A stretch of 64,000 nt of DNA from Pseudomonadota bacterium (GTDB lineage: Bacteria > Desulfobacterota > Binatia > Binatales > Binataceae), in contig JAJPIF010000004.1 of assembly GCA_021324885.1 (NCBI GenBank), positions 124,001-188,000 of the forward strand. Direction: 5' to 3'. Made by a program: the position numbers and the translations under genes. Shown here piece after piece: positions 1-64,000 of this stretch; the stretch's first letter is position 1; every line of letters begins with the position of its first letter. The notes under the pieces are model-generated. The model searched no databases and was not told the DNA's origin. It saw nothing but the letters and a program-made list of their open reading frames with translations.

Positions 1-1746
1 CGCCGCCCGCGCCTGGTCGGACTCGGCGCGGCGCCCGGATTCGGCCATGGTATCGCGCACCTGGTCGGCACCTTCCTTAACACCATCGACATGAACCTGC
101 GCGCCGACGATCAGGTCGAGGAACTGCGCCGGCTCAACGAAAGCGTCATCAAGGCCCAGGCGGAGCTGAGCGCGCTCAAGGCCCGGATGGCGGCGCTGAT
201 GCCCGAAAACGAACTCAAGATTTTCGACGCGCACCGCCTGATTCTGGAAGACGAGGAGTTCATCGGGCGTATTCGAACCGCGATTGAATCGGGTTACGCG
301 GCGGAAAGCGCGCTGTTTCGCGTGATCGACGAGGTGAGCGCCTCGATGCTGGCGATGGCGGACGGTTACCTGCGGGAGCGGGCAAGCGATTTCCGCGACG
401 TCGGCCATCGCCTGCTGCGCCATCTGCGGCGCGAGGACAGCCGCAGCCCGTTCGTCCATCCGACCATCCTGGTCGCCGAGGAGCTGACACTGTCACAATT
501 GACGTTGCTGTCGCACGAAAATCTGGCCGGAATCGCGCTGCAATCGGGCGGTGTCACCTCGCACGCCGCGATCCTGGCGCGTTCCTTCGAAATTCCGACG
601 GTGGTGGGGATTGAACACCTGATGGAATCGGTGAGCGAGGGCGACGATCTGATCCTCGACGGCAATTCGGGCATCCTCTACATCAAGCCGAGCGCGGACG
701 TGCAGCGCGAATACGACCGGCTGTCGCGCCAATACAACGCTTTCCGGCGCGAGCTGATGGCCCATCCGACGGAGGGCGCGATCACCCACGACGGCCATCG
801 GATCCATCTGCTGGCCAATATCGCACTGCAAAACGATATCGAGATCGCGCTCAAGTACGGCGCCGAAGGGGTCGGCTTGTTCCGCTCCGAGTTTTCTTTT
901 CTGACCTACGAGGACTTTCCCGACGAGAACGAGCAGGTCGCGCTTTACAATCGCCTGCTCAAGCCGATGGGCAATCGGACGGTGACCTTTCGCACGCTCG
1001 ACATCGGCGCCGACAAGTATCCCTCTTACATGCGGGTGCCGCGCGAGGACAATCCGTTCCTGGGATGGCGCTCGATCCGGGTTTCGCTGGAGATGCCGTC
1101 GCTGTTCAAGGCGCAACTGCGGGCAATCCTGCGTTCGGCAGCGCGCCACAACGTTCGCCTGCTGTTTCCGATGATCTCCAACATGGAGGAACTGCGCAAT
1201 GCGCGCGAACTGCTCGCCGAGGCGCAGGCCGAGCTTTACCGCGAGGGGCTGGAGCACAACCCCGCGATTGCGGTCGGCGCCATGATCGAAGTGCCGGCGG
1301 CGGTCTGGCTGGCGCCCCGGCTGGTCAAGGAAGTGGACTTTTTTTCGATCGGCACCAACGACTTGATCCAGTTTCTGCTGGCGGTGGACCGCAACAATCC
1401 CAAGGTGGCGGCGCTTTACGAGCCGCTCCATCCCGCCGTTCTGGCCGCTATTTCGCAGGTTTTCACCGTCGCGAAGGAAGCGGGCAAGCCGGTTTGCATT
1501 TGCGGCGAGATGGCCAGTGATCCGATGGCGACACTGGTGCTGATTGGAATCGGCCTGACAGAATTGAGCCTGAGTCCGCTTTTCATCCCGGTCGTGCGCG
1601 AGGTGGTGCGCCACGTCAATTACGCAACCGCACGCTTGATCGCCAAAGATGTGCTTGAAATGAGCACGGTCCAGCAGATCAAGGGGTACCTGGTTGAGCG
1701 TTACCGGGACCTCGGTTTAATCAACCTGGTCGAAATGTACCGTTGA
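1..1746 (+). CDS. Phosphoenolpyruvate-protein phosphotransferase (enzyme I / PtsP type), 5' end outside window
   Basis: This is the cytoplasmic enzyme that takes phosphate from PEP onto a histidine and passes it to HPr. The frame is open to the window edge: residues before the first internal Met (position 91) read GLGAAPGFGHGIAH, which matches the start of the enzyme I core, so the gene begins upstream and may carry an N-terminal sensor domain as in PtsP. Counting from the Met at 91, the swivelling domain has the phospho-His motif GGVTSHAAILAR (His158), followed by the PEP-binding TIM barrel with EPLHPAV and the catalytic CGEMASDP (Cys471). No HPr or EII gene is visible downstream. The family call is firm; PtsI versus PtsP cannot be settled without the 5' end. 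Confidence 0.93.
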   Translation, partial: RRPRLVGLGAAPGFGHGIAHLVGTFLNTIDMNLRADDQVEELRRLNESVIKAQAELSALKARMAALMPENELKIFDAHRLILEDEEFIGRIRTAIESGYAAESALFRVIDEVSASMLAMADGYLRERASDFRDVGHRLLRHLRREDSRSPFVHPTILVAEELTLSQLTLLSHENLAGIALQSGGVTSHAAILARSFEIPTVVGIEHLMESVSEGDDLILDGNSGILYIKPSADVQREYDRLSRQYNAFRRELMAHPTEGAITHDGHRIHLLANIALQNDIEIALKYGAEGVGLFRSEFSFLTYEDFPDENEQVALYNRLLKPMGNRTVTFRTLDIGADKYPSYMRVPREDNPFLGWRSIRVSLEMPSLFKAQLRAILRSAARHNVRLLFPMISNMEELRNARELLAEAQAELYREGLEHNPAIAVGAMIEVPAAVWLAPRLVKEVDFFSIGTNDLIQFLLAVDRNNPKVAALYEPLHPAVLAAISQVFTVAKEAGKPVCICGEMASDPMATLVLIGIGLTELSLSPLFIPVVREVVRHVNYATARLIAKDVLEMSTVQQIKGYLVERYRDLGLINLVEMYR

Positions 1747-1898
1747 GTTGCCGGTTTCTGGACACGAATTCTATTCCAGAAAAAGGTTGACTCGAATACC
1801 GTATATCTTGTAGGAAATACCCGACTTGACCAGTCGGTTAGGAATGCCTCCCTCGGCGAAGTCCGTGGTCTCGGAGAGAGGTTGAAGAGGTTTTTTCG

Positions 1899-3758
1899 AT
1901 GGTTGTTTTACTTGTACTTGCAGGCCTGCTATTAGCCGCGGTTGGCCTCTTTTACCTGATTCTTGGCCGCAACCGCTATGGTTCGATAACGCGTTCGCAG
2001 TTAACCGCTTCGGCGGGCGCCGCGCAAAGCGGGGTGCTTAAGCCCGAACCGTGCCGGACCATCAGGGTCTATTTCATCAAACCTTCGCGCTACGATGACG
2101 CCGGTTATGTCCAGTTCTATCGATGGGGTGTGCAGCCCAATAATACCCTGACGGTTTTGGCCGCACTGAATGATACTTATAACCGGCAATTCGGCGCTAA
2201 ACGCAACGTTTTTCTCGAAACCGTGATCTGGGACGAAGTGTGCGACGGCGCCATTGGACCCGAAAATATCAGAGCAATCAAAGAGCGCGCCCGCGAGGAC
2301 GGGGTCGAGCTGCTGATCGGAATAGCCGGCGTGCAGTCCAATCAGTATCCGCGCGGACGCGATTTGGCCCTGCAGTTCGTGGCGCAGGGGCTGACCACGA
2401 TCATGGGCGGCTTCCACGTCAGCGGCTATCCGCAGTCCCGTGAATTCCTGCATGGTTGCGGCGTTTCGACCGCAGTTGGCGAAGCGGAGAACTTTTGGGC
2501 CGAGATCATCGAGGACTATCTCAACGGCGCGCTCAAGCCCGAGTATTCCGTCAACGAGGGTATCCGCGCCAAGACGGGGACCGGCGATATCCTGGTGCCC
2601 GTGATCACCGACGCGCAGTTGCCGCTGATTGACGATCGCTACCTGACCCGGTTTTTCAACGACACCCAGACCACGCTGGACACCTCGCGGGGATGCCCGT
2701 TTACCTGCTCGTACTGCTCGGTCAAGAACGTGATGGGCCGCACGATGCGCTCGCGCGACCCTCAATCGGTTGTCCAGTGGGTGCGCGACGCGGTCTTCAA
2801 TCACGGCATCGATTCGCTATTCCTCGTCGATGACGATTTCTTCCGCAGCCCGCGATGGGACGAAATCCTGACCGGCATAGCGCAGGTGCGCAAGGAATTC
2901 CCCCGCCTCTCCTTCATGATGCAGGTCGATGTGGACGCCTCCTGCTATGCCAATGTGGCCGAAGGGGAAAAACTCAGCGCCAAGCACAATCGCAGCCGCC
3001 GCTTCGTTGAGTTGGCGGCGGAGGCGGGATGCTACCAGGCCTTCGTCGGAATCGAGTCGCTCAATCCCGACAACCTCAATTATGCGACCAAGTATCAAAA
3101 TACCGACGATCGCAGCCATCGGATGGTGCTGGAGGACGCGCGCAAACGGGTGCTCTCGAAGTATCGCCGGGTGGTCGACAACTGGCATCGCGCGGGAATT
3201 TCGGTGCACGCCGGATATATGCTGGGATTTCCATTTGACGGAGCTGACTGCGGGCGGGTCGCGGGCCGGATGCTGCGGCAGCTCGGCTTCGACATCGTCT
3301 CCTTCTTTATCATGACCCCGCTGCCCGGTACCGAGGATCAAATCCGTTACGCTAAAGAGGGGCAAATCATAGATTGGGACTTCAACAATCTTGATTCGCA
3401 GCACGTCACGCTCAAGCACGACAAGATGGACCGCTACATGTGGATGCGCGCCTATACCGACGCCTTCAAGACTTTTTACTCGCCCTGGCGGCTGCTGCAC
3501 ACGATTTTCACGGTGGCCGGCGGCCGCGGGTTGTCAGCCGAGTCGCGCCGCTCCGTGGTCCGACAGTTTATCTATTACTTCTTCAGCTATCGCCAGGGAC
3601 GCCATCCGATGGTCGGCGGGGTCTGGCAAATCATCCGGCGCGACCTGCGGCGAGGTCCGGTGACCGACGAGGAGGCGCAGCGCTTTTACCTCGGGGACCG
3701 CCGCTTCAAGGCGATTCTGCATGGTTCGCAGGGCGAAATCGCCGCCGCCCCCGCCTAG
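1899..3758 (+). CDS. Membrane-anchored radical SAM protein with B12-binding-like domain
   Basis: A 619-residue protein. Residues 1-25 form one hydrophobic segment, so it is probably tethered to the inner membrane. Residues about 45-200 resemble a cobalamin-binding (Rossmann-like) domain of the B12-radical SAM class. The radical SAM core follows with a textbook CxxxCxxC at Cys266, Cys270 and Cys273 (RGCPFTCSYCS), which would hold the [4Fe-4S] cluster that cleaves S-adenosylmethionine. The C-terminal 150 residues are basic and aromatic-rich and I do not recognise them. The substrate is unknown; relatives methylate or rearrange lipids, peptides and cofactors. It stands alone, 152 bases after the preceding gene, with a possible SD GAGAGGTTGAAGAGG before the ATG. 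Confidence 0.85.
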   Translation: MVVLLVLAGLLLAAVGLFYLILGRNRYGSITRSQLTASAGAAQSGVLKPEPCRTIRVYFIKPSRYDDAGYVQFYRWGVQPNNTLTVLAALNDTYNRQFGAKRNVFLETVIWDEVCDGAIGPENIRAIKERAREDGVELLIGIAGVQSNQYPRGRDLALQFVAQGLTTIMGGFHVSGYPQSREFLHGCGVSTAVGEAENFWAEIIEDYLNGALKPEYSVNEGIRAKTGTGDILVPVITDAQLPLIDDRYLTRFFNDTQTTLDTSRGCPFTCSYCSVKNVMGRTMRSRDPQSVVQWVRDAVFNHGIDSLFLVDDDFFRSPRWDEILTGIAQVRKEFPRLSFMMQVDVDASCYANVAEGEKLSAKHNRSRRFVELAAEAGCYQAFVGIESLNPDNLNYATKYQNTDDRSHRMVLEDARKRVLSKYRRVVDNWHRAGISVHAGYMLGFPFDGADCGRVAGRMLRQLGFDIVSFFIMTPLPGTEDQIRYAKEGQIIDWDFNNLDSQHVTLKHDKMDRYMWMRAYTDAFKTFYSPWRLLHTIFTVAGGRGLSAESRRSVVRQFIYYFFSYRQGRHPMVGGVWQIIRRDLRRGPVTDEEAQRFYLGDRRFKAILHGSQGEIAAAPA

Positions 3759-3974
3759 AAATATCATCCTTCTGCCGAGCTGCTGCCGTTGAACGCGGCC
3801 AGCTTCTGATGGCATCAGCATCAGATCGGCTGGAATAATGACGGAGGCCCGCGGCGCCGGCGCTCAATCGCCGCAAGCGTCCTTTTTCGTGGCCATTTAA
3901 GCCCGTGCGGAAATGAACGCGCTGGACTTGGTGTAACGTCTGTTCTAAAAAAGACTTTGGTCGCTGATTCGTCC

Positions 3975-4250
3975 ATGCCCATAAGAGAACAGGAAATTGA
4001 CGCGCTCGCGCGTCATTTCGTCGAGAGCATGATCGCAGGCGGCGCGATCGTGCCCAAGGCCGACCCCGAAGCGCTGATTGCCTGCGTGGTTGAATTCCTG
4101 TCGGCCAACTTCGAGCAGGAAAATCAAATCGACGAGGAAGCCGATCGCATGGCCGAGGACGAAGCGCGCAGGCATCCGGGGATTGATGTTACCCGCCTGC
4201 GCCACCTGATCCGGCAGCGAATCGCCGAACGCCGGGGCTTTACCCTGTAA
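3975..4250 (+). CDS. DUF507 family protein, first copy
   Basis: A 91-residue acidic, helical protein of the DUF507 family, whose function is unknown. The pattern of a basic-acidic N terminus, an EExDRxAE-like central helix and a C-terminal IRQRIAERRGF is what I recall for this family. A TTG at 3957 in the same frame would add six residues. I prefer the ATG at 3975 because family members start close to this point, although neither start has a clear Shine-Dalgarno. It is followed after 17 bases by a second DUF507 gene, so the two are probably cotranscribed, and both lie directly upstream of groES-groEL. Confidence 0.75.
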   Translation: MPIREQEIDALARHFVESMIAGGAIVPKADPEALIACVVEFLSANFEQENQIDEEADRMAEDEARRHPGIDVTRLRHLIRQRIAERRGFTL

Positions 4251-4267
4251 GCGTCACGCCCACGCCT

Positions 4268-4543
4268 ATGAAGTTGAGCGAGGATCGCATCTTGTACCTG
4301 GCGCGGGAGTCGCTCAACCGTCTGCGCGCTGAAGGTCTGGCGGACATCCCGAACTTCCCTCTCGCCCTGCGCCGAGGCCGCGAGGTGATCACGCAATGGC
4401 TGGAAAGGGGCGACCGGGTCGATGCGGCCGTCAGGCGCAAGATCGCGTCGCTCAAACGAGGCGTGGTCGAGGGCAGCAGCGAATGGCAGATTCTTTACCG
4501 CCGTTACCGGGAAGAAGAGCTGCGCAAAAAGGGGCCGAAATAG
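4268..4543 (+). CDS. DUF507 family protein, second copy
   Basis: A 91-residue protein that starts MKLSEDRILYLARE, the typical opening of DUF507 proteins. It is diverged from the neighbour 17 bases upstream: it is more basic, and its C terminus YRRYREEELRKKG is strongly charged. In other genomes as I recall them, DUF507 proteins often occur as such adjacent pairs, so a heteromeric partner role is possible but unproven. The distance to groES is about 200 bases and contains the CIRCE operator, so it is likely a separate transcription unit from groESL. Confidence 0.75.
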   Translation: MKLSEDRILYLARESLNRLRAEGLADIPNFPLALRRGREVITQWLERGDRVDAAVRRKIASLKRGVVEGSSEWQILYRRYREEELRKKGPK

Positions 4544-4636
4544 GCACCACCCGCAACGGCTTCATTCGTCACCACAAAACCTCAGAAAGTTCATCGGACC
4601 CCCTTTTAACCGGGGCGGTGGTGCGCTAGATTTTGG

Positions 4637-4663
4637 TTGGCACTCAGACATCGCGAGTGCCAA
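4637..4663 (+). promoter_or_regulatory. CIRCE operator (HrcA binding site) of groESL
   Basis: A perfect inverted repeat, TTGGCACTC, nine bases, GAGTGCCAA. It differs from the consensus TTAGCACTC-N9-GAGTGCTAA by one symmetric change per arm. It lies about 90 bases upstream of groES. HrcA is known to repress chaperonin operons through this element; hrcA itself is not in the window. Confidence 0.94.
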
Positions 4664-4691
4664 TTGACATCCGGCATTCAGTGATTACTTT
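4664..4691 (+). promoter_or_regulatory. Possible sigma-70 promoter of groESL
   Basis: TTGACA at 4664-4669 is followed after 16 bases by TACTTT at 4686-4691, starting exactly where CIRCE ends. An alternative is TAGATT at 4627-4632, which would put the start site inside CIRCE, the more usual arrangement. The sequence alone does not decide between them. Confidence 0.45.
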
Positions 4692-4751
4692 TTGCGCGGA
4701 AGTTAAAGCCTTAAATCTGAGGGCAATCTTTCAGGAGGTGGTTTCACAGCC

Positions 4752-5042
4752 ATGAAGAGTATCAGGCCGCTGGGCGATCGGGTCTTGGTCAAGCGAATCC
4801 AGGAGGAGGAGAAGACCAAGGGCGGAATCATCATTCCCGACACGGCGAAGGAAAAGCCGCAGGAGGGAATGGTGGTTGCGGTCGGCAAAGGCAAGGTCAC
4901 GGAAGAGGGAAAAGTCATTCCCCCGGACGTCAAGAAGGGCGATCGCATTCTGTTCGGCAAGTATTCCGGCACCGAAGTCAAAATCGAGGGTGAAGAGCAT
5001 CTGATCCTGCGGGAAGACGAAATCGTCGGCGTGCTCGAATAA
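4752..5042 (+). CDS. groS: Co-chaperonin GroES
   Basis: The 10-kDa co-chaperonin that caps the GroEL ring and closes the folding chamber. The 96 residues match the family in length and carry its hallmarks: [12 protein letters not shown] at the N terminus, a mobile loop around residues 17-33 ([15 protein letters not shown]), the [11 protein letters not shown] strand and the ending DEIVGVLE. A strong Shine-Dalgarno AGGAGGTGG sits 10 bases before the ATG. groEL follows after 43 bases, and the CIRCE element upstream points to HrcA control of both. Confidence 0.98.
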
Positions 5043-5079
5043 CCACAACGGACGGAAAACTTTCAAGGGAAGGAGCTAA

Positions 5080-6705
<1,626 letters not shown>

Positions 6706-6731
6706 TTCGCTAAAATCAGGCTCTGAGCGGC

Positions 6732-6768
6732 GCAAAACGGCGGCCCTGTTAAGGGGCCGCCGTTTTGC
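6732..6768 (+). terminator. Rho-independent terminator after groEL
   Basis: A perfect 15-bp stem (6732-6746 with 6754-6768) around a 7-base loop. The stem carries AAAA on its left arm and TTTT on its right, so it could act in both directions. It lies 27 bases after the groEL stop and abuts the truncated toxin gene on the opposite strand. Confidence 0.9.
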
Positions 6769-6774
6769 TTTGGG

Positions 6775-6897
6775 CGCGGCCACAATCGCTCCATTCCCGT
6801 CATTCAAACCATCGAGAATGGCTTCGCTGAAGGGTGTTGCTTGATCTTCAAAAAACCAGCACAGCGCCACCGATGCGTCCAGAACCAGGCGGCTCAA
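6775..6897 (-). pseudogene. Truncated PIN-domain toxin (VapC-like), N-terminal 41 codons only
   Basis: The first codons read [19 protein letters not shown], the typical opening of VapC PIN nucleases with the first catalytic Asp (Asp7). Similarity stops after about 41 residues, within a few bases of the groEL terminator, and the frame then runs antisense through the terminator into groEL. The three remaining acidic residues of the active site are missing, so it cannot be an active nuclease. The TTG start overlaps the antitoxin stop (TTGA), which is the normal toxin-antitoxin operon junction. Confidence 0.75.
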
Positions 6898-7148
6898 ACA
6901 CGGCCCTCCTCTATCAGGCTGCGGAGACTTACGTCTCCAAGCACCACGCCGCGTCGCAGTTGGCGAATTTTCGCGGCGGCTTGGCCGGGATTGCGCCGCA
7001 CTGACTGGCCCGCAGGTACCAGGCGCGCAACGGCTACACCATGCTTTGTAATAAGGATTTCTTCACCGCGCTGGACCCGGGCGACGACTGCCGGAAAGTG
7101 AGTCTTGGCTGCGAACAGTCCGACTTCTTTATTAGACCGCTTCATCAA
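6894..7148 (-). CDS. Phd/YefM-family antitoxin, orphaned
   Basis: An 84-residue protein with the Phd/YefM fold signature: [19 protein letters not shown], then [18 protein letters not shown]. Members bind DNA through the N-terminal half and neutralise a toxin through the C-terminal tail, repressing their own operon. Here the tail is intact, but the toxin that follows is truncated, so this gene is probably an orphan or a decaying remnant. It starts 177 bases from fumC, which reads in the opposite direction. Confidence 0.82.
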
Positions 7149-7325
7149 ACCAGTCCGGCACTAGTTGGATTAACCCGTCATGGCAGGAATTTCGGATTCC
7201 AGGTAAGCCTTGCGATACGGCTGCTGGAATCAGTTCCGGGGCCGCGGTATAGGGGAACAGGACGATTTCATCGAAATCCACTCCTGAACTGGCAATCCGG
7301 ACTCAATCCTAAGGAACAACGCACG

Positions 7326-8744
7326 ATGGCTACAGCAAAAGCATCACAGAACAAGGCCACTCGCACCGAGACCGACACGATGGGCGCGATCGAGGTTGCT
7401 AGCGATCGCTACTGGGGGGCGCAGACCCAACGTTCGCTCCTGCATTTCAATATCGGCAACGACATCATGCCGCGCGAATTGATCCGCGCCTTTGGAATTC
7501 TCAAGAAAGCCGCGGCCCGGGTTAACCAGGATTTGGGGTTGTTGCCGGCGGAAAAGGCCAGGCTCATCATCCAGGCTGCCGACGAAGTGATCGAGGGCAA
7601 ACTCGACGATCATTTTCCTTTGCATATCTGGCAAACCGGCAGCGGCACTCAGACCAACATGAACGCCAACGAGGTGATCTCCAATCGCGCGATCGAGCTG
7701 GCCGGCGGGGTGATGGGCAGCAAAAAGCCGATCCATCCCAATGACGACGTCAACATGTCGCAATCCTCCAATGATACCTTTCCCGCCGCGATGCATATAG
7801 CGGCCGTGGAGGTGATCCATCATCGGCTGCTGCCGGCGCTGAAGGAGCTGCGCGACGCGCTGGCGGCCAAATCCGAGCAGTTCAAGGACATCATCAAGAT
7901 TGGCCGCACACATCTGATGGACGCGGTGCCGCTTACGCTGGGACAGGAGTTCTCAGGCTATGTCGCCCAGATCGATCAGGACATCGAGCGCATCAAAGCC
8001 TCGCTGCCCAACCTTTACGAACTGGCGCTGGGCGGCACCGCTGTAGGTACGGGACTTAATGCGCACAAGGAGTTTGCCGATCGGGTCGCCGCCGAGATCG
8101 CGCGGCTGACCGGGTTGCCGTTCGTGTCGGCGCCCAACAAGTTCGCCACGCTGGCCGCCCACGACGCGATTGTGGCCGCCAGCGGAGCTTTGCGTACGCT
8201 GGCCTGCTCGCTGATGAAAATCGCCAACGACATCCGCTGGCTGGGTTCGGGTCCCCGCGCGGGCCTCGCCGAGCTGATCCTGCCCGAGAACGAACCCGGC
8301 TCCTCGATCATGCCGGGCAAGGTCAATCCGACGCAGAGCGAAGCGATGACGATGGTGTGTGTGCAGGTGCTTGGCAACGACACCGCAGTGGGCATCGCCG
8401 GTTCGCAGGGCAATTTCGAACTCAACGTGTTCAAACCGGTGATGATCCACAACCTGCTTCATTCGGTCCGTCTGCTCACTGACTCCTGTCACAGCTTCAA
8501 GACCTATTGCGTGGACGGGTTGAGCCCCAACCGCGAGCGGATCAATCAACACCTGAACAATTCACTGATGCTGGTAACGGCGCTGAGTCCCAAAATCGGT
8601 TATGACAACGCGGCCAAGGTCGCCAAGAAGGCGCATGCCGAGGGCAAGACGCTGCGCCAGGCCGCCGTCGAAATGGGGCTGCTCAGCGGCGAAGAGTTCG
8701 ACCAGGTGGTGCGGCCGGAGAAAATGATCGGACCCGAGGGGTGA
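7326..8744 (+). CDS. fumC: Fumarate hydratase, class II
   Basis: Converts fumarate to L-malate in the TCA cycle. The 472 residues match the class II (iron-free) enzyme. Visible hallmarks are the [18 protein letters not shown] active-site segment, [29 protein letters not shown] and the superfamily signature [13 protein letters not shown]. The frame is open further upstream, but the family starts near [18 protein letters not shown] therefore choose the ATG at 7326, which has AAGGA ten or so bases upstream. It is monocistronic by appearance. Confidence 0.97.
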
Positions 8745-8852
8745 ATGGGCTGGCGCAATCCGCGACGGTTTTCTGCTATTGTAACCCGCCAATAAGCGCG
8801 ACCGCTTCAAGGATGGGTTCAACATCAGTCACGCCCGCGCCGGAGTAGATGG

Positions 8853-10166
8853 ATGGATATAAGCGTCGTCCTTCCGGTCCTCAACGAGGGAGGTAATCTG
8901 GGAGACCTCCTGGACCGTCTGCGCAACACCCTAAATCAGCTTGGCCTGGACTACGAATTTCTCGCGGTCGACGGCGGCTCGCGCGACAACACCCGCGAAG
9001 TCGCGACCGCGCATGGCGCGCGGGTGCTTGAGGAAGCGTTCCCCGGGTACGCCGGCGCTTTGGCCGCGGGTTTCCGCGAAGTGCGGGGCGACTATGTGCT
9101 GACGCTGGACGCCGACCTTTCGCATGAACCGGCGTTCGTGGCCAAGATGTGGCGCGCGCGGGAAAGCGCCGACATCGTTATCGCGTCGCGCTACGTGCGC
9201 GCCGGAGTCGCATACTCGAGTCTTGGCCGGCGCGCGCTCAGCCGGATGCTTAATGTCGCGCTGCGCCGGATGCTGTCGGTGCCCGCTTACGATCTTTCCA
9301 GCGGATATCGGCTGTACCGGCGCGAGGTTATAACCGAAGTGCCGATCAAGGGACGCAATTTCGAGGTGCTGGAGGAAATACTGGTCCGTGCCTATGCGGC
9401 CGGGTTCAGCATCACCGAAGTACCGTTCACCTACTTCCCGCGTCATCGCGGGGTTTCGCATGCCCGCGTGCTGCGCTTTGGCATGGATCTGGCCAAGTCT
9501 GCGTTCGAGCTGTGGCGACTGCGCAATTCGCTGGAATCAGCCGACTATGATGCGCGCGCGTTTTACAGCCTGATTCCGCCGCAACGCTATTGGCAGCGTG
9601 CCCGCCATCACATCATAACCTCGTGGGCGCGCGGCGCCGGGCTGACGTTGGACGTGGGAAGCGGATCCAGCATCATAATTCAGAGTCTCAACAACGCCAT
9701 CGCGCTTGATTACAACTTCGCCAAAACGCGTTACCTGCAACGGCTCAAAATTCCGGCGGTGCGCGCCTCCGCGTTCGCCCTGCCCTTCGGCGAGGGGATC
9801 TTCGATTGCGTGATCAGCTCGCAGGTAATCGAGCACATCGCCCGCGAGCCAGTGCTGTTTGACGAGATGTGGCGTGTGCTCAAACCGGGTGGAACCTTGA
9901 TTATCGGCACTCCGGACTATTCAACCTGGCAATGGCGGACGATCGAGCCGATTTACGGGATGCTGATGCCGTGGGCGTATCGCGACGAGCACATCAGCCA
10001 TTATACGCGCCAAAGTCTGTCACAATCGCTGGAGCGAATCGGTTTCGTCCACGAGGAGACGGCCTATATCGCACACGCCGAGTTGATTATGCGCTATCGC
10101 AAACCGACGACAGTAAAGCTAAGCGTTGCGCCACCTTCGCCGCTGCTCGAGGCCAGACAAGCCTGA
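8853..10166 (+). CDS. Family 2 glycosyltransferase fused to a class I methyltransferase
   Basis: Residues 1 to about 225 are a GT2 domain of the polyprenyl-phosphate mannose synthase type: ISVVLPVLNEGGNL, the nucleotide-binding LTLDADLSHEP, and SSGYRLYRR. Residues about 260-400 are a SAM methyltransferase: LDVGSGSS as motif I, FDCVISSQVIEHI and MWRVLKPGGTLIIGTP. I infer that the protein glycosylates a lipid carrier or cell-surface glycan and methylates the same or a related product. No membrane segments are obvious. Polysaccharide genes do not surround it; sat-cysC follows 157 bases later. Each domain is clear but the substrate is unknown. Confidence 0.87.
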   Translation: MDISVVLPVLNEGGNLGDLLDRLRNTLNQLGLDYEFLAVDGGSRDNTREVATAHGARVLEEAFPGYAGALAAGFREVRGDYVLTLDADLSHEPAFVAKMWRARESADIVIASRYVRAGVAYSSLGRRALSRMLNVALRRMLSVPAYDLSSGYRLYRREVITEVPIKGRNFEVLEEILVRAYAAGFSITEVPFTYFPRHRGVSHARVLRFGMDLAKSAFELWRLRNSLESADYDARAFYSLIPPQRYWQRARHHIITSWARGAGLTLDVGSGSSIIIQSLNNAIALDYNFAKTRYLQRLKIPAVRASAFALPFGEGIFDCVISSQVIEHIAREPVLFDEMWRVLKPGGTLIIGTPDYSTWQWRTIEPIYGMLMPWAYRDEHISHYTRQSLSQSLERIGFVHEETAYIAHAELIMRYRKPTTVKLSVAPPSPLLEARQA

Positions 10167-10323
10167 GGAGCATCCCGTCCGCGGCCGGCTGAAAATGCGC
10201 CTGACGCCGCCCCCTTACAGGCATCTCGTTTGAAAGGCCGATACCGGGTAAAATTGTGCACGCTTCAGGTGCATCCGCACGGGCGGGTCGCCGCAAGTAA
10301 GAAAATCCAGAGGACTGGTTTCA

Positions 10324-12054
10324 ATGGCGCACACTTTGATCGCTCCCCATGGCGGCACTCTCGTCAGTCTGATCGCGGGACCGGAGCGGGCCGGTGAGTT
10401 AAAAGCGGCCTCGAAGGATTGGCCCTCGTGGGACCTGACGCCCCGCCAGCTTTGCGACCTCGAGCTGCTGGGCAATGGAGGGTTTTCGCCGCTGCGCGGT
10501 TTTCTGACGCGACCCGATTACGATTCAGTCTGCGCGCGGATGCGCCTGGCTGACGGCACGCTGTGGCCGATGCCAATCACTCTGGACGTCACCGAAGAGG
10601 TCGCCGGCAAGCTGCGCCAGGGCGGCATGCTGGCGCTGCGCGACCCTGAAGGCGTGATGCTGGCCGCCTTGCATGTCGAAGACGTCTGGAAACCCGATCT
10701 TGGCGCCGAGGCGCAGTCGGTGTTCGGCACGCTGAATCCCGAACATCCCGGGGTGGCGCATCTGCTCCAGCGCAGCCATCCCTGTTACGTCGGCGGCCGT
10801 TTGGAAGTTATCGAACTGCCTATCCATTACGATTATCGCGCCCTGCGCCTGACACCCGCGGAATTGCGCGCCGAGTTTCTGCGGCTGGGATGGCGCCGGA
10901 TTGTCGCGTTTCAGACCCGCAATCCGATGCATCGGGCCCATCAGGAATTGACTCTGCGGGCGGCCAAGAGCGTGGAAGCCAATCTGCTGATCCAGCCCGT
11001 GGTCGGGATGACCAAGCCGGGCGATGTCGATCATTACACGCGGGTGCGCTGCTACCAGGCCTTGTTGCCGCATTATCCGCACGGCACCGTGAAGCTTGCG
11101 CTACTGCCGCTGGCGATGCGCATGGGCGGTCCGCGCGAGGCCGTCTGGCACGCCCTCATCCGCAAGAACTACGGCTGCACTCACTTCATTATCGGGCGCG
11201 ATCATGCCGGTCCCGGCAGGGATTCCACCGGCAAGCCGTTCTACGGTCCCTACGACGCCCAGGAACTGCTGCTCAAGCATCAGGACGAGATCGGGGTCGG
11301 TGTCGTCCCGTTCCGCATGATGGTTTACATCGAGGAACTCGACACTTTCGTGCCCGAGGATGAAATTCCCAAGGGCATGCGCGAGTTGAACATCTCGGGT
11401 ACGGAATTGCGCCGCCGCCTCAACGAAGGGCGGGAAATTCCCCATTGGTTCACCTTTCCCGAAGTGGCCAGGGAATTGAAACGCAGCTACCCGCCGCGCC
11501 ATCGCCAGGGTTTCACCGTTTTTTTCACCGGCTTATCGGGTTCGGGCAAATCCACGATCGCCAACGCCCTGCTGGTTAAATTATTGGAGATTGGCGGGCG
11601 GCCGGTAACGTTGCTGGACGGCGACCTGGTTCGCAAGAACCTTTCCTCCGAACTGGGCTTTTCCAAGGAGCATCGCGACATCAATATCCGCCGCATCGGT
11701 TTCGTGGCTTCCGAAATCAGCAAAAACGGCGGCATCGCCATCTGCGCCCCGATCGCCCCCTACGACAGCGTGCGCAAAGAGGTCCGCGCGATGGTCGAGC
11801 AGGGCGGAGGCTTCGTGCTTGTGCATATCGCAACGCCGCTGGAGGTGTGCGAAGCGCGCGACCGCAAGGGCCTTTACGCCAAGGCGCGCGCCGGAATCGT
11901 CAAAGAGTTCACCGGCATTTCCGATCCATACGAGCAGCCGGCAGATGCCGAACTGGTGATCGACACCACCGAATTGAGTCCGGAAGAGGCAGCGCAACAG
12001 ATCATTCTCCACCTGGAGCGCGAGGGTTATATCGGGGCCGAATCGCAGGCATAA
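10324..12054 (+). CDS. sat-cysC: Bifunctional sulfate adenylyltransferase / adenylylsulfate kinase
   Basis: Activates sulfate to APS and then phosphorylates it to PAPS. Residues 1 to about 390 are a single-chain ATP sulfurylase with the nucleotide-binding motifs QTRNPMHRAH (around 197) and GRDHAGPGRDS. Residues about 397-576 are APS kinase with the P-loop GLSGSGKS (403-410), LDGDLVRKNL and CAPIAPYDSVRKEVR. The order sulfurylase then kinase is the known bacterial fusion. The product supplies sulfate reduction for cysteine or sulfation reactions; no reductase or sulfotransferase is nearby. Only four bases separate its stop from that of the convergent cupin gene. Confidence 0.96.
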   Translation: MAHTLIAPHGGTLVSLIAGPERAGELKAASKDWPSWDLTPRQLCDLELLGNGGFSPLRGFLTRPDYDSVCARMRLADGTLWPMPITLDVTEEVAGKLRQGGMLALRDPEGVMLAALHVEDVWKPDLGAEAQSVFGTLNPEHPGVAHLLQRSHPCYVGGRLEVIELPIHYDYRALRLTPAELRAEFLRLGWRRIVAFQTRNPMHRAHQELTLRAAKSVEANLLIQPVVGMTKPGDVDHYTRVRCYQALLPHYPHGTVKLALLPLAMRMGGPREAVWHALIRKNYGCTHFIIGRDHAGPGRDSTGKPFYGPYDAQELLLKHQDEIGVGVVPFRMMVYIEELDTFVPEDEIPKGMRELNISGTELRRRLNEGREIPHWFTFPEVARELKRSYPPRHRQGFTVFFTGLSGSGKSTIANALLVKLLEIGGRPVTLLDGDLVRKNLSSELGFSKEHRDINIRRIGFVASEISKNGGIAICAPIAPYDSVRKEVRAMVEQGGGFVLVHIATPLEVCEARDRKGLYAKARAGIVKEFTGISDPYEQPADAELVIDTTELSPEEAAQQIILHLEREGYIGAESQA

Positions 12055-12058
12055 GCGA

Positions 12059-12511
12059 TCACTGCAGGCTGATCATCACTGCAAGCATGCGCGCCGGCCG
12101 CGGGCCGTGATTGCGCCATCGATGGTTCGTCGCACGCTGCACGACGCAGTCCCCGGCGTGCAAATCGACTTTCCCTTCGTCCAGTTCAAGTGTGATGTCG
12201 CCGTCGAGGATGAACACATAATCGACCGTGTTGGTGGTGTGCCATCCGTGTTCGTCGACTCCCTCCACCACCGGCGCCGCCTGGGCGCGGCGCGCCGTTG
12301 AGTCCGGCGCAAGCTCAACGATGCGCCAGCGCGTGCCCTTTGCCGGCGGCATCAGCGTCGGTTTGATCTGCGGCGGATCGAATCCGAGCGGCCGGTCAGC
12401 ACTGGTTGCCCAGACTTCGGTGCACCATGACTCGGGCGCCGGTCCGTCGCTGGCGACAACAGATCTGCCTTCATCATTGACTGCGGTTACCACTCGCCTG
12501 AAATTGCTCAT
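12059..12511 (-). CDS. Cupin-domain protein
   Basis: A 150-residue single-cupin protein. The C-terminal half shows the cupin beta-barrel motifs HTTNTVDYVFILDGDITLELDEG and LHAGDCVVQRATNHRWRN, with His and Glu residues placed to bind a metal. Proteins of this kind are often small-molecule isomerases, dioxygenases or sensors; the substrate is not evident. I start it at the ATG at 12511, which overlaps the end of the upstream glycosyltransferase gene by 38 bases, suggesting translational coupling. Confidence 0.8.
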   Translation of the reverse strand: MSNFRRVVTAVNDEGRSVVASDGPAPESWCTEVWATSADRPLGFDPPQIKPTLMPPAKGTRWRIVELAPDSTARRAQAAPVVEGVDEHGWHTTNTVDYVFILDGDITLELDEGKVDLHAGDCVVQRATNHRWRNHGPRPARMLAVMISLQ

Positions 12512-13403
12512 AGCGTCTTCCTGCTTCTTCCTGCCCGCTACCTGGCGGAAGTCGTTGATTCGGGTGCAGAGCGTCCAGCATGCCCAGGGCGGTTGCAAAA
12601 CGGCGATCCTCCCTGGCGATACGTGCCACCGGCGCCCGTAGCATCCGTGCCAATCCCAGCCGCAACCCGCTGTAAGCCAGTGAGGTGTACACTTTCCCAC
12701 GGCTGTGACGCTGATGCACCATCCGGCAGCGCCCGCGCTCGCGCGCGATCCGAACAAAGCGGGCACGATCGGCACGCGCCGGATCGACTTCATGGTACAC
12801 CAGCGCGCCGGGACAGTAGCCAATCCGCAGTCCCGCGGCGCGGATGCGGGCAGATATTTCGGTGTCCTCCTCGTGACCGCCCGCGCCGGGACCCAGCCGT
12901 TCATCGAACAGCCCGATGGTGGAGAACACGTTGGAGCGAAAGGCCATGTTCGCGCCCAGTACGCCGTCAACCTCGCATACGTGCGGGCCGTGATCCACGA
13001 TCGGCAAATCCATATAGGGCCAGTTCTCGCCGGCCGTTGCTGCCGGGTCCTGAGCCGGCAGCACCTTGCCTTTCATGGCGGAGAATTCGGGATGATCGCT
13101 AAAAAACCTTTCCACGGCGGCGAGGTAGTCCGGTGCGACAATAAGATCGTCGTCCACCAGAACGATAATTTCGCCGAGCGCATGGGCGATTGCGCGATTC
13201 TGAACGCGGCACTTGCCGGGCGCGGGATCGTGGAGATGGCAGGCGACAAGAATATCGCCAGGAATAGGCGAAGGCTGCGGCGTGCCATTGTCGGCGATTA
13301 AGATTTCGTGGCAGCCCGGCACAATTTGGCGCGTCAGGCTGCGCAGCAACTCGCCGAGCTGCGGCGCGCGGTCGTGCGTCGCAATTATGACTGAGATCTT
13401 CAA
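12474..13403 (-). CDS. Family 2 glycosyltransferase
   Basis: A 309-residue GT-A fold enzyme. The opening ISVIIATHDRAPQLGELLRSL, the metal/nucleotide motif VLVDDDL and the later ED in GHEEDTEISARIR are all typical of GT2 transferases. The DXD-like motif and the ED acid are both present, so it should be active. It follows the thiolase-like and DUF35 genes on the same strand after a 57-base gap and overlaps the cupin gene. The acceptor is unknown, and nothing nearby points to a specific polysaccharide. Confidence 0.88.
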   Translation of the reverse strand: MKISVIIATHDRAPQLGELLRSLTRQIVPGCHEILIADNGTPQPSPIPGDILVACHLHDPAPGKCRVQNRAIAHALGEIIVLVDDDLIVAPDYLAAVERFFSDHPEFSAMKGKVLPAQDPAATAGENWPYMDLPIVDHGPHVCEVDGVLGANMAFRSNVFSTIGLFDERLGPGAGGHEEDTEISARIRAAGLRIGYCPGALVYHEVDPARADRARFVRIARERGRCRMVHQRHSRGKVYTSLAYSGLRLGLARMLRAPVARIAREDRRFATALGMLDALHPNQRLPPGSGQEEAGRRYEQFQASGNRSQ

Positions 13404-13460
13404 CTGCGGCTCGCGCCCGCTCCACTATATTCCAAGCCCCGCCACCCCGCCAGTTAATGC

Positions 13461-13877
13461 TTACAGAGGCTTGAACTTCGGCAACTTCACTCCCGCTTCG
13501 TGCTCTTCGAACACGACCTGCACGGGCATGTCGATTCGAATATCCTCATTGCCGATCTCCACCAGGTTGGTCACGAGGATCAAGCTCGGGTCTTCATCGA
13601 GCCGCACCTGGGCAACGTTGTAGGGCACGCGGCTGACCGCCGCCGGATGGACCGGATGAGTAACGATGGTGTAGGAGTAAACTTTACCTCGTCCGCTTAC
13701 TTTGACCCATTCGCGCTTGAGCGAATTGCAAAACGGGCACATCGGTTGGGGAAGCCAGCGGAATTTCCCGCAAGCCGCGCAGCGCTGCATCAGCAATTCG
13801 CCGCGGTTGCATCCGTCCCAGAACTCCTTCGCGTCGAAGTCCGGAATCGGACTGGGGAAATTGGGTGTCTCGGCCAT
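13461..13877 (-). CDS. DUF35 (rubredoxin-like zinc ribbon plus OB-fold) acyl-CoA-associated protein
   Basis: A 138-residue protein with a four-Cys zinc ribbon (Cys33, Cys36, Cys47, Cys50) followed by an OB-fold (residues about 58-135). DUF35 proteins partner thiolase-like enzymes: well-known examples are the HMG-CoA synthase helper in archaea and the ChsH2 C-terminal domain that activates Ltp2 in steroid side-chain degradation. It lies 21 bases downstream of a thiolase-like gene on the same strand, which is exactly that arrangement. I infer a two-subunit acyl-CoA enzyme. Confidence 0.9.
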   Translation of the reverse strand: MAETPNFPSPIPDFDAKEFWDGCNRGELLMQRCAACGKFRWLPQPMCPFCNSLKREWVKVSGRGKVYSYTIVTHPVHPAAVSRVPYNVAQVRLDEDPSLILVTNLVEIGNEDIRIDMPVQVVFEEHEAGVKLPKFKPL

Positions 13878-13898
13878 GAATGTTCCTCCTGGGTTGCG

Positions 13899-15062
13899 CT
13901 AACGATGCAGGATCATCGCGGTGGTCGGGACCGCGTTGCCTGAGGCGACCAGCGCAATTTGGGCGTCCTCCACCTGGTTGATCGCCTCCCCGCGCAACTG
14001 GCGCACTGCCTCGATCGTGTTTTGCATGCCGTGAATGTAGCCCTCGGACAGATTGCCGCCGCTGGTGTTGAATGGCAGGGAACCGCTGGGCCACAGCAGG
14101 CGCCCGTCGGAGACGAATGGACCGCCTTCTCCCCTTTTGCAAAACCCAAGTTCCTCGAAGGCCATCAGCACCAGCGGGGTAAAGTGGTCATAAATAAAAC
14201 AGACGTCGATATCCTTATGCGCGACGCCGGCGCGGCCGAACAACTCCTGCGCCACCACGCTGGACTCGGATTGCGGATGTTCCAGGAATTTGACCATCGT
14301 CTGCGTGTTGCGATCGGTGGCGCCGAACGCTCCAGCCATGATGTAGACGGGCTTGTGACGCAAATCCCGCGCGCGCTCAGCGCTGGTGATTATGACCGCC
14401 GCACCGCCGTCGGTCTCCAGGCAGCAGTCGTGCAGCCGCAGCGGATCGGCGATCATGCGCGAACTCTGATGATCCTCGATGGTGAGCGGACGCCCACGCA
14501 TCACGGCGTTGGGATTGGTTTGCGCATGAGTCCGGCAGGTAACAGCGATGGCGCCGAAATGCTCGCTCTTCGTGCCATAAAGATGCATGTGGCGGCGCGC
14601 GCTCAAAGCCACGGCCTGTGCCGGACTGAACAATCCGTAGGGCTCGACGTACCCCCTTGCTCCGGGCGCTCCCTGGCGCACAACCGCAAGTCCGAATCGA
14701 TTGGTGCCGCGTCCCGAGCGCTCGTTCATGGCGCGGAAGGCGACCACGCAATTCGCCATCCCGGTCGCCACCGCCATCGCGCCCAGCAGCACCGACCCCA
14801 CCGGTCCGCCACCCCCGCCCCAGGGCGCGTCGGCGAAAAAGCGCAATGAGCGGATGCCAAGATTGGCCGCCAGATGGACGTGATCGTTGTTGTCCATGCT
14901 GTATTTGGCGATTCCGTCGATGTCCGAGGGCTTGAGCCCGGCATCGGCAACAGCGTTGCAGATCGCCTCGGCCGCCAGCGTCATCTCGCTGCGTCCGGAA
15001 TCCCTGGAATATTCGGTATGACCGACGCCGACGATCGCGGTTTTGTCTTTCAGTGTTTCCAT
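13899..15062 (-). CDS. Thiolase-like (Ltp/SCP2-thiolase type) protein lacking the usual nucleophilic Cys
   Basis: A 387-residue thiolase-fold protein starting METLKDKTAIVGVGHTEYSRDSG, with GGRREL-like SAP signals absent. In true thiolases the loop after the first half carries a catalytic Cys. Here the matching segment reads APWGGGGGPVGSVLLGAMAVA, with no Cys. The C-terminal half keeps YDHFTPLVLMAFEELGFC and NTSGGNLSEGYIHG, typical of lipid-transfer-protein-type thiolases. Together with the adjacent DUF35 gene this looks like an Ltp2-ChsH2-type aldolase pair, which cleaves beta-hydroxyacyl-CoA by retro-aldol reaction. The ATG at 15062 has a good SD (GGAAGG) and fits the family start. Confidence 0.85.
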   Translation of the reverse strand: METLKDKTAIVGVGHTEYSRDSGRSEMTLAAEAICNAVADAGLKPSDIDGIAKYSMDNNDHVHLAANLGIRSLRFFADAPWGGGGGPVGSVLLGAMAVATGMANCVVAFRAMNERSGRGTNRFGLAVVRQGAPGARGYVEPYGLFSPAQAVALSARRHMHLYGTKSEHFGAIAVTCRTHAQTNPNAVMRGRPLTIEDHQSSRMIADPLRLHDCCLETDGGAAVIITSAERARDLRHKPVYIMAGAFGATDRNTQTMVKFLEHPQSESSVVAQELFGRAGVAHKDIDVCFIYDHFTPLVLMAFEELGFCKRGEGGPFVSDGRLLWPSGSLPFNTSGGNLSEGYIHGMQNTIEAVRQLRGEAINQVEDAQIALVASGNAVPTTAMILHR

Positions 15063-15239
15063 TTGCCTTCCATAATGCCGGAACGTGCCTGATGACACAG
15101 TGAGCCGGCTCATGCTGATCGGTTTTGTTGCACACCAGGGGCATCGGCGTCGAGTCCCGTGCAAACCCTCCGATGGCGGTGGGCGGCAGCAGCTGTCAAA
15201 CTGGATGAAACGCGCCGCAATCCATATTACGGAGCTTCC

Positions 15240-16042
15240 ATGGAAACCAAAGAACTCGGCAATAGCGGAGTGATGGTGCCGGAAATCGGTATTGGTGTAT
15301 GGCGCTATCGGGGCGTGTCGAGCCGCTGCGCCGCGCTATCGAACTGGGGGCGAACCTGATCGACACGGCCGAAGTCTATGGCACCGAAGACGTAGTTGGT
15401 CAGGCCCTCCACGGTATTCGGGATCGGGTATTTGTCGCCACCAAGGTCTCAGGCTCAAATCTGCGTTACGACGATGTGTTGCGGGCGGCGGACGCAAGCC
15501 TGCGCCGTCTCCAAACCGGCGTTATCGATCTATATCAGATCCATTGGCCAAACTCAGCCATCCCGATCGCCGAAACCATGCGCGCGATGGAGACACTGGT
15601 CGACCGCGGGCTGGTGCGACGAATCGGCGTGAGCAATTTTTCTCTGCCGGAATTGCGCGAAGCACGGGCCGCGCTGAGCAAATATCCGATCGTCTCCAAC
15701 CAGGTGCTCTACAACCTCAACCGCCGCGAGATCGAGGACGATCTGCTGCCCTATTGCGTTGAGCATCGGATAACGATCATCGCCTACACGCCGCTGGATG
15801 ACGGACGGCTGGCGGTGTTACCGCGGGTGCGGATGAATCGAAAGACGCTGGTGCTCGGGCGGATCGCGAAAGAGACCGGAAAAACGCCGGCCCAGGTGGC
15901 GCTTAACTGGTGCACCTCGCGGCCCAACGTGATCGCAATTCCGAAATCCAACCGCTCTGCGCGCGTAGTCGAAAACTGCGGCGCATCGGGATGGCGTCTC
16001 AGCGAGCATCAGATCCAGGCACTCGACGCCGCATTCGCCTGA
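15240..16042 (+). pseudogene. Aldo/keto reductase with an internal frameshift
   Basis: The N terminus METKELGNSGVMVPEIGIGV lies in one frame and GRVEPLRRAIELGANLIDTA in another. The two halves join into a normal aldo/keto reductase of about 267 residues if one base is restored near 15310-15316, in GGGGCGTG. The rest carries the NADPH-reductase hallmarks: DTAEVYG with the catalytic Tyr, ATKVSG with the Lys, and QIHWPNS with the His. The remainder of the frame is undamaged, so this is either a recent mutation or a sequencing error. A GGAG precedes the ATG. It reads divergently from the thiolase-like gene. Confidence 0.85.
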
Positions 16043-16102
16043 GCGCATGCGTTTTAGGGCGCATAGCAAGGCCTTGGGAGCTCTGGCACAATGACCTGAC
16101 CG

Positions 16103-17764
16103 ATGAAGGAAATTATCAGTGAGCTGCTTACGGCTGCGCTGGAGCGGGCGCGGGCGGCCGGACAGCTTAAGTCCCCAACGCCCGCATTCACGGTCGAAGC
16201 GCCGCGCGACCCCCGGCATGGCGACGGCGCCACCAACGTCGCAATGATACTGGCGCGGCCCGAAGGCAAGCCGCCGCGAGCGATCGCGGAAATAATCAAG
16301 GGCAATTTCCAGGGGGGCGAGGAGGTGGCCGAGGTGACCATCGCAGGGCCCGGCTTTATCAATTTCCGGATGACGGCGGGCTTCTGGCATCGCCGTTTGG
16401 TGCAGGCCGCGCGCCAGGGCGATCGTTTCTGGTATCCGCAATTTGGCTGCGGCCGGCGCGTCAATGTCGAATTTCTTTCCGCCAATCCGACCGGACCGCT
16501 GACCGTGGGCCACGGGCGTAACGCCGTTTTGGGCGATACGATCGCCAAGCTGCATCAGGCAACCGGTTTCAATGTCGTCCGCGAATATTACTTCAACAAC
16601 GGCGGGCGGCAGATGCGGATGCTGGCGGAATCGGTGCGGGTGCGCTATCTGCAGGAACTCGGGATTGCGGCGCAGTTGCCCCCCGACGGCTATCAGGGCG
16701 AGTACATTCGTGAAATCGCCCACAACCTGGTTTTGCGCAACGGCGATCGGCTGGTCGAAGGCGCCTCAGAGGAGCTGTTCAAGGCGGCGGCCGAGCAGGC
16801 GATCTTCGCGGATATCCGCCACACTTGCGAGCGGCTGTCGATCCATTTCGACGTTTACACCAATGAACTCGATCTGATTCGCAGCGGCAAGGTTGACGCG
16901 GTAATCGAAGCATTGCGCGAGCGCAATCTGATCGCCGAATACGACGGCGCCATCTGGCTGCGCGGCGAACCGTTGGGGCTGGACAAGGATCGTGTGCTGA
17001 TCCGGTCCGGACCCGACCGCGAGCCGACCTACCGCACCCCCGACATCGCTTACCATATCGAGAAGCTGGCGCGGGGATTCGATCTGATCGTGGATGTCTT
17101 CGGCGCCGACCATATCGCCGAGCACGAGGGCGTGATCGCAGCGGTGCGCGCGCTGGGCCACGACACCAGCCCGATCCGCGCCATCATCTACCAGTTCGTA
17201 ACCCTGACCCGCGGCGGCGAAAAGGTGAAGATGTCCACCCGCAAGGCCACTTACGTCACGCTCGATGAGCTGATCGACGACGTCGGCGCCGACGTAGTGC
17301 GATTTTTCTTTCTGTTCCGCAAAAGCGACACGCATTTGGATTTCGATATCGATCTGGCCAAGCGGCAGGCGCCGGAAAATCCGGTGTATTACGTGCAATA
17401 CGCGCACGCCCGGCTCGCCAGCGTGTTTCGCGAGGCCGAAAAAGCCGGTCTGGACATTCCTGACGGGGAAAAAGTCGACTTGGGTCTCCTGTCCCAAGAG
17501 GAATTGTCGCTGTCGCGCAAGCTGCTGGAGTTGCCCGATATCGTCAGGGGCAGCGTCGAGGACCTGGAACCCCACCGGATTCCGTTCTATCTGCTCGAAT
17601 TGGCTGGAGATTTCCATCGCTATTACAACAAGCCCTCCAACCGCATAGTCGATCCATCCGATCCGGCAAGGAGCCAGGCGCGGCTTTTTCTGGCCGGGCT
17701 GATTAAGAACGCGGTCGCCAGCGGACTGCATCTGCTGGGCGTCACGGCGCCCGAGCGCATGTGA
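16103..17764 (+). CDS. argS: Arginyl-tRNA synthetase
   Basis: Charges tRNA-Arg with arginine in the cytoplasm. The 553 residues contain the N-terminal Add1 domain. The class I signature follows, VEFLSANPTGPLTVGHGR, where VGHG replaces HIGH as in ArgS, then the KMSK-equivalent KMSTR (376-380) and the C-terminal DALR anticodon domain with YYVQYAHARLASV. All expected elements are present and the length is normal. It starts 60 bases after the aldo/keto reductase. Confidence 0.97.
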   Translation: MKEIISELLTAALERARAAGQLKSPTPAFTVEAPRDPRHGDGATNVAMILARPEGKPPRAIAEIIKGNFQGGEEVAEVTIAGPGFINFRMTAGFWHRRLVQAARQGDRFWYPQFGCGRRVNVEFLSANPTGPLTVGHGRNAVLGDTIAKLHQATGFNVVREYYFNNGGRQMRMLAESVRVRYLQELGIAAQLPPDGYQGEYIREIAHNLVLRNGDRLVEGASEELFKAAAEQAIFADIRHTCERLSIHFDVYTNELDLIRSGKVDAVIEALRERNLIAEYDGAIWLRGEPLGLDKDRVLIRSGPDREPTYRTPDIAYHIEKLARGFDLIVDVFGADHIAEHEGVIAAVRALGHDTSPIRAIIYQFVTLTRGGEKVKMSTRKATYVTLDELIDDVGADVVRFFFLFRKSDTHLDFDIDLAKRQAPENPVYYVQYAHARLASVFREAEKAGLDIPDGEKVDLGLLSQEELSLSRKLLELPDIVRGSVEDLEPHRIPFYLLELAGDFHRYYNKPSNRIVDPSDPARSQARLFLAGLIKNAVASGLHLLGVTAPERM

Positions 17765-17935
17765 ATTGATCGAAGCGCGCGTGCGATGGAAGAATGACGT
17801 GGACGCAGAATTTGAGCTATATTGAGGGCAACGCGCCGCAATTTTGATGCAGCTCTGCGCCGGAACGCAATCGTTTTCTGCAATTCGTGCCCTGCGCGCG
17901 GAAACGATGGTAGATTAAGGGGAAGTAGGTAGACG

Positions 17936-18772
17936 ATGCGGTTCGAAATCGGTCCTGGCGGAATTTTCATCATCCTGCTGGGCCTGGCGGGGTTGTCCGG
18001 AGGAGTTTTTGGGTTGGGATTGGTCGCCGGACACGAGCTGGCAGGTCCGGAACCCGGCTCACAGCCCGTCGCCGAGGCTTACCCGCTGCCTCAGGCCGCT
18101 GCGGCGGCGCAACCGTCCGGGGCCTCACCCGCTGCTTCGCTTCCTGCCGCTTCGGCCCCAGTCGCTTCAACCGGTAATGTTCCCGCCGCCCCTGCGGTGG
18201 AAAGCGCCGGCGTCACACCCGATACCGCACCAGTTAATCCTGCGACGGCCCCGGCGGCCGCCGCCTCAAGATCGCGTGCCGAAGCTCCAATAGCGCGGGC
18301 CCCGACTCGAAGGACGGCCGAAGCGAGAAACGTGGTGGCCTCGCGTACAAGGCCTCTGGCAGCCATGGCGCCGTCGGAATCGGATGAGGCACTCTCGACC
18401 GGATCCGCTGTCGCTCCGCCGGCAACGCGTTCAGCGCGAACCGAGCCTGCCGCCTCTGATATGGAGGAAGGAGACGAGCCGGAAACCGCCGCGCCCGCAC
18501 CCGTGCAGCCAGCGCGTCGCCGCATGGCCGCTGTTAATCCGTCCACGCCGCGCGCCACGTCCGGACCTTACAGCGTGCAGATCGACGCCATGATGGACTG
18601 GCAGGGCGCGCAGCAGATGGCGCAGAAAATCAGGGCCAAGGGTTTTCAGCCTTATATCGTTCCGACTTATGTCGACGGCAAGACCTGGTATCGGCTGCGG
18701 GTTGGACATTACGCGACTCCCGAACAGGCCCAGGCTGCCGAAAGCCGCCTGCATCAGGACTTCAACCAGTAA
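17936..18772 (+). CDS. SPOR-domain membrane protein
   Basis: A 278-residue protein. Residues about 8-30 form one transmembrane helix after a short cytoplasmic N terminus. Residues 35-200 are a long Ala/Pro/Ser-rich periplasmic linker. Residues about 203-278 are a SPOR domain (GPYSVQIDAM, then WYRLRVGHYATPEQAQAAESRL). SPOR domains bind denuded peptidoglycan glycan strands at the division septum, so a role in division or envelope maintenance is likely. It follows argS after 171 bases, an arrangement I recall from several Deltaproteobacteria-like genomes. Confidence 0.88.
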   Translation: MRFEIGPGGIFIILLGLAGLSGGVFGLGLVAGHELAGPEPGSQPVAEAYPLPQAAAAAQPSGASPAASLPAASAPVASTGNVPAAPAVESAGVTPDTAPVNPATAPAAAASRSRAEAPIARAPTRRTAEARNVVASRTRPLAAMAPSESDEALSTGSAVAPPATRSARTEPAASDMEEGDEPETAAPAPVQPARRRMAAVNPSTPRATSGPYSVQIDAMMDWQGAQQMAQKIRAKGFQPYIVPTYVDGKTWYRLRVGHYATPEQAQAAESRLHQDFNQ

Positions 18773-18822
18773 GTCCTGATCACTGATCTTCGGCTGGGTG
18801 GCGCCAGGCTTGGTTCGAAATC

Positions 18823-19206
18823 TCATCTGGTGAGGTCGGCGATTCTGGTGAGGTCGGTATAGACGCGCAGGCGCGTGATCTTGTTGTGCGGAATTTCCCA
18901 GATCATGCATGCGTCGTTTTCATAATTCCGTCCATTAAACGCCCGTGCGCGATGGGTCGCCTCGGCAATTACCGTGTTGCCCACTTCATAGAAATGATGG
19001 AACTCGGCTTGCTGGCCGTCAGGAAACAGGCTTTCGCGGGCGACGGCGGCGCGGATGGCGTCCTTCCCGTGCCATGGATTTTTGAAATTGCCGGCCGGAT
19101 ACCAGATCATATCGTCCGTCACGCACTCGCATAACTCGTCGATATCGCGACGCATCCACGCCAGCCACATCCGACGCGCCAGTTGAGTTCGTTCTCCGGG
19201 CTTCAT
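18823..19206 (-). CDS. SnoaL/NTF2-like fold protein
   Basis: A 127-residue protein with the NTF2-like cone fold: the N-terminal helices RRMWLAWMRRDIDELCECV, the DDMIWYPAG strand, GKDAIRAAV, and the late sheet VIAEATHRARAFNGRNYENDACMIWEI. This fold includes polyketide cyclases, steroid isomerases and epoxide hydrolases, so the exact reaction cannot be named. Its start lies 13 bases downstream of the amidohydrolase stop on the same strand, so the two are probably cotranscribed and act on the same compound class. Confidence 0.78.
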   Translation of the reverse strand: MKPGERTQLARRMWLAWMRRDIDELCECVTDDMIWYPAGNFKNPWHGKDAIRAAVARESLFPDGQQAEFHHFYEVGNTVIAEATHRARAFNGRNYENDACMIWEIPHNKITRLRVYTDLTRIADLTR

Positions 19207-19219
19207 CCGCTCGTCCTAA

Positions 19220-20434
19220 TCAATTCAGTTTGTAAACGCGGGCCGCGTTCTCGCCCAGGATCGCACGCCGCGCCGAATCATCCATTCCGGCCACCAGTCC
19301 TTTGAGATCTTCCATGTAACTCGCGGGATGATTGGAATGCGGATAATCGCTGGCCCAGAAGAATTTATCTTCGCCCACAATTTTGGTCAGCGGCGCCACG
19401 CAGCGCTCGAACGGGTCGGCCGAGATGAAACACTGGCGCTTGAAGTAATACGACGGCTTTTCGCGCAAACGCACCGACCCACCCGCAGTCGTGCCGCGAT
19501 AGAGCGCATCGGTCCAGTCCAGCCACGAACCGATCCATCCGGCACTCGATTCAAGGATTACCAGCCGAAGCCTCGGGAACCGATCGAAGACGCCGTAGGC
19601 GAAGATGCTCGCCAACGCCATTTGGACCGCCGAGACGCCGCTGGCGTTGAAATACCAGTCTGACCAGTTCACATCGTCGAAACGATGATGGATGCTCAAG
19701 TCGGGATTGTCGAGCGAGGGATGGAGCGCCAGCGGCACATCGAGATCCTGCGCTGCGGCAAACACCGGATCGTGGTCGGGATGGCCGTGAGACTTGCGGT
19801 TCATCGTATAGCAATAGACCCACGCCCCCTTGCATCCGTCCTTGACCGCGCGCTCCAGTTCGCGGACGGCAGCGGGCGGATCGGCCAGCACAAGGTGCGC
19901 GATCGGGATCAGACGGCCGTTGGAATCGCGGCAGAAATCGGCGATCCATCGGTTATAAGCTTGCGCGTAGGCGTTGGCCAGATCGATGTCGGTCACATGG
20001 GCGCCCCACACCAGTCCCAGCGTCGGATAGAGGATCGCCTTGTCGATCTTTTCGTGGTCGAGCAATTCGACGCGTTCCTTGGGGTCCATGGTGCCGAAAC
20101 CGGCGCCGTTGAGATAGGTCGCATCGTCGCCCAGGCCGCGATCGAACGCGGGCTGGCTCGCCTGCCTGATAACGCTCTGACGGCGGCGCTCATTGAATTG
20201 ACGGATCCCTTCGTCACCCAACTCGTTGAGCCGCTTCATCCCGCCGAGCGACGCCAGGAAAGCCGGCGGCACCAGCGTCGAGGGCTTGCCGTCGATCTCC
20301 AAATACTCGCGCCCGTTGTCGTCAACTGCGATTCGCAGCGCGCGCTCGCGATACTTCGGTTCGATGTACCGCACCCAGGTATCGGGCGGTTCGAGGATGT
20401 GGCCGTCGGCGTCGATCACCAACTCGCGGGTCAT
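19220..20434 (-). CDS. Amidohydrolase-2 family metal-dependent hydrolase
   Basis: A 404-residue TIM-barrel enzyme of the amidohydrolase 2 (ACMSD-like) group. The N-terminal metal motif is DADGH (Asp10, His12), and LVILESSAGWIGSWLD and WASDYPHSNHPAS hold later ligand positions, the latter with the conserved Asp. Relatives decarboxylate or hydrolyse aromatic-ring cleavage products. The NTF2-like gene follows on the same strand. The start codon at 20434 leaves 288 bases to the divergent SDR gene, in which I see no recognisable element apart from short frames without good start signals. Confidence 0.9.
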   Translation of the reverse strand: MTRELVIDADGHILEPPDTWVRYIEPKYRERALRIAVDDNGREYLEIDGKPSTLVPPAFLASLGGMKRLNELGDEGIRQFNERRRQSVIRQASQPAFDRGLGDDATYLNGAGFGTMDPKERVELLDHEKIDKAILYPTLGLVWGAHVTDIDLANAYAQAYNRWIADFCRDSNGRLIPIAHLVLADPPAAVRELERAVKDGCKGAWVYCYTMNRKSHGHPDHDPVFAAAQDLDVPLALHPSLDNPDLSIHHRFDDVNWSDWYFNASGVSAVQMALASIFAYGVFDRFPRLRLVILESSAGWIGSWLDWTDALYRGTTAGGSVRLREKPSYYFKRQCFISADPFERCVAPLTKIVGEDKFFWASDYPHSNHPASYMEDLKGLVAGMDDSARRAILGENAARVYKLN

Positions 20435-20722
20435 GAAGACTTCCTCCCCGGTACGACTGCGCTAATATAACGCCGCCATGGACGCCTCGACAAACCGCTT
20501 CGCCGCAACCGGCGGGCTGTCTTTAGCCAGGTTCGATATGATGGGATTAGGACCGAGGTAACCGCCTGCATGGAAACCCTGAACATGAAGCGAAGCATGG
20601 TTGTAGCGGGCTCGAGGGTGACCGCAATTGGCAAAGTGTTTACCTATCATCAAGCGGCTGGAAGAGCTGGCGCGCGAATTGGTGGAACCGGCCGCAAAAC
20701 TCTCAAGTAGCAGGAGGCGATC

Positions 20723-21445
20723 ATGTCGCTGGCAGGGAAAACGGTCGTGGTTATCGGCGGGAGCTCAGGGATGGGACTCGCGACCGCCAAAGCGGCAAAG
20801 GCTGACGGCGCAAAGGTCGTGGTCACCGGCCGCACCCAGGAGCATCTGCGCGCCGCGCAGGACGAACTGGGATCGTCAGCGCGCGTGGTCGCGCTCGATG
20901 CTGCCGACGAAGCCGGAACGCGCGCCTTGTTCGAGGAACTGGGCCGGGTCGATCACGTATTCGTGACCGCGGCCACGCTGATATTCGATCCCGGGCTGAC
21001 CTCTGACAGCGCCGCCATCAGATCGGCAATCGACACGCGGTTTTGGGGATCCTACTACGCGGCTAAATATGCGGCGCCCAGGATGCCGCCGGACGGCTCG
21101 ATCACGTTCACCACCGGTACTGCGACCCGAAAGCCGCTTGCCGGCCTGGCGGTCGTCGCCGCCTCATGCGGCGCGGTGGAAGCGCTGGCCCGTGCCCTTG
21201 CCGTTGAACTGGCACCCATCCGCGTCAACACGATCGCGCCCGGCCTGATCGACACGCCGTTGCACGAAAGGATGGCGGGCGGGCGCGAACGGGCGGCCAA
21301 GCGGGTCGCCGCTATCGCCGCGACCCTTCCGCTCAAACGCGCCGGTCAGTCCCAGGATATCGCGGAAGCGGCACTGTTCCTGATGAAGAACAAATTCGCG
21401 ACTGGAATTACGCTGACGGTGGACGGCGGCGCTCTGCTGCAGTGA
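20723..21445 (+). CDS. SDR-fold protein with substituted catalytic Tyr and Lys
   Basis: A 240-residue short-chain dehydrogenase fold. The cofactor loop GGSSGMG (residues 12-18) and the ending AVELAPIRVNTIAPGLIDTP are normal. The active-site helix, which should read YxxxK, reads VAASC: Val145 replaces Tyr and Cys149 replaces Lys. I recall that a subgroup of SDRs carries such changes, so it may bind NAD(P) and be structural, or use another mechanism. A strong AGGAGG precedes the ATG by six bases. It diverges from the amidohydrolase. Confidence 0.87.
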   Translation: MSLAGKTVVVIGGSSGMGLATAKAAKADGAKVVVTGRTQEHLRAAQDELGSSARVVALDAADEAGTRALFEELGRVDHVFVTAATLIFDPGLTSDSAAIRSAIDTRFWGSYYAAKYAAPRMPPDGSITFTTGTATRKPLAGLAVVAASCGAVEALARALAVELAPIRVNTIAPGLIDTPLHERMAGGRERAAKRVAAIAATLPLKRAGQSQDIAEAALFLMKNKFATGITLTVDGGALLQ

Positions 21446-21458
21446 TTTTTACCAAAAT

Positions 21459-21495
21459 GAAAACGGGAGCGCCTGCCTTTCGCGGAGCGCTCCCG
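21459..21495 (-). terminator. Rho-independent terminator of the DUF1329 gene
   Basis: A 9-bp GC-rich stem (21464-21472 with 21487-21495) with a 14-base loop. Read on the minus strand it is followed by TTTTCATTTT. It lies 26 bases after the minus-strand DUF1329 stop and between two convergent genes. Confidence 0.65.
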
Positions 21496-21520
21496 CCCAG
21501 GTGATTGACGCACGCCGCCG

Positions 21521-22855
21521 CTAGCGCATGATGCGCGAAAGCGAACCGGGGAACGCCCAGGTCGCGGCATCCTTGAGATCGGCGCTGATTTGACTGGCGA
21601 ACTGCGTGGGAGCGTTGACATTGGATGAAGTCACATGCTGATTTTGGAAATCCCACATTATATCGACGTTCGCGGAATGGAACGTGGTCACGTCACCGGT
21701 GTCGATTTTAAGCGGACGCATCGGAATCAGGTTGAATTTCCAGAATTTCTGGTTGGCGTCATAGAAGTCCCAGCCTAACTGCGTCCACGTATCCGGATCG
21801 ATGTAGCCGACCTTGTGTCCATAGCAGTAGCTGCCAATTGCGGGCAGCGGACTGGTATCGACCACCATCACTTTGCGCAGTTCCCAGTTGCCCACGCTGG
21901 GTCCTGGGAAAGCCGGAACCGAACTCTTCAAATTGTAGTTCTGGTTGTTGTACATCCCTGGATTGTTGGCGTGGGTGATGAACAGCATTTTTTTAACGCC
22001 CAGCAGCTTGACGTTGAAGTTCGGAATCTGAAAAGCCATCCCGTCCGAATTGTCGTCCTGAACCCAGTCGGTGCCCAGGATGGGCGAGCAGCGAGCGGCG
22101 CTGGACAGCCGCAGCGAGCGGCGCAGCGAGGGCAGAAAGACATACACCTCCTGCACTTTTTCCGGATCATCGGGCTGCTGCGCGAGCTGGGTCGTATAGC
22201 GGGTCTGCTCCGGCGACAGCACGAAATAGCGCGCCGTCTGCAGATAACCGTTTCCGTAAGGTGGATTGATCGGCATCGTGGGGTCACTGATATGGCTCAA
22301 ACGCCAGTAAATGACCTCGGTAACCTGGGTAAAGATATTGTGAAAACGATCGACCAGACTTGTATCAGTCACATAACGGTAAATTGGCGGGATAAACCCG
22401 AAGAACGCGTTGTAGAGCACCTGCTCTCCAGCGAGATCGCCGCTGGGTTTCGGAAACGGTACGCCTGCCACATACCCTTTCACCGTGTAGCCGCCGCTTT
22501 GGATTTTCACCAGCCGAGTTTGTCCGGCATACTTCTCGGTATCCTCCTCCAACCTTTTGGCCATCGGTATGCTGACGGTTGGACCGACCTCGATCGTGAA
22601 GCCCGGATCGCTGCCGATCCTGAACGGGTATTGCTGACTGAACATCGCCTGAATCCCGATCGGCATGAACTTCTTATACTGCTGCCAGTTCTGCAGCGTG
22701 ATGCTGGTTCCAGGCGGGATTGTGTCCGGCGAATCCGCGGACGCCATCGCATCATAGTTGGCCGGATCCCACCTGATCTGGGCCTGCGCGGCGCCGGTGA
22801 TGCCAACGGTTAGGACCGCCATACAAACGAGGCCGTACGGAAATTTGAGTCTCAC
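21521..22855 (-). CDS. DUF1329 family secreted protein
   Basis: A 444-residue exported protein of the DUF1329 family, related to lipoprotein-sorting LolA-like folds and common in bacteria that degrade hydrocarbons and steroids; its function is not established. An ATG lies 15 bases upstream in frame, but GGAGG overlaps that ATG and sits eight bases before the GTG at 22855. The GTG start gives a clean signal peptide, MRLKFPYGLVCMAVLTVG, cleaved near AQA. The central motif RCSPILGTDWVQDDN and the C-terminal SLSRIMR are shared with a broken copy at 63032-63636. It stands alone, with a terminator after it. Confidence 0.88.
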   Translation of the reverse strand: MRLKFPYGLVCMAVLTVGITGAAQAQIRWDPANYDAMASADSPDTIPPGTSITLQNWQQYKKFMPIGIQAMFSQQYPFRIGSDPGFTIEVGPTVSIPMAKRLEEDTEKYAGQTRLVKIQSGGYTVKGYVAGVPFPKPSGDLAGEQVLYNAFFGFIPPIYRYVTDTSLVDRFHNIFTQVTEVIYWRLSHISDPTMPINPPYGNGYLQTARYFVLSPEQTRYTTQLAQQPDDPEKVQEVYVFLPSLRRSLRLSSAARCSPILGTDWVQDDNSDGMAFQIPNFNVKLLGVKKMLFITHANNPGMYNNQNYNLKSSVPAFPGPSVGNWELRKVMVVDTSPLPAIGSYCYGHKVGYIDPDTWTQLGWDFYDANQKFWKFNLIPMRPLKIDTGDVTTFHSANVDIMWDFQNQHVTSSNVNAPTQFASQISADLKDAATWAFPGSLSRIMR

Positions 22856-23148
22856 TAACCTTTCCTCCATTTTCAGTCTGATACGGACGCGCGGCCCCGC
22901 CGGCATTTCCTGATCGCTAGGGTTGGCAAAGTTAGCAGCCGCGCATCAAACCTGACCTAGACTAGTCGCGTCATCGTAATCGAATGTCAGAATCGAAGGA
23001 ACAACCGTTCAAGCGCCTCGAACACTCAGCCATGTCTGGTTTCAGGCATGGTGGTGCTGGGCGAGAGCGCAGCGGCGCCAGCAGTTGCGCCGGACTCGCT
23101 TTTCGGTTCACTTAATGGCGATAAGTTCTGTAAAGCGGGAGCTGTCCA

Positions 23149-23907
23149 GTGCCGTTCTTCGATTGCCACGGGGTGCGCCTGCATTATATCGACCAGGGAT
23201 CGGGGGCTGCGGTCCTGCTGATCCATTCGATGGCGTCCAACCTGCAACACGCGTGGGTCGATACGGGATGGTTTTCCGATCTGGCTTCGACTTTTCGAGT
23301 GATCGCGATCGATTGCCGCGGACACGGACTGAGCTCCAAATCCTACGAACCCGACTTTTATACGGCTGACAAAATGGCTGACGATGCTGCGCGGCTGCTG
23401 GATCATCTCGGGATCAGCCGCGTTCTGATAGCGGGCTATTCGATGGGCGCGTGCGTGGCGCTGAACCTGGCGGCCCGCTATCCGTCACGAGCGCGGGCCC
23501 TGGTGATTGGCGGCGTCAGCTCGCGCGCTTACAAAGAGCCGCCGCGCGACGAACTTGACCGATTGGTCGCCGCCCTGCGCGCTGACGATATCAGTTCACT
23601 CACCGACAAGGCTGCCCTGTTCATCCGCTCCTTTTGTCTGAAGAACGGCAATGATCCAAAGGCAATCGCCGCATTTTCGCTCCATAAGCGGCCCGATGTG
23701 GAGCAAAGCCAGCTCCGATCGATTCGCGCGCCGGTGCTAATCGCTGCCGGCACCAAAGATGCCGTCGTACAGGGTGTCGATGAGCTGGCGGGATCGATTC
23801 CCGACGCGCGCGTGATCATGCTGGAGGGACGCACTCACCTCGACGCACTGTCCGATCCCGGATTCAAACGGGCGGCGGCGGAGTTTTTCGCGTCCGCCCC
23901 GGAATAA
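23149..23907 (+). CDS. Alpha/beta hydrolase
   Basis: A 252-residue alpha/beta-hydrolase-fold enzyme. The oxyanion segment LLIHSMASN, the nucleophile elbow GYSMGA, the acid in IAAGTKDAVV and the general-base His in GRTHLDAL are all in place, so it is probably an active hydrolase or C-C bond hydrolase. The substrate is unknown. The start is GTG with GGGAG upstream. It stands alone, 293 bases from the divergent DUF1329 gene. Confidence 0.9.
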   Translation: MPFFDCHGVRLHYIDQGSGAAVLLIHSMASNLQHAWVDTGWFSDLASTFRVIAIDCRGHGLSSKSYEPDFYTADKMADDAARLLDHLGISRVLIAGYSMGACVALNLAARYPSRARALVIGGVSSRAYKEPPRDELDRLVAALRADDISSLTDKAALFIRSFCLKNGNDPKAIAAFSLHKRPDVEQSQLRSIRAPVLIAAGTKDAVVQGVDELAGSIPDARVIMLEGRTHLDALSDPGFKRAAAEFFASAPE

Positions 23908-23970
23908 GTCAGAAACCCAATTCCTGTCCCCTTCCCTGACAGACGCAGGCGCAACCGTGATGGGAATGGG

Positions 23971-24768
23971 CTACAGGCCGAGGACGTCGCGGATACTGTA
24001 CAGACCGTTGGGTTTGTCCACCAGCCAGGCAGCGGCGCGCAGGGCGCCGCTGGCCAGCGCCTCGCGGCTTTGGGTTCGATGGATCAACTCCATCCGCTCG
24101 CCCAGGCCGGCGAAGATGACGGTGTGATCACCGACGGCGTCGCCGCCGCGCAGTGCCATCACACCGATCTGGTCCGGCGGCCGCACGCCGGTGATTCCCT
24201 CGCGCCCGAAAACCGCCGATTTCTGCAAATCCTGGCCCCGCGCCGCCGCGATCGCGCGCGCCAATGCGAGCGCTGTACCGCTGGGCGCATCGACTTTGGT
24301 CCGATGATGGATCTCCAGCACCTCAGCGTCGAAGCCGTTCAGCAAGGTAGCCGCTTCGGCCACCAGTTTGATCAGCACGTTGATCCCGATGCTCATATTG
24401 GGTGCGATCAGCGTGCGCGTTTTGGGCGCCAGTGCGCGCGCCCGTGACTCCATCTCGGGGGTGAAGCCGGTCGAGCCGATCACGATTGCGGCTCCTTTGG
24501 CCGCCGCAATCTCCAGATGCTCCATCGAGGCCGCCGCGTTGGTGAAGTCCAGAGTCACCGTGTCGGGCGCCGCGACTGCCGCGTAATCGTCGCCGATTCG
24601 CACACCCAGCGCCCCCACCCCCGCGATCTCACCGGCGTCCGCTCCGACTGCCTTGACACCTTTGGCTTCGACCGCACCGACCAAAATGTGAGAGGGCTGC
24701 TGCACGATGAGCGAGGTCAGCATGCGGCCCATGCGGCCCGCCGCGCCCGCAACTATCAGCCTGGCCAT
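23971..24768 (-). CDS. dapB: 4-hydroxy-tetrahydrodipicolinate reductase
   Basis: Reduces hydroxy-tetrahydrodipicolinate with NAD(P)H on the lysine/diaminopimelate pathway. The 265 residues show the cofactor motif GAAGRMGRM, TLDFTNAAAS, GSTGF, the catalytic segment EIHHRTKVDAPSGTA with the His pair and Lys, and the HTVIFAGLGERMELIHRTQSR region. The open frame extends upstream, but MARLIVAGAAGRMG is the family start. It lies 61 bases downstream of the small Cys/His gene on the same strand; no dapA is nearby. Confidence 0.96.
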   Translation of the reverse strand: MARLIVAGAAGRMGRMLTSLIVQQPSHILVGAVEAKGVKAVGADAGEIAGVGALGVRIGDDYAAVAAPDTVTLDFTNAAASMEHLEIAAAKGAAIVIGSTGFTPEMESRARALAPKTRTLIAPNMSIGINVLIKLVAEAATLLNGFDAEVLEIHHRTKVDAPSGTALALARAIAAARGQDLQKSAVFGREGITGVRPPDQIGVMALRGGDAVGDHTVIFAGLGERMELIHRTQSREALASGALRAAAWLVDKPNGLYSIRDVLGL

Positions 24769-24829
24769 TGATTCACTCTCATCCGCGCGAGATTGGCTGC
24801 CAATTTGCCAGCTTTCCAGGCGGTCGGAT

Positions 24830-25081
24830 CTAAGCGCCGGCCGGCGTGGCTGCGGGCGCCGCAGGTGCGGCTTCCTGCTTCTTGCCGCGGGCGGCGTTGT
24901 AGTGTTCCTGGCACAGGCCGCCGTGAAAGCGCGGCTTGCGGCATTTCTCCTCGGTACAGGTCTTGTATCGCGCCTTGGGCATCTCACCAGCCTTCCACAA
25001 CCGGAAATGTTTGCGGCAATAGCCTTTGGCGATCACTTGATGGTTGCAGTCATTTACTTTGCAAGTACCCTTGTCTGCCAT
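24830..25081 (-). CDS. Small protein with a duplicated C-C-C-H putative zinc motif
   Basis: An 83-residue basic protein made of two repeats with identical spacing: Cys7-x4-Cys12-x9-Cys22-x2-His25 and Cys42-x4-Cys47-x9-Cys57-x2-His60. Each ends in G-Y/L-C-x-x-H. This pattern looks like two small zinc-binding units, followed by an Ala/Pro-rich tail. I do not recognise a named family; nucleic-acid or ribosome binding would suit the charge but is a guess. It lies 38 bases after gpsA and before dapB on the same strand, so it is likely cotranscribed with them. Confidence 0.75.
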   Translation of the reverse strand: MADKGTCKVNDCNHQVIAKGYCRKHFRLWKAGEMPKARYKTCTEEKCRKPRFHGGLCQEHYNAARGKKQEAAPAAPAATPAGA

Positions 25082-25119
25082 CGAAGCTTCTCGAAAATCG
25101 AAAATAAGATTTGCGATCC

Positions 25120-26121
25120 TTAAAATTCAGCTTTCAGTTCGCGGCTGAACAATCCTTCGACCATAGCCTGCGGCGGCTGATCTTCATAGAGGCAGCGGCA
25201 GACTGCGGCGACGATGGGCAGCTCGACATCCCAGCGCTCGCCCAGTTCGGCTACCAGGCGCGCGTTAACGACGCCTTCCGCGATCTGCGCCCCTATGCCG
25301 TCGTGCGGTGCGGCGGCTTCCCCACGTCCGATCCGCAGACCCCATGCGCGATTGCGCGACAGATCGCCGGTGCAGGTCAGGATGAGGTCGCCCAGCCCGG
25401 ACAGGCCCGCCAGCGTGTCGCGCCGCGCTCCCATCGCAGTCCCCAGACGCATCATTTCCGCCAGCCCGCGCGTAATCAACGCGGCCCGCGCGCTGGAGCC
25501 GAGCTGCAGTCCGTCGCTGATCCCGGCCGCGATCGCGATTACATTTTTCACCGCGCCGCCCAACTCAACGCCGAGCACGTCGGTGCTGCGATAGACCCGC
25601 AAAAACGGCACCGCCAACAAACGCTGCACCATCGCGGCGACCTGCTCCTCGCGCGCGGCGGCGACCAGGGCGGCGGGACGGCCGCGCGCCACTTCCGCCG
25701 CGAAACCGGGACCGGAAAGGGCGGCCATTTGCACCCCGCGAGGCAGCATTTCTCCCAGCGCCTGCGACATCGTCTTGAGCGAACGATGCTCCAGCCCCTT
25801 GGTGGCGCTGATAAAAACGGCGTCGTGCGGGATCGCCTCGATCAGCGGCGTGAGCATCGGACGCACGAACGCCGAGGGAATTGCGACCACTACCATCCGG
25901 CAGCGGCCGAGCGCGCCGGCCCAATCGGTGGTCAAGACCAGGGACTGGGGCAATTCGATGGCCGGGAGGTAAAGCGGGTTTTCCCGCCGGGCCGCCATCA
26001 GCTCGAGCTGCTCGGGACGCCTTACACACAGCGTGACCCGCCGGCCCGCGCGCGCCAGGGTGACGGCCAATGCCGTTCCCCAGGCTCCGGCGCCTAAAAT
26101 AGCGATTTCCGCTTCAATCAT
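25120..26121 (-). CDS. gpsA: Glycerol-3-phosphate dehydrogenase [NAD(P)+]
   Basis: Makes sn-glycerol 3-phosphate from dihydroxyacetone phosphate for phospholipid synthesis. The 333 residues show the Rossmann motif ILGAGAWGTALA, the SATKGLE segment, ALSGPGFAAEVARG, the catalytic Lys in VELGGAVKNVIAIAAGI, and NARAALITRGLAEM-like SSARAALITRGLAEMMRL. Its start overlaps the end of the upstream zinc-ribbon gene by eight bases, so the two are translationally coupled. Confidence 0.97.
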   Translation of the reverse strand: MIEAEIAILGAGAWGTALAVTLARAGRRVTLCVRRPEQLELMAARRENPLYLPAIELPQSLVLTTDWAGALGRCRMVVVAIPSAFVRPMLTPLIEAIPHDAVFISATKGLEHRSLKTMSQALGEMLPRGVQMAALSGPGFAAEVARGRPAALVAAAREEQVAAMVQRLLAVPFLRVYRSTDVLGVELGGAVKNVIAIAAGISDGLQLGSSARAALITRGLAEMMRLGTAMGARRDTLAGLSGLGDLILTCTGDLSRNRAWGLRIGRGEAAAPHDGIGAQIAEGVVNARLVAELGERWDVELPIVAAVCRCLYEDQPPQAMVEGLFSRELKAEF

Positions 26122-26965
26122 GATCGCGCCGCTTGCCGCGTTCGCAGTTGCCGGCGGTGCTGCCCCGCACCAGTCGCAGACCAGATCGCAGCGGTGGATT
26201 GAGCGTGCCGCAAACCGGGTGGGTGAGCTCGAAGCCGTGATCCGTAAGACATCCAGCGGCGCGCGTCATGTCAGCCCGCGCCACCATTATGCGGCGCAAC
26301 CCACCGGGCGGGGAACTGATAGCCCCCCGGGCGTTAATCGAAACCGTTTGTGCCTGGATTCCGCTAAGCCGCAGCCAGCTCCGCGCCGCCATCGCTTCGG
26401 CCAGGTCATAAGTTTCCAGCAAAGTCACCAGCTCCTGGCCAGTCCGGCCGGGCGGTCGCAGCCGCGCCAGAAGTATTTTCCCCGACACAACCGCGGAGAC
26501 GCCGATGAGCGAAACCACGAAACCCAGCGCGAACCATCGCGCATCATGCCCGATAGACAGCGGCAATCCGACGGCGAGCACGAAGATGGCAAAGACCAGC
26601 TTGCGCGTGGCAGCGCTCATACGGGCGACCCGGCGATGGCGGTAGGCGCGGCTGTGGTCGCGCCGCAGCTTGTCGAAGAACATGAAATGCAGTCCGCAAT
26701 GGATACAGGCCTGGCGCACCGCCAGTTCAGTGGCACAGCGGGGACACAGAATACGACGCAAAGCGCGGCACTGCGGACAGCGCGAAAACGGAATCGCGGA
26801 CTGAAAGCCGCATTGCTGGCAAATCGCTCCGGTGAGTACCAATTCGCCGGCGGCAAAGGCGTGCTTGGCGCCGCACCATTCGCAAAACGGCACCAATTGG
26901 CCCGCACGCGCTGCACAGACCAGGCATCTGAAACTGCGTCCTTCCATCGACTGTTGCAGCATCAA
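26114..26965 (-). CDS. Membrane protein with six CxxC zinc-ribbon pairs and a DUF2007-like tail
   Basis: A 283-residue protein of unknown function. The N-terminal 90 residues carry six CxxC pairs (Cys14/17, 28/31, 49/52, 63/66, 74/77, 87/90), enough for three zinc ribbons. Two transmembrane helices follow at about 122-140 and 146-165. Residues about 177-245 (LVTLLETYDLAEAMAARSWL, then RIMVARADMTRA) resemble DUF2007, a putative signal-transducing domain. Several Met codons are possible starts (26965, 26962, 26947). It overlaps gpsA by eight bases. Confidence 0.72.
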   Translation of the reverse strand: MMLQQSMEGRSFRCLVCAARAGQLVPFCEWCGAKHAFAAGELVLTGAICQQCGFQSAIPFSRCPQCRALRRILCPRCATELAVRQACIHCGLHFMFFDKLRRDHSRAYRHRRVARMSAATRKLVFAIFVLAVGLPLSIGHDARWFALGFVVSLIGVSAVVSGKILLARLRPPGRTGQELVTLLETYDLAEAMAARSWLRLSGIQAQTVSINARGAISSPPGGLRRIMVARADMTRAAGCLTDHGFELTHPVCGTLNPPLRSGLRLVRGSTAGNCERGKRRDHD

Positions 26966-26986
26966 ATCCCAAGGGCCGAGCGCCGG

Positions 26987-27607
26987 TCAAACGGCCGAAC
27001 GGCAGGCCCGATACAAGGGCTCCAGTTCACGGAAGCCCTCCAACAGCTCGTCGCGATCGACCTTGAGCGCCTCCCGCACCGGCCATCCGAAACCCACGTC
27101 GATGCCGCCGGTCTTTTTCTCCAAAGCGCCCGCGAGTTGCTGCCAGAAATCGCCGTCAACACGTACCGCTGACGGCATCGTTTCGAAATTCCAATTGTCG
27201 TAACGCGCAAGCGTTGTGGAGCCCAGCGCACGCGTCAACTCGCCGCTGCGGTGCGCCAGCACCGACGCCATCTCTGGCCGATGGTCGGCTTCGGATTTGA
27301 CCACCACGCGAGCATGCAGTCCGAAGCGCGAGATGCACAAACCCAGATATGGATAGCGCTTGTAGCCCTTGGGGGAAGGGCCGAACGCGCACCAGGTCTC
27401 GGGTGGCGGGTTGACGGTGCGGCGCGCATGTTTGGCCACGTGGGGGAACAACTCCAGATGGAGCTTACGCGCTAATTGCGGCGCCAATTCGTCGCCCAGG
27501 CGCAAAAGCTTGGGCCGCACGCAGGCATATAACTGGGCCATCCGCTCGTTGAATCCCTCGATCCTGAAGACCTGGAAATCAGCCCTGTTAAATCCCAGTG
27601 TCGCCAT
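26987..27607 (-). CDS. DUF1054 (YktB-type) protein
   Basis: A 206-residue protein matching DUF1054, known mainly from Firmicutes as YktB and of unknown function. Recognisable segments are GFNRADFQVFRIEGFNERM, the HVAKHARRTVNPPPETW stretch and GYKRYPYLGLCI. Its presence in a lineage with this gene content is a little unexpected and may reflect transfer, although codon use looks like that of its neighbours. It lies 21 bases before the zinc-ribbon gene on the same strand, so it heads the run through gpsA to dapB. Confidence 0.8.
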   Translation of the reverse strand: MATLGFNRADFQVFRIEGFNERMAQLYACVRPKLLRLGDELAPQLARKLHLELFPHVAKHARRTVNPPPETWCAFGPSPKGYKRYPYLGLCISRFGLHARVVVKSEADHRPEMASVLAHRSGELTRALGSTTLARYDNWNFETMPSAVRVDGDFWQQLAGALEKKTGGIDVGFGWPVREALKVDRDELLEGFRELEPLYRACRSAV

Positions 27608-27686
27608 CTCCTCTAGCCCTCACATCCCAGCCTGTCATGGACAGGCCGGCCAGCTTGTCATCCTCGTCCGGGCTGCATTTTGCGAA

Positions 27687-28064
27687 CTACTTCGCTCCCG
27701 ACCGCCGCTGCGTTATCGACTGCTCCCAGTTACGCCCATCAAAGCGCTTCACCTTAAGTCGGTCCAAATCTATGCCGTCCAGGCAGCGCGCATTAACATC
27801 GATTTTATCCGGATCGGAGCGCGGGATGTAATACGACGCCACGCCGCAGCGGGAGCAGAACAGATGCTTCGCCGTTCCCGTGTTGAACTGGTATGTCGAC
27901 AGCGCCTGCCCGCCCGCGATCAGACGGAAATTTTGCGGCGGAACAATCCAATGCAAGTAGCCCTTGCGGGTGCAAATCGAGCAATTGCACTCCTCGACTT
28001 CGGACAGTTCGCCTTCCACCTCGAAGACGACCGCCCCGCAATGGCATCCGCCACGCAAACGCAT
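27687..28064 (-). CDS. GFA/CENP-V-type zinc-binding protein
   Basis: A 125-residue protein of the GFA family, named for glutathione-dependent formaldehyde-activating enzyme. All zinc-ligand cysteines are present: GGCHCG (Cys7, Cys9), CNCSIC (Cys26, 28, 31) and CSRCG (Cys70, Cys73). The upstream open frame adds 38 residues without similarity, so I start at the ATG at 28064. The actual substrate in most members is unproven. It diverges from moaA, with about 95 bases between the starts. Confidence 0.88.
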   Translation of the reverse strand: MRLRGGCHCGAVVFEVEGELSEVEECNCSICTRKGYLHWIVPPQNFRLIAGGQALSTYQFNTGTAKHLFCSRCGVASYYIPRSDPDKIDVNARCLDGIDLDRLKVKRFDGRNWEQSITQRRSGAK

Positions 28065-28158
28065 CGCTTCTAGTGTATCGCAATCGTGCTCCAGGCTGAA
28101 AACGCCGCGCCGGGGACGCTGGTGGCGCCAAAGGCGACAAGCTATTAGCATAAGAGAT

Positions 28159-29148
28159 GTGCCAAGGGACTCCTTCAATCGCGAGATCGATTACCTGCGT
28201 ATCTCGGTGATCGATAACTGCAACCTGCGATGCGTCTACTGTATGCCGCTGGAGGGGCTGCACTTCGCGCCCAAGCCGGAACTACTGGACGCGGCCGAGA
28301 TCGAGCGGGTGGCGCGCGCCGCGGTCAGCGTGGGATTCCGCAAGTTCCGCCTGACGGGCGGCGAACCGACCCTTCGCGCCGACCTGCTCGAAATCGTCCA
28401 GCGGATGGCCGCGGTGCCGGGCGTCGGCGAATTGGCGATGACCACCAATGCGCTGCTTTTGCCAAAGCTGGCCGCTCCCCTTAAACGGGCGGGACTGAGC
28501 CGCGTCAACGTGCATCTGGATAGCCTCAATCCAGCCACGGTCGAGCGGCTTATGCGCTGGGGCAGATTCGATCAGATGTGGGCCGGAATCATGGCAGCCG
28601 AAGAAGCAGGATTGACTCCGATCAAGCTCAATTGTGTCGTCACGGCGGGCTTTAACGAAGCCGACGTCGTGGATCTTGCGCGGCTGACAATCGAACGCGA
28701 CTGGCACGTGCGGTTTATCGAATTGATGCCGCTGGGCGGCGGCGAATGCGCCCGGGTCTCGATCAAACGCTACGTGTCGAATATCGAAACACGCCGCCGC
28801 ATCGAAGGGGAACTGGGGCCGCTGACCGAGATCGAATCGCACAATCCATCCGATGAGGCGGTCAATTACCGGCTGCCGGGCGCGAAGGGAATCGTCGGTT
28901 TCATCAGCCCGGTCAGCGAGCCGTATTGCGGCACCTGCAACCGGATGCGGCTGACCGCCGACGGCAAATTCCACCTCTGCCTGCTCAACGACGACGAACT
29001 CGACGTGCGCAAAGCCCTGCGCAGCGGTGCCTCGATTGAGCAAATCGGCGAAATCCTCGTTCGTGCCGTGACCCTCAAACCCACAGGCCATCACCTGCTG
29101 GCCGGCCGCTCCACCCAGGACCGCTCGATGTACCAGATAGGTGGGTGA
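28159..29148 (+). CDS. moaA: GTP 3',8-cyclase, molybdenum cofactor biosynthesis
   Basis: Radical SAM enzyme that turns GTP into cyclic dehydro-GTP, the first step to molybdopterin. The N-terminal cluster motif is Cys21, Cys25, Cys28 (NCNLRCVYCMP). The second cluster that binds GTP is Cys257, Cys260, Cys274, and the essential Gly-Gly ends the protein. At 329 residues it is full length. The open frame begins earlier, but DSFNREIDYLRIS is the family N terminus, so the GTG at 28159 is the best start. Other moa/moe genes are not in the window. Confidence 0.95.
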   Translation: MPRDSFNREIDYLRISVIDNCNLRCVYCMPLEGLHFAPKPELLDAAEIERVARAAVSVGFRKFRLTGGEPTLRADLLEIVQRMAAVPGVGELAMTTNALLLPKLAAPLKRAGLSRVNVHLDSLNPATVERLMRWGRFDQMWAGIMAAEEAGLTPIKLNCVVTAGFNEADVVDLARLTIERDWHVRFIELMPLGGGECARVSIKRYVSNIETRRRIEGELGPLTEIESHNPSDEAVNYRLPGAKGIVGFISPVSEPYCGTCNRMRLTADGKFHLCLLNDDELDVRKALRSGASIEQIGEILVRAVTLKPTGHHLLAGRSTQDRSMYQIGG

Positions 29149-29476
29149 GCTGGGCTGTCCAAAGTCGAGACCGGAATTCGAAGAACGGGGGGCGATACGC
29201 CCAGACCAGCCAGTTTTTGATTTCCTGCCGCTAGCTGCGACTTTTACCAACAGTAACTAATTTCGCGAGGTCACCTGATTCCTGGTTCATTCACCTTGTT
29301 AATTAAGATTGCGGTTCTTTCACCCCAGATAATCGCGCGGCTCCCTAAACCGTCGTTTGCCCTCCAAAAACAGTGTCTGAAAGGACCGGTTCCTTCGCCC
29401 ATGGTACCGGCACGCCTCCTGTGCTACCGAGAAGTCAGCCCGCGAACCGGGCTCTGAGGGGTAAGGAGAGCGGAAC
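29149..29476. other. 328-base intergenic region between moaA and an LLM oxidoreductase gene
   Basis: No coding frame with a convincing start is visible. The middle (about 29250-29330) is less GC-rich than its surroundings and probably holds the promoter of the next gene. A 6-bp hairpin with a 5-base loop (29437-29442 with 29448-29453) sits just ahead of that gene's Shine-Dalgarno and could influence translation. Confidence 0.4.
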
Positions 29477-30313
29477 ATGAAATACGGCGTGATCGCGCAT
29501 TGCACCGAATACACGATGCGCGTGGACGCATTGGCGCGCGCGGCCGAGGAACGCGGCTTCGAATCATTATTCGTCCCCGAACATACACACATCCCGGTCG
29601 AGCGCCGATCGCCCTTCCCGATGGGCGGCGATTTGCCCGACGAGTATTACCATGACAGCGATCCCTTCATCAGCCTGACGGCGGCCGCGATGGTGACGAC
29701 GCGGCTGCGTCTGGGCACTGGTATCTCGCTGATCACCGAGCACGATCCAATTGTATTGGCCAAAACGGTCGCCACCGCCGACCTGCTCTCCAATGGACGC
29801 ATCATCCTGGGCGTGGGCGCCGGCTGGAATGAGGAGGAGATGAGCAATCACGGCACGCCGCCGAAAAAGCGCTGGAAGGTGCTGCGCGAGCGGATCGAGG
29901 CCATGCGCCTGATTTGGGAGCAGGAGAAAGCCGAATACCATGGCGAGTTCGTCAACTTCGAGCCGATTTTCTCCTGGCCCAAGCCGGTCCAGCGGCCGCT
30001 CCCGGTGCTGGTCGGCGCCCACGGCTACCGCGGATTGCGCCGCGTGGTGCGCTACGCCAACGGCTGGATGCCGGTGGAGGCCGCGGTGCGCGACGTCAAA
30101 AAGGAAATTCAGAACCTGCGCAATCTGGCCGAGCAAAACGGCCGCGATCCGAATTCGTTCGACGTCACTATGACGCTGGCGCGGGCCGACCCGAAATCGC
30201 TGGAGCGCAATCGCGAAGCTGGTGTCAATCGAGTATTGTTCTCGGTGCCGGTCGGCGGCGCCAGCGTCGTCCTGCCCAAACTGGACGCGTGGGCGAAATT
30301 GATCGAGGCCTGA
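29477..30313 (+). CDS. LLM-class (F420-dependent type) oxidoreductase
   Basis: A 278-residue luciferase-like TIM-barrel protein. Typical segments are ARAAEERGFESLFVPEHTHI, the TTRLRLGTGISLITEHDP strand, and LSNGRIILGVGAGWNEEEM. The first of these, with a Glu-His pair near the flavin site, fits the F420/FMN-dependent group that includes glucose-6-phosphate dehydrogenase-like and reductase members. Substrate unknown. SD GTAAGGAGAG precedes the ATG. It leads a same-strand run with a TIM-barrel isomerase, a CoA-transferase, nfo and trpS. Confidence 0.9.
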   Translation: MKYGVIAHCTEYTMRVDALARAAEERGFESLFVPEHTHIPVERRSPFPMGGDLPDEYYHDSDPFISLTAAAMVTTRLRLGTGISLITEHDPIVLAKTVATADLLSNGRIILGVGAGWNEEEMSNHGTPPKKRWKVLRERIEAMRLIWEQEKAEYHGEFVNFEPIFSWPKPVQRPLPVLVGAHGYRGLRRVVRYANGWMPVEAAVRDVKKEIQNLRNLAEQNGRDPNSFDVTMTLARADPKSLERNREAGVNRVLFSVPVGGASVVLPKLDAWAKLIEA

Positions 30314-30349
30314 CCGGCGCTTTGCCGTAGGGCCTGGCGGCAAGTCGCA

Positions 30350-31201
30350 ATGAGTGCGCGATTCGCTTTGAATTTCGCTCCCCATCTGGGAATACTGCGG
30401 CCCGACCGTCCGTTGTTCCTCCATCATGCGGGACCCGATCCGCTCGACCAGTTGAAGTTTATTGCCGATCAAGGCTTCAGCGCCGTTGAAGATAACTGCC
30501 TGGCGGATCGGCCGAGGGAAGTGCAGGAGCGGATGGGCGCGGAGATGGTCCGCCTGGGAATCCAGATGGGCTGCTTCGTCGTGTTCGCGGGCGAGAAGCG
30601 GCCGACCTTCGTGCGCAACGATCCCGAAGCTCCAGCCTTTCTGATCGCTCAAATCGACGCCGCCATTGAGACCGCTCAACGCGTTGGCGGCAAATGGATT
30701 ACCACGGTATGCGGAACTCCCGACCCCGAATTGCCGTGGTCTTACCAGTTCGCCAACGTCATCGACAACCTGCGGCGATGCGCGGAGCGCGCCGCCAAAG
30801 CTGGCGTCGTGCTGATTGTGGAATCGACCAACCGCCGCGCCACGCCCGGCCTGCTCATCAGCAGCATCAAGGACGCCTGCCTCGCCGTCCGCGCTGTCAA
30901 GAGTCCTGCCCTCAGGCTGTTGTTCGACGTCGGCCATGTCCAGGTCGAAGACGGTGATCTGATCAGGAACATGGATCGATGCTGGGAGGATATCGCATAT
31001 TTTCAACTCGCCGATAATCCCGGACGGCGCGAACCCGGCAGCGGCGAGATCAATTTCGTCAACCTGCTGCGCCGGGTCTATCGCAAGGGCTATACGGGAA
31101 TTTTGGGCATGGAGCACCTGGTGTCCGGAGCCGGACGCGCCGGCGAGCAGGCGGTAATCAGAGTGTACGAACAGTTGAACGCGGACCTTTTGAAGGCCTG
31201 A
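30350..31201 (+). CDS. Hydroxypyruvate isomerase-like TIM-barrel protein
   Basis: A 283-residue member of the AP-endonuclease-2/xylose-isomerase-like superfamily, closest in look to hydroxypyruvate isomerase (Hyi). Metal-ligand candidates are the Glu in LIVESTN, the Asp and His in LLFDVGHVQ, and the Glu in GILGMEHLV, and NFAPHLG opens the barrel. It starts 36 bases after the LLM gene. Whether it isomerises a sugar or a small keto acid cannot be told from sequence. Confidence 0.82.
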   Translation: MSARFALNFAPHLGILRPDRPLFLHHAGPDPLDQLKFIADQGFSAVEDNCLADRPREVQERMGAEMVRLGIQMGCFVVFAGEKRPTFVRNDPEAPAFLIAQIDAAIETAQRVGGKWITTVCGTPDPELPWSYQFANVIDNLRRCAERAAKAGVVLIVESTNRRATPGLLISSIKDACLAVRAVKSPALRLLFDVGHVQVEDGDLIRNMDRCWEDIAYFQLADNPGRREPGSGEINFVNLLRRVYRKGYTGILGMEHLVSGAGRAGEQAVIRVYEQLNADLLKA

Positions 31202-31262
31202 TCCTGACACCTTCCCTCTAAAGGAGGAGCTCGGGTCAGGTCATGTTTCAGGGAAATCTGCA

Positions 31263-32477
31263 ATGACGCAAAACCGCACCCATCCGCTGAGCGATTACAA
31301 AGTCCTCGACATGACCATGCATATTTCGGGTCCGATGTGTACACGTACGATGGCGGAAAACGGCGCCGAGGTAATCAAGGTCGAGCCGCCGGGCGGCGAC
31401 AACGCGCGCCATGTGCCCGTGATCAAGGACGGTCGCAGCGGTTATTTCGTCGGACTCAATCGCGGCAAAAAGAGCCTCTGCCTCGATCTGAAAAGCGCCG
31501 AGGGTCTGGAGATCATCAAACGGATGCTCCCCAGATTCGACGTGCTGATCGAAAACTTCGCGCCCGGCGTGATTGGGCGCCTCGGTCTGGGCTACGACGT
31601 GGTTAAGGCGATTAATCCCGCGATCGTGATGTGCTCGATATCCACCTTCGGCCAGACCGGGCCGCTGGCGCCCAAGACCGGTTACGACTATATCGCGGCC
31701 TCGTACGCCGGCGTGATCGACACCCTGGGCTTTCCCGACAGCTCGCCCGTCCTGCCCGGCCTGACCATGGGCGATTCGATGACCGCAATGAACGCGTACG
31801 GCGCAATCCTGACCGCTCTGATCTATCGGGAGCGAACCGGCGAAGGACAGCACCTGGATATTTGTCTGCTGGATTCCTACTTCCAATGCTGGGACCTCGT
31901 GGTCGAATCCGTGAGCCTCAATCCTGAGTACCAAAACACGCGCGCGGGACGGCGCTCCAACAACATGCCGCCCATTGGATTGTTCAAATCCGAGCGCCAT
32001 TACATCTGCCTGATGGCGCCGCATGATCATTTCTGGCCGCGCCTGTGCCGGGCGATGGGCCGCGAGGATCTGGCCCATGATCCGCGCTTCACCACCGTCG
32101 CAGCGCGTTATCGCAATGCCGAAGAGGTTTTCTCGATCATCGAGCAATGGTTCGCCACCACGCCTGAAGACGAAGCGCTGCGCCGGCTGGACGAAAACCG
32201 GGTTCCCGCCGGCCCCGTGTTATCGGTAAAGGAGGCGATGCACCATCCACATCTGCGCCATCGTGGCACCGTGAGAAAAGTGCGCGACCGCATCCTGGGC
32301 GAGTTTGATCTCCAACAGTCGGCGCTGCGTTTTTCCGCCTGTCCACCGGCAACCGATCTCCAGGCGCCGTTTTTGGGTGAGCACAACCGCGAGATCCTGC
32401 GTGAATATCTCGGCTACTCCGACGAGCAGGTGGCGCGGCTCCATTCCGCCGGCATCCTGAACCATGCCCCCTATTGA
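31263..32477 (+). CDS. CaiB/BaiF-type CoA-transferase, copy 1
   Basis: A 404-residue class III CoA-transferase, moving CoA between carboxylic acids. The N-terminal NGAEVIKVEPPGGDNAR and NRGKKSLCLDLKS motifs are intact. The nucleophilic Asp is Asp171 in LTMGDSMTA, 18 residues before the conserved Arg of the RTGEGQ segment, as in formyl-CoA transferase. It should therefore be active. AGGAGG lies farther upstream than ideal. The physiological acids are unknown; this family is abundant in bacteria that degrade aromatics and lipids. Two more copies lie at 44.6-47.3 kb. Confidence 0.93.
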   Translation: MTQNRTHPLSDYKVLDMTMHISGPMCTRTMAENGAEVIKVEPPGGDNARHVPVIKDGRSGYFVGLNRGKKSLCLDLKSAEGLEIIKRMLPRFDVLIENFAPGVIGRLGLGYDVVKAINPAIVMCSISTFGQTGPLAPKTGYDYIAASYAGVIDTLGFPDSSPVLPGLTMGDSMTAMNAYGAILTALIYRERTGEGQHLDICLLDSYFQCWDLVVESVSLNPEYQNTRAGRRSNNMPPIGLFKSERHYICLMAPHDHFWPRLCRAMGREDLAHDPRFTTVAARYRNAEEVFSIIEQWFATTPEDEALRRLDENRVPAGPVLSVKEAMHHPHLRHRGTVRKVRDRILGEFDLQQSALRFSACPPATDLQAPFLGEHNREILREYLGYSDEQVARLHSAGILNHAPY

Positions 32478-32543
32478 TCCGGTTTGGCCGCGCCCCGACA
32501 TCGTATAACATTGCGCGCAAATTCGGAGGCGGGCAGCGGCTCG

Positions 32544-33422
32544 ATGGTACCGCGCAAAACGACACCCAAGCGGCCCTTGCTGGGCGCGCACATGCCGATT
32601 GCGGGCGGGGTTGCCCAGGCTCCCTTGCGCGGCGCCCGCGTGGGCTGTCAATGCATGCAGATCTTCACCAAGTCAGCACGCCAATGGGCGAGCAAGCCCT
32701 ATCCCGCCGAAGAGGTGGAAGCCTTTCGCCAGCGCCAGGCCGAGGCTGGAATCGCCATCGTGGTCGCGCACGACTCCTATCTGCTCAACCTCGGCGCTCC
32801 CGACGGTCGCCTGCGCCAGCGATCGATCGGCGGCTTTATCGACGAGCTGGAACGATGCGAGATGCTGGGCATTCCCAATCTGATTGCCCATCCCGGATCG
32901 CACGTCGGCAGCGGCGAGGCAGCCGGCCTTAAAACCATCGCCCGCTCGATCGACGAGGCGCATACCGTCTGCTCCGGATACAAGGTGAAGGTCACGCTCG
33001 AATTGACGGCAGGACAGGGAACCAACCTGGGATACAGCTTCGAGCAGATGCGGCGGATTTTCGACAGTGTCAAGCGCAGCGAGCTGATGCGCCTGTGCAT
33101 CGACACCGAGCATGCCTTCGCGGCCGGCTACGACCTGCGCACCGATGAGGGTTATGAACGGACTTTCGGTGAACTGGCGGATTTAATCGGAATGGATCGG
33201 CTGGCGGTTTTCCATCTGAACGATTCCAAAAAACCCCTGGGGTCGCGGGTCGATCGCCATGAGCATATCGGGAAGGGCGAGATGGGTCTGGAACCGTTCC
33301 GCCGCCTGCTCAATGATCCGCGCTTCGCCGGCCTGCCGATGTGCCTGGAAACACCCAAAGGCCCCGACCTCAAGGAGGACGTGGAAAATCTGGCCACCCT
33401 GCGCTCGCTGTTTTCACCATGA
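32544..33422 (+). CDS. nfo: Deoxyribonuclease IV (AP endonuclease)
   Basis: Cuts DNA at abasic sites in base-excision repair using three zinc ions. The 292 residues carry the whole ligand set: HDSYLLNLG, HPGSH, TLELTAGQGTN, CIDTEHAFAAGYD, HLNDSKKPLGSRVDRHEHIG and CLETPK. The upstream frame adds 20 residues without similarity. The ATG at 32544 starts VPRKTTPKRPLLGAHMPIAGG, close to the family start, with GGAGG about 15 bases away. trpS begins 132 bases later. Confidence 0.95.
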   Translation: MVPRKTTPKRPLLGAHMPIAGGVAQAPLRGARVGCQCMQIFTKSARQWASKPYPAEEVEAFRQRQAEAGIAIVVAHDSYLLNLGAPDGRLRQRSIGGFIDELERCEMLGIPNLIAHPGSHVGSGEAAGLKTIARSIDEAHTVCSGYKVKVTLELTAGQGTNLGYSFEQMRRIFDSVKRSELMRLCIDTEHAFAAGYDLRTDEGYERTFGELADLIGMDRLAVFHLNDSKKPLGSRVDRHEHIGKGEMGLEPFRRLLNDPRFAGLPMCLETPKGPDLKEDVENLATLRSLFSP

Positions 33423-34553
<1,131 letters not shown>

Positions 34554-34587
34554 GATGTCGCGGCGGCGTGGCCCGGCCGCGCCCGTC

Positions 34588-35283
34588 TTAATCGAACTGA
34601 CGGCTCAGCAGCGAATCAGATGCGATCAGGGCGCGCGCCAGGCGCAAATCATCGGGCGTGGTAATCTTGAAATTCAGCGTCGAGCCCGCGACGATTTCGA
34701 TCGGTGCACCCAGCTGCTCAACCAGGAAAGCGTCATCGGTGGCACGGGTCGAACCGGCCGCGTGCGCGGCGATTAGCAGCTCGCGGCGAAACGCCTGAGG
34801 GGTTTGCGCGGCCACCAGACCGTCGCGCGCTCGAGTGGCGATGACGATGTTGTGCTGCGCCTCCTTCAAAGTATCGGCAACGGGAATCGCCGCAATCGCA
34901 CCGCCACTGCGAACGGCGGCGGCGATGCAATCGGTAAAGAGCCGGGCCGCAGCGAAAGGACGCGCCGCATCATGGACCAGAATCACCACGCTTTCCGCGC
35001 TAACCATCGACAGCGCCAGACGCACCGAGTCCTGGCGCTCGGCTCCGCCGGTAACCAGCTTCAATGGCACGTCCACCCCGGCACGTTGCGCCGCCGAACG
35101 CGCGTCCGCTTCTTTTCCATGTGGAATTGCGACGATGATCTCGCCGATTGCGCTCAGCGCTCGAAGCGTCCTCAGAGAATAGTACAAAAGCGGTACGGTA
35201 CCGAGCTGGACGAAAGCTTTGGGCTCTGAATGCCCAAGGCGGACGCCGGTGCCCGCCGCCACGATGATTGCCGAGGCTCTCAT
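34588..35283 (-). CDS. ispD: 2-C-methyl-D-erythritol 4-phosphate cytidylyltransferase
   Basis: Joins CTP to methylerythritol phosphate in the MEP isoprenoid pathway, which also feeds the polyprenyl tail of menaquinone. The 231 residues show IIVAAGTGVRLGHSEPKAF, the CTP-binding motif, VTGGAERQDSVRLAL, the catalytic VHDAARPF, and ATDDAFLVEQLG. carD lies 187 bases upstream on the same strand, a neighbour pairing I recall from related bacteria. ispF, often next or fused, is missing here. Confidence 0.95.
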   Translation of the reverse strand: MRASAIIVAAGTGVRLGHSEPKAFVQLGTVPLLYYSLRTLRALSAIGEIIVAIPHGKEADARSAAQRAGVDVPLKLVTGGAERQDSVRLALSMVSAESVVILVHDAARPFAAARLFTDCIAAAVRSGGAIAAIPVADTLKEAQHNIVIATRARDGLVAAQTPQAFRRELLIAAHAAGSTRATDDAFLVEQLGAPIEIVAGSTLNFKITTPDDLRLARALIASDSLLSRQFD

Positions 35284-35470
35284 CCAGGACCACCGCGGTC
35301 AATAACTGAGCTGGAACGGGGCTTGTGGAAAGTGAAGCCGCCCCTCCCGCTGATAATCAGCAAGAGGCTGAAGGCGGAGCGAAGTACAGAGACTTCCATG
35401 GCGAGGGCGTCTTATCTATGCGCCTTCGCGCGAGGAGAAAGGCATGAAATGGGTGAAGCCGGAAGCCCAG

Positions 35471-35959
35471 TCAACTGGCAAAAATCGTATTGAGTTCCTC
35501 CATGATTTTCTCTTCGGGATGAGCCCGCGCGATCGACAACTCCTTAACCAGCAGGCTGCGCGCGGTGTCCAGCATCTTACGCTCGCCAAAAGAGAGCTCC
35601 TTGTCGCCCTTGAGCACTAACAGATCGCGCAGCACTTTGGCGATTTCCAGCGGCGAGCCAGTTTTGATTTTCTCCGTATATTCGCGGTAACGCCGATTCC
35701 AGGTCTGACTATCGACCTCCACCTTTCGCTCACGCAGAATCTTGTAGATTTTGGTGACCATGTCCTTGCCGATAACGCGGCGCAGCCCCACGGCGTCGAC
35801 GTTCTCGGTCGGAATCATGATGGTCATTTCGCTGTCGAGGATTCGCAGCATGTAAAACTTGCGCTCGGTGCCGGAAATGACCTTGCTCTGGATGTCGTCG
35901 ATCACACCCACACCATGGGCGGGGTACACGACCTTTTCGCCTTTTTTGAACGGTAGCAT
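35471..35959 (-). CDS. CarD/CdnL-family transcription regulator
   Basis: A 162-residue RNA-polymerase-binding protein. Residues 1-60 form the CarD/TRCF interaction domain (FKKGEKVVYPAHGVGVIDDI), which contacts the polymerase beta subunit. The C-terminal part is helical and binds promoter DNA, with a conserved Trp (Trp90 region, SQTWNRRYREYTEKI). CdnL-type proteins stabilise open complexes at rRNA and housekeeping promoters. The upstream frame is not conserved, so I use the ATG at 35959. rimI is upstream and ispD downstream on the same strand. Confidence 0.93.
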   Translation of the reverse strand: MLPFKKGEKVVYPAHGVGVIDDIQSKVISGTERKFYMLRILDSEMTIMIPTENVDAVGLRRVIGKDMVTKIYKILRERKVEVDSQTWNRRYREYTEKIKTGSPLEIAKVLRDLLVLKGDKELSFGERKMLDTARSLLVKELSIARAHPEEKIMEELNTIFAS

Positions 35960-36134
35960 CGTTTTCCCGGGGTTCCGGGTACCTGATTTCGGCGGGTTGG
36001 TGACACCAAGGCGTTCACTTCCCACACGATCGAGCCGGACCATCAATATTGTTACATAAATTTGTAGATCGGTTAAGAAGCAGCCCGACGACGCGGGCTT
36101 TTGAGAAAGATGGAAACTATAGACGAAATTTGAC

Positions 36135-36587
36135 TTATTCCGTGACCAGTTCCATCACCAGCGCGTCTTCACCGGGGCCGTAATAATTGCGCCGCAGCCG
36201 GCGTTCCTCGAAACCGAATTTACGGTACAGCCGGCGCGCCTCCAGATTGGAACGTCTGACCTCCAAAATCATCAGCGAAACTTTGCGTGCACGCCCCTCG
36301 GCAACCGCCCCGGCCATCAAAGCCGTACCCACGCCATGGCAGCGAAACTCAGGATGGACCGCGATATTCAGGATGTGATACTCGCCGGCGACCAGCCATC
36401 GGCACAGATAGCCCACGATCCGCGGTCCGCCCTCGCGGGCCTCATCCGTCACCGCCAGCATCAGACGCGAGAAGGAAAGCGAAAGTTCCCGTCTGAATGA
36501 GGCGAGGCTCCATGGTTCTCTGAAAGACAGGCGCTCGATATCGAGGACACGGGGCAGATCGTTATATGTGGCGTCACGTATTCGCAC
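36135..36587 (-). CDS. rimI: Ribosomal protein S18-alanine N-acetyltransferase (RimI)
   Basis: A 150-residue GNAT-fold acetyltransferase. It opens IRDATYNDLPRVLDIERLSF and carries the acetyl-CoA-binding motif A (NIAVHPEFRCHGVGTALMAG) and the LEVRRSNLEARRLYRKFGF segment characteristic of RimI. It would acetylate the N terminus of S18. It lies 45 bases after the ferredoxin-Hsp20-like fusion and 175 bases before carD on the same strand. Some GNAT proteins of this form have other protein targets. Confidence 0.9.
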   Translation of the reverse strand: MRIRDATYNDLPRVLDIERLSFREPWSLASFRRELSLSFSRLMLAVTDEAREGGPRIVGYLCRWLVAGEYHILNIAVHPEFRCHGVGTALMAGAVAEGRARKVSLMILEVRRSNLEARRLYRKFGFEERRLRRNYYGPGEDALVMELVTE

Positions 36588-36632
36588 GTCGAGCCGGACA
36601 ACGGAGATGCCCGGCCAGCCACCGGTCGCGCC

Positions 36633-38282
36633 TCAGGCCGCGCGCGGAATCTCCTCGGTCCTACTCTTCAGAACTATAATTTCAATCACCTTGTTTCTCA
36701 ACCGATGTCTGAAGCCGCTCACTGGCTCGTCGAAGTCGATGCGGGTGGTGAAATCGGCGGGAAACGACGAGGAGATATAAGCCAGACGACGCATCGCCTC
36801 GCCGCGCACGCTGGCCGCAATCGTCAAGACGCCGTCGTTCAGACTGATGTGGTAGTCGTAGTCAGGCATCTCGTCAGGCAAGCACCAAAGCCGCTTGAGC
36901 GCGGAGGCAGGCACCACCCGCGGCATCTCCAGCCTTACCAGGTAGGCGTTAGGCAGTCGGGTTACCGTATAGACAGTGCCATAACGGCGATCGCGCTCGA
37001 TCTTTTCGTCATGGAAATCGGTGGTGTAGCCGTCAAACCCCACCGTACGGCTGAAACGGCCCGACCTGCTGCCGCGGACCAGCAGTGCTCCCAACGGCGC
37101 GACCAACAGGCCCCAGATCGCGGCGCGCGCTCGCGCCCTTTGCCCGTACAGGATACGCTCGCGCAGCCGCCATCCCGCTTCGAGCAGGGCAAAGATGAAT
37201 CCGCCTACCACCCAACTCACAGCCGCAACTGACAAGGGACGGTGGTGTAAAATCAGCACCGCGATAGCCAAGGCTATGGCGGGGTAGAGAATCATGTTGA
37301 GAAGGAGATTGAGGGCGGTAGCGCGAGGACGCGAAAAGACCATCGGATCACCCACGACCTCCTCCAGGCTGCGCTTCAGCCGATCCGGCATCGCGCCGAG
37401 CACCGGCTCGGCCAGCCGCATCGCAAGCCGCGCCACAGCCGCTTCGCCACCATCGGATTTGATCTGGACCCCCGCCAGTACTGTCTCGAAATCCTGCTCC
37501 AACTCGCCAGCGAAGTGCTTCTCACCGATGGGTCCGGGCAGGTCGCCCACGTCTTTGGGCAGATTGAGGATAGTAGAGGTCGGTTGTGAGGGCGCGGGCG
37601 GCGCTTTTGCGGGCGCGGGCTTGGCCGCGGCCGCCGGCTCTTCGGCCGTATCCGCTTTCGGTTTGGATGCGGAAGCCGCGGCCGGCGCGGGTTTGGCAGC
37701 CGGCGCGGGTTTGGCAGCCGGCGCCGGAGCGCCGGGCGCAGTCGCGGGGGTCGTGGCGGCAGGCGCCGATCCGGCAGCGGCAGGCGCGGGCGACGCAGGT
37801 TTCGCCTGAGGTTCGGGGGCAGCACTCGCTAAGGGCTGGGCTGCGGGAGCGGCCGGTGCCGCCGTGACGGTGGCGGCCGCCGTCTGCGCGGCGGCAAGAC
37901 CATTGGCCACAGTGGCGGCGCCGTTAGCCGGCGCGGCGGGGGCCTCCGCGTCCTTGCGGAAGCGCGAGGGCGCGTCGTCGGGAAAGTCCTGGTCGGGATG
38001 CAGAGTGCGGGCGCGTTGGAGCAGCACCTGTTCGCTTTCAGGATTGTCCGGATCGGGAATACAGCAATCAACCGGGCAGACCGCGGCGCAGGCTTCATGA
38101 TCGTAAAATCCCACGCACTCGGTGCATTTGGACGGAACGATGTAGAAGATGTCGTCAGAGATCGCGGGTGAGGTCACGCCGTTGAGTTCCCATTCAGCGC
38201 CGCCGGCGTAGATTGCGGTGTTGGGGCATTCAGGCTCGCAAGCTCCGCAGTTGATGCACTCGCTGGTTATGATCGTCGCCAT
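36633..38282 (-). CDS. Ferredoxin - Ala/Pro linker - membrane - Hsp20-like fusion protein
   Basis: A 549-residue protein with an order of parts I do not know from any named family. Residues 1-75 are a two-[4Fe-4S] ferredoxin of the YfhL/Alvin type: Cys9, 12, 15, 19-Pro and Cys53, 56, 65, 69-Pro, with the typical eight-residue insert. Residues about 105-235 are an Ala/Pro/Lys-rich linker. Residues about 324-346 and 351-371, with a third hydrophobic patch at 388-402, look like membrane helices. Residues about 430-545 resemble an alpha-crystallin/Hsp20 domain (YLVRLEMPRVV, then DGVLTIAASVRG, then FPADF). The frame is uninterrupted with normal codon use, so it is not an assembly artefact of two genes. 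It leads a same-strand group with rimI, carD and ispD. Confidence 0.85.
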   Translation of the reverse strand: MATIITSECINCGACEPECPNTAIYAGGAEWELNGVTSPAISDDIFYIVPSKCTECVGFYDHEACAAVCPVDCCIPDPDNPESEQVLLQRARTLHPDQDFPDDAPSRFRKDAEAPAAPANGAATVANGLAAAQTAAATVTAAPAAPAAQPLASAAPEPQAKPASPAPAAAGSAPAATTPATAPGAPAPAAKPAPAAKPAPAAASASKPKADTAEEPAAAAKPAPAKAPPAPSQPTSTILNLPKDVGDLPGPIGEKHFAGELEQDFETVLAGVQIKSDGGEAAVARLAMRLAEPVLGAMPDRLKRSLEEVVGDPMVFSRPRATALNLLLNMILYPAIALAIAVLILHHRPLSVAAVSWVVGGFIFALLEAGWRLRERILYGQRARARAAIWGLLVAPLGALLVRGSRSGRFSRTVGFDGYTTDFHDEKIERDRRYGTVYTVTRLPNAYLVRLEMPRVVPASALKRLWCLPDEMPDYDYHISLNDGVLTIAASVRGEAMRRLAYISSSFPADFTTRIDFDEPVSGFRHRLRNKVIEIIVLKSRTEEIPRAA

Positions 38283-38556
38283 CTCAACGTCCGAACCTCG
38301 CTTAATTTTGAAGAGCCGTGTCTGCAGGTGACTGGATCACGATCTAAGGTTTAGGCTTGCTGATTGTCAATGTCCATTGCCGACAGCAGACCTAATCCTG
38401 AACCAGCCCTGTCAGCACCGCTCGACGATGCGGAAAACCATAAGTTGCTTTTTTACGAAATCTTGCCACAGATAAGTCCATTTGCCACTATGGCGGGGTC
38501 GATGTAGAATCCTTGGCTCAAAACTGAGGTTGCTTTTCGGACAGGAGGTGTTCCGG

Positions 38557-38838
38557 ATGAAGACATGGGTTGGAATACTGGGAATCTTGGCCATTGCAGG
38601 GACGTTGTCGGCCTGCGGTCCTGATATGAAGGTCATTCAGGAAAACACCAACCGGGCACAGGCTGCCGCTTCGAAGGCTGAGTCCGACGCCACGGCCGCC
38701 GAACAGTCCGCGACCACCGCCGAGGCGGCGGCCAAGAAGGCCAGTGATGACGCGACGGCGGCTGAAGATGCGTCGCGCCGGGCCAACGACGCGGTGTCTC
38801 GCCTGGAGGCGGCGTTCTCAGAATCGGTTACCAAGTAG
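38557..38838 (+). CDS. Alanine-zipper lipoprotein 1
   Basis: A 93-residue lipoprotein. The signal MKTWVGILGILAIAGTLSAC has a good lipobox with Cys20 as the lipidated residue. The rest is a single Ala-rich heptad coiled coil (AAASKAESDATAAEQSATTA and onward), like the Lpp/alanine-zipper outer-membrane lipoproteins, although without the C-terminal Lys seen in peptidoglycan-linked Lpp, except that it ends in VTK. SD AGGAGG sits just upstream. A hairpin terminator follows at 38914. A larger relative lies at 41344, and the second groEL is between them. Confidence 0.85.
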   Translation: MKTWVGILGILAIAGTLSACGPDMKVIQENTNRAQAAASKAESDATAAEQSATTAEAAAKKASDDATAAEDASRRANDAVSRLEAAFSESVTK

Positions 38839-38890
38839 TTTTTTCAGACGGCAAGGGGGCAAGAAAGCCCGCTGGCGTAACAGTGCGGCC

Positions 38891-39319
38891 CTATTGCTCC
38901 GGGGAAGACGGCGCGCTCTGAGGCTTAAGCTTCAGAGCGTTGCTTTTTCGTTGCGCCATCTTGAGCAGCTCTCGTCTGACGCGCTCACGCAAAACGCCGT
39001 CGCGCTCGATACGCGCCTCGATATCACGGAACTGTTCCACCGTCAGATGCTGCTGCGCGGCAGCCTGATCCACGGTTAGCGTGCGATCGCGCTGCATCGC
39101 TTCGTAAACTTTAAGGTACTGTTCGACCTGGGCCGGAGAAACCTCATTGACCTCCCCCTCGTCGTCATTCTGGGTCAGATTAAGCGCGCGAATAGCGGCG
39201 AGGCGTTGGGCCGTCCCGGCGAAGTCATGAAACCTGGCAACCCAATATCCGGCAATCACCGCAACCACCAGGATTGCAACGACCAGCAACAGCGAACGTG
39301 GTGAAGCTTTCGGGTACAT
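38891..39319 (-). CDS. Single-pass membrane protein of unknown function
   Basis: A 142-residue protein with one transmembrane helix (residues about 10-28, LLLVVAILVVAVIAGYWVA) and a charged helical periplasmic or cytoplasmic domain (PAQVEQYLKVYEAMQRDRTL, then EQFRDIEARIERDGVLRERV). I do not recognise the family. The start at 39319 gives a sensible membrane anchor; the frame before it is not hydrophobic. It faces the second groEL divergently with 154 bases between starts, and its last codons overlap the terminator of the convergent lipoprotein gene. Confidence 0.7.
   Translation of the reverse strand: MYPKASPRSLLLVVAILVVAVIAGYWVARFHDFAGTAQRLAAIRALNLTQNDDEGEVNEVSPAQVEQYLKVYEAMQRDRTLTVDQAAAQQHLTVEQFRDIEARIERDGVLRERVRRELLKMAQRKSNALKLKPQSAPSSPEQ
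38914..38948 (+). terminator. Terminator of alanine-zipper lipoprotein 1, inside the convergent gene's 3' end
   Basis: An 11-bp stem with a TTAA loop (38914-38924 with 38929-38939), followed by a run of five T at 38944-38948. It lies 75 bases after the lipoprotein stop and within the last codons of the opposite-strand gene. Confidence 0.75.
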
Positions 39320-39473
39320 CTTCCTATGTTGGCACGCCGGAGATTCAGAACCAATAAATATCACCCTCTTGCAACAGGCACCATGATGCTTAATTTTTAA
39401 GGCGCGTAGCGAGAGTGTCCCGCCAGGGGATGCCCGCATCCATATCTAATCGTTTGCGACGGAGATAAATGCC

Positions 39474-41174
39474 ATGCCAGCCAAAATGGTTGAGCTTCAT
39501 GAAAAAGCACGCGCCGGAATTGTCAAAGGGGCCACGCTGGTGGCCCAGGCCGCCCGGGTGACGCTGGGACCCAGAGGACGCAACGTCCTGATTCAGAAGA
39601 CCTTTGGCGCCCCTCAAGTGACCAAGGACGGGGTCAGCGTGGTCCGCGAACTCGAATTCGAGGACAAGTTCGAAAATATCGGCGCGCGGCTGCTGCGCGA
39701 AGTGGCTCAAAAGACCGCCGACGTAGCCGGCGACGGCACCACCACCGCCACCGTGCTGGCCCGCAGCATCATCTCCGAGGGCATCAAGCTGATCGCCGCG
39801 GGCCTTGACCCGATGGAGATGAAGCGCGGAATCGACAGTGCCGTGCAAAAGGCCGTGGAGGCAATCAAGGGCCTGTCGCGGCCGGTTAAGGAGCGTGCAC
39901 GGATGGAACAGGTGGCGACCGTGGCCGCCAATGGTGACTCGACCATCGGTAAAATCGTCGCCGACGCGATGGATAAGGTGGGCAAGGAGGGAGTGATCAC
40001 CGTCGAGGAAGGCCGCGGGCTCGATACCACCCTCGATCTGGTCGAAGGCATGCGTTTCGACCGCGGCTACCTTTCGCCTTATTTCTGCACCAATCAGGAA
40101 CGGATGACGGTGGAACTGGAGGAACCCTTCATCCTGTTCCATGAGAAGAAGATCTCCTCGATGCGCGAGTTGCTGCCGCTCTTGGAAAAGGTGCTGCATG
40201 ACGGCCGGCCGCTGTTGATTGTCGCCGAAGAAGTGGAAGGCGAAGCGCTGGCGACATTGGTAGTCAACAAACTGCGCGGCACGCTCAAGATCGCTGCCGT
40301 CAAGGCGCCCGGTTATGGCGACCGCCGCAAGGAAATGATGCAGGATATGGCCATCCTGACCGGCGGCCGTGTGGTTGCCGAAGAACTTGGTCTGAAGCTG
40401 GAGAATCTGCCGCTAAGCTCCCTGGGCCGATGCAAGCGCGTGGTAGTCGACAAAGACAATACCACGCTGGTGGGCGGCTTGGGCAAAAAGGCGGATATCC
40501 AGGGACGCATCGCCCAGCTTCGTGAACAGATCAAGCAGACCACTTCGGATTACGATCGCGAGAAGCTCGAGGAGCGCGTGGCCAAACTCAGTGGCGGCGT
40601 GGCGGTGATCAAGGTCGGCGCGGCCACCGAAGTCGAGATGAAGGAGCGAAAGGCGCGGGTTGACGATTCGGTCCACGCGCTGCGCGCCGCGATGGAAGAG
40701 GGAATCGTGCCGGGCGGCGGCGTGGCTTTGGTGCGGGCGCAAAAGGCCGTGCGCGAACTCAGTTTCACCGAAGACCGCCAGGCGGGAGTGAAGATCGTCC
40801 TGCAGGCGATGGCCGAGCCGCTGCGTCAAATCGCCGCCAATGCCGGTTTCGAACCGCCCCTGGTGTACAACAAGGTGGCGGAAGGCAAAGGCAACTTCGG
40901 ATTCAACGCGCGCACCGAGAAATTCGAGGACCTGGTGGAGGCCGGCGTCGTCGATCCGGCCAAGGTTGTGCGTACGGCGCTGGAAAACGCCGCCAGCGTT
41001 GCCGCGTTGCTGATTACAACTGAAGCTGCCATTGCGGAGAAACCCAAAAAGAAAACTCCGATGCCGCCGATGCCTCCGGGTGGTGGCGGTATGGGCGGAA
41101 TGCCCGGTGGAATGGGCGGCATGCCGGGTATGGACGGCGCGGACGGCATGGGCGACATGGGTGAAGATTTCTGA
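39474..41174 (+). CDS. groEL2: Chaperonin GroEL, copy 2 (diverged, without groES)
   Basis: A 566-residue chaperonin clearly homologous to the copy at 5086-6705 but diverged in the equatorial N terminus ([20 protein letters not shown]) and longer at the C terminus, where a Met/Gly-rich tail ends GDMGEDF. The ATP motif [11 protein letters not shown] is intact, so ATPase activity is expected. No groES follows and I found no CIRCE upstream. It therefore probably escapes HrcA and uses the GroES from the first locus. Small alanine-zipper lipoproteins lie on both sides. Confidence 0.96.
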
Positions 41175-41343
41175 TAACGGGCGCTGGCTGCAGCCCAAGC
41201 GTAGTTAATGCTAAAAGTGGAGTTATAGTAGCTTTTCGTATATCGGAAGCTTGCATGTAAGTGGTTTCTATGACAAACATCATCTGAACGAACTTCTTGG
41301 TAAGTCGATAGGCTGGTGCGAGGACTCTTAAGGAGGTAAATTG

Positions 41344-41796
41344 ATGCAGGGACTTTCGGGAACTTCAAAATTGATTGGGCTGGCCGGCTCGCTGTTGATC
41401 CTGGCGCTGGTGGCTGCTGGATGCAGTTCGGGCAATCCGACTCCGGAGCAGAATGCGATCAACGCGGCTAATCAGGCCGATCAAGCAGCCTCGCGCGCTG
41501 ATGCGGCTGCTCAGCGTGCTCAAGCGGCGGCATCGCAGGCTCAGTCGGCAGCCAGCCGCACTGAGCAAGCGGCCAACGATGCCAAGGCGGCTGCTGATCG
41601 CGCTGAGGCGATTGCCGAGAAGACGATGACCAGGAGACCGCGGCACCGGAGGATGGTGCATCGTCACTTCCATCACCATGTCCACCACATGGCAGCTCCG
41701 GCTGCGGCTCCCGCGGCGGCACCGGAAGCAGCTCCTCCGGCGGGTGGTCCTCCACCAGCGGGTGGTGGCGCTCCTCCGGCAGGCGGCACGCCGTAA
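41344..41796 (+). CDS. Alanine-zipper lipoprotein 2 with a His-rich segment
   Basis: A 150-residue lipoprotein. Signal and lipobox end at Cys27 (LVAAGC). Residues about 36-94 are an Ala-zipper coiled coil like that of the gene at 38557. Residues 101-115 contain eight His (at 101, 106, 108, 110-112, 114, 115) among Arg residues, which may bind metal. The last 35 residues are Ala/Pro/Gly-rich. AAGGAGGT lies eight bases before the ATG, and a strong terminator follows. It begins 170 bases after groEL2 and could be partly read through from it. Confidence 0.83.
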   Translation: MQGLSGTSKLIGLAGSLLILALVAAGCSSGNPTPEQNAINAANQADQAASRADAAAQRAQAAASQAQSAASRTEQAANDAKAAADRAEAIAEKTMTRRPRHRRMVHRHFHHHVHHMAAPAAAPAAAPEAAPPAGGPPPAGGGAPPAGGTP

Positions 41797-41819
41797 CGAC
41801 CCAGGTTGTTGATGAACCG

Positions 41820-41856
41820 AAAGGGCAGCCTCCAAAGAGGCTGCCCTTTTCTTTTT
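41820..41856 (+). terminator. Rho-independent terminator after alanine-zipper lipoprotein 2
   Basis: A perfect stem of at least 12 bp (41821-41832 with 41837-41848) around a CAAA loop, extended by A-T pairs and followed by T-rich sequence (TTTTCTTTTT). It lies 24 bases after the stop codon. Confidence 0.92.
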
Positions 41857-41947
41857 GGTGACCATCGGCCAGTCTCCCATGGCCCACACTCAATTCGTTT
41901 TAAGGATTGGATTGACCAACGCGCCAACGAAGGCGAAGCTTGCAGGT

Positions 41948-42766
41948 ATGCCGATCGAATCGAAGCCCAACACCAGTGCTCCGCAGGCTGATTTGAACCG
42001 TTTGCCTTTGGAAATCCGGCGGGGACTTTACGAGACGATCTTCCGCCGTCGCGACATGCGCGAGTTTCGTCCCGACCCGGTTCCGGATGAGGTTCTCGCG
42101 CGCGTGCTGGTGGCCGCCCATCATGCGGGGAGCGTCGGCTTTACCCAGCCTTGGGACTTCATCGTGGTGCGCGACCTCGAGCGCCGGCGGGAGGTCAAAC
42201 GCGTGTTCGAGGAAGAACGGCTGCGCAACGCCGAGCAGTTCAGCGGCCAGCGACGCGAGAAGTTTCTTTCGCTCAAGCTCGAAGGTATCGTCGAATCGCC
42301 GCTCAACCTGATCGTGACCTGCGAGCCCGATCGGTTCGGCCCGGGGGTGTTGGGCAAGACAGCAATCACGGAAGTGGAGATCTATTCCACCTGTCTGGCA
42401 ATCGAAAACCTCTGGCTGGCTGCGCGCGTGGAGGGATTGGGAGTCGGATGGGTCAGTATTTTGCGCAACGAATGCCTGCGGCGAACTTTCGGAATTCCCA
42501 AAAACGTCATCCCCATCGCCTATCTATGCATCGGTTACGTCGACTCGTTCCCTTCGCGTCCAATTCTGGAGAAGGCGGGATGGGCGGAACGACTGTCGCC
42601 GCATCGCCTGCTGCACTTCGACTCGTGGGAACATCGCGCCTCGGACGATCAGCCATTGACGCGCCTGGTAAGGGATCCGGAAATCTGGCGCGATATTTTT
42701 CCCGGGGAGGAAGCCGGCTCCAAGGATGGACCAGAGTGGAAACAAGCGCCACAGTTGCGCAAATGA
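41948..42766 (+). CDS. bluB: 5,6-dimethylbenzimidazole synthase (BluB)
   Basis: Breaks down reduced FMN with oxygen to give the lower ligand of vitamin B12. The 272 residues show the BluB signature RRRDMREFRPDPVPDEVL and HHAGSVGFTQPWDFIVVRD, which sets it apart from ordinary nitroreductases, plus the AITEVEIYSTCLAIENLWLAAR helix. The frame is open farther upstream with Met codons at 41855 and 41879. I prefer 41948 as it is nearest the family start, but its SD is weak. A sulfurtransferase and pcp follow on the same strand. Confidence 0.88.
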   Translation: MPIESKPNTSAPQADLNRLPLEIRRGLYETIFRRRDMREFRPDPVPDEVLARVLVAAHHAGSVGFTQPWDFIVVRDLERRREVKRVFEEERLRNAEQFSGQRREKFLSLKLEGIVESPLNLIVTCEPDRFGPGVLGKTAITEVEIYSTCLAIENLWLAARVEGLGVGWVSILRNECLRRTFGIPKNVIPIAYLCIGYVDSFPSRPILEKAGWAERLSPHRLLHFDSWEHRASDDQPLTRLVRDPEIWRDIFPGEEAGSKDGPEWKQAPQLRK

Positions 42767-42784
42767 AGGTCGGACTGGTGGAAA

Positions 42785-43588
42785 ATGAGTCAATTCCTTG
42801 TCGATGCAGATTGGCTTAAAGGTACCCCCTCGCGGAATTTCGTATTGATCGATACCCGCACAGCGGAGGAGTTCTGGGCCGGACACCTCGCGCACGCACG
42901 CCATCTCGATCCTTTCCCATTTCATTATTACGACACCAGTCCCAAGGCGATCCGCGAGTTCACCCAGCAATCCGAATGGATCTTTTCGGCGTTGGGAATC
43001 ACCGGAAAGGAAGCGGTGGTGTTTTATGAAAACGACACCGGGATGCGGGCGGCGCGCGGGGCCTGGATTCTCGAATATCTCGGCCATCCCGCGGTAAAGA
43101 TTCTCGACGGCGGTCTGAAGGCGCTGGATGGCGTGGAGCTTGAGACGGTAGCCGATCCAATCAGGCCTTCTCGTTTCCGATCGGCGCCCCGTCCTGAAAT
43201 CCTGGCGACATTTGAAGAGGTAGCCAATGCCCTGGGCGACCGCGCGGTGCGCATTCTCGACGTGCGCAGCGAAGCCGAATACTACGGCGAGAACGTGCGC
43301 GCCAAACGCGGCGGCGCGATTCCCCGCGCGGTTAATCGCGACTGGTTGTTGAACCTGGATGAAGCCGGGAAATTCAAGTCGCCGCAGGAATTGCGGACGG
43401 TGTTCGAATCGCTTGGATTTTCCCCCAATCAAAAAATCATTGCCTATTGTCAGGGCGGCTATCGCGCCGCTCACGCCTACTACGCCTTGCGTCTGGCGGG
43501 CTTCAATCGCGTCAGCAATTATCTCGGCTCGTGGGGCGAATGGGGCAACCGCGAAGAGTTGCCGATCGAAACGCCGCGGCGTCCGTGA
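42785..43588 (+). CDS. Two-domain rhodanese sulfurtransferase
   Basis: A 267-residue thiosulfate or 3-mercaptopyruvate sulfurtransferase. The N-terminal inactive rhodanese domain contains LIDTRTAEEFWAGHLAHARH. The C-terminal domain contains LDVRSEAEYYGE and the active loop YCQGGYRA with the persulfide-forming Cys222. The loop CQGGYR is nearer the thiosulfate class than the mercaptopyruvate class (CGSGVT), but specificity should be left open. Its stop overlaps the GTG start of pcp (GTGA). Confidence 0.93.
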   Translation: MSQFLVDADWLKGTPSRNFVLIDTRTAEEFWAGHLAHARHLDPFPFHYYDTSPKAIREFTQQSEWIFSALGITGKEAVVFYENDTGMRAARGAWILEYLGHPAVKILDGGLKALDGVELETVADPIRPSRFRSAPRPEILATFEEVANALGDRAVRILDVRSEAEYYGENVRAKRGGAIPRAVNRDWLLNLDEAGKFKSPQELRTVFESLGFSPNQKIIAYCQGGYRAAHAYYALRLAGFNRVSNYLGSWGEWGNREELPIETPRRP

Positions 43589-44268
43589 AAAAAGCCGCCA
43601 AGCGCCTCTCGTCTCACGCCCGGCGCCGCAACGGTGAAGAACCGCTGATCCTGCTGGGCGGGTTCGAACCGTTTCACGGCGAAAGACGCAATCCGTCGCT
43701 CGTAGTGGCCCGCGCGCTCGACGGCGCATCGATCGGCGCTCTGCGCGTCAGGGCATTACAACTGCCGGTGGTCTACGGGCGCGCGACGCGCCGGATTACG
43801 GAGGCGATCGAACATTTGCGGCCAGCCGCGGTTTTAGGCCTGGGCCAGGCAGGCGGGCGCCCCGTGATCACGCTGGAGCGCATAGCGGTAAATCTCGCGG
43901 ATGGGCCGCAGCCTGACAATTCGGGCCGGCGCTCGATCGACAAGCCGGTGGTCCGCGATGGTCCCGACGGCTACTTCGCGCGCCTGCCATTGCGCGAAAT
44001 CCTGCGCGCGCTGGCGCGCCGGCGTATTCCCGCCGCGCTGTCGCTGAGCGCCGGCAGCTTCATCTGCAACGCGGTGATGTACGCGGCGCTGCACCATCTG
44101 CGCGAGCGCCGCTCCGTCCCCTGCGGCTTCATCCATCTCCCCTACGACACGTATCAGGCGAGGCGCCATCTGCGCGAGCCCAGCATGTGCGTCGATCTGA
44201 TGGTCGACGCCATCCGGACGACAATCGAGGTAATCGCCAGACATGCCAAACCGCAACCTTATGCGTGA
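43585..44268 (+). CDS. pcp: Pyrrolidone-carboxylate peptidase
   Basis: Removes N-terminal pyroglutamate from peptides. The 227 residues show ILLGGFEPFHGERRNPS at the N terminus and the catalytic triad segments: Glu in TLERIAVN, Cys in SAGSFICNAVMY and His in CGFIHLPYD. A longer open frame exists, but the GTG at 43585 gives the family-like length and overlaps the sulfurtransferase stop by GTGA, so translation is coupled. Confidence 0.92.
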   Translation: MKKAAKRLSSHARRRNGEEPLILLGGFEPFHGERRNPSLVVARALDGASIGALRVRALQLPVVYGRATRRITEAIEHLRPAAVLGLGQAGGRPVITLERIAVNLADGPQPDNSGRRSIDKPVVRDGPDGYFARLPLREILRALARRRIPAALSLSAGSFICNAVMYAALHHLRERRSVPCGFIHLPYDTYQARRHLREPSMCVDLMVDAIRTTIEVIARHAKPQPYA

Positions 44269-44573
44269 CGCCTCAGTACGGTGACTTGATAATTCAACCC
44301 GTATCAGGCTTTGGCACACATCGCGGCTCGGTCCGGGTTCATGATGATTGCAGCCGCCAGCAGAGCGATTCCTTGCAGACCCGCGACGCGATCCTGCTCC
44401 AGTTCGTTCCAACCACCAGCCTCGGTATTCATCAACGCAAACCCCGCGAATCTCCACGAGGGTTGGCGTCAAGTCAATCCGTGTTCGACGAATTACCGAA
44501 CGCACAAATCTGTGGTACTGTTCAGCCATCGCAGACCGGCTGCGCCTCAAACAATTATTGCGGAGTTGGATGA
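44269..44573. other. 305-base intergenic region with one possible small minus-strand frame
   Basis: The only candidate I see is a 42-codon frame on the minus strand, ATG at 44432 to TGA at 44304. It has a hydrophobic middle (LQGIALLAAAIIMNP) and neighbour-like codon use, but lacks a good SD. It could be a small membrane peptide or chance. Nothing else in the stretch is recognisable. Confidence 0.35.
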
Positions 44574-45821
44574 ATGGCCGAGGCATTTCTGTCCGATGTC
44601 AAAGTGCTGGAACTGGGCGATGAAAAGGGCGAGTTCTGCGGCAAACTGTTCGCGGGCGCGGGCGCTGACGTGATCAAAGTCGAGCCGCCCGGCGGCGCCT
44701 CCTCCCGTCTCAACGGTCCTTTTTATCACGATCAACCCGACCCCGACCGCAGTCTTTATTTCTGGCATTACAACGTCGGCAAGCGCGGCATTACGCTGGA
44801 TATTCATGCTGCGCAGGCGAAAGCCCTGCTCGAAAAACTAATCGCGGACAGCGACGTACTGATCGACAGTCTGCCGCTCGACACGATGGCCGGCCTGGGG
44901 CTGGACTGGACCGCGCTGCAAAGAATCAACCCACGCCTCATCTACCTGGTGCTGACGCCGTTTGGACGCAGCGGACCGTGGCGCGATTACAAGGCAACCG
45001 ACCTGATCTACCTGGCGCTGGGCGGACCGATGATGTGCTGCGGCTACGATCCCAAACCGGACGGCAGTTATGACACCCCGCCCATCGCGCCGCAGATGTG
45101 GCATGCGTACCACATCGCGTGCAACCAGGCCTTTATTGCCGCGATCGGAGCGCTGATCGGGCGCCAAACGCACGGCAACGGCGAGATGATCGATGTGCCG
45201 ATCCATCAGGCGGTCGCCGTTTCCACCGAGGTTGACGTCCCGATTTGGATCTACAGCCACAAACCGGTATTCCGGCAAACTGGACGCCACGCCGTGCAGC
45301 GCATTACACCACAGGCGCAATTTCAAACCCGGGACGGGCGCTACTCGATGCTTCTGTTGGGCATCACGCCGCGCGAAACCGCCGCGCTGATCGATTTCCT
45401 GACCGCGAAGGGGTTCGGCAACGAGTTGCATGAAAAATTCAAAGACCCGGCCAGTCGCCGCGGACCCGAATTCAGCGCTTGTCTCAATCGCGCGTTGGCG
45501 CAATGTATGGGCGCATTTGGCGTCGAAGAGATCTGGAGAGAAGCGGCGGGCAAGCGGATATCCTGGGCCGCGATTCGTCTGCCTGAGGAGAACCTGACCG
45601 ACGAGCATTGGCGGATGCGTCAGACCTTCGCCCGCGTCGAGCATCCCGAGCTGGGCGAGACTTTCGATTATGTCGGCGCGCCCACGCTGGCCGAAGCTTG
45701 TCCGTGGCGCACCGGCCCTCGCGCACCGCTGCGTGGGGAACACAATCAGGAAATCTACCGGACCAAATTGGGCCTGGACCAGCAGCAAATCGAACAACTC
45801 CACCGTGACGGCATCATCTAG
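44574..45821 (+). CDS. CaiB/BaiF-type CoA-transferase homologue lacking the catalytic Asp, copy 2
   Basis: A 415-residue protein with the class III CoA-transferase fold. It has GADVIKVEPPGGASSR and KRGITLDIHAAQAK at the N terminus and CGEHNQEI-like GEHNQEIYRTKLGLD at the C terminus. At the position of the nucleophilic Asp, 18 residues before the conserved Arg, it has Tyr179 followed by His180 (WHAYHIACN). Without that Asp the usual glutamyl/aspartyl-CoA thioester cannot form, so it may be inactive, use another residue, or do a different CoA reaction such as isomerisation. The start ATG follows GGAG. Confidence 0.88.
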   Translation: MAEAFLSDVKVLELGDEKGEFCGKLFAGAGADVIKVEPPGGASSRLNGPFYHDQPDPDRSLYFWHYNVGKRGITLDIHAAQAKALLEKLIADSDVLIDSLPLDTMAGLGLDWTALQRINPRLIYLVLTPFGRSGPWRDYKATDLIYLALGGPMMCCGYDPKPDGSYDTPPIAPQMWHAYHIACNQAFIAAIGALIGRQTHGNGEMIDVPIHQAVAVSTEVDVPIWIYSHKPVFRQTGRHAVQRITPQAQFQTRDGRYSMLLLGITPRETAALIDFLTAKGFGNELHEKFKDPASRRGPEFSACLNRALAQCMGAFGVEEIWREAAGKRISWAAIRLPEENLTDEHWRMRQTFARVEHPELGETFDYVGAPTLAEACPWRTGPRAPLRGEHNQEIYRTKLGLDQQQIEQLHRDGII

Positions 45822-45994
45822 TTTCTAAAAATGCATTGTAATCAGGTGATTGCGCGAAATTCGCCGCGAAACACCGGCAGAAATCCATCCCCTCTCGCGG
45901 ACGCCCGCCGGGGGCCGAGAGATGCAACAGGATAAAGCGGATATGGCGACCATCGCGCAGCGCCCATCCATAATAAACCTTGGGAGGACATCAC

Positions 45995-47263
45995 GTGAGA
46001 CCGCTTGAAGGAGTACGCATCCTGGACCTTACCTGGGTCCTCGCCGGGGGCGGGGGACCGCGCCTGCTCGACGCGCTGGGCGCCGAGGCGATTCGTATCG
46101 AATGGCGCGATCGGCTGGATAGCCTGCGCCTCGCCGCTCCGTTCGTGGGACCCGAGCCGGATAAGTCAAAGCCGCGCGGGCCTAATGATCCACCGCCCAA
46201 CATCAACCGATCGGGCATCTTCAACGATATCAACTCGGGCAAACGCGCCATCAGCCTGAACATGAGCCAACCGAAGGGGCGGGAAGTGTTCAAGCGCCTG
46301 GTCGCAGTCAGCGACGTTGTAGTTGATTCATTCACCTCGGAAACGATGCGCAACTGGGGGTTGGGTTACGAGGTCTTGAAGTCGATCAAGCCCGACATCA
46401 TTTACCTTCAGCAATCCGGATGGGGTTACAAAGGGATCTACTCGGGTTTTGGGTCGTACGGTCCGGTCGCGCAGGCGATTTCGGGCCTTACCGAACAATC
46501 GGGCTTGCCCACGCCTTATCCGCCCGCCGGCTGGGGCTACTCATACATGGATTGGAGCGGTGCTTACTACTGCGCGATCATGATGCTGCTGGCAATCTAC
46601 TACAAAAAGCGCACCGGCAAGGGTCAATATATTGACGGTTCTCAGCTTGAACCGTCGATCTATCTAACCGGGACAGCGGTGCTCGACTACTCCGTAAACA
46701 GACGCCATTGGCAAAGGAGCGGCAATCGCGCAATTGCCCGGCCGGCGGCGCCGCATGGAGCCTATCGATGTGCGGGGGAGGATCGATGGATCGCAATAGC
46801 GGTTACCAGCGAGGAGGAGTGGAACGCGCTGGTCAGGGAAATGGGCAATCCGCAATGGGCCGCCGATCCGCGGTTTGGCACGATGGCGGCGCGCGTGGCC
46901 AACCAAGACGAACTCGATCGGTTGGTGGGCGAATGGACCATCAATCAGGAACCGTTCGCATTGCAGGAGCGCCTTCAGCACGCCGGAGTGCCGGCCGGGG
47001 TCTGCCAGACCGCTGAGGATCGGGTCGAACGCGATCCACAACTGCGCCATCTGAATTGGCTGATTCCGTTGGCTCACAGGGAGATCGGCACCTGGCCAAT
47101 AAAGAACGTTCCGTTTCACTTCAGCAACGCCCAGGTCGATCAGGGCGGCCCCTTACGGCGCGCATCGCCCTGTTATGGTGAGGATAACGATTACGTTTAT
47201 GGTGAGCTTCTCGGCATGACTGCCGCAGAACAAGCCGAGCTGCGCAAGGAGGGAATAATCTAA
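45995..47263 (+). CDS. CaiB/BaiF-type CoA-transferase, copy 3
   Basis: A 422-residue class III CoA-transferase. A TTG at 45980 lies 15 bases upstream in frame, but it sits inside the sequence that must be the Shine-Dalgarno (GGGAGG). I therefore start at the GTG at 45995, seven bases after it. The catalytic Asp is Asp186 in SYMDWSGAYY. The N terminus departs from the usual VIKVE motif (EAIRIEWRDRLDSL), so the cofactor contacts may differ. It is followed by an excisionase-like regulator on the opposite strand. Confidence 0.91.
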   Translation: MRPLEGVRILDLTWVLAGGGGPRLLDALGAEAIRIEWRDRLDSLRLAAPFVGPEPDKSKPRGPNDPPPNINRSGIFNDINSGKRAISLNMSQPKGREVFKRLVAVSDVVVDSFTSETMRNWGLGYEVLKSIKPDIIYLQQSGWGYKGIYSGFGSYGPVAQAISGLTEQSGLPTPYPPAGWGYSYMDWSGAYYCAIMMLLAIYYKKRTGKGQYIDGSQLEPSIYLTGTAVLDYSVNRRHWQRSGNRAIARPAAPHGAYRCAGEDRWIAIAVTSEEEWNALVREMGNPQWAADPRFGTMAARVANQDELDRLVGEWTINQEPFALQERLQHAGVPAGVCQTAEDRVERDPQLRHLNWLIPLAHREIGTWPIKNVPFHFSNAQVDQGGPLRRASPCYGEDNDYVYGELLGMTAAEQAELRKEGII

Positions 47264-47384
47264 GGCGCCGCTGATTGCAGCGGAAAATTAAGACGAAGAA
47301 AGCTTCCCTTATTTCGTCTGAGCAAATAAGCGCCCGGTTCAGGCCGGGCGGGCCAGGCCGTTGGTTTTGACTGTTGGACGGAAT

Positions 47385-47708
47385 TCAGCCCTTGGCTGCC
47401 GGAACCCGGCAGCGACGCAGGAAGGCCTCCACGTCGCCGTGGCGAAAACGCTTGACCCGGCCGATCGAATAGCAAGGTAGCTCGCCCCGGTGAACCATTC
47501 GGTAGATGGTCATTTCGGTGAGCTGAAGCAGTCTCGCCAACTGTGCCACCGTGTAAAATTCAGGGTTTTGAGCCTCTTTCGCATTCTTTTTGGAAGTTAC
47601 TGCCACCGAAGTTAATTTACGCAACGCCTGAACCTCCGCTGAGAGCTTGAGCCGTGTTGGCACCTCCAGAGTATCAGCCGGGCCAGCCAATTCCGAGAAC
47701 CCTGACAC
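47385..47708 (-). CDS. Excisionase/MerR-type helix-turn-helix DNA-binding protein
   Basis: A 107-residue protein. Residues about 52-100 form a winged helix of the excisionase/HTH_17 type: FYTVAQLARLLQLTEMTIYR, then RGELPCYSIGRVKRFRHGDV. The first 50 residues are low in similarity and the real start may be nearer the HTH. Such proteins are either phage excisionases or small repressors. With no integrase near, a chromosomal regulator is more likely. It converges with CoA-transferase copy 3 and precedes the men operon end by about 280 bases, a stretch where I see no gene. Confidence 0.82.
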   Translation of the reverse strand: MSGFSELAGPADTLEVPTRLKLSAEVQALRKLTSVAVTSKKNAKEAQNPEFYTVAQLARLLQLTEMTIYRMVHRGELPCYSIGRVKRFRHGDVEAFLRRCRVPAAKG

Positions 47709-47985
47709 CTGAACATCTCAAGTCAGAGGACGAAATTGGGTCACCGGTATATAGAACAATAGACCAGCAACCCAGAGCAATCAATCGCCAACCCAATTTA
47801 GAAGATGCCAATGTTTTGTCAAGTTAGCACGTATCAGCGGCTTGGGGTTACATAACTGGCCCAAGGCAGGCTCGATTCCTATGGAACCGTCGCTGCAGCG
47901 GAGGCGTCCAAGCTTCATCTATTGACATCGCAGCATGATCGTAAACGCGACCGCGCCGCACCGTCAAATCGCGCGCGCTATGGAG

Positions 47986-48726
47986 TTAAAGCTGGGGCTT
48001 GGCCGCGGTGTGGATCGCCACGGTGCCTGCACCCACTCGCCTGTAAGTCGCGTTGGTGAATCCGGCCGTGCGCATCATTGCGCACAAGCGCGGCGCGTCA
48101 GGGTAGTTTTGCAGAGAATCAGGCAGATAGGTGTACGCATCGAAGTCGCCGCTCACCAGACCGCCGAGTATCGGTACGGCCAGCCTGAACCATGGCCATA
48201 ACAGGGGGCGCAAAGCCAATGGCGGATGGGTCAGATCGAGGCAAGCCAGCCGCCCTCCGGGCTTCAATACGCGGTGGAATTCCCGCAAAGCCCCGTTGAG
48301 ATCGGCTAGATTGCGCAGCAGGAATCCGTTCACGAGGCAGTCGAAAGTGTCCGCGCGAAATGGCAGTTGCTGGGCGTCGGCGGCGAGCAACGCGATCTTG
48401 CCGCCGTCACTAACGTGGCTGGTCTTGCCGGCCGCCGCCTTAAGCATCTCGGGACAAAAATCCGCGCCGGCCACGAATCGGCATCCCTGGCGCACCAGCT
48501 CGATCGCCAGATCGCCCGTTCCGGTCGCGAGGTCCAATGCCACGCCATCGCGCGGCTGCGCCAATTCGGCCGTCAGGCGGCGCCAGCCCCGATCCAGCCC
48601 CATCGTCATCAGGCGGTTGATCAGGTCGTAACGCGGAACAATCCGCGCGAACATCGACCGCACGTAGGCCGCCTTGGCCGCCTGCGCGTCAGGCCCGCTC
48701 CAGGTATGGGGCTGCTTTGGCTTCAT
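47986..48726 (-). CDS. menG: Demethylmenaquinone methyltransferase
   Basis: Methylates demethylmenaquinone to menaquinone, the last step of the pathway. The 246 residues show VRSMFARIVPRYDLINRLMT, SAM motif I DLATGTGDLAIEL, and EFHRVLKPGGRLACLDLTHP, the UbiE/MenG pattern. A start at 48726 overlaps the end of menC by 38 bases; an internal Met at 48654 would avoid this but lose the pre-motif residues. It closes the seven-gene menaquinone operon. A UbiE role in ubiquinone synthesis is possible, but the men context settles the call. Confidence 0.94.
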   Translation of the reverse strand: MKPKQPHTWSGPDAQAAKAAYVRSMFARIVPRYDLINRLMTMGLDRGWRRLTAELAQPRDGVALDLATGTGDLAIELVRQGCRFVAGADFCPEMLKAAAGKTSHVSDGGKIALLAADAQQLPFRADTFDCLVNGFLLRNLADLNGALREFHRVLKPGGRLACLDLTHPPLALRPLLWPWFRLAVPILGGLVSGDFDAYTYLPDSLQNYPDAPRLCAMMRTAGFTNATYRRVGAGTVAIHTAAKPQL

Positions 48727-49783
48727 CGATCTCCACGCCCAGACCGGGCTTGCGCGGACAAATCATATATCCGCGCAGCGGTGGCGGCGTTGATGATGTC
48801 AGGTCGCATTCGAGCAGTTCGGCGGTGGCCAGACCGCAGGCCAGCTTACCGCAAACACGCGCGGCGAGATGGAGTGCGGCGGCGATGCCGACACCGCTGT
48901 CGATCGTGGTCGTAACAATGACCGGTAAGCCCTTGCGCTCGGCGATTTCCAATATATCCAGCGCCGGGCGTAAACCGCCGACGATCATTGGCTTGAGCAC
49001 CAGCACATCCGCGGCGCCCATATCGATCACGGCCTGGGCGCTGGCCAGATTTACGATTACTTCGTCGGCGGCAATCGGCGTGTTCACTGCGCGGCGCACC
49101 GCAGCTAGGCCCTCAAGCTCGTTGGCGGGAACCGGCTGTTCGACCAGTTCCAAGCCGAAGCGCTCCAGAGCTTTGATGGCGGCGACCGCTTGATCCGAAT
49201 CCCACGCCTGATTCGCGTCGATGCGCAGCCCGACGTCCGGACCGATAGCATCGCGCACGGCGCCAACCAAATCACATTCGGCTACAATGCCACCCATCAT
49301 GCCAGCCTTGAGTTTGACGCAGCGAAAGCCCTGCTCAACTGCGCGGCGCGCCAATATTGACGCCGCTGCGGGCTGATTCGCGGAAATAGTCGCATTGACC
49401 GGAACCGGTTGCAGGTCAAGCGCGCCGAGCATGGCGGCAATGGGCAACCCGGCTAGTTTGCCTTGCAGATCGCAAGCGGCAACATCCAGACCGCAGCGAA
49501 TCGCAGCGACAACTTCAGGTTGGCCGCACAGTCCATCAGCCAGTCGTGGTATCTCGTCAACCTCGCCGCCCACGATGCGCGCGTCCAACAACGTTAAATG
49601 CCTCTCTATAACCTGGATGCTCCCGACATGCATCGGCGCAATCTCGCCCAATCCGTATACTCCGTCTTCGCCGTCCAGGCGCAGGATTAGGCCATCGCGG
49701 AAGGTTTGTACTCCCCTGCTGGTTACGAACGTCCGGCGAAACGGGATTCGATATCTGCGCCAGCTCAGACGGCGGATTTTCAC
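48689..49783 (-). CDS. menC: o-Succinylbenzoate synthase
   Basis: Dehydrates SHCHC to o-succinylbenzoate. An enolase-superfamily enzyme of 364 residues with the catalytic Lys pair in CVKLKAG, metal ligands in RIDANQAW (Asp), LVEQPVP (Glu) and AADEVI (Asp), and the second base Lys in LVLKPMIVGG. Upstream residues in the open frame are not conserved. The GTG at 49783 overlaps the menA stop (GTGA) and fits the family's N terminus, VKIRRLSWRRYRIPF. Confidence 0.95.
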   Translation of the reverse strand: MKIRRLSWRRYRIPFRRTFVTSRGVQTFRDGLILRLDGEDGVYGLGEIAPMHVGSIQVIERHLTLLDARIVGGEVDEIPRLADGLCGQPEVVAAIRCGLDVAACDLQGKLAGLPIAAMLGALDLQPVPVNATISANQPAAASILARRAVEQGFRCVKLKAGMMGGIVAECDLVGAVRDAIGPDVGLRIDANQAWDSDQAVAAIKALERFGLELVEQPVPANELEGLAAVRRAVNTPIAADEVIVNLASAQAVIDMGAADVLVLKPMIVGGLRPALDILEIAERKGLPVIVTTTIDSGVGIAAALHLAARVCGKLACGLATAELLECDLTSSTPPPLRGYMICPRKPGLGVEIDEAKAAPYLERA

Positions 49784-50688
49784 AACACAAAACTCGCGGC
49801 GAGCAGGACGCCAAAGAACAGATGGAGCGCGGCGGTTTGGCGCAGCGCCAGGTTCAGCGGCGCGCCGTCGTTCTGCCATACATAGCGGACCAGCCGCAAT
49901 CCCAGCGGAAGCGTCAGCCACGGCAGCATCGCCCAAAGCGAAGTGGCGCCGGCAAGCCATAGCGCCGGCGCGATCAGATATGCGCCGAGCACCAGGACAG
50001 AATACTGCCAGCGGGTTGCAGCCGAGCCGAAACGAACCGCCAGCGTGCGTTTGCCGGCCCGGCGATCGGTGTTTACGTCGCGCAGGTTGTTGACCACCAG
50101 GATCGCCGTGACCAGCATCGCGACCGGCATCGACGCCATTATCGCGGCGTTATTAACCATACCCGCCTGCAGATAGAAGGTTCCAACCACCGCGACCACG
50201 CCGAAAAAGATGAAGACGAACAAATCGCCCAGGCCATGATACCCCAGCGGCCACGGACCGCCGGTGTATGCGATACCTGAAGCGACTGCGGCCAGCCCGA
50301 TCGCGACGATTGGCCATCCGCCAACCATCACCAGGTAAAAACCCAACCCGATGGCGGCAGCGAAAGTGATTGCGCTAGCCCAGGCCACCTGCCTTGGCGA
50401 GATCAGTCCCGACTGCACCACGCGCACCGGCCCCAGCCGCTCGCCGGTATCGGCGCCCTTTTGGAAGTCGAACAGGTCATTGGTGAGATTGGTGCCGATC
50501 TGAATGAGCAGCGCGGCGCACAAGGTTACCACAAAGACGGCTGGACTGACGCGATAATTCCGCATCGCAATCGCGGTCCCGACCAGCACCGGCACGACCG
50601 CGGCGCTAAGCGTCGGCACGCGAATCGCCAGCATCCACGCCCGCACCCCAGGTGTCCCAGCCGTGTGAATTTCAGCATCAACAGGCAT
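49780..50688 (-). CDS. menA: 1,4-Dihydroxy-2-naphthoate polyprenyltransferase
   Basis: Attaches the isoprenoid tail to DHNA in the membrane, giving demethylmenaquinone. A 302-residue UbiA-fold protein with eight or nine membrane helices. The first Asp-rich motif is NLTNDLFDFQKGAD, and NNLRDVNTDRRAGKRTLAVR holds the second. Its stop overlaps the menC GTG. The gap to menB upstream is 117 bases. Confidence 0.95.
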   Translation of the reverse strand: MPVDAEIHTAGTPGVRAWMLAIRVPTLSAAVVPVLVGTAIAMRNYRVSPAVFVVTLCAALLIQIGTNLTNDLFDFQKGADTGERLGPVRVVQSGLISPRQVAWASAITFAAAIGLGFYLVMVGGWPIVAIGLAAVASGIAYTGGPWPLGYHGLGDLFVFIFFGVVAVVGTFYLQAGMVNNAAIMASMPVAMLVTAILVVNNLRDVNTDRRAGKRTLAVRFGSAATRWQYSVLVLGAYLIAPALWLAGATSLWAMLPWLTLPLGLRLVRYVWQNDGAPLNLALRQTAALHLFFGVLLAASFVL

Positions 50689-50805
50689 CGTCGTCAGAAC
50701 CTTGGAAAACCCGCATTTCGTATCCGCGGTTCAAGTCGGACGCGTACGCGTTTTATCGTACAGCCGTCGTAGGGCAACCTCTCCCCTCGTCGACGAACCG
50801 CCCGT

Positions 50806-51630
50806 TTACGGGAAGCGTTTGAACTTCGAAAAGTTGGGGCGGCGCTTGTGCAGGAAGGCGTCGCGGCCCTCTTTGGCCTCGTCGGTCAGGTAGTATAGCA
50901 GCGTGGCGTCGCCGGCCAGTTGTTGGATTCCGGCGAGCCCGTCGGTGTCGGCATTGAACGACGCCTTGAGAAAGCGGATTGCAGTGGGGCTTTTTTCCAG
51001 GATTTCGCGCGCCCACTGTACGGCTTCGTCTTCGAGCCGATCCAGCGGCACGACCGTGTTAACCAGTCCCATATCGAGCGCCTGTTGCGCGTTATACTGA
51101 CGGCACAGGTACCAGATCTCACGCGCCTTTTTGTGGCCGACCACCCGCGCCATGTAGGTCGCGCCATACCCGCCGTCAAAACTGCCGACCTTGGGGCCGG
51201 TCTGGCCGAAGATCGCGTTGTCGGCAGCGATTGTCAGGTCGCACAGCAGATGGAGCACGTGGCCGCCACCGATCGCATAACCGGCTACGACCGCGATTAC
51301 CACTTTGGGCAGCAGGCGGATCTGACGCTGCAATTCCAGGACATTGAGGCGCGCGACGCCTTGCTCATCGATATAGCCGCCGTCCCCGCGCACGCTTTGA
51401 TCGCCGCCGGAGCAGAAAGCCTGAGTTCCGGCGCCGGTCAGCAGCACGACCCCGATACTCTGGTCTTCGCGGGCCAGCGCAAACGCGCTCTGCATCTCGG
51501 AGACCGTCAGCGGCGTGAAGGCGTTGCGACGGCGCGGACGGTTGATAGTTATTTTGGCGATACCTTCGCCCTCCGCGCGTTCGTACAGGATTTCCTCATA
51601 ATCACGAATCTTGATCCATTTAACCGCCAT
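50806..51630 (-). CDS. menB: 1,4-Dihydroxy-2-naphthoyl-CoA synthase
   Basis: Closes the second ring of the naphthoquinone. The crotonase-fold protein of 274 residues carries the MenB-specific [14 protein letters not shown] and [18 protein letters not shown], plus [20 protein letters not shown] for the oxyanion hole. The upstream frame is unrelated; the ATG at 51630 has GGAG close by. It starts 17 bases after the menH stop. It needs o-succinylbenzoyl-CoA, but no menE ligase is in the operon. Confidence 0.97.
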
Positions 51631-51647
51631 TTGCTTACTCCAGCTTC

Positions 51648-52466
51648 TTAGGGCCATACGGCTCCCGTAAAGTCGAACACCAGCCGCAGAAATTGTTCGG
51701 GTTGCTCGAGGTGAACTGCATGACCAGAGTCGGCCACCAATTCCAAACGGGAACCGGCTATTATCGAGGCCATCCGCGTCGCGATATCGACGAACTTGGA
51801 GTCCAGTTCCCCGGCAATGATCAGGCTTGGGATGCTTAGCGCGGCCATCCGCTCCCACATCGATGGTTGCACGCCAGCGCCAATCCCGCGCAAGCTGTTA
51901 GCCAAACCTTTCGCATGATTTGCCAGGCGCTCTTTGCGCAGGCGCGAGCGTGCCGCGGGCGGCAACCGCGACTGGCTTGCGAATAGCGGCATCCGCTCCC
52001 ACCGCGCGACAAACCGCTGTACGCCCTCGCACTCGATAAAATCCGCCAACTCGTTGTCGCTGGCGATTCGCGCCTCGCGCTCCGCTTCGGTGGCCAATCC
52101 CGGCGAAGCGCTTTCAAGTATAACTGACGCAAAGCGCTCAGGATGCCGGCACGCCGCCGCCAGCGCGATTCGCCCACCCATCGAGTAGCCCAGCAGATGA
52201 GTTTTAGGCACGCCCATCACGGTCAAAATCGCGGCCAGATCGTCGATGCAGGCTTCCATCCGATAACGCGACGGATCAGGCGGAGCGTCGCTCCATCCGT
52301 GGCCCAGCAGGTCAGGCATAATCAGCTCGAATTGGGGCGCCAGCGCCGGCTGAAGTTCGCTCCATGAATCGGCGCACCCGGTAAAGCCGTGCAGCAGCAT
52401 CAGAGGCGGGCCGGATCCGGCCACGGTCACATTGTATTTGACATCGCCTAAATCAATCAGGGCCAT
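51648..52466 (-). CDS. menH: 2-Succinyl-6-hydroxy-2,4-cyclohexadiene-1-carboxylate synthase
   Basis: Eliminates pyruvate from SEPHCHC to make SHCHC. A 272-residue alpha/beta hydrolase with [12 protein letters not shown], the Ser nucleophile in [10 protein letters not shown], the Asp in AGELDSKF and the His in [14 protein letters not shown], all as in MenH. General hydrolases look alike, but its place between menD and menB makes the call secure. The ATG at 52466 is 17 bases after menD's stop. Confidence 0.93.
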
Positions 52467-52483
52467 AACGTTGCGCGGCGCAT

Positions 52484-54250
52484 TCAAATGGCGGTGCGGA
52501 CCGCTGATTCGACCGCGGCCCAGACCTTGTGATGGAGCCGTACGTTGGCGGCCCTTTCGGTTTGCAGCTCGACGATGTTCACGCCGGATGCTTCCAGCCC
52601 GCGGGCCACGGCATCGCGGAATTCCTCCCATGACGCGGCGCGGGTAAAGGCCGCGTCGTATGCAGCCGCGATACGGCTGAAGTCCAGGCCGTGCGGGGTG
52701 CCGAAGAGCTCTTCGAAATAATGGGGATGCTCGGCCTGCGGCAAAAAGGAGAAAATTCCCCCGCCGTTGTTGTTGAGCAAGACAATCGTGGCTTTCAACT
52801 GATGAAGTTTGGCCGCCAGCAGGCCATTTGAATCGTGGTAAAAGGACACATCACCGATTGCCAGCAGGGTTGGTCCGGCGGCTGCCGCCGCAGCGCCCAG
52901 CGCGCTTGAGACCACCCCGTCGATACCGTTGGCGCCGCGGTTCGACATGAAGCGGAGCGCATCATGGCGGCCGGGGAAAAACGTGTCGAGGTCGCGCACC
53001 GGCATGCTGTTGCCCGCATACAAAACCGCGCCGGAGGGCAGCAGCGCGGCTAATTCCGCGAACACCCTCCCTTCGAAGGGGACCGGTAAAGCTTGGAGCT
53101 GACGCGTGATTGCGGCGCGCGTCAGGCCAGCGAGCCTGAGCCATTCCTGGCTCCATCGTTGCGCGCTTGCGGGCGCCTTGTGTTCTGCCAGCGCAGTTAC
53201 GAGAGCGCGGCACAACGATCGGGGATCGCTATGGACCACGCGCGAGACGATCAAACCGGTGTCGTTCCAGCCGGCGGTGTCGATCAAAATCTGACGGCAT
53301 CCATCATTCTGGCTTTCGAGATAACGAATCAGCGGCTTGGACGTGGGAAGAGGGCCCAGGCGCAGGACCAGTTCCGGCACGTAGCGCTGGACCACGCCCC
53401 CGACGCGCAGGAAGGCGTCGTAGGAATCAATGACCATCCGGCGGTCATGCGGTCCGCAGCGCACTTGTGACAACGGATCGGCCAGGATCGGAAAGTTGAG
53501 GCGCCAAGCTAACTCCGCCACTTCATGCGCATAGTCCACTCCGTCGTTTGGACCGCACACGATCAGTCCGCGGGAGCAGCCGCGAATTTCATCGGCTAAT
53601 GCGGCCACGGCGTGATCCGACGGCGCCGCCGCCGAATTGTCTATGATGATGTGCGGAGACCGGCCCGCCGGCTCCGGGGGTAGCCCATTCTGGTCGCCCT
53701 CCGGCGCCATGAAAGGCTCGCGAAACGGAAAATTCAGATGCACCGGTCCGGCCGGCGCCGAGGCGGACTCCGCCAGGGCGCGGCAGGCAATGGTGCGCGC
53801 ATATCGCAGCGCCGGCGCGCTGGCCTCGGGCAATGCCATTTCGACGAACCATTTGGCGTGGGCGCCGTACAGTTTAATCTGATCGATAGTTTGGGGGGCG
53901 CCGCTGTCGCGCAGTTCGTGCGGGCGGTCGGCAGTCATGATCAGCAGCGGCACCCGCGCGTAATGCGCTTCGATCACCGCCGGAAAAAAATTTGCGGCCG
54001 CGCTGCCCGACGTACACAGTAGCGCCACCGGACGCTGCGCATATTTAGCCATTCCCAGCGCGAAGAAAGATGCCGAGCGCTCATCCAGATGCATCCAGAG
54101 CTTGATTGCCGGATGTGCTGCCAGCGCAATCGCCAGCGGGGTGGAGCGGGAGCCCGGACATGCGCACGCATCGCGCAGTCCGGCACGGGCCAGTTCGTCA
54201 ACGAAAGCCGCCGCCCAACGCGCATTCGCGCCGCCGATATCCGCTTTCAC
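52484..54250 (-). CDS. menD: 2-Succinyl-5-enolpyruvyl-6-hydroxy-3-cyclohexene-1-carboxylate synthase
   Basis: A ThDP enzyme joining isochorismate and 2-oxoglutarate (first committed step). The 588 residues show ACPGSRSTPLAIAL, the ThDP-activating Glu in HLDERSASFFALG, LCTSGSAAANFFPAVIEAH, TADRPHELRDSGAPQTIDQ, and the diphosphate/metal segment IGDVSFYHDSNGL. The length is typical. It lies 102 bases downstream of menF. Confidence 0.97.
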   Translation of the reverse strand: MKADIGGANARWAAAFVDELARAGLRDACACPGSRSTPLAIALAAHPAIKLWMHLDERSASFFALGMAKYAQRPVALLCTSGSAAANFFPAVIEAHYARVPLLIMTADRPHELRDSGAPQTIDQIKLYGAHAKWFVEMALPEASAPALRYARTIACRALAESASAPAGPVHLNFPFREPFMAPEGDQNGLPPEPAGRSPHIIIDNSAAAPSDHAVAALADEIRGCSRGLIVCGPNDGVDYAHEVAELAWRLNFPILADPLSQVRCGPHDRRMVIDSYDAFLRVGGVVQRYVPELVLRLGPLPTSKPLIRYLESQNDGCRQILIDTAGWNDTGLIVSRVVHSDPRSLCRALVTALAEHKAPASAQRWSQEWLRLAGLTRAAITRQLQALPVPFEGRVFAELAALLPSGAVLYAGNSMPVRDLDTFFPGRHDALRFMSNRGANGIDGVVSSALGAAAAAAGPTLLAIGDVSFYHDSNGLLAAKLHQLKATIVLLNNNGGGIFSFLPQAEHPHYFEELFGTPHGLDFSRIAAAYDAAFTRAASWEEFRDAVARGLEASGVNIVELQTERAANVRLHHKVWAAVESAVRTAI

Positions 54251-54352
54251 CCTTCGCCTCGAGGATAGCTCAATGCGAACAATTCTCCGGACCTGAAAAT
54301 CAGGAGCAGACAGTTGCGTTTGCGCGCAATCCGAAACGCCGAAATCATCGAA

Positions 54353-55816
54353 CTACGCCGCTCCGAGCGCGGTCAGCATCGGGGTCAGTTTCATGCACGA
54401 CTCGGCGTACTCGCGCTCCGGATCGGAATCGGCGACAACGCCGCATCCCGCGAACAGCGTGGCTTGCGTACCGCAAAGCAGCGCCGCCCGAATCGCGACC
54501 GCAAATTCACCTTCCCCGCGATGGTCGACCCATCCGATAGTGCCCGCATACCATCCGCGATCCAAGCCTTCGTGTTCGCGGATGAATTTGAGCGCAAGTT
54601 CCCGGGGCTGGCCGCCGACCGAAGGCGTCGGATGCAGTTGTTCGACGATTTCCAGAATGTTGCGCCCGGGTATGAGGCGGGCCGAAAGCGGCGTGCACAG
54701 ATGCTGCACGTTGGAAAGCTTCAAAACCGAAGGAGCATCGGGAACCTTCAGCGCCGTACATGACGCCCTGAGGGTTTCGAGCAGAGCGCCGAGCACCAAA
54801 AAATGTTCCCGGCGCTCCTTGGGATCCGCAAGCAGGGCCTCGGTCATTTTGCGGTCGGCCTCATCGGTAGCACCGCGCGGATAAGACCCAGCCAGGCAGA
54901 TGGTGCTGACTTCGCCGTCGCGAATTCTGAGCAGACGCTCGGGAGTAGCGCCTAAAAAGCAGCGATCGCCATGCGCGATCGCGAAGCTCACGCAGGTCGG
55001 ATAGCCGGAAGCAAGGCGGCGAAGGGCAAGCGCTGGGTCGAATGGCCGGGCGCAGTCCAGCCTCAGGGCGCGGGCCAAAACGACCTTGCCGAGTTTCCCG
55101 CGCCGCACCGCGCGCGCCGCTGCCGCGACTTCGTTGCGCCATCCGCTGGCCGAACGAAGTTCCGTCAGCACCGGATTTGCCCCGGTACAATCCGCCGCCC
55201 CGAAGGCGGCCAGTTCCGTTTTCAACAGCGGCAGCAGGCGAAAAATCTCGGCGCTCTCCCGCTCGGCCGACGTATCCTGATTAAGTACGGCGTTAACCGT
55301 AAGCCATGCACGGCCATCCCTGGCGCCGACGCAAATCCGTGGCAGAACCATCCGCCCGTCCGGGTAACCGCGCCATGCTGTACTCTCATGGCGCGCGGTA
55401 TCGAAAGAAAAACCGCCCATCAGGATCGGCCCGCAATGATTGTCTGGAGAATCGACCAAGGCCGCCGAACAAAGCTCATTCCACAGCGCGGCGGCTTCGG
55501 AAAAGCGATGCGGTCCATAGGTTTCGATCACGCGCGCCGCGCCCAGCCCCAGCCGCGAAAAACCGGCATCCGGCTGTAACCACATAACACGGTCGCTGCA
55601 CAAGCCGCCACTTACGGCAAAGATTGCGACCTGATCCTCGAGCCGGATCGGGATGGTAAGGCTGGCAAGAATGGCGCGGCCCTGACGTTCAGACTCGCGC
55701 GCAGCCTGCCTCAGCAGCGTGCGCGCTCTTGCGTCAAGCGCTGTTTCCGAAAAATCGTCAGATATGCGATTGGAATCCAATGGGTGCGCGGTCAATCGAC
55801 GGGGGTTGTGCTCCAA
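54353..55816 (-). CDS. menF: Menaquinone-specific isochorismate synthase
   Basis: Converts chorismate to isochorismate. The 487 residues end in the chorismate-binding domain: GKVVLARALRLD with the catalytic Lys, LAGSYPRGATDEADRKM, LHPTPSVGGQPRE and the FAGCGVVADSDPEREYAESC tail with its metal-binding Glu. The position at the head of the men operon favours MenF over EntC or a salicylate synthase. The only start codon in frame is a TTG at 55816, inside an inverted repeat. The N terminus is therefore uncertain by a few residues. Confidence 0.94.
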   Translation of the reverse strand: MEHNPRRLTAHPLDSNRISDDFSETALDARARTLLRQAARESERQGRAILASLTIPIRLEDQVAIFAVSGGLCSDRVMWLQPDAGFSRLGLGAARVIETYGPHRFSEAAALWNELCSAALVDSPDNHCGPILMGGFSFDTARHESTAWRGYPDGRMVLPRICVGARDGRAWLTVNAVLNQDTSAERESAEIFRLLPLLKTELAAFGAADCTGANPVLTELRSASGWRNEVAAAARAVRRGKLGKVVLARALRLDCARPFDPALALRRLASGYPTCVSFAIAHGDRCFLGATPERLLRIRDGEVSTICLAGSYPRGATDEADRKMTEALLADPKERREHFLVLGALLETLRASCTALKVPDAPSVLKLSNVQHLCTPLSARLIPGRNILEIVEQLHPTPSVGGQPRELALKFIREHEGLDRGWYAGTIGWVDHRGEGEFAVAIRAALLCGTQATLFAGCGVVADSDPEREYAESCMKLTPMLTALGAA

Positions 55817-55833
55817 ACCTAAGGTTTGGGCAC
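55808..55833. promoter_or_regulatory. Inverted repeat across the menF start codon
   Basis: CCAAACC-TAA-GGTTTGG is a perfect 7-bp repeat. It is extended by GTGC/GCAC on the outside with one unpaired base. It covers the TTG start of menF, so it may be an operator or an mRNA hairpin that limits initiation. No protein is known to me for it. Confidence 0.5.
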
Positions 55834-55977
55834 ATACGGATCAAGCAGATAGGCGAACGGGCGAAAGATTAACACTGTTTTAATTCAATTTGGACGGCGG
55901 ACCGGGACAAGGAAACGATGATGGCACCGGGGTTGCTTGGTGGTTAGATTGAAATTGATGTTGGAAGGAGTTAACTC

Positions 55978-56151
55978 ATGCGTTCAACCGGAGTCGAGTT
56001 GCTGAAGTACCAGTTCTCCAAAGCCATCGATCAGACATTCGAACGATTTCTCGATTCGTGGACTGTGCCGGTAGAAAACGAGGCGGCAATCGGGCCGTTC
56101 ACCGAACACCAGGAACCGCCCAGAGAGCTCTCGGTCATTAGTTCAATCTAA
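55978..56151 (+). CDS. Small protein of 57 residues, unrecognised
   Basis: A short frame, ATG at 55978 to TAA at 56151, with GGAAGGAG about eight bases before the start and a clear terminator 77 bases after the stop. The product has an amphipathic helix-like N-terminal half (VELLKYQFSKAIDQTFERFL) and an acidic, Pro-containing second half. The combination of SD, full frame and terminator makes it a likely gene. It lies between the divergent men operon and the LLM gene on the other strand. No function is evident. Confidence 0.55.
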   Translation: MRSTGVELLKYQFSKAIDQTFERFLDSWTVPVENEAAIGPFTEHQEPPRELSVISSI

Positions 56152-56228
56152 AGCGGGTCGAACTTAATCTTGAACGCTTCGCCAATGGGAGTGTGCGGTA
56201 GTATCGGATAACCAGCTAAATCCATCGC

Positions 56229-56267
56229 TCCGGTAATGGCAAAGCAGTACGCCATTGCCGGATTTTT
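56229..56267 (+). terminator. Rho-independent terminator after the 57-residue gene
   Basis: A 12-bp stem with one G-U pair (56229-56240 with 56251-56262), a 10-base loop and five T at 56263-56267. It would end a plus-strand transcript; the only plus-strand candidate upstream is the small gene at 55978. Confidence 0.78.
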
Positions 56268-56315
56268 CCCTGTTTTCAAACAAAAACAAGCTTGGGTCCC
56301 ACGCGCGGGCGGTCT

Positions 56316-57173
56316 TCAGAGGGGGACCAGCTCCTGACCGATTTTTTCTAATCCGCGCGAGACGCTATCGCGGTCCGCTCCCGGGACGATGGTCATCGCG
56401 CGCGTCACCCCCATATCCTGGAAGGTTTTGATCAGGTCCGGGGTGAGGCGGCCGGCAGCCGACAGTTCTATCTCAGCCGGGTTGCGGCCGATTTTTCGGC
56501 ATTCCTCCTTGACTCTGGCGAACAGGTCCTTGAGTACGTTCAGGTTGCCGGGCGCTGGGAAAAAACCATCACCCAAGCGTGCGGCGCGCCTTACGGCAGC
56601 GGGTGAATGCCCCCCAATATGGATGGGAATTCCACCCTTTTGGATGGGCTTGGGGAAGCTCCTCATTTCGCGGAACTTGAAATGCTGGCCCTCGAAGGTG
56701 GAGGGGTCGTCGCGCCATAAGGCACGGATGGCACCAATCGCCTCGTCGGTCCGGGCGCCACGAGCGTGGAAATCCAATTGGAGCGCCGCGAACTCCTCCT
56801 TGAGCCAACCGCTGCCGACTCCAAGCATTACCCGTCCCCCTGACATCACGTCGATTGTGGCGAGTTCCTTGGCAACGTAAATCGGATGGCGCTGCGGGAG
56901 AATCATTACCGCGGTGCCAAACCTGAGTTTCGAGGTCAGAGCTGCGCAAAACGATAGTGGAATCAACGGGTCGAGAATGGATGCGGTCTCGCCGCCCGGA
57001 AACTTGCCGTCGCGCGAATACGGATAAGGGGTCTGAAAGCCTTGCGGGATGACGACGTGCTCGATCGTCCACATCGACTCGATTCCGCATTGATCAGCGG
57101 TGGTGGCCAGATGAGCAATCATCTCGGGCTCGCTGAAAGCTCCGGTGTTGGTGAACATCAAGCCGATTTTCAT
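56316..57173 (-). CDS. LLM-class F420-dependent-type oxidoreductase, second copy
   Basis: A 285-residue luciferase-like barrel. It starts MKIGLMFTNTGAFSEPEMI and contains CGIESMWTIEHVVIPQG, TSKLRFGTAVMILPQRHPIY, VMSGGRVMLGVGSGWLKEEF and IPIHIGGHSPAAVRRAARLG. This matches the F420-dependent subgroup often found beside aromatic or lipid degradation genes (TIGR03619-like as I recall it). Partner genes for F420 synthesis are not in the window, so cofactor use is an inference from family. Confidence 0.9.
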   Translation of the reverse strand: MKIGLMFTNTGAFSEPEMIAHLATTADQCGIESMWTIEHVVIPQGFQTPYPYSRDGKFPGGETASILDPLIPLSFCAALTSKLRFGTAVMILPQRHPIYVAKELATIDVMSGGRVMLGVGSGWLKEEFAALQLDFHARGARTDEAIGAIRALWRDDPSTFEGQHFKFREMRSFPKPIQKGGIPIHIGGHSPAAVRRAARLGDGFFPAPGNLNVLKDLFARVKEECRKIGRNPAEIELSAAGRLTPDLIKTFQDMGVTRAMTIVPGADRDSVSRGLEKIGQELVPL

Positions 57174-57478
57174 CTCTTACCCCTTGGGCATAGCGGATGC
57201 CCACACATTGGAGCTTATATCCATGGCGCGGTCAAATGGCGCCCGGCGAGCAGGGTTCAGGATGAAGCACCGAGGGGCCATTGCCGGCACAGCGACGTAA
57301 CAGCCACAATCGCCGCGTCCGGCGCTCATCCGGACATGGGCTGGCCTTCCAATCCTCGGTCGCGCGGGATAGCGTTGAGGACGCTTCGTGAGTAGGTTGT
57401 GATCAGGCACTGCGAGCAGGGGAGAAGGCAATCAGGAAAGGCCGATTAACGGCTATCCCAAACGGTCCTACGAACAAA
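57174..57478. other. 305-base intergenic region between divergent LLM and pcnB genes
   Basis: Two divergent promoters must lie here, but I recognise no good -35/-10 pair, riboswitch or repeat. An 84-codon frame on the minus strand has no family look and no SD. I see nothing else. Confidence 0.3.
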
Positions 57479-58750
57479 GTGGAAGCACGGATTCTCGAGC
57501 GCACCCAACATCCGATCTCGCGCCGCAACATCGATCCCAACGTACTCAAAGTACTTTACCGGTTAATCAACGCAGGTCACATCGCCTACCTGGTCGGCGG
57601 CGGCGTGCGGGATTTGATGCTTAGGCGCAAGCCCAAAGACTTCGACGTCGGCACCTCCGCCCATCCGCATCAGGTCCGCGACCTGTTTCGTAATTCCCGC
57701 CTGGTTGGCAAACGCTTCCGGCTCGCACACGTGTTTTTCGGCACGCAGAATATCGAGGTGGCGACCTTCCGCCGGCGCGGGGAGCCGGAAGTTCAGGACA
57801 ACGACGACCCCCTGATCCGGCAGGATAACACCTTTGGCACTCCGGAAGAGGATGCGCTGCGGCGCGATTTTACGGTCAATTCGCTGTTTTACGACCCGCG
57901 CGACTTTCGAGTAATCGATTACGTCGGCGGCTTGGAAGACCTCGAAGCCCGCGTAATCCGGACCGTCAGCGATCCCGAGGTCAGGATGCGCGAGGACCCG
58001 GTGCGGATGATTCGTGCCGTCCGCTTTGCCGCCAAGCTCGATTTCCAAATCGAGCCGGCCACCCAAGCGGCGATTCGCTCCTGCCGCGAAGATTTGCTCA
58101 AATCCTCAACACCGCGCCTGATCGAAGAGATCTTCCGTACATTCTGCGCGGCTCCGCCGGCGCGAGCGCTGGTGCTGTTGGAACAGCTTGGTTTGCTGGA
58201 GGTGATGCTACCGTTTTTGTCCGAGCACATCCGGGCCGACGGACCGGCGCTCGAACAAAGCGCGACGGTGCGCAACCTGGCGATTTTGGAGCGGGCCATG
58301 GCCAGCGGCCTTGAGCCCTCGCGCGCCTTCACTTTAGCCTGTCTTTTCACCGACTTCCATCTTCATACGCAAAATCCGGCCCTGCCGTCCCGGCGCATCG
58401 AACTGCTTGAAGAGATGCGCGCCCGCGGATTCCCGCGTGGCGAAACCGAGCGGATGCGCCTCTTGCTCAACGCGCTGATCCGCTTGATGAACCCCAATGC
58501 GCGTCTGCGCGGAATGCATCGGCGGCCCTACTTTGCCGAAGCCAAGGCGCTGCATGACCTGCTGGGCGGTCAGTATGCGACGGCGGGAAACGGCAACGGC
58601 GTCCAAACCTCAAGACCCCGGCGCCGCCGTCCATCGCGCAGGCGCCACCGACGAAGAGGGGCTTCGATACGCCCGCAGTCCGCCGCCGACAGCAACGTCA
58701 CACCGTCGAGCGTCGATTCACCATCAACCCATTGCGAGTTGAAGAATTGA
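57479..58750 (+). CDS. pcnB: Poly(A) polymerase (PcnB-type nucleotidyltransferase)
   Basis: Adds adenylate tails to RNA 3' ends, promoting decay. The 423 residues show the nucleotidyltransferase head GGGVRDLMLRRKPKDFDVGT, with catalytic DFD, then RNSRLVGKRFRLAHVFFG and EVATFRRRGEPE, which favour PcnB over the CCA-adding enzyme. The neck domain is RIIRTVSDPEVRMREDPVRM-like. The last 45 residues are Arg-rich and probably RNA-binding. The start is GTG without a clear SD; the true start may differ slightly. Confidence 0.92.
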   Translation: MEARILERTQHPISRRNIDPNVLKVLYRLINAGHIAYLVGGGVRDLMLRRKPKDFDVGTSAHPHQVRDLFRNSRLVGKRFRLAHVFFGTQNIEVATFRRRGEPEVQDNDDPLIRQDNTFGTPEEDALRRDFTVNSLFYDPRDFRVIDYVGGLEDLEARVIRTVSDPEVRMREDPVRMIRAVRFAAKLDFQIEPATQAAIRSCREDLLKSSTPRLIEEIFRTFCAAPPARALVLLEQLGLLEVMLPFLSEHIRADGPALEQSATVRNLAILERAMASGLEPSRAFTLACLFTDFHLHTQNPALPSRRIELLEEMRARGFPRGETERMRLLLNALIRLMNPNARLRGMHRRPYFAEAKALHDLLGGQYATAGNGNGVQTSRPRRRRPSRRRHRRRGASIRPQSAADSNVTPSSVDSPSTHCELKN

Positions 58751-58939
58751 CCTGGCGCGGACACGCGGGTCGCCTTGTTCAAAGAATTGGCAACGACTAG
58801 CTTAGATTTCTGTCATTCGGAGAACCTGACCCCCTGTCCTCCCTCCCCTTTGGGCACCGGGGAAGGCTTGGCGCGAGGTTAGCAGGCAACCGCAACGAAC
58901 CACTGTCATGCGGCTGGACCGGATGGTTAGGAGTTTCAG

Positions 58940-59875
58940 GTGGCAGAAAAAGCTGCGAGTAAGGTCCGCTCGGACAAAATATGGCTTGACGGCCAAATGG
59001 TCCCCTTCGAGCAGGCGCAGGTCCATGTTCTGACCCATAGCCTGCATTACGGCTACGGCGTGTTCGAAGGGATGCGATGTTACCAGACCGAGGACGGCCA
59101 TTCGGCGATTTTCCGCGCGCGCGAGCATATCCGCAGGCTGTTCGAGTCGGCGCACATCCTGGAGATCGCCATTCCTTTTCCCTTCGAGGAGATCCTCAAA
59201 GCCTGCGCCGATACGGTCAGGGTCAACGGCTTCAAAGAATGCTACATCCGCCCCATCGTGTTTTTGGGCGAGGGCGAGATGGGGGTGGCGGCGCATCACA
59301 ACAAGGTGCGGGTGTCGATCGCTGCATGGCAATGGGGCGCCTACCTGGGCGAGGAAGGAATCAAGCGCGGCGTGCGGCTGAAAACCTCTTCCTTCGTGCG
59401 GTTCCATCACAACTCGCTGATGCCGCATGCCAAAGCGACCGGCCATTACATCAACTCGGTGCTGGCCGTTCATGAAGCGCAACGCAGCGGCTACGATGAG
59501 GCGATGATTTTGGATGTCGACGGCTTTGTCGCGGAGGGCAGCGGCGAGAACCTGTTCGTAATCCGCGACGGCGTTGTGACCACGCCGCCGTCCACCAGCT
59601 CGCTGATGGGCATCACGCGCGATTGCGTTATCACGATTTTGCGCGACCAGGGCGTCAGCGTCGTCGAGCAGCGCTTTCCCCGCGACCTGGTCTATATCGC
59701 CGATGAAGTTTTCATGACCGGCACGGCGGCCGAAGTGACCCCGGTGCGCGAAGTGGACGATCGCCGCATCGGTCACGAATCACCCGGTCCAGTCACGCGC
59801 AAGGTGCAGGAAATTTTCACCGCGGCATTGCATGGGCGCGAACCGCGCTATCAGCATTGGCTGTATCATGTCTAA
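58940..59875 (+). CDS. ilvE: Branched-chain amino-acid aminotransferase
   Basis: Transaminates valine, leucine and isoleucine with 2-oxoglutarate. The 311-residue class IV PLP enzyme shows THSLHYGYGVFEGMRCY, the PLP-lysine in MPHAKATGHY (Lys165), DEAMILDVDGFVAEGSGENLF, and GTAAEVTPVREVDDRRIG. Length and motifs match IlvE; D-amino-acid transaminases are shorter. The GTG at 58940 has TAGGAG upstream. The GST gene follows 33 bases later. Confidence 0.95.
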   Translation: MAEKAASKVRSDKIWLDGQMVPFEQAQVHVLTHSLHYGYGVFEGMRCYQTEDGHSAIFRAREHIRRLFESAHILEIAIPFPFEEILKACADTVRVNGFKECYIRPIVFLGEGEMGVAAHHNKVRVSIAAWQWGAYLGEEGIKRGVRLKTSSFVRFHHNSLMPHAKATGHYINSVLAVHEAQRSGYDEAMILDVDGFVAEGSGENLFVIRDGVVTTPPSTSSLMGITRDCVITILRDQGVSVVEQRFPRDLVYIADEVFMTGTAAEVTPVREVDDRRIGHESPGPVTRKVQEIFTAALHGREPRYQHWLYHV

Positions 59876-59908
59876 ACGGATGAACAGCGAGCGGCAACGG
59901 AGTTGATC

Positions 59909-60559
59909 GTGGCAAGCGCAACCGAATCGGAGCGGCCGCAGCTCAAGCTGTATCAGTTCGCGGCGTCGGGCAACTCGCGTATTGTGCGGCTGGTGCTGGA
60001 GGAGAAGCATCTGCCCTTCGATCGCGTTAACATTGACGTTACCAAAGGCGAGAATCGCACGCCCGAATTCCTCAAACTCAATCCGCGCGGCAAAGTACCC
60101 GTCCTGGTGCATAGCACTGTGTCCGGCGACGTGGTGCTGTCGGAGTCTTCAGTTATCAACGAATACCTGGAGGAAGTCTTCCCCAACCCGCCGCTGATGC
60201 CGAAGGCGCCCGCTCAACGTGCGCACGTGCGCGCGCTCGTTCATCTGTTCGACACCGAGCTGAGTCCGACGACCGGTCTGCTGATCATCGAGAAGCTGCT
60301 GAAAAAGCCCGAGGAGCAGCGCGCCGATTTCGTAGCGGAACGTCAGAAGGCAACCCGCGAAATCCTGGCCCGCGTCGTGGAGATGATGAGCGACGGGCCG
60401 TTTCTGGCCGGCGACTTCAGCCTCGCCGACGCCAGTTATATCCCGGTGCTCTCGGTGATGGCGCCATGCGGAATCATCCTCGACCGCGAGTTTCCCAAAC
60501 TTGGCAGATGGCTTGCCGAAGTAAAGAAGCGTCCCAGCTTCACTGCCTCCGCGCATTGA
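59909..60559 (+). CDS. Glutathione S-transferase family protein
   Basis: A 216-residue GST-fold protein. The thioredoxin-like N-terminal half contains LYQFAASGNSRIVRLVLEE and NPRGKVPVLV with the cis-Pro, then SESSVINEYLEE. The helical C-terminal half has FLAGDFSLADASYIPVL. A Ser near residue 19 may be the thiol-activating residue. A TTG in the same frame is two codons upstream, but CGGAG fits the GTG at 59909. Whether the organism uses glutathione is not known. An exported peroxiredoxin follows after 10 bases. Confidence 0.9.
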   Translation: MASATESERPQLKLYQFAASGNSRIVRLVLEEKHLPFDRVNIDVTKGENRTPEFLKLNPRGKVPVLVHSTVSGDVVLSESSVINEYLEEVFPNPPLMPKAPAQRAHVRALVHLFDTELSPTTGLLIIEKLLKKPEEQRADFVAERQKATREILARVVEMMSDGPFLAGDFSLADASYIPVLSVMAPCGIILDREFPKLGRWLAEVKKRPSFTASAH

Positions 60560-60569
60560 GATCGCGGTC

Positions 60570-61199
60570 ATGCGCCTGGTTGTATTGATAGCCTCTGCGG
60601 TGTTGGTGCTAGCATTTATTGCGTTGCGTCCACGCCGCAGCGATGCCGCGATGCCGCAGGAAGGCCAGCCCGCGCCCGACTTTCAGGGCCAGATGGTTTA
60701 CGAGGGGCAGATCAGGCCGATCAAACTTTCCGATTACAAGGGCTACAAACTGGTGTTGTACTTCTATCCGAAGGATAACACCCCCGGATGCACCAGGGAG
60801 GCCTGCGCGTTCCGCGACGGCTTCAGGCAATTCAAGGCCGCCGGCGTCTATATTCTGGGATGTAGCGTTGACAGCGCTGATTCGCACGCGAAATTTATCC
60901 AGAAATACAATCTGCCCTTTCCATTGCTGCTCGATCCCGACAGGAAAATCGCTGCCGCTTACGGCGCCGCCAATGGCATCCCGATTCTCGGCCTTAACCG
61001 GCGCATCACGTTCGTGATCGACGAGCAGGGCAAAATCCTCAAGGTCTATCCCGACGTCGATCCGTCCAAAAATCCGGGCGAAATCCTGAAAGCCTACGCC
61101 TCCAAGCCGCGTCCGACGCCGTCCCCACTGGCCCCAGTTCCCACCGCTACGCCGTCCAAACATCGTCGCGCCGCCGACCAGAACTTGCAGGACGAATAA
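60570..61199 (+). CDS. Exported peroxiredoxin (BCP/PrxQ type)
   Basis: A 209-residue thiol peroxidase. Residues 1-26 are a signal or membrane anchor (VVLIASAVLVLAFIAL). The thioredoxin-fold body carries the catalytic pair TPGCTREAC, with the peroxidatic Cys74 and resolving Cys79 five residues apart, the PrxQ arrangement. A Pro/Thr/Ser-rich tail of about 35 residues ends the protein. The export signal is unusual for BCP and puts peroxide defence in the periplasm. It is tightly linked to the upstream GST. Confidence 0.9.
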   Translation: MRLVVLIASAVLVLAFIALRPRRSDAAMPQEGQPAPDFQGQMVYEGQIRPIKLSDYKGYKLVLYFYPKDNTPGCTREACAFRDGFRQFKAAGVYILGCSVDSADSHAKFIQKYNLPFPLLLDPDRKIAAAYGAANGIPILGLNRRITFVIDEQGKILKVYPDVDPSKNPGEILKAYASKPRPTPSPLAPVPTATPSKHRRAADQNLQDE

Positions 61200-61333
61200 G
61201 GTGCGGCCTCCTTGCGGGCATGGACGGCATTTCGGTCGTATCCGATGGTGATGAAAATCAGCGACAGCGGGGTTGGCTGCCGTGGGGCCAGCGGGCATTA
61301 TGTGCTTCAACGCGGCAAGACTGAGGATTTGAT

Positions 61334-61564
61334 GTGAAAAAAGTGATGGTGTTGATGCTGGCTTTGTCGTGCTCCGGATGTGCCCTGTTCACACCCTATG
61401 CTCAATGGCCTAACGGCAAGCCGATCTATCCGGGCGCCTACCAGATCGAGATGGCGCGCGCCAAGGATCCGAACTATCATCCGAGCACGGTTGAAATAAT
61501 CCAGCGCAAGATGGCGTGTAGCGGCCCCGACGTCCTTAGTTCCTGCCCCGGCGGCGGTTCATAA
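61334..61564 (+). CDS. Small putative lipoprotein
   Basis: A 76-residue product starting at GTG 61334, because the ATG three bases earlier runs straight into a stop. The signal VMVLMLALSCSGC ends in a plausible lipobox with Cys16. The mature part is short (LFTPYAQWPNGKPIYPG and onward) with two more Cys near the end and a Gly/Ser tail. I do not recognise the family. It lies 134 bases after the peroxiredoxin and converges with the YjbQ gene. Confidence 0.6.
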   Translation: MKKVMVLMLALSCSGCALFTPYAQWPNGKPIYPGAYQIEMARAKDPNYHPSTVEIIQRKMACSGPDVLSSCPGGGS

Positions 61565-61592
61565 ATCCTGTCGGGGTGACGTGGCTCTTCCA

Positions 61593-61988
61593 TTAGCCGG
61601 CCTGCACGCTGACCACGACTGAGCGGCGGCGCGGGCCATCGAACTCCGCGAACATCACCCCCTGCCATCGGCCCAGCCTCAGTTTACCGTCCTCGACCGG
61701 CACGTTGAGCGAACTCCCCAGCATCGCCGAAAGAATGTGAGCCTGCGCATTGCCCTCCGCGTGCCGATAGCCGGCTTCGCGTGGCACCAGCTTTTGCAGA
61801 TGGGCGAGAAGATCGTGAGTCACGTCGGGATCCCAGTTCTCCGCAACGATTACGGCGGCCGTGGTATGCGGAACGTAGATGTTGCAAAGTCCGCGCTCGA
61901 CCCCGCTTCGCCGCACCGCGTCATTAACTTGCACTGTGATGTCGAGCAGTTGAGCCTGTCGGCTGGTGTTGATTTCAAACTCGGTCAT
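61593..61988 (-). CDS. YjbQ/UPF0047-family protein
   Basis: A 131-residue protein of the UPF0047/YjbQ family. It carries YVPHTTAAVIVAENWDPDV, AEGNAQAHILSAMLGSS and the ending GRWQGVMFAEFDGPRRRSV. Members have secondary thiamine-phosphate synthase activity in vitro and a conserved metal-binding His pair. The physiological role is unclear. It reads away from the EthD-like gene's strand partner and has no thiamine genes nearby. Confidence 0.93.
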   Translation of the reverse strand: MTEFEINTSRQAQLLDITVQVNDAVRRSGVERGLCNIYVPHTTAAVIVAENWDPDVTHDLLAHLQKLVPREAGYRHAEGNAQAHILSAMLGSSLNVPVEDGKLRLGRWQGVMFAEFDGPRRRSVVVSVQAG

Positions 61989-62114
61989 GTCGATTATGCT
62001 CCCGAGGTGCGCTTGATCGGCGTGCCAGTGTTCCCACTATATAGCAAACGCGCGGATGTGCTTACGGCAAATCGTGTCGGAACGCCCCCGCCCTTGCCCG
62101 AGAATCCGTCTTTG

Positions 62115-62732
62115 TCAGACCTGAACCTCGCCCTCCAAACAATAGATGCGAGGGGCGCGCATTATCGTGGAGTCCAGTGCGATCAGGTCGGGCCATGATT
62201 TTCCGCTTAACGCGCCGGGGTGGAAAATCCTCAGTTCCATCCGGTCGCGATCGGGACGCAGCCCGCGCGCTTCACAGGTATGTCCGGCCATGTAGCCGCA
62301 CAGTCCTGGCAGATTCCTGATTGAATTTTGATATGAGCGGCGCCGCCCCTCATCCGCTGGAGCACCCATGTTGTACAGCAGTGCAACAACCAGGCAGGAA
62401 TCGCCCGACCGGCGGTCATCGAAGGGCCGGATTACTTCCACCTCAGCCGCGTCGACGACCGTATCAACGATGTGTTCGGCGCTGTCCGCCATCAGCTCCG
62501 CGCCGATTGGGCAATCCAATGAGGTCAGCCCCTGCTGCGCGTTGTCATAGCCGAAGACCACGGCGCGGTATCGGTCGGGCTTGCTGGCCGCTGCCTGGAC
62601 CAGCTTGCCCGTCAGATACATCCGCACGCCCGGAAGCTGGCGCGCCAGTCTGACGTGATTGTCAAAATAATTGGCGTCCTCGGCGTCGAGATCGGCGCTT
62701 TTGAAATCGAAGCGCGCAAACATCATGAACAT
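62115..62732 (-). CDS. Duplicated EthD/dimeric alpha-beta-barrel-like protein
   Basis: A 205-residue protein that looks like two ferredoxin-like halves. Half one holds NYFDNHVRLARQLPGVRMYL, the N-x-x-x-x-H pattern of EthD-type proteins, ending near AEVEVIRPF. Half two (residues about 110-205) is more diverged. EthD-like domains take part in degradation of ethers and polyketides, among others. The start is the ATG at 62732, which has GGAGG eight bases before it; upstream frame is unrelated. It lies 127 bases upstream of the YjbQ gene. Confidence 0.65.
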   Translation of the reverse strand: MFMMFARFDFKSADLDAEDANYFDNHVRLARQLPGVRMYLTGKLVQAAASKPDRYRAVVFGYDNAQQGLTSLDCPIGAELMADSAEHIVDTVVDAAEVEVIRPFDDRRSGDSCLVVALLYNMGAPADEGRRRSYQNSIRNLPGLCGYMAGHTCEARGLRPDRDRMELRIFHPGALSGKSWPDLIALDSTIMRAPRIYCLEGEVQV

Positions 62733-62785
62733 GATGACGTCCTCCGCCGGGATAATTATAGCGCAGACCCGGGGCGCCATTGAGA

Positions 62786-62958
62786 TTAACACGGCAACGA
62801 ATCGATCTTCACCCGTTCGCGCCGCTGCGCCGACGTTTCAATCGCCTCGATCACCATTATATGCGCAAGGCCGTCGCGAAAGTTGGCTGAGGTGACCGGT
62901 GCGCTTGTGACACCTTGGAAAAGTCGACGAGCGGCGGTCTTACTTCTTCCGCTATCAT
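62786..62958 (-). pseudogene. C-terminal remnant of a Gfo/Idh/MocA-type oxidoreductase
   Basis: The last residues FRDGLAHIMVIEAIETSAQR look like the C terminus of Gfo/Idh/MocA sugar dehydrogenases. The preceding piece (IAEEVRPPLVDFSK) is in another frame, and the two join if a base is restored near 62914. The N-terminal Rossmann domain is absent. Only about 57 codons are left, so this is a decayed fragment. It lies head-to-head against the DUF1329 remnant. Confidence 0.5.
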
Positions 62959-63031
62959 GCATTTGCCTCTGCTTGACTTTCGTCGCCGGCAAATGGTACC
63001 TGCTTTTTGCGGGATGTACTCGTAGGCGGCA

Positions 63032-63636
63032 GTGGGGACTGCTGGCGCGGCCCGATGCGCGCCGGTTCTGGGCACCGACTTCGTCGAAGACGACAACGGA
63101 TGGATGCCCACGAATTTCAGGATAACCCTGCTGGGCAAGAAGAAATTACTCACTCCAGTAATGGATTATGACAAAGCCTTTAAACTGGATTCCTATATGC
63201 AGCCCCCGCCAGTTTCCCCGGATGGCCCAAAGCCGGCACCGGACACTGGGAGGTGCGCGATTATTGGGTCCTGAACCTGGAATGGCTCAAATCTCACGGC
63301 GCCTACTGCTACTCAAATCGCTTCTTCTACGAAGATGCGGAGTGGCAGCCGTCCGTTCCGCTTGAATCCTACGACCGCAGCGGCAGGTTCTGGAAAGCAG
63401 TGTGGGAAGCTCTTACGCCGATCAATTTCAGAGGTCAGCGCACCATGATCGAAATCGCGAGTATCGGCATGGTCAGCGGCGTCGATTTTGAGAACTCGCA
63501 CATAACCGCGACGGTCGAATCGCCGACCACGGTGGACGCCGACGGCGCCGGGACGATCGCGGGACCGGTTCCCGCGCAATACCGGGATGTAAGTGAAATC
63601 ACCACCCCGGGCAGCCTGGACCGCATCATGCGCTGA
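63032..63636 (+). pseudogene. DUF1329 fragment with frameshift
   Basis: The fragment covers the C-terminal ~200 residues of a DUF1329 protein. RCAPVLGTDFVEDDN matches RCSPILGTDWVQDDN in the full-length gene at 21521-22855, and both end in SLDRIMR/SLSRIMR. The N-terminal 240 residues and the signal peptide are missing. A frame break occurs in a run of C at about 63203-63207; before it the frame reads DYDKAFKLDSYMQ, after it FPGWPKAGTGHW. It is therefore a truncated and frameshifted paralogue. Confidence 0.8.
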
Positions 63637-63734
63637 AAACCGCACGACAAGGCGGCGCCGGACAAGGGGATGGTCCGCCGCCATTTGATTGTGGACCGCA
63701 TTGGGATAATCAGGCTGCCTGGGGGCAATGTAAT

Positions 63735-63839
63735 ATGTTGGATAACCTGCCGATCACGACCAACGATCTGTTAGTGCTGGGCGGCATGATCGTGGTGTTC
63801 GTCATGCTCAGTCTGCTGGTCTTCAGACGGGGCGGCTGA
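63735..63839 (+). CDS. Possible 34-residue membrane peptide
   Basis: An ATG-to-TGA frame encoding MLDNLPITTNDLLVLGGMI and a further hydrophobic stretch ending FRRGG: one transmembrane helix with a positively charged cytoplasmic end. There is no convincing SD. It follows the DUF1329 remnant by about 100 bases. Tiny single-helix proteins like this are real in many genomes, but this one could be chance. Confidence 0.38.
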   Translation: MLDNLPITTNDLLVLGGMIVVFVMLSLLVFRRGG

Positions 63840-63882
63840 AGGCAGCGGCCCGCCAGGACACTGGTGAATATGCGTTTCCCGT

Positions 63883-64000
63883 TCACCAGAGCTTGCGGCC
63901 CGCGTCCACCACCAGCGTCTGCGACGTCATCAGCGCGCTGTCGTCGGAGGCCAGGAAAACCGCGGCGCCGGTCATGTCCCGCGGTTCCATCGTGCAGCCC
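63883..64000 (-). CDS. SDR-family oxidoreductase, 3' end only
   Basis: The last 38 codons, read on the minus strand to a TGA at 63883, give DMTGAAVFLASDDSALMTSQ, TLVVDAGRKLW. This is the usual C-terminal end of classical short-chain dehydrogenases (AAxFLASDxSxxxTGQxLxVDGG). The catalytic part lies outside the window, so substrate cannot be judged. Confidence 0.85.
   Translation of the reverse strand, partial: GCTMEPRDMTGAAVFLASDDSALMTSQTLVVDAGRKLW

Follow-up and report, generated by a model that had tools for sequence, protein, structure and literature searches.

A ferredoxin fused to a predicted alpha-crystallin-like domain in Binatia and its possible zinc-ribbon partner

In a 64,000-nucleotide stretch of DNA (the window), whose class we took as Binatia, one gene appears to join a ferredoxin, through a hydrophobic segment, to a domain that resembles small heat shock proteins (sHSPs). 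Is this join genuine, what are its two ends, and what might they do together? The fusion architecture and the zinc-ribbon protein coupled to it (see below) were not found in the open-licence literature that we searched. Likewise, neither ferredoxin nor heat shock nor Hsp20 is mentioned in the main text of PMC8262859, which concerns Binatota genomes, as far as that text was available.

Architecture and recurrence of the fusion gene

The ATG-started open reading frame (ORF) encodes 549 aa (Table 1). We aligned the whole architecture in 27 rows, namely the window protein and proteins from 26 other loci, one of which was cut at the contig start. The Cys residues were near-invariant, and residues of the C-terminal part were invariant. 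Because the 27 rows align end to end with near-invariant Cys, the architecture is more than chance, and the fusion described in an earlier note on this DNA was confirmed as such. The rival account, in which a ferredoxin gene and an unrelated gene were joined by mis-assembly or a frameshift, could draw on the facts that most named records are metagenome assemblies and that several contigs end inside or beside the repeated ferredoxin. However, the same join was present in many families, including the single-contig genomes G153, G154 and G258. An assembly artefact was therefore rejected, and an artefact or chance fusion of any kind seems extremely improbable.

Table 1. Positions of the fusion gene, its parts, its conserved neighbours and its own-genome paralogs
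Feature	Coordinates	Strand	Basis
Whole gene: ferredoxin, Ala/Pro tether, predicted membrane hairpin, predicted alpha-crystallin-like domain	36633..38282	minus	ORF and alignment
Ferredoxin module, residues 1-108, AlvinFdx/YfhL type, including conserved stretch to SRF-108	37959..38282	minus	NF033683 and alignment
First cluster motif CX2CX2CX3CP, Cys 9/12/15/19	38226..38258	minus	near-invariant in alignment
Second cluster motif CX2CX8CX3CP, Cys 53/56/65/69	38076..38126	minus	near-invariant in alignment
Ala/Pro-rich tether, residues 109-259	37506..37958	minus	composition, 27 rows
Hydrophobic helix 1, residues 318-344, strongest membrane-segment candidate	37251..37331	minus	hydropathy and AlphaFold2
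Hydrophobic helix 2, residues 352-379	37146..37229	minus	hydropathy and AlphaFold2
Short hydrophobic helix 3, residues 391-404, topology uncertain	37071..37112	minus	hydropathy and AlphaFold2
Predicted alpha-crystallin/CS-like domain (ACD) with preceding ERxRRYG helix, residues 424-539	36666..37013	minus	AlphaFold2, structure searches, profile-profile comparison
rimI, 45 nt downstream of fusion gene, conserved neighbour	36135..36587	minus	TIGR01575 over cut-off
carD, conserved neighbour, start codon uncertain	35471..36046	minus	profile and locus comparison
ispD, neighbour	34588..35283	minus	profile and locus comparison
Zinc-ribbon paralog, 329 aa: same ferredoxin type, similar tether, zinc-ribbon/coiled-coil part	L081:1132-2121 (own genome)	minus	ORF
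Stand-alone YfhL-type ferredoxin between ApbC/Mrp-family and myo-inositol-1-phosphate synthase genes	L082:304-3230 (own genome)		profiles

Relatives were sought in a scan with one genome per species. A relative was encoded in 132 stretches, the best 80 of which gave 79 loci; about half of these loci (L038 onward, with exceptions such as L042) hold short ferredoxins in Myxococcota-type records and not the fusion. By profile, the C-terminal domain was detected in 108 of 148 class genomes, or 107 without a weak match in G183. Across 198 genomes drawn over the phylum there were five positives, all within the class, and none of the 191 genomes counted outside the class carried the domain (seven of the genomes listed being class members). 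The gene neighbours recurred along with the fusion. rimI lay downstream in all 31 loci compared, carD in 27 and ispD in 19, with L009 left out and some loci ending early, and in the window all three are on the strand of the fusion gene, as the earlier note had it. One exception to the architecture (L030, genome G250) has the hydrophobic part with no ferredoxin visible and no zinc-ribbon match.

Judged by its sequence, the N-terminal module is a YfhL/AlvinFdx-type 2[4Fe-4S] ferredoxin. Residues 1-92 matched NCBIfam NF033683 (YfhL ferredoxin) with 87.6 bits, which is over the cut-off of 86, and the N-terminal Pfam matches of the window protein up to E 1 were to Fe-S binding families alone. The translated ORF places eight Cys exactly where they had been reported. 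The second motif departs from the classical CX2CX2CX3C. Its 6 extra residues between two Cys agree with the AlvinFdx/YfhL signature, which, in the parts of PMC2984482 available to us, is given as CX2CX2CX3CP, a second motif in which two Cys are set apart by 6-7 additional residues, and a partly helical fragment of 27-43 residues after the last Cys. The corresponding stretch of the window protein has 39 residues (70-108) and is partly conserved in the alignment. The module would be expected to bind its clusters and to have a very low potential.

Stand-alone proteins of this type, Fdx1 of Pseudomonas aeruginosa, YfhL of Escherichia coli and FdxA of Helicobacter pylori, are alike in Cys pattern and in the conserved stretch after the last Cys, according to the available portions of PMC2984482 and PMC8144621. 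The second motif of H. pylori FdxA has X9, as compared to X8 in the window protein, and that protein is only 84 aa long, whereas the window ferredoxin continues into a tether, a hydrophobic hairpin and an alpha-crystallin-like domain. At its full length the window protein exceeds the 100 aa limit of the ferredoxin inventory in PMC2984482. That 2010 paper called the functional importance of the very-low-potential AlvinFdx-type ferredoxins unknown, reported the gene to be essential in P. aeruginosa, and described ferredoxins of this type as poor donors and acceptors in coupled assays.

The Ala/Pro linker noted earlier is present after SRF-108 and consists of 58% Ala+Pro, but it is 151 residues long rather than the 130 claimed. 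It was Ala/Pro-rich in 27 of 27 rows, ranging from 57 to 173 residues and from 42 to 71% Ala+Pro. Beyond it, hydropathy peaks at KD19 values of 2.51, 2.04 and 1.58 marked one strong and two weaker stretches, in agreement with the two or three hydrophobic helices seen before. Helix 1 reached 1.72-2.75 across the 27 fusion rows. The hydrophobic hairpin is probably a membrane anchor, and its insertion would leave the ferredoxin on the cytosolic side. If there were three membrane helices rather than two, the ACD would lie outside.

Fold of the C-terminal domain

Likeness to sHSPs had been claimed for the C-terminal part, along with a proposal to search it against PF00011. No Pfam HSP20 match was found in the window protein up to E 1 or in 18 homologous C-terminal rows up to E 10, where the sole Pfam match was YscD-like (one row, E 0.089). 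The C-terminal profile likewise found no HSP20 among PDB sequences up to E 10. By profile, the domain was thus not placed in PF00011. Instead, the evidence for a link to HSP20 comes from the predicted fold, from profile-profile comparison and from one weak tblastn match.

AlphaFold2 models were built for residues 247-549 from 31 rows (mean pLDDT 79.4, pTM 0.54) and for the last 139 residues from 29 rows (mean pLDDT 79.9, pTM 0.71). The predicted strands of the ACD run in what we take to be the order of the alpha-crystallin domain. In Foldseek the best match was the sHSP 3gla_B (E 9.4e-5, TM by query 0.48), and all 28 matches with E < 0.001 were sHSPs or CS domains. The best VIA-align match was Xanthomonas HspA (Z 8.9, rmsd 3.0, 89 aligned), as compared to Z 7.0-7.7 for CS domains, whose fold (CS/p23) lacks the beta-6 strand of sHSPs; all of the 50 matches listed were of HSP20/CS type, and the larger construct gave Z 7.5. 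Z values of 7-9 are common for small sandwiches. We also compared the C-terminal family with 15 HSP20 proteins of the same class by hhalign, which gave a score of 39.7 (probability 88), or 30.1 (probability 49) with the roles reversed; controls scored at most 22.1 among 60 column shuffles and 18.1 for a reversed alignment. By tblastn, the window C-terminal part matched one genuine PF00011 protein of a relative (E 1.1e-4). Assignment of the modelled domain to the alpha-crystallin/CS fold class is well supported, and the likeness to sHSPs was upheld for the predicted fold by the two models and the structure searches. Two outcomes had been named in the earlier note as refuting, a predicted fold other than an alpha-crystallin sandwich and a fusion missing from all close relatives; on checking, neither was obtained.

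The domain also differs from sHSPs in several respects. It falls below Pfam detection, an inserted loop in the model carries a conserved DEMPDYDY motif, a hydrophobic hairpin precedes it, and a helix (residues 85-93 of the ACD model) occupies the position of beta-6, the sHSP dimerisation strand between beta-5 and beta-7. The C-terminal IxI/V motif is typical of sHSPs, and no conserved motif of this kind was seen by eye in the 27 rows. Because of the sub-threshold Pfam signal, the insertion, the helix at the beta-6 site and the missing IxI motif, the ACD may be an adaptor, similar to CS domains, rather than a holdase.

Ncb5or (CYB5R4; cytochrome b5 - CS - b5 reductase) likewise combines a redox carrier and a domain of the HSP20/CS fold in one natural protein; there the CS domain joins two redox domains, according to the available parts of PMC9706631. 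The CS-b5R structures of Ncb5or (6mv1, 6mv2) were among the 50 VIA-align matches listed for the ACD model, with Z 7.0. Ncb5or is an animal protein with haem and flavin and without ferredoxin, whereas the window protein is bacterial and carries a ferredoxin. We know of no hydrophobic hairpin or zinc-ribbon partner as a feature of Ncb5or. From the predicted fold and this parallel, we infer that the ACD could be a docking or client-binding part.

A zinc-ribbon protein with the same ferredoxin

A finding more informative than the fusion itself, and one that the earlier note had no means to see, concerns a second fused protein. Besides the copy in the fusion gene, the genome of the window contains two more complete copies of the ferredoxin, one stand-alone and one fused. 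The C-terminal part of the second fused protein has, judged by eye, a CX2C...CX2C zinc-ribbon-like motif and a coiled coil. Pfam at E 0.01 matched only the ferredoxin of this paralog and nothing in its C-terminal part. In 26 zinc-ribbon proteins, the KD19 maximum after the ferredoxin was 1.52, within the Ala-rich tether, and on this measure the protein appears to have no membrane segment comparable to that of the fusion.

The zinc-ribbon profile matched in 102 of 143 class genomes, although the matches in G273 and G253, which cover 32-34 residues of small ORFs, are doubtful. With these two and the weak ACD match of G183 left out, 95 of the 143 genomes carried both C-terminal domains, 8 carried just the ACD, 5 just the zinc-ribbon and 35 neither; with the G273 and G253 matches kept, the counts were 96, 7, 6 and 34. 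Among the 108 genomes that are at least 90% complete they were 77, 5, 3 and 23, in the same order. Fisher's test for co-occurrence gave a p of 2e-20, and this test ignores relatedness. Genomes with neither domain span nine families (f1, f2, f4, f65, f66, f67, f69, f73 and f77), and other genomes in eight of these, all but f69, have both. When five zinc-ribbon loci were compared, the sole protein group in a real frame that was common to all was the fusion itself. Acyl-CoA dehydrogenase genes adjoin the zinc-ribbon gene in L019, L020 and L027 (profile-checked in L019 and L027), and none was found beside it in the cluster with L024 and L029.

We compared the two ferredoxin modules in 26 genomes, chosen for listed ferredoxin matches of both kinds. 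Modules of the same genome were sisters in 17 of the 26 in a midpoint-rooted codon tree and in 14 of the 26 in a protein tree. Support was less than 0.2 for two of the 17 pairs (G153 and G056) and 0.993 for that of G154, whose single contig makes this sister pair speak against an assembly artefact. The other nine pairs in the codon tree were not sisters, four of them (G286, G219, G221, G222) lying far apart. A single clade of all ACD-fused ferredoxins was rejected (p-AU 1.9e-7, 898 log units), and 11 stand-alone ferredoxins formed one clade (99/95). Module DNA identity within a genome was 98% in G164, G165, G166 and G203 and 96% in G169; the pair in the window's own genome had 84%, which does not exceed the 85% shared with the nearest other genome. 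In seven pairs, identity fell to ~60% between the end of the module and ~280 columns into the tether. The simplest account of these patterns is that gene conversion has acted repeatedly on the redox module and the first part of the tether and not beyond; it would then be the cause of the uniform ferredoxins. Even in the absence of selection, near-identical repeats can undergo gene conversion.

Proteins without the ferredoxin were sought among genomes with short ACD or zinc-ribbon frames. Both proteins lacked it in six genomes (G175, G182 and G193-G196). An ACD protein without ferredoxin was also present in G202, and in G177, where it is cut at a contig end, with no zinc-ribbon protein found in either; G183 has a ferredoxin-less zinc-ribbon protein and no ACD frame was seen. 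KD19 never exceeded 1.34 in ACD proteins without ferredoxin from nine genomes (these six, with G197, G200 and G202), as compared to 1.72-2.75 for helix 1 of the fusions. We then checked 40 additional zinc-ribbon loci, selected by hand from the remaining genomes with knowledge of their frame lengths. The ferredoxin was found by script in 38 of them (it is interrupted by masked bases in G272), and the other 2 were cut at contig ends. Among 20 further ACD loci, it was found in 14 by script and in 4 on reading, and 2 were cut. None of the 48 genomes in which both proteins were resolved (26 + 16 + 6) was discordant for the ferredoxin, where 26 of the 48 had been preselected for having both and G272, G281, G252 and G287 were left out. 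Within the window's family, ACD proteins without the ferredoxin make up a paraphyletic grade, which indicates that the ferredoxin was lost several times, or lost and later regained. Since these lineages kept both the ACD and the zinc-ribbon proteins, the C-terminal parts function without the ferredoxin.

Possible roles of the pair

These results point to the fusion and its partner as an undescribed pair that works together. Our preferred reading, held tentatively and at somewhat less than even confidence, is a redox pair made up of two adaptor proteins, the fusion being the one bound to the membrane, with one type of ferredoxin kept uniform on both by gene conversion. The very-low-potential 2[4Fe-4S] ferredoxin would swing on its flexible Ala/Pro tether from the membrane hairpin, on the cytosolic side, and the ACD would serve for docking or client binding. 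In the second protein, the same ferredoxin and a similar tether would be joined to a zinc-ribbon/coiled-coil part for docking, and a membrane segment like that of the fusion would be missing. Both ferredoxins would be kept uniform within many genomes by gene conversion, and the C-terminal parts would decide the destination and recipient of electrons or clusters. We propose that a common donor or acceptor of electrons (or clusters), which each ferredoxin has to fit, is the reason for this uniformity. The similarity of the modules within genomes suggests a common protein partner for both; this shared redox partner and the direction of electron flow are putative. POR/KOR (PF01855) was considered as a co-lost electron donor and rejected, since it is present in 140 of 143 genomes and does not discriminate. 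Several findings weigh against the preferred reading: the nine pairs that are not sisters, the 84% identity in the window's own genome, the retention of the ACD and zinc-ribbon proteins in lineages that lack the ferredoxin, and the cautions of PMC2984482 about conventional electron transfer by ferredoxins of this type.

A fuller form of this proposal is a possibility that we regard as doubtful. It describes a class-specific relay of two proteins, with an interchangeable low-potential ferredoxin cartridge, made near-identical by gene conversion, on a membrane-bound adaptor of alpha-crystallin type and on a zinc-ribbon adaptor without the hairpin. The same electrons or clusters would be delivered to two places, and the two proteins would be lost and kept as a unit.

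The persistence of the C-terminal parts without ferredoxin in several genera would also suit a redox or iron sensor. Its clusters would respond to oxygen or iron, without passing electrons on, and would control the ACD and zinc-ribbon proteins; these would do the actual work, acting for instance on transcription or on membrane proteins. A zinc-ribbon partner and a carD neighbour would fit such regulation, and PMC2984482 raises the idea that Fdx1 may serve something other than conventional electron transfer. However, the same source cites electron supply to benzoyl-CoA reductase as the one well-defined function of the family, and near-identical modules would be more expected from a shared protein partner than from sensing. 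We consider the sensor account improbable.

The stand-alone paralog raises a third account, that of Fe-S maturation or quality control at the membrane, in which the ferredoxin would be a cluster carrier acting with ApbC/Mrp and the ACD would hold apo or damaged membrane Fe-S clients; this comes close to the role suggested in the earlier note. Among 20 loci examined for this paralog, 15 have an ApbC-like gene directly upstream of it (gap < 300 nt), and in the window's own genome it follows an ApbC/Mrp-family gene as well. The product of the latter scored 322.9 bits with PF10609 (NUBPL iron-transfer NTPase) and 310.5 with the ApbC equivalog, whose cut-off is 348. In H. pylori, a two-hybrid screen showed ApbC to interact with the YfhL-type FdxA, according to the available part of PMC8144621; with the gene adjacency, this makes delivery of Fe-S clusters a possible role. 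The sHSP-like predicted fold of the ACD would also be in keeping with this account. On the other hand, the ferredoxin linked to ApbC is the stand-alone one, which belongs to a separate clade; the ACD has neither a visible conserved sHSP C-terminal motif nor a modelled beta-6 strand; and groEL is a neighbour in 8 of 31 loci. Maturation or quality control seems rather unlikely, although with the redox pair and the sensor it is one of three live accounts.

If the preferred reading of a two-protein redox pair holds, an AlvinFdx-type ferredoxin has been wired by evolution to two defined docking parts, with both copies kept uniform in many genomes, so that the partner might be identified by pull-downs with either of these parts. 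An HSP20-fold domain, as predicted, would have been recruited into a bacterial membrane redox protein, in parallel to the CS domain in Ncb5or.

Several features of the surrounding DNA were also noted. In the window, groEL lies on the other side of the fusion gene and on the opposite strand, with 1.19 kb between the gene starts, which agrees with the ~1.2 kb reported earlier; several of the 31 loci end before the groEL position, and at 8 of 31 its adjacency was rejected as a sign of a functional neighbour. The gap between the fusion gene and rimI is ~2 kb in 7 of the 31 loci. In L014 (6381-8323) it is filled by two FabH-like ketosynthase genes, and a gap of the same size is present in L012, L023, L025, L026, L028 and L032. 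The record of L023 is labelled Klebsiella pneumoniae, an apparent mislabelling, and appears to be contig 2 of the class member G239. Two small Ala-rich, lipoprotein-like genes flank the groEL region of the window (38560-38838 and 41341-41796); the first has a sub-threshold alanine-zipper match and homologs near the fusion gene in relatives. Shortly after groEL, at 41945-42766, lies bluB (5,6-dimethylbenzimidazole synthase), which matched TIGR02476 with 236 bits against a cut-off of 150.
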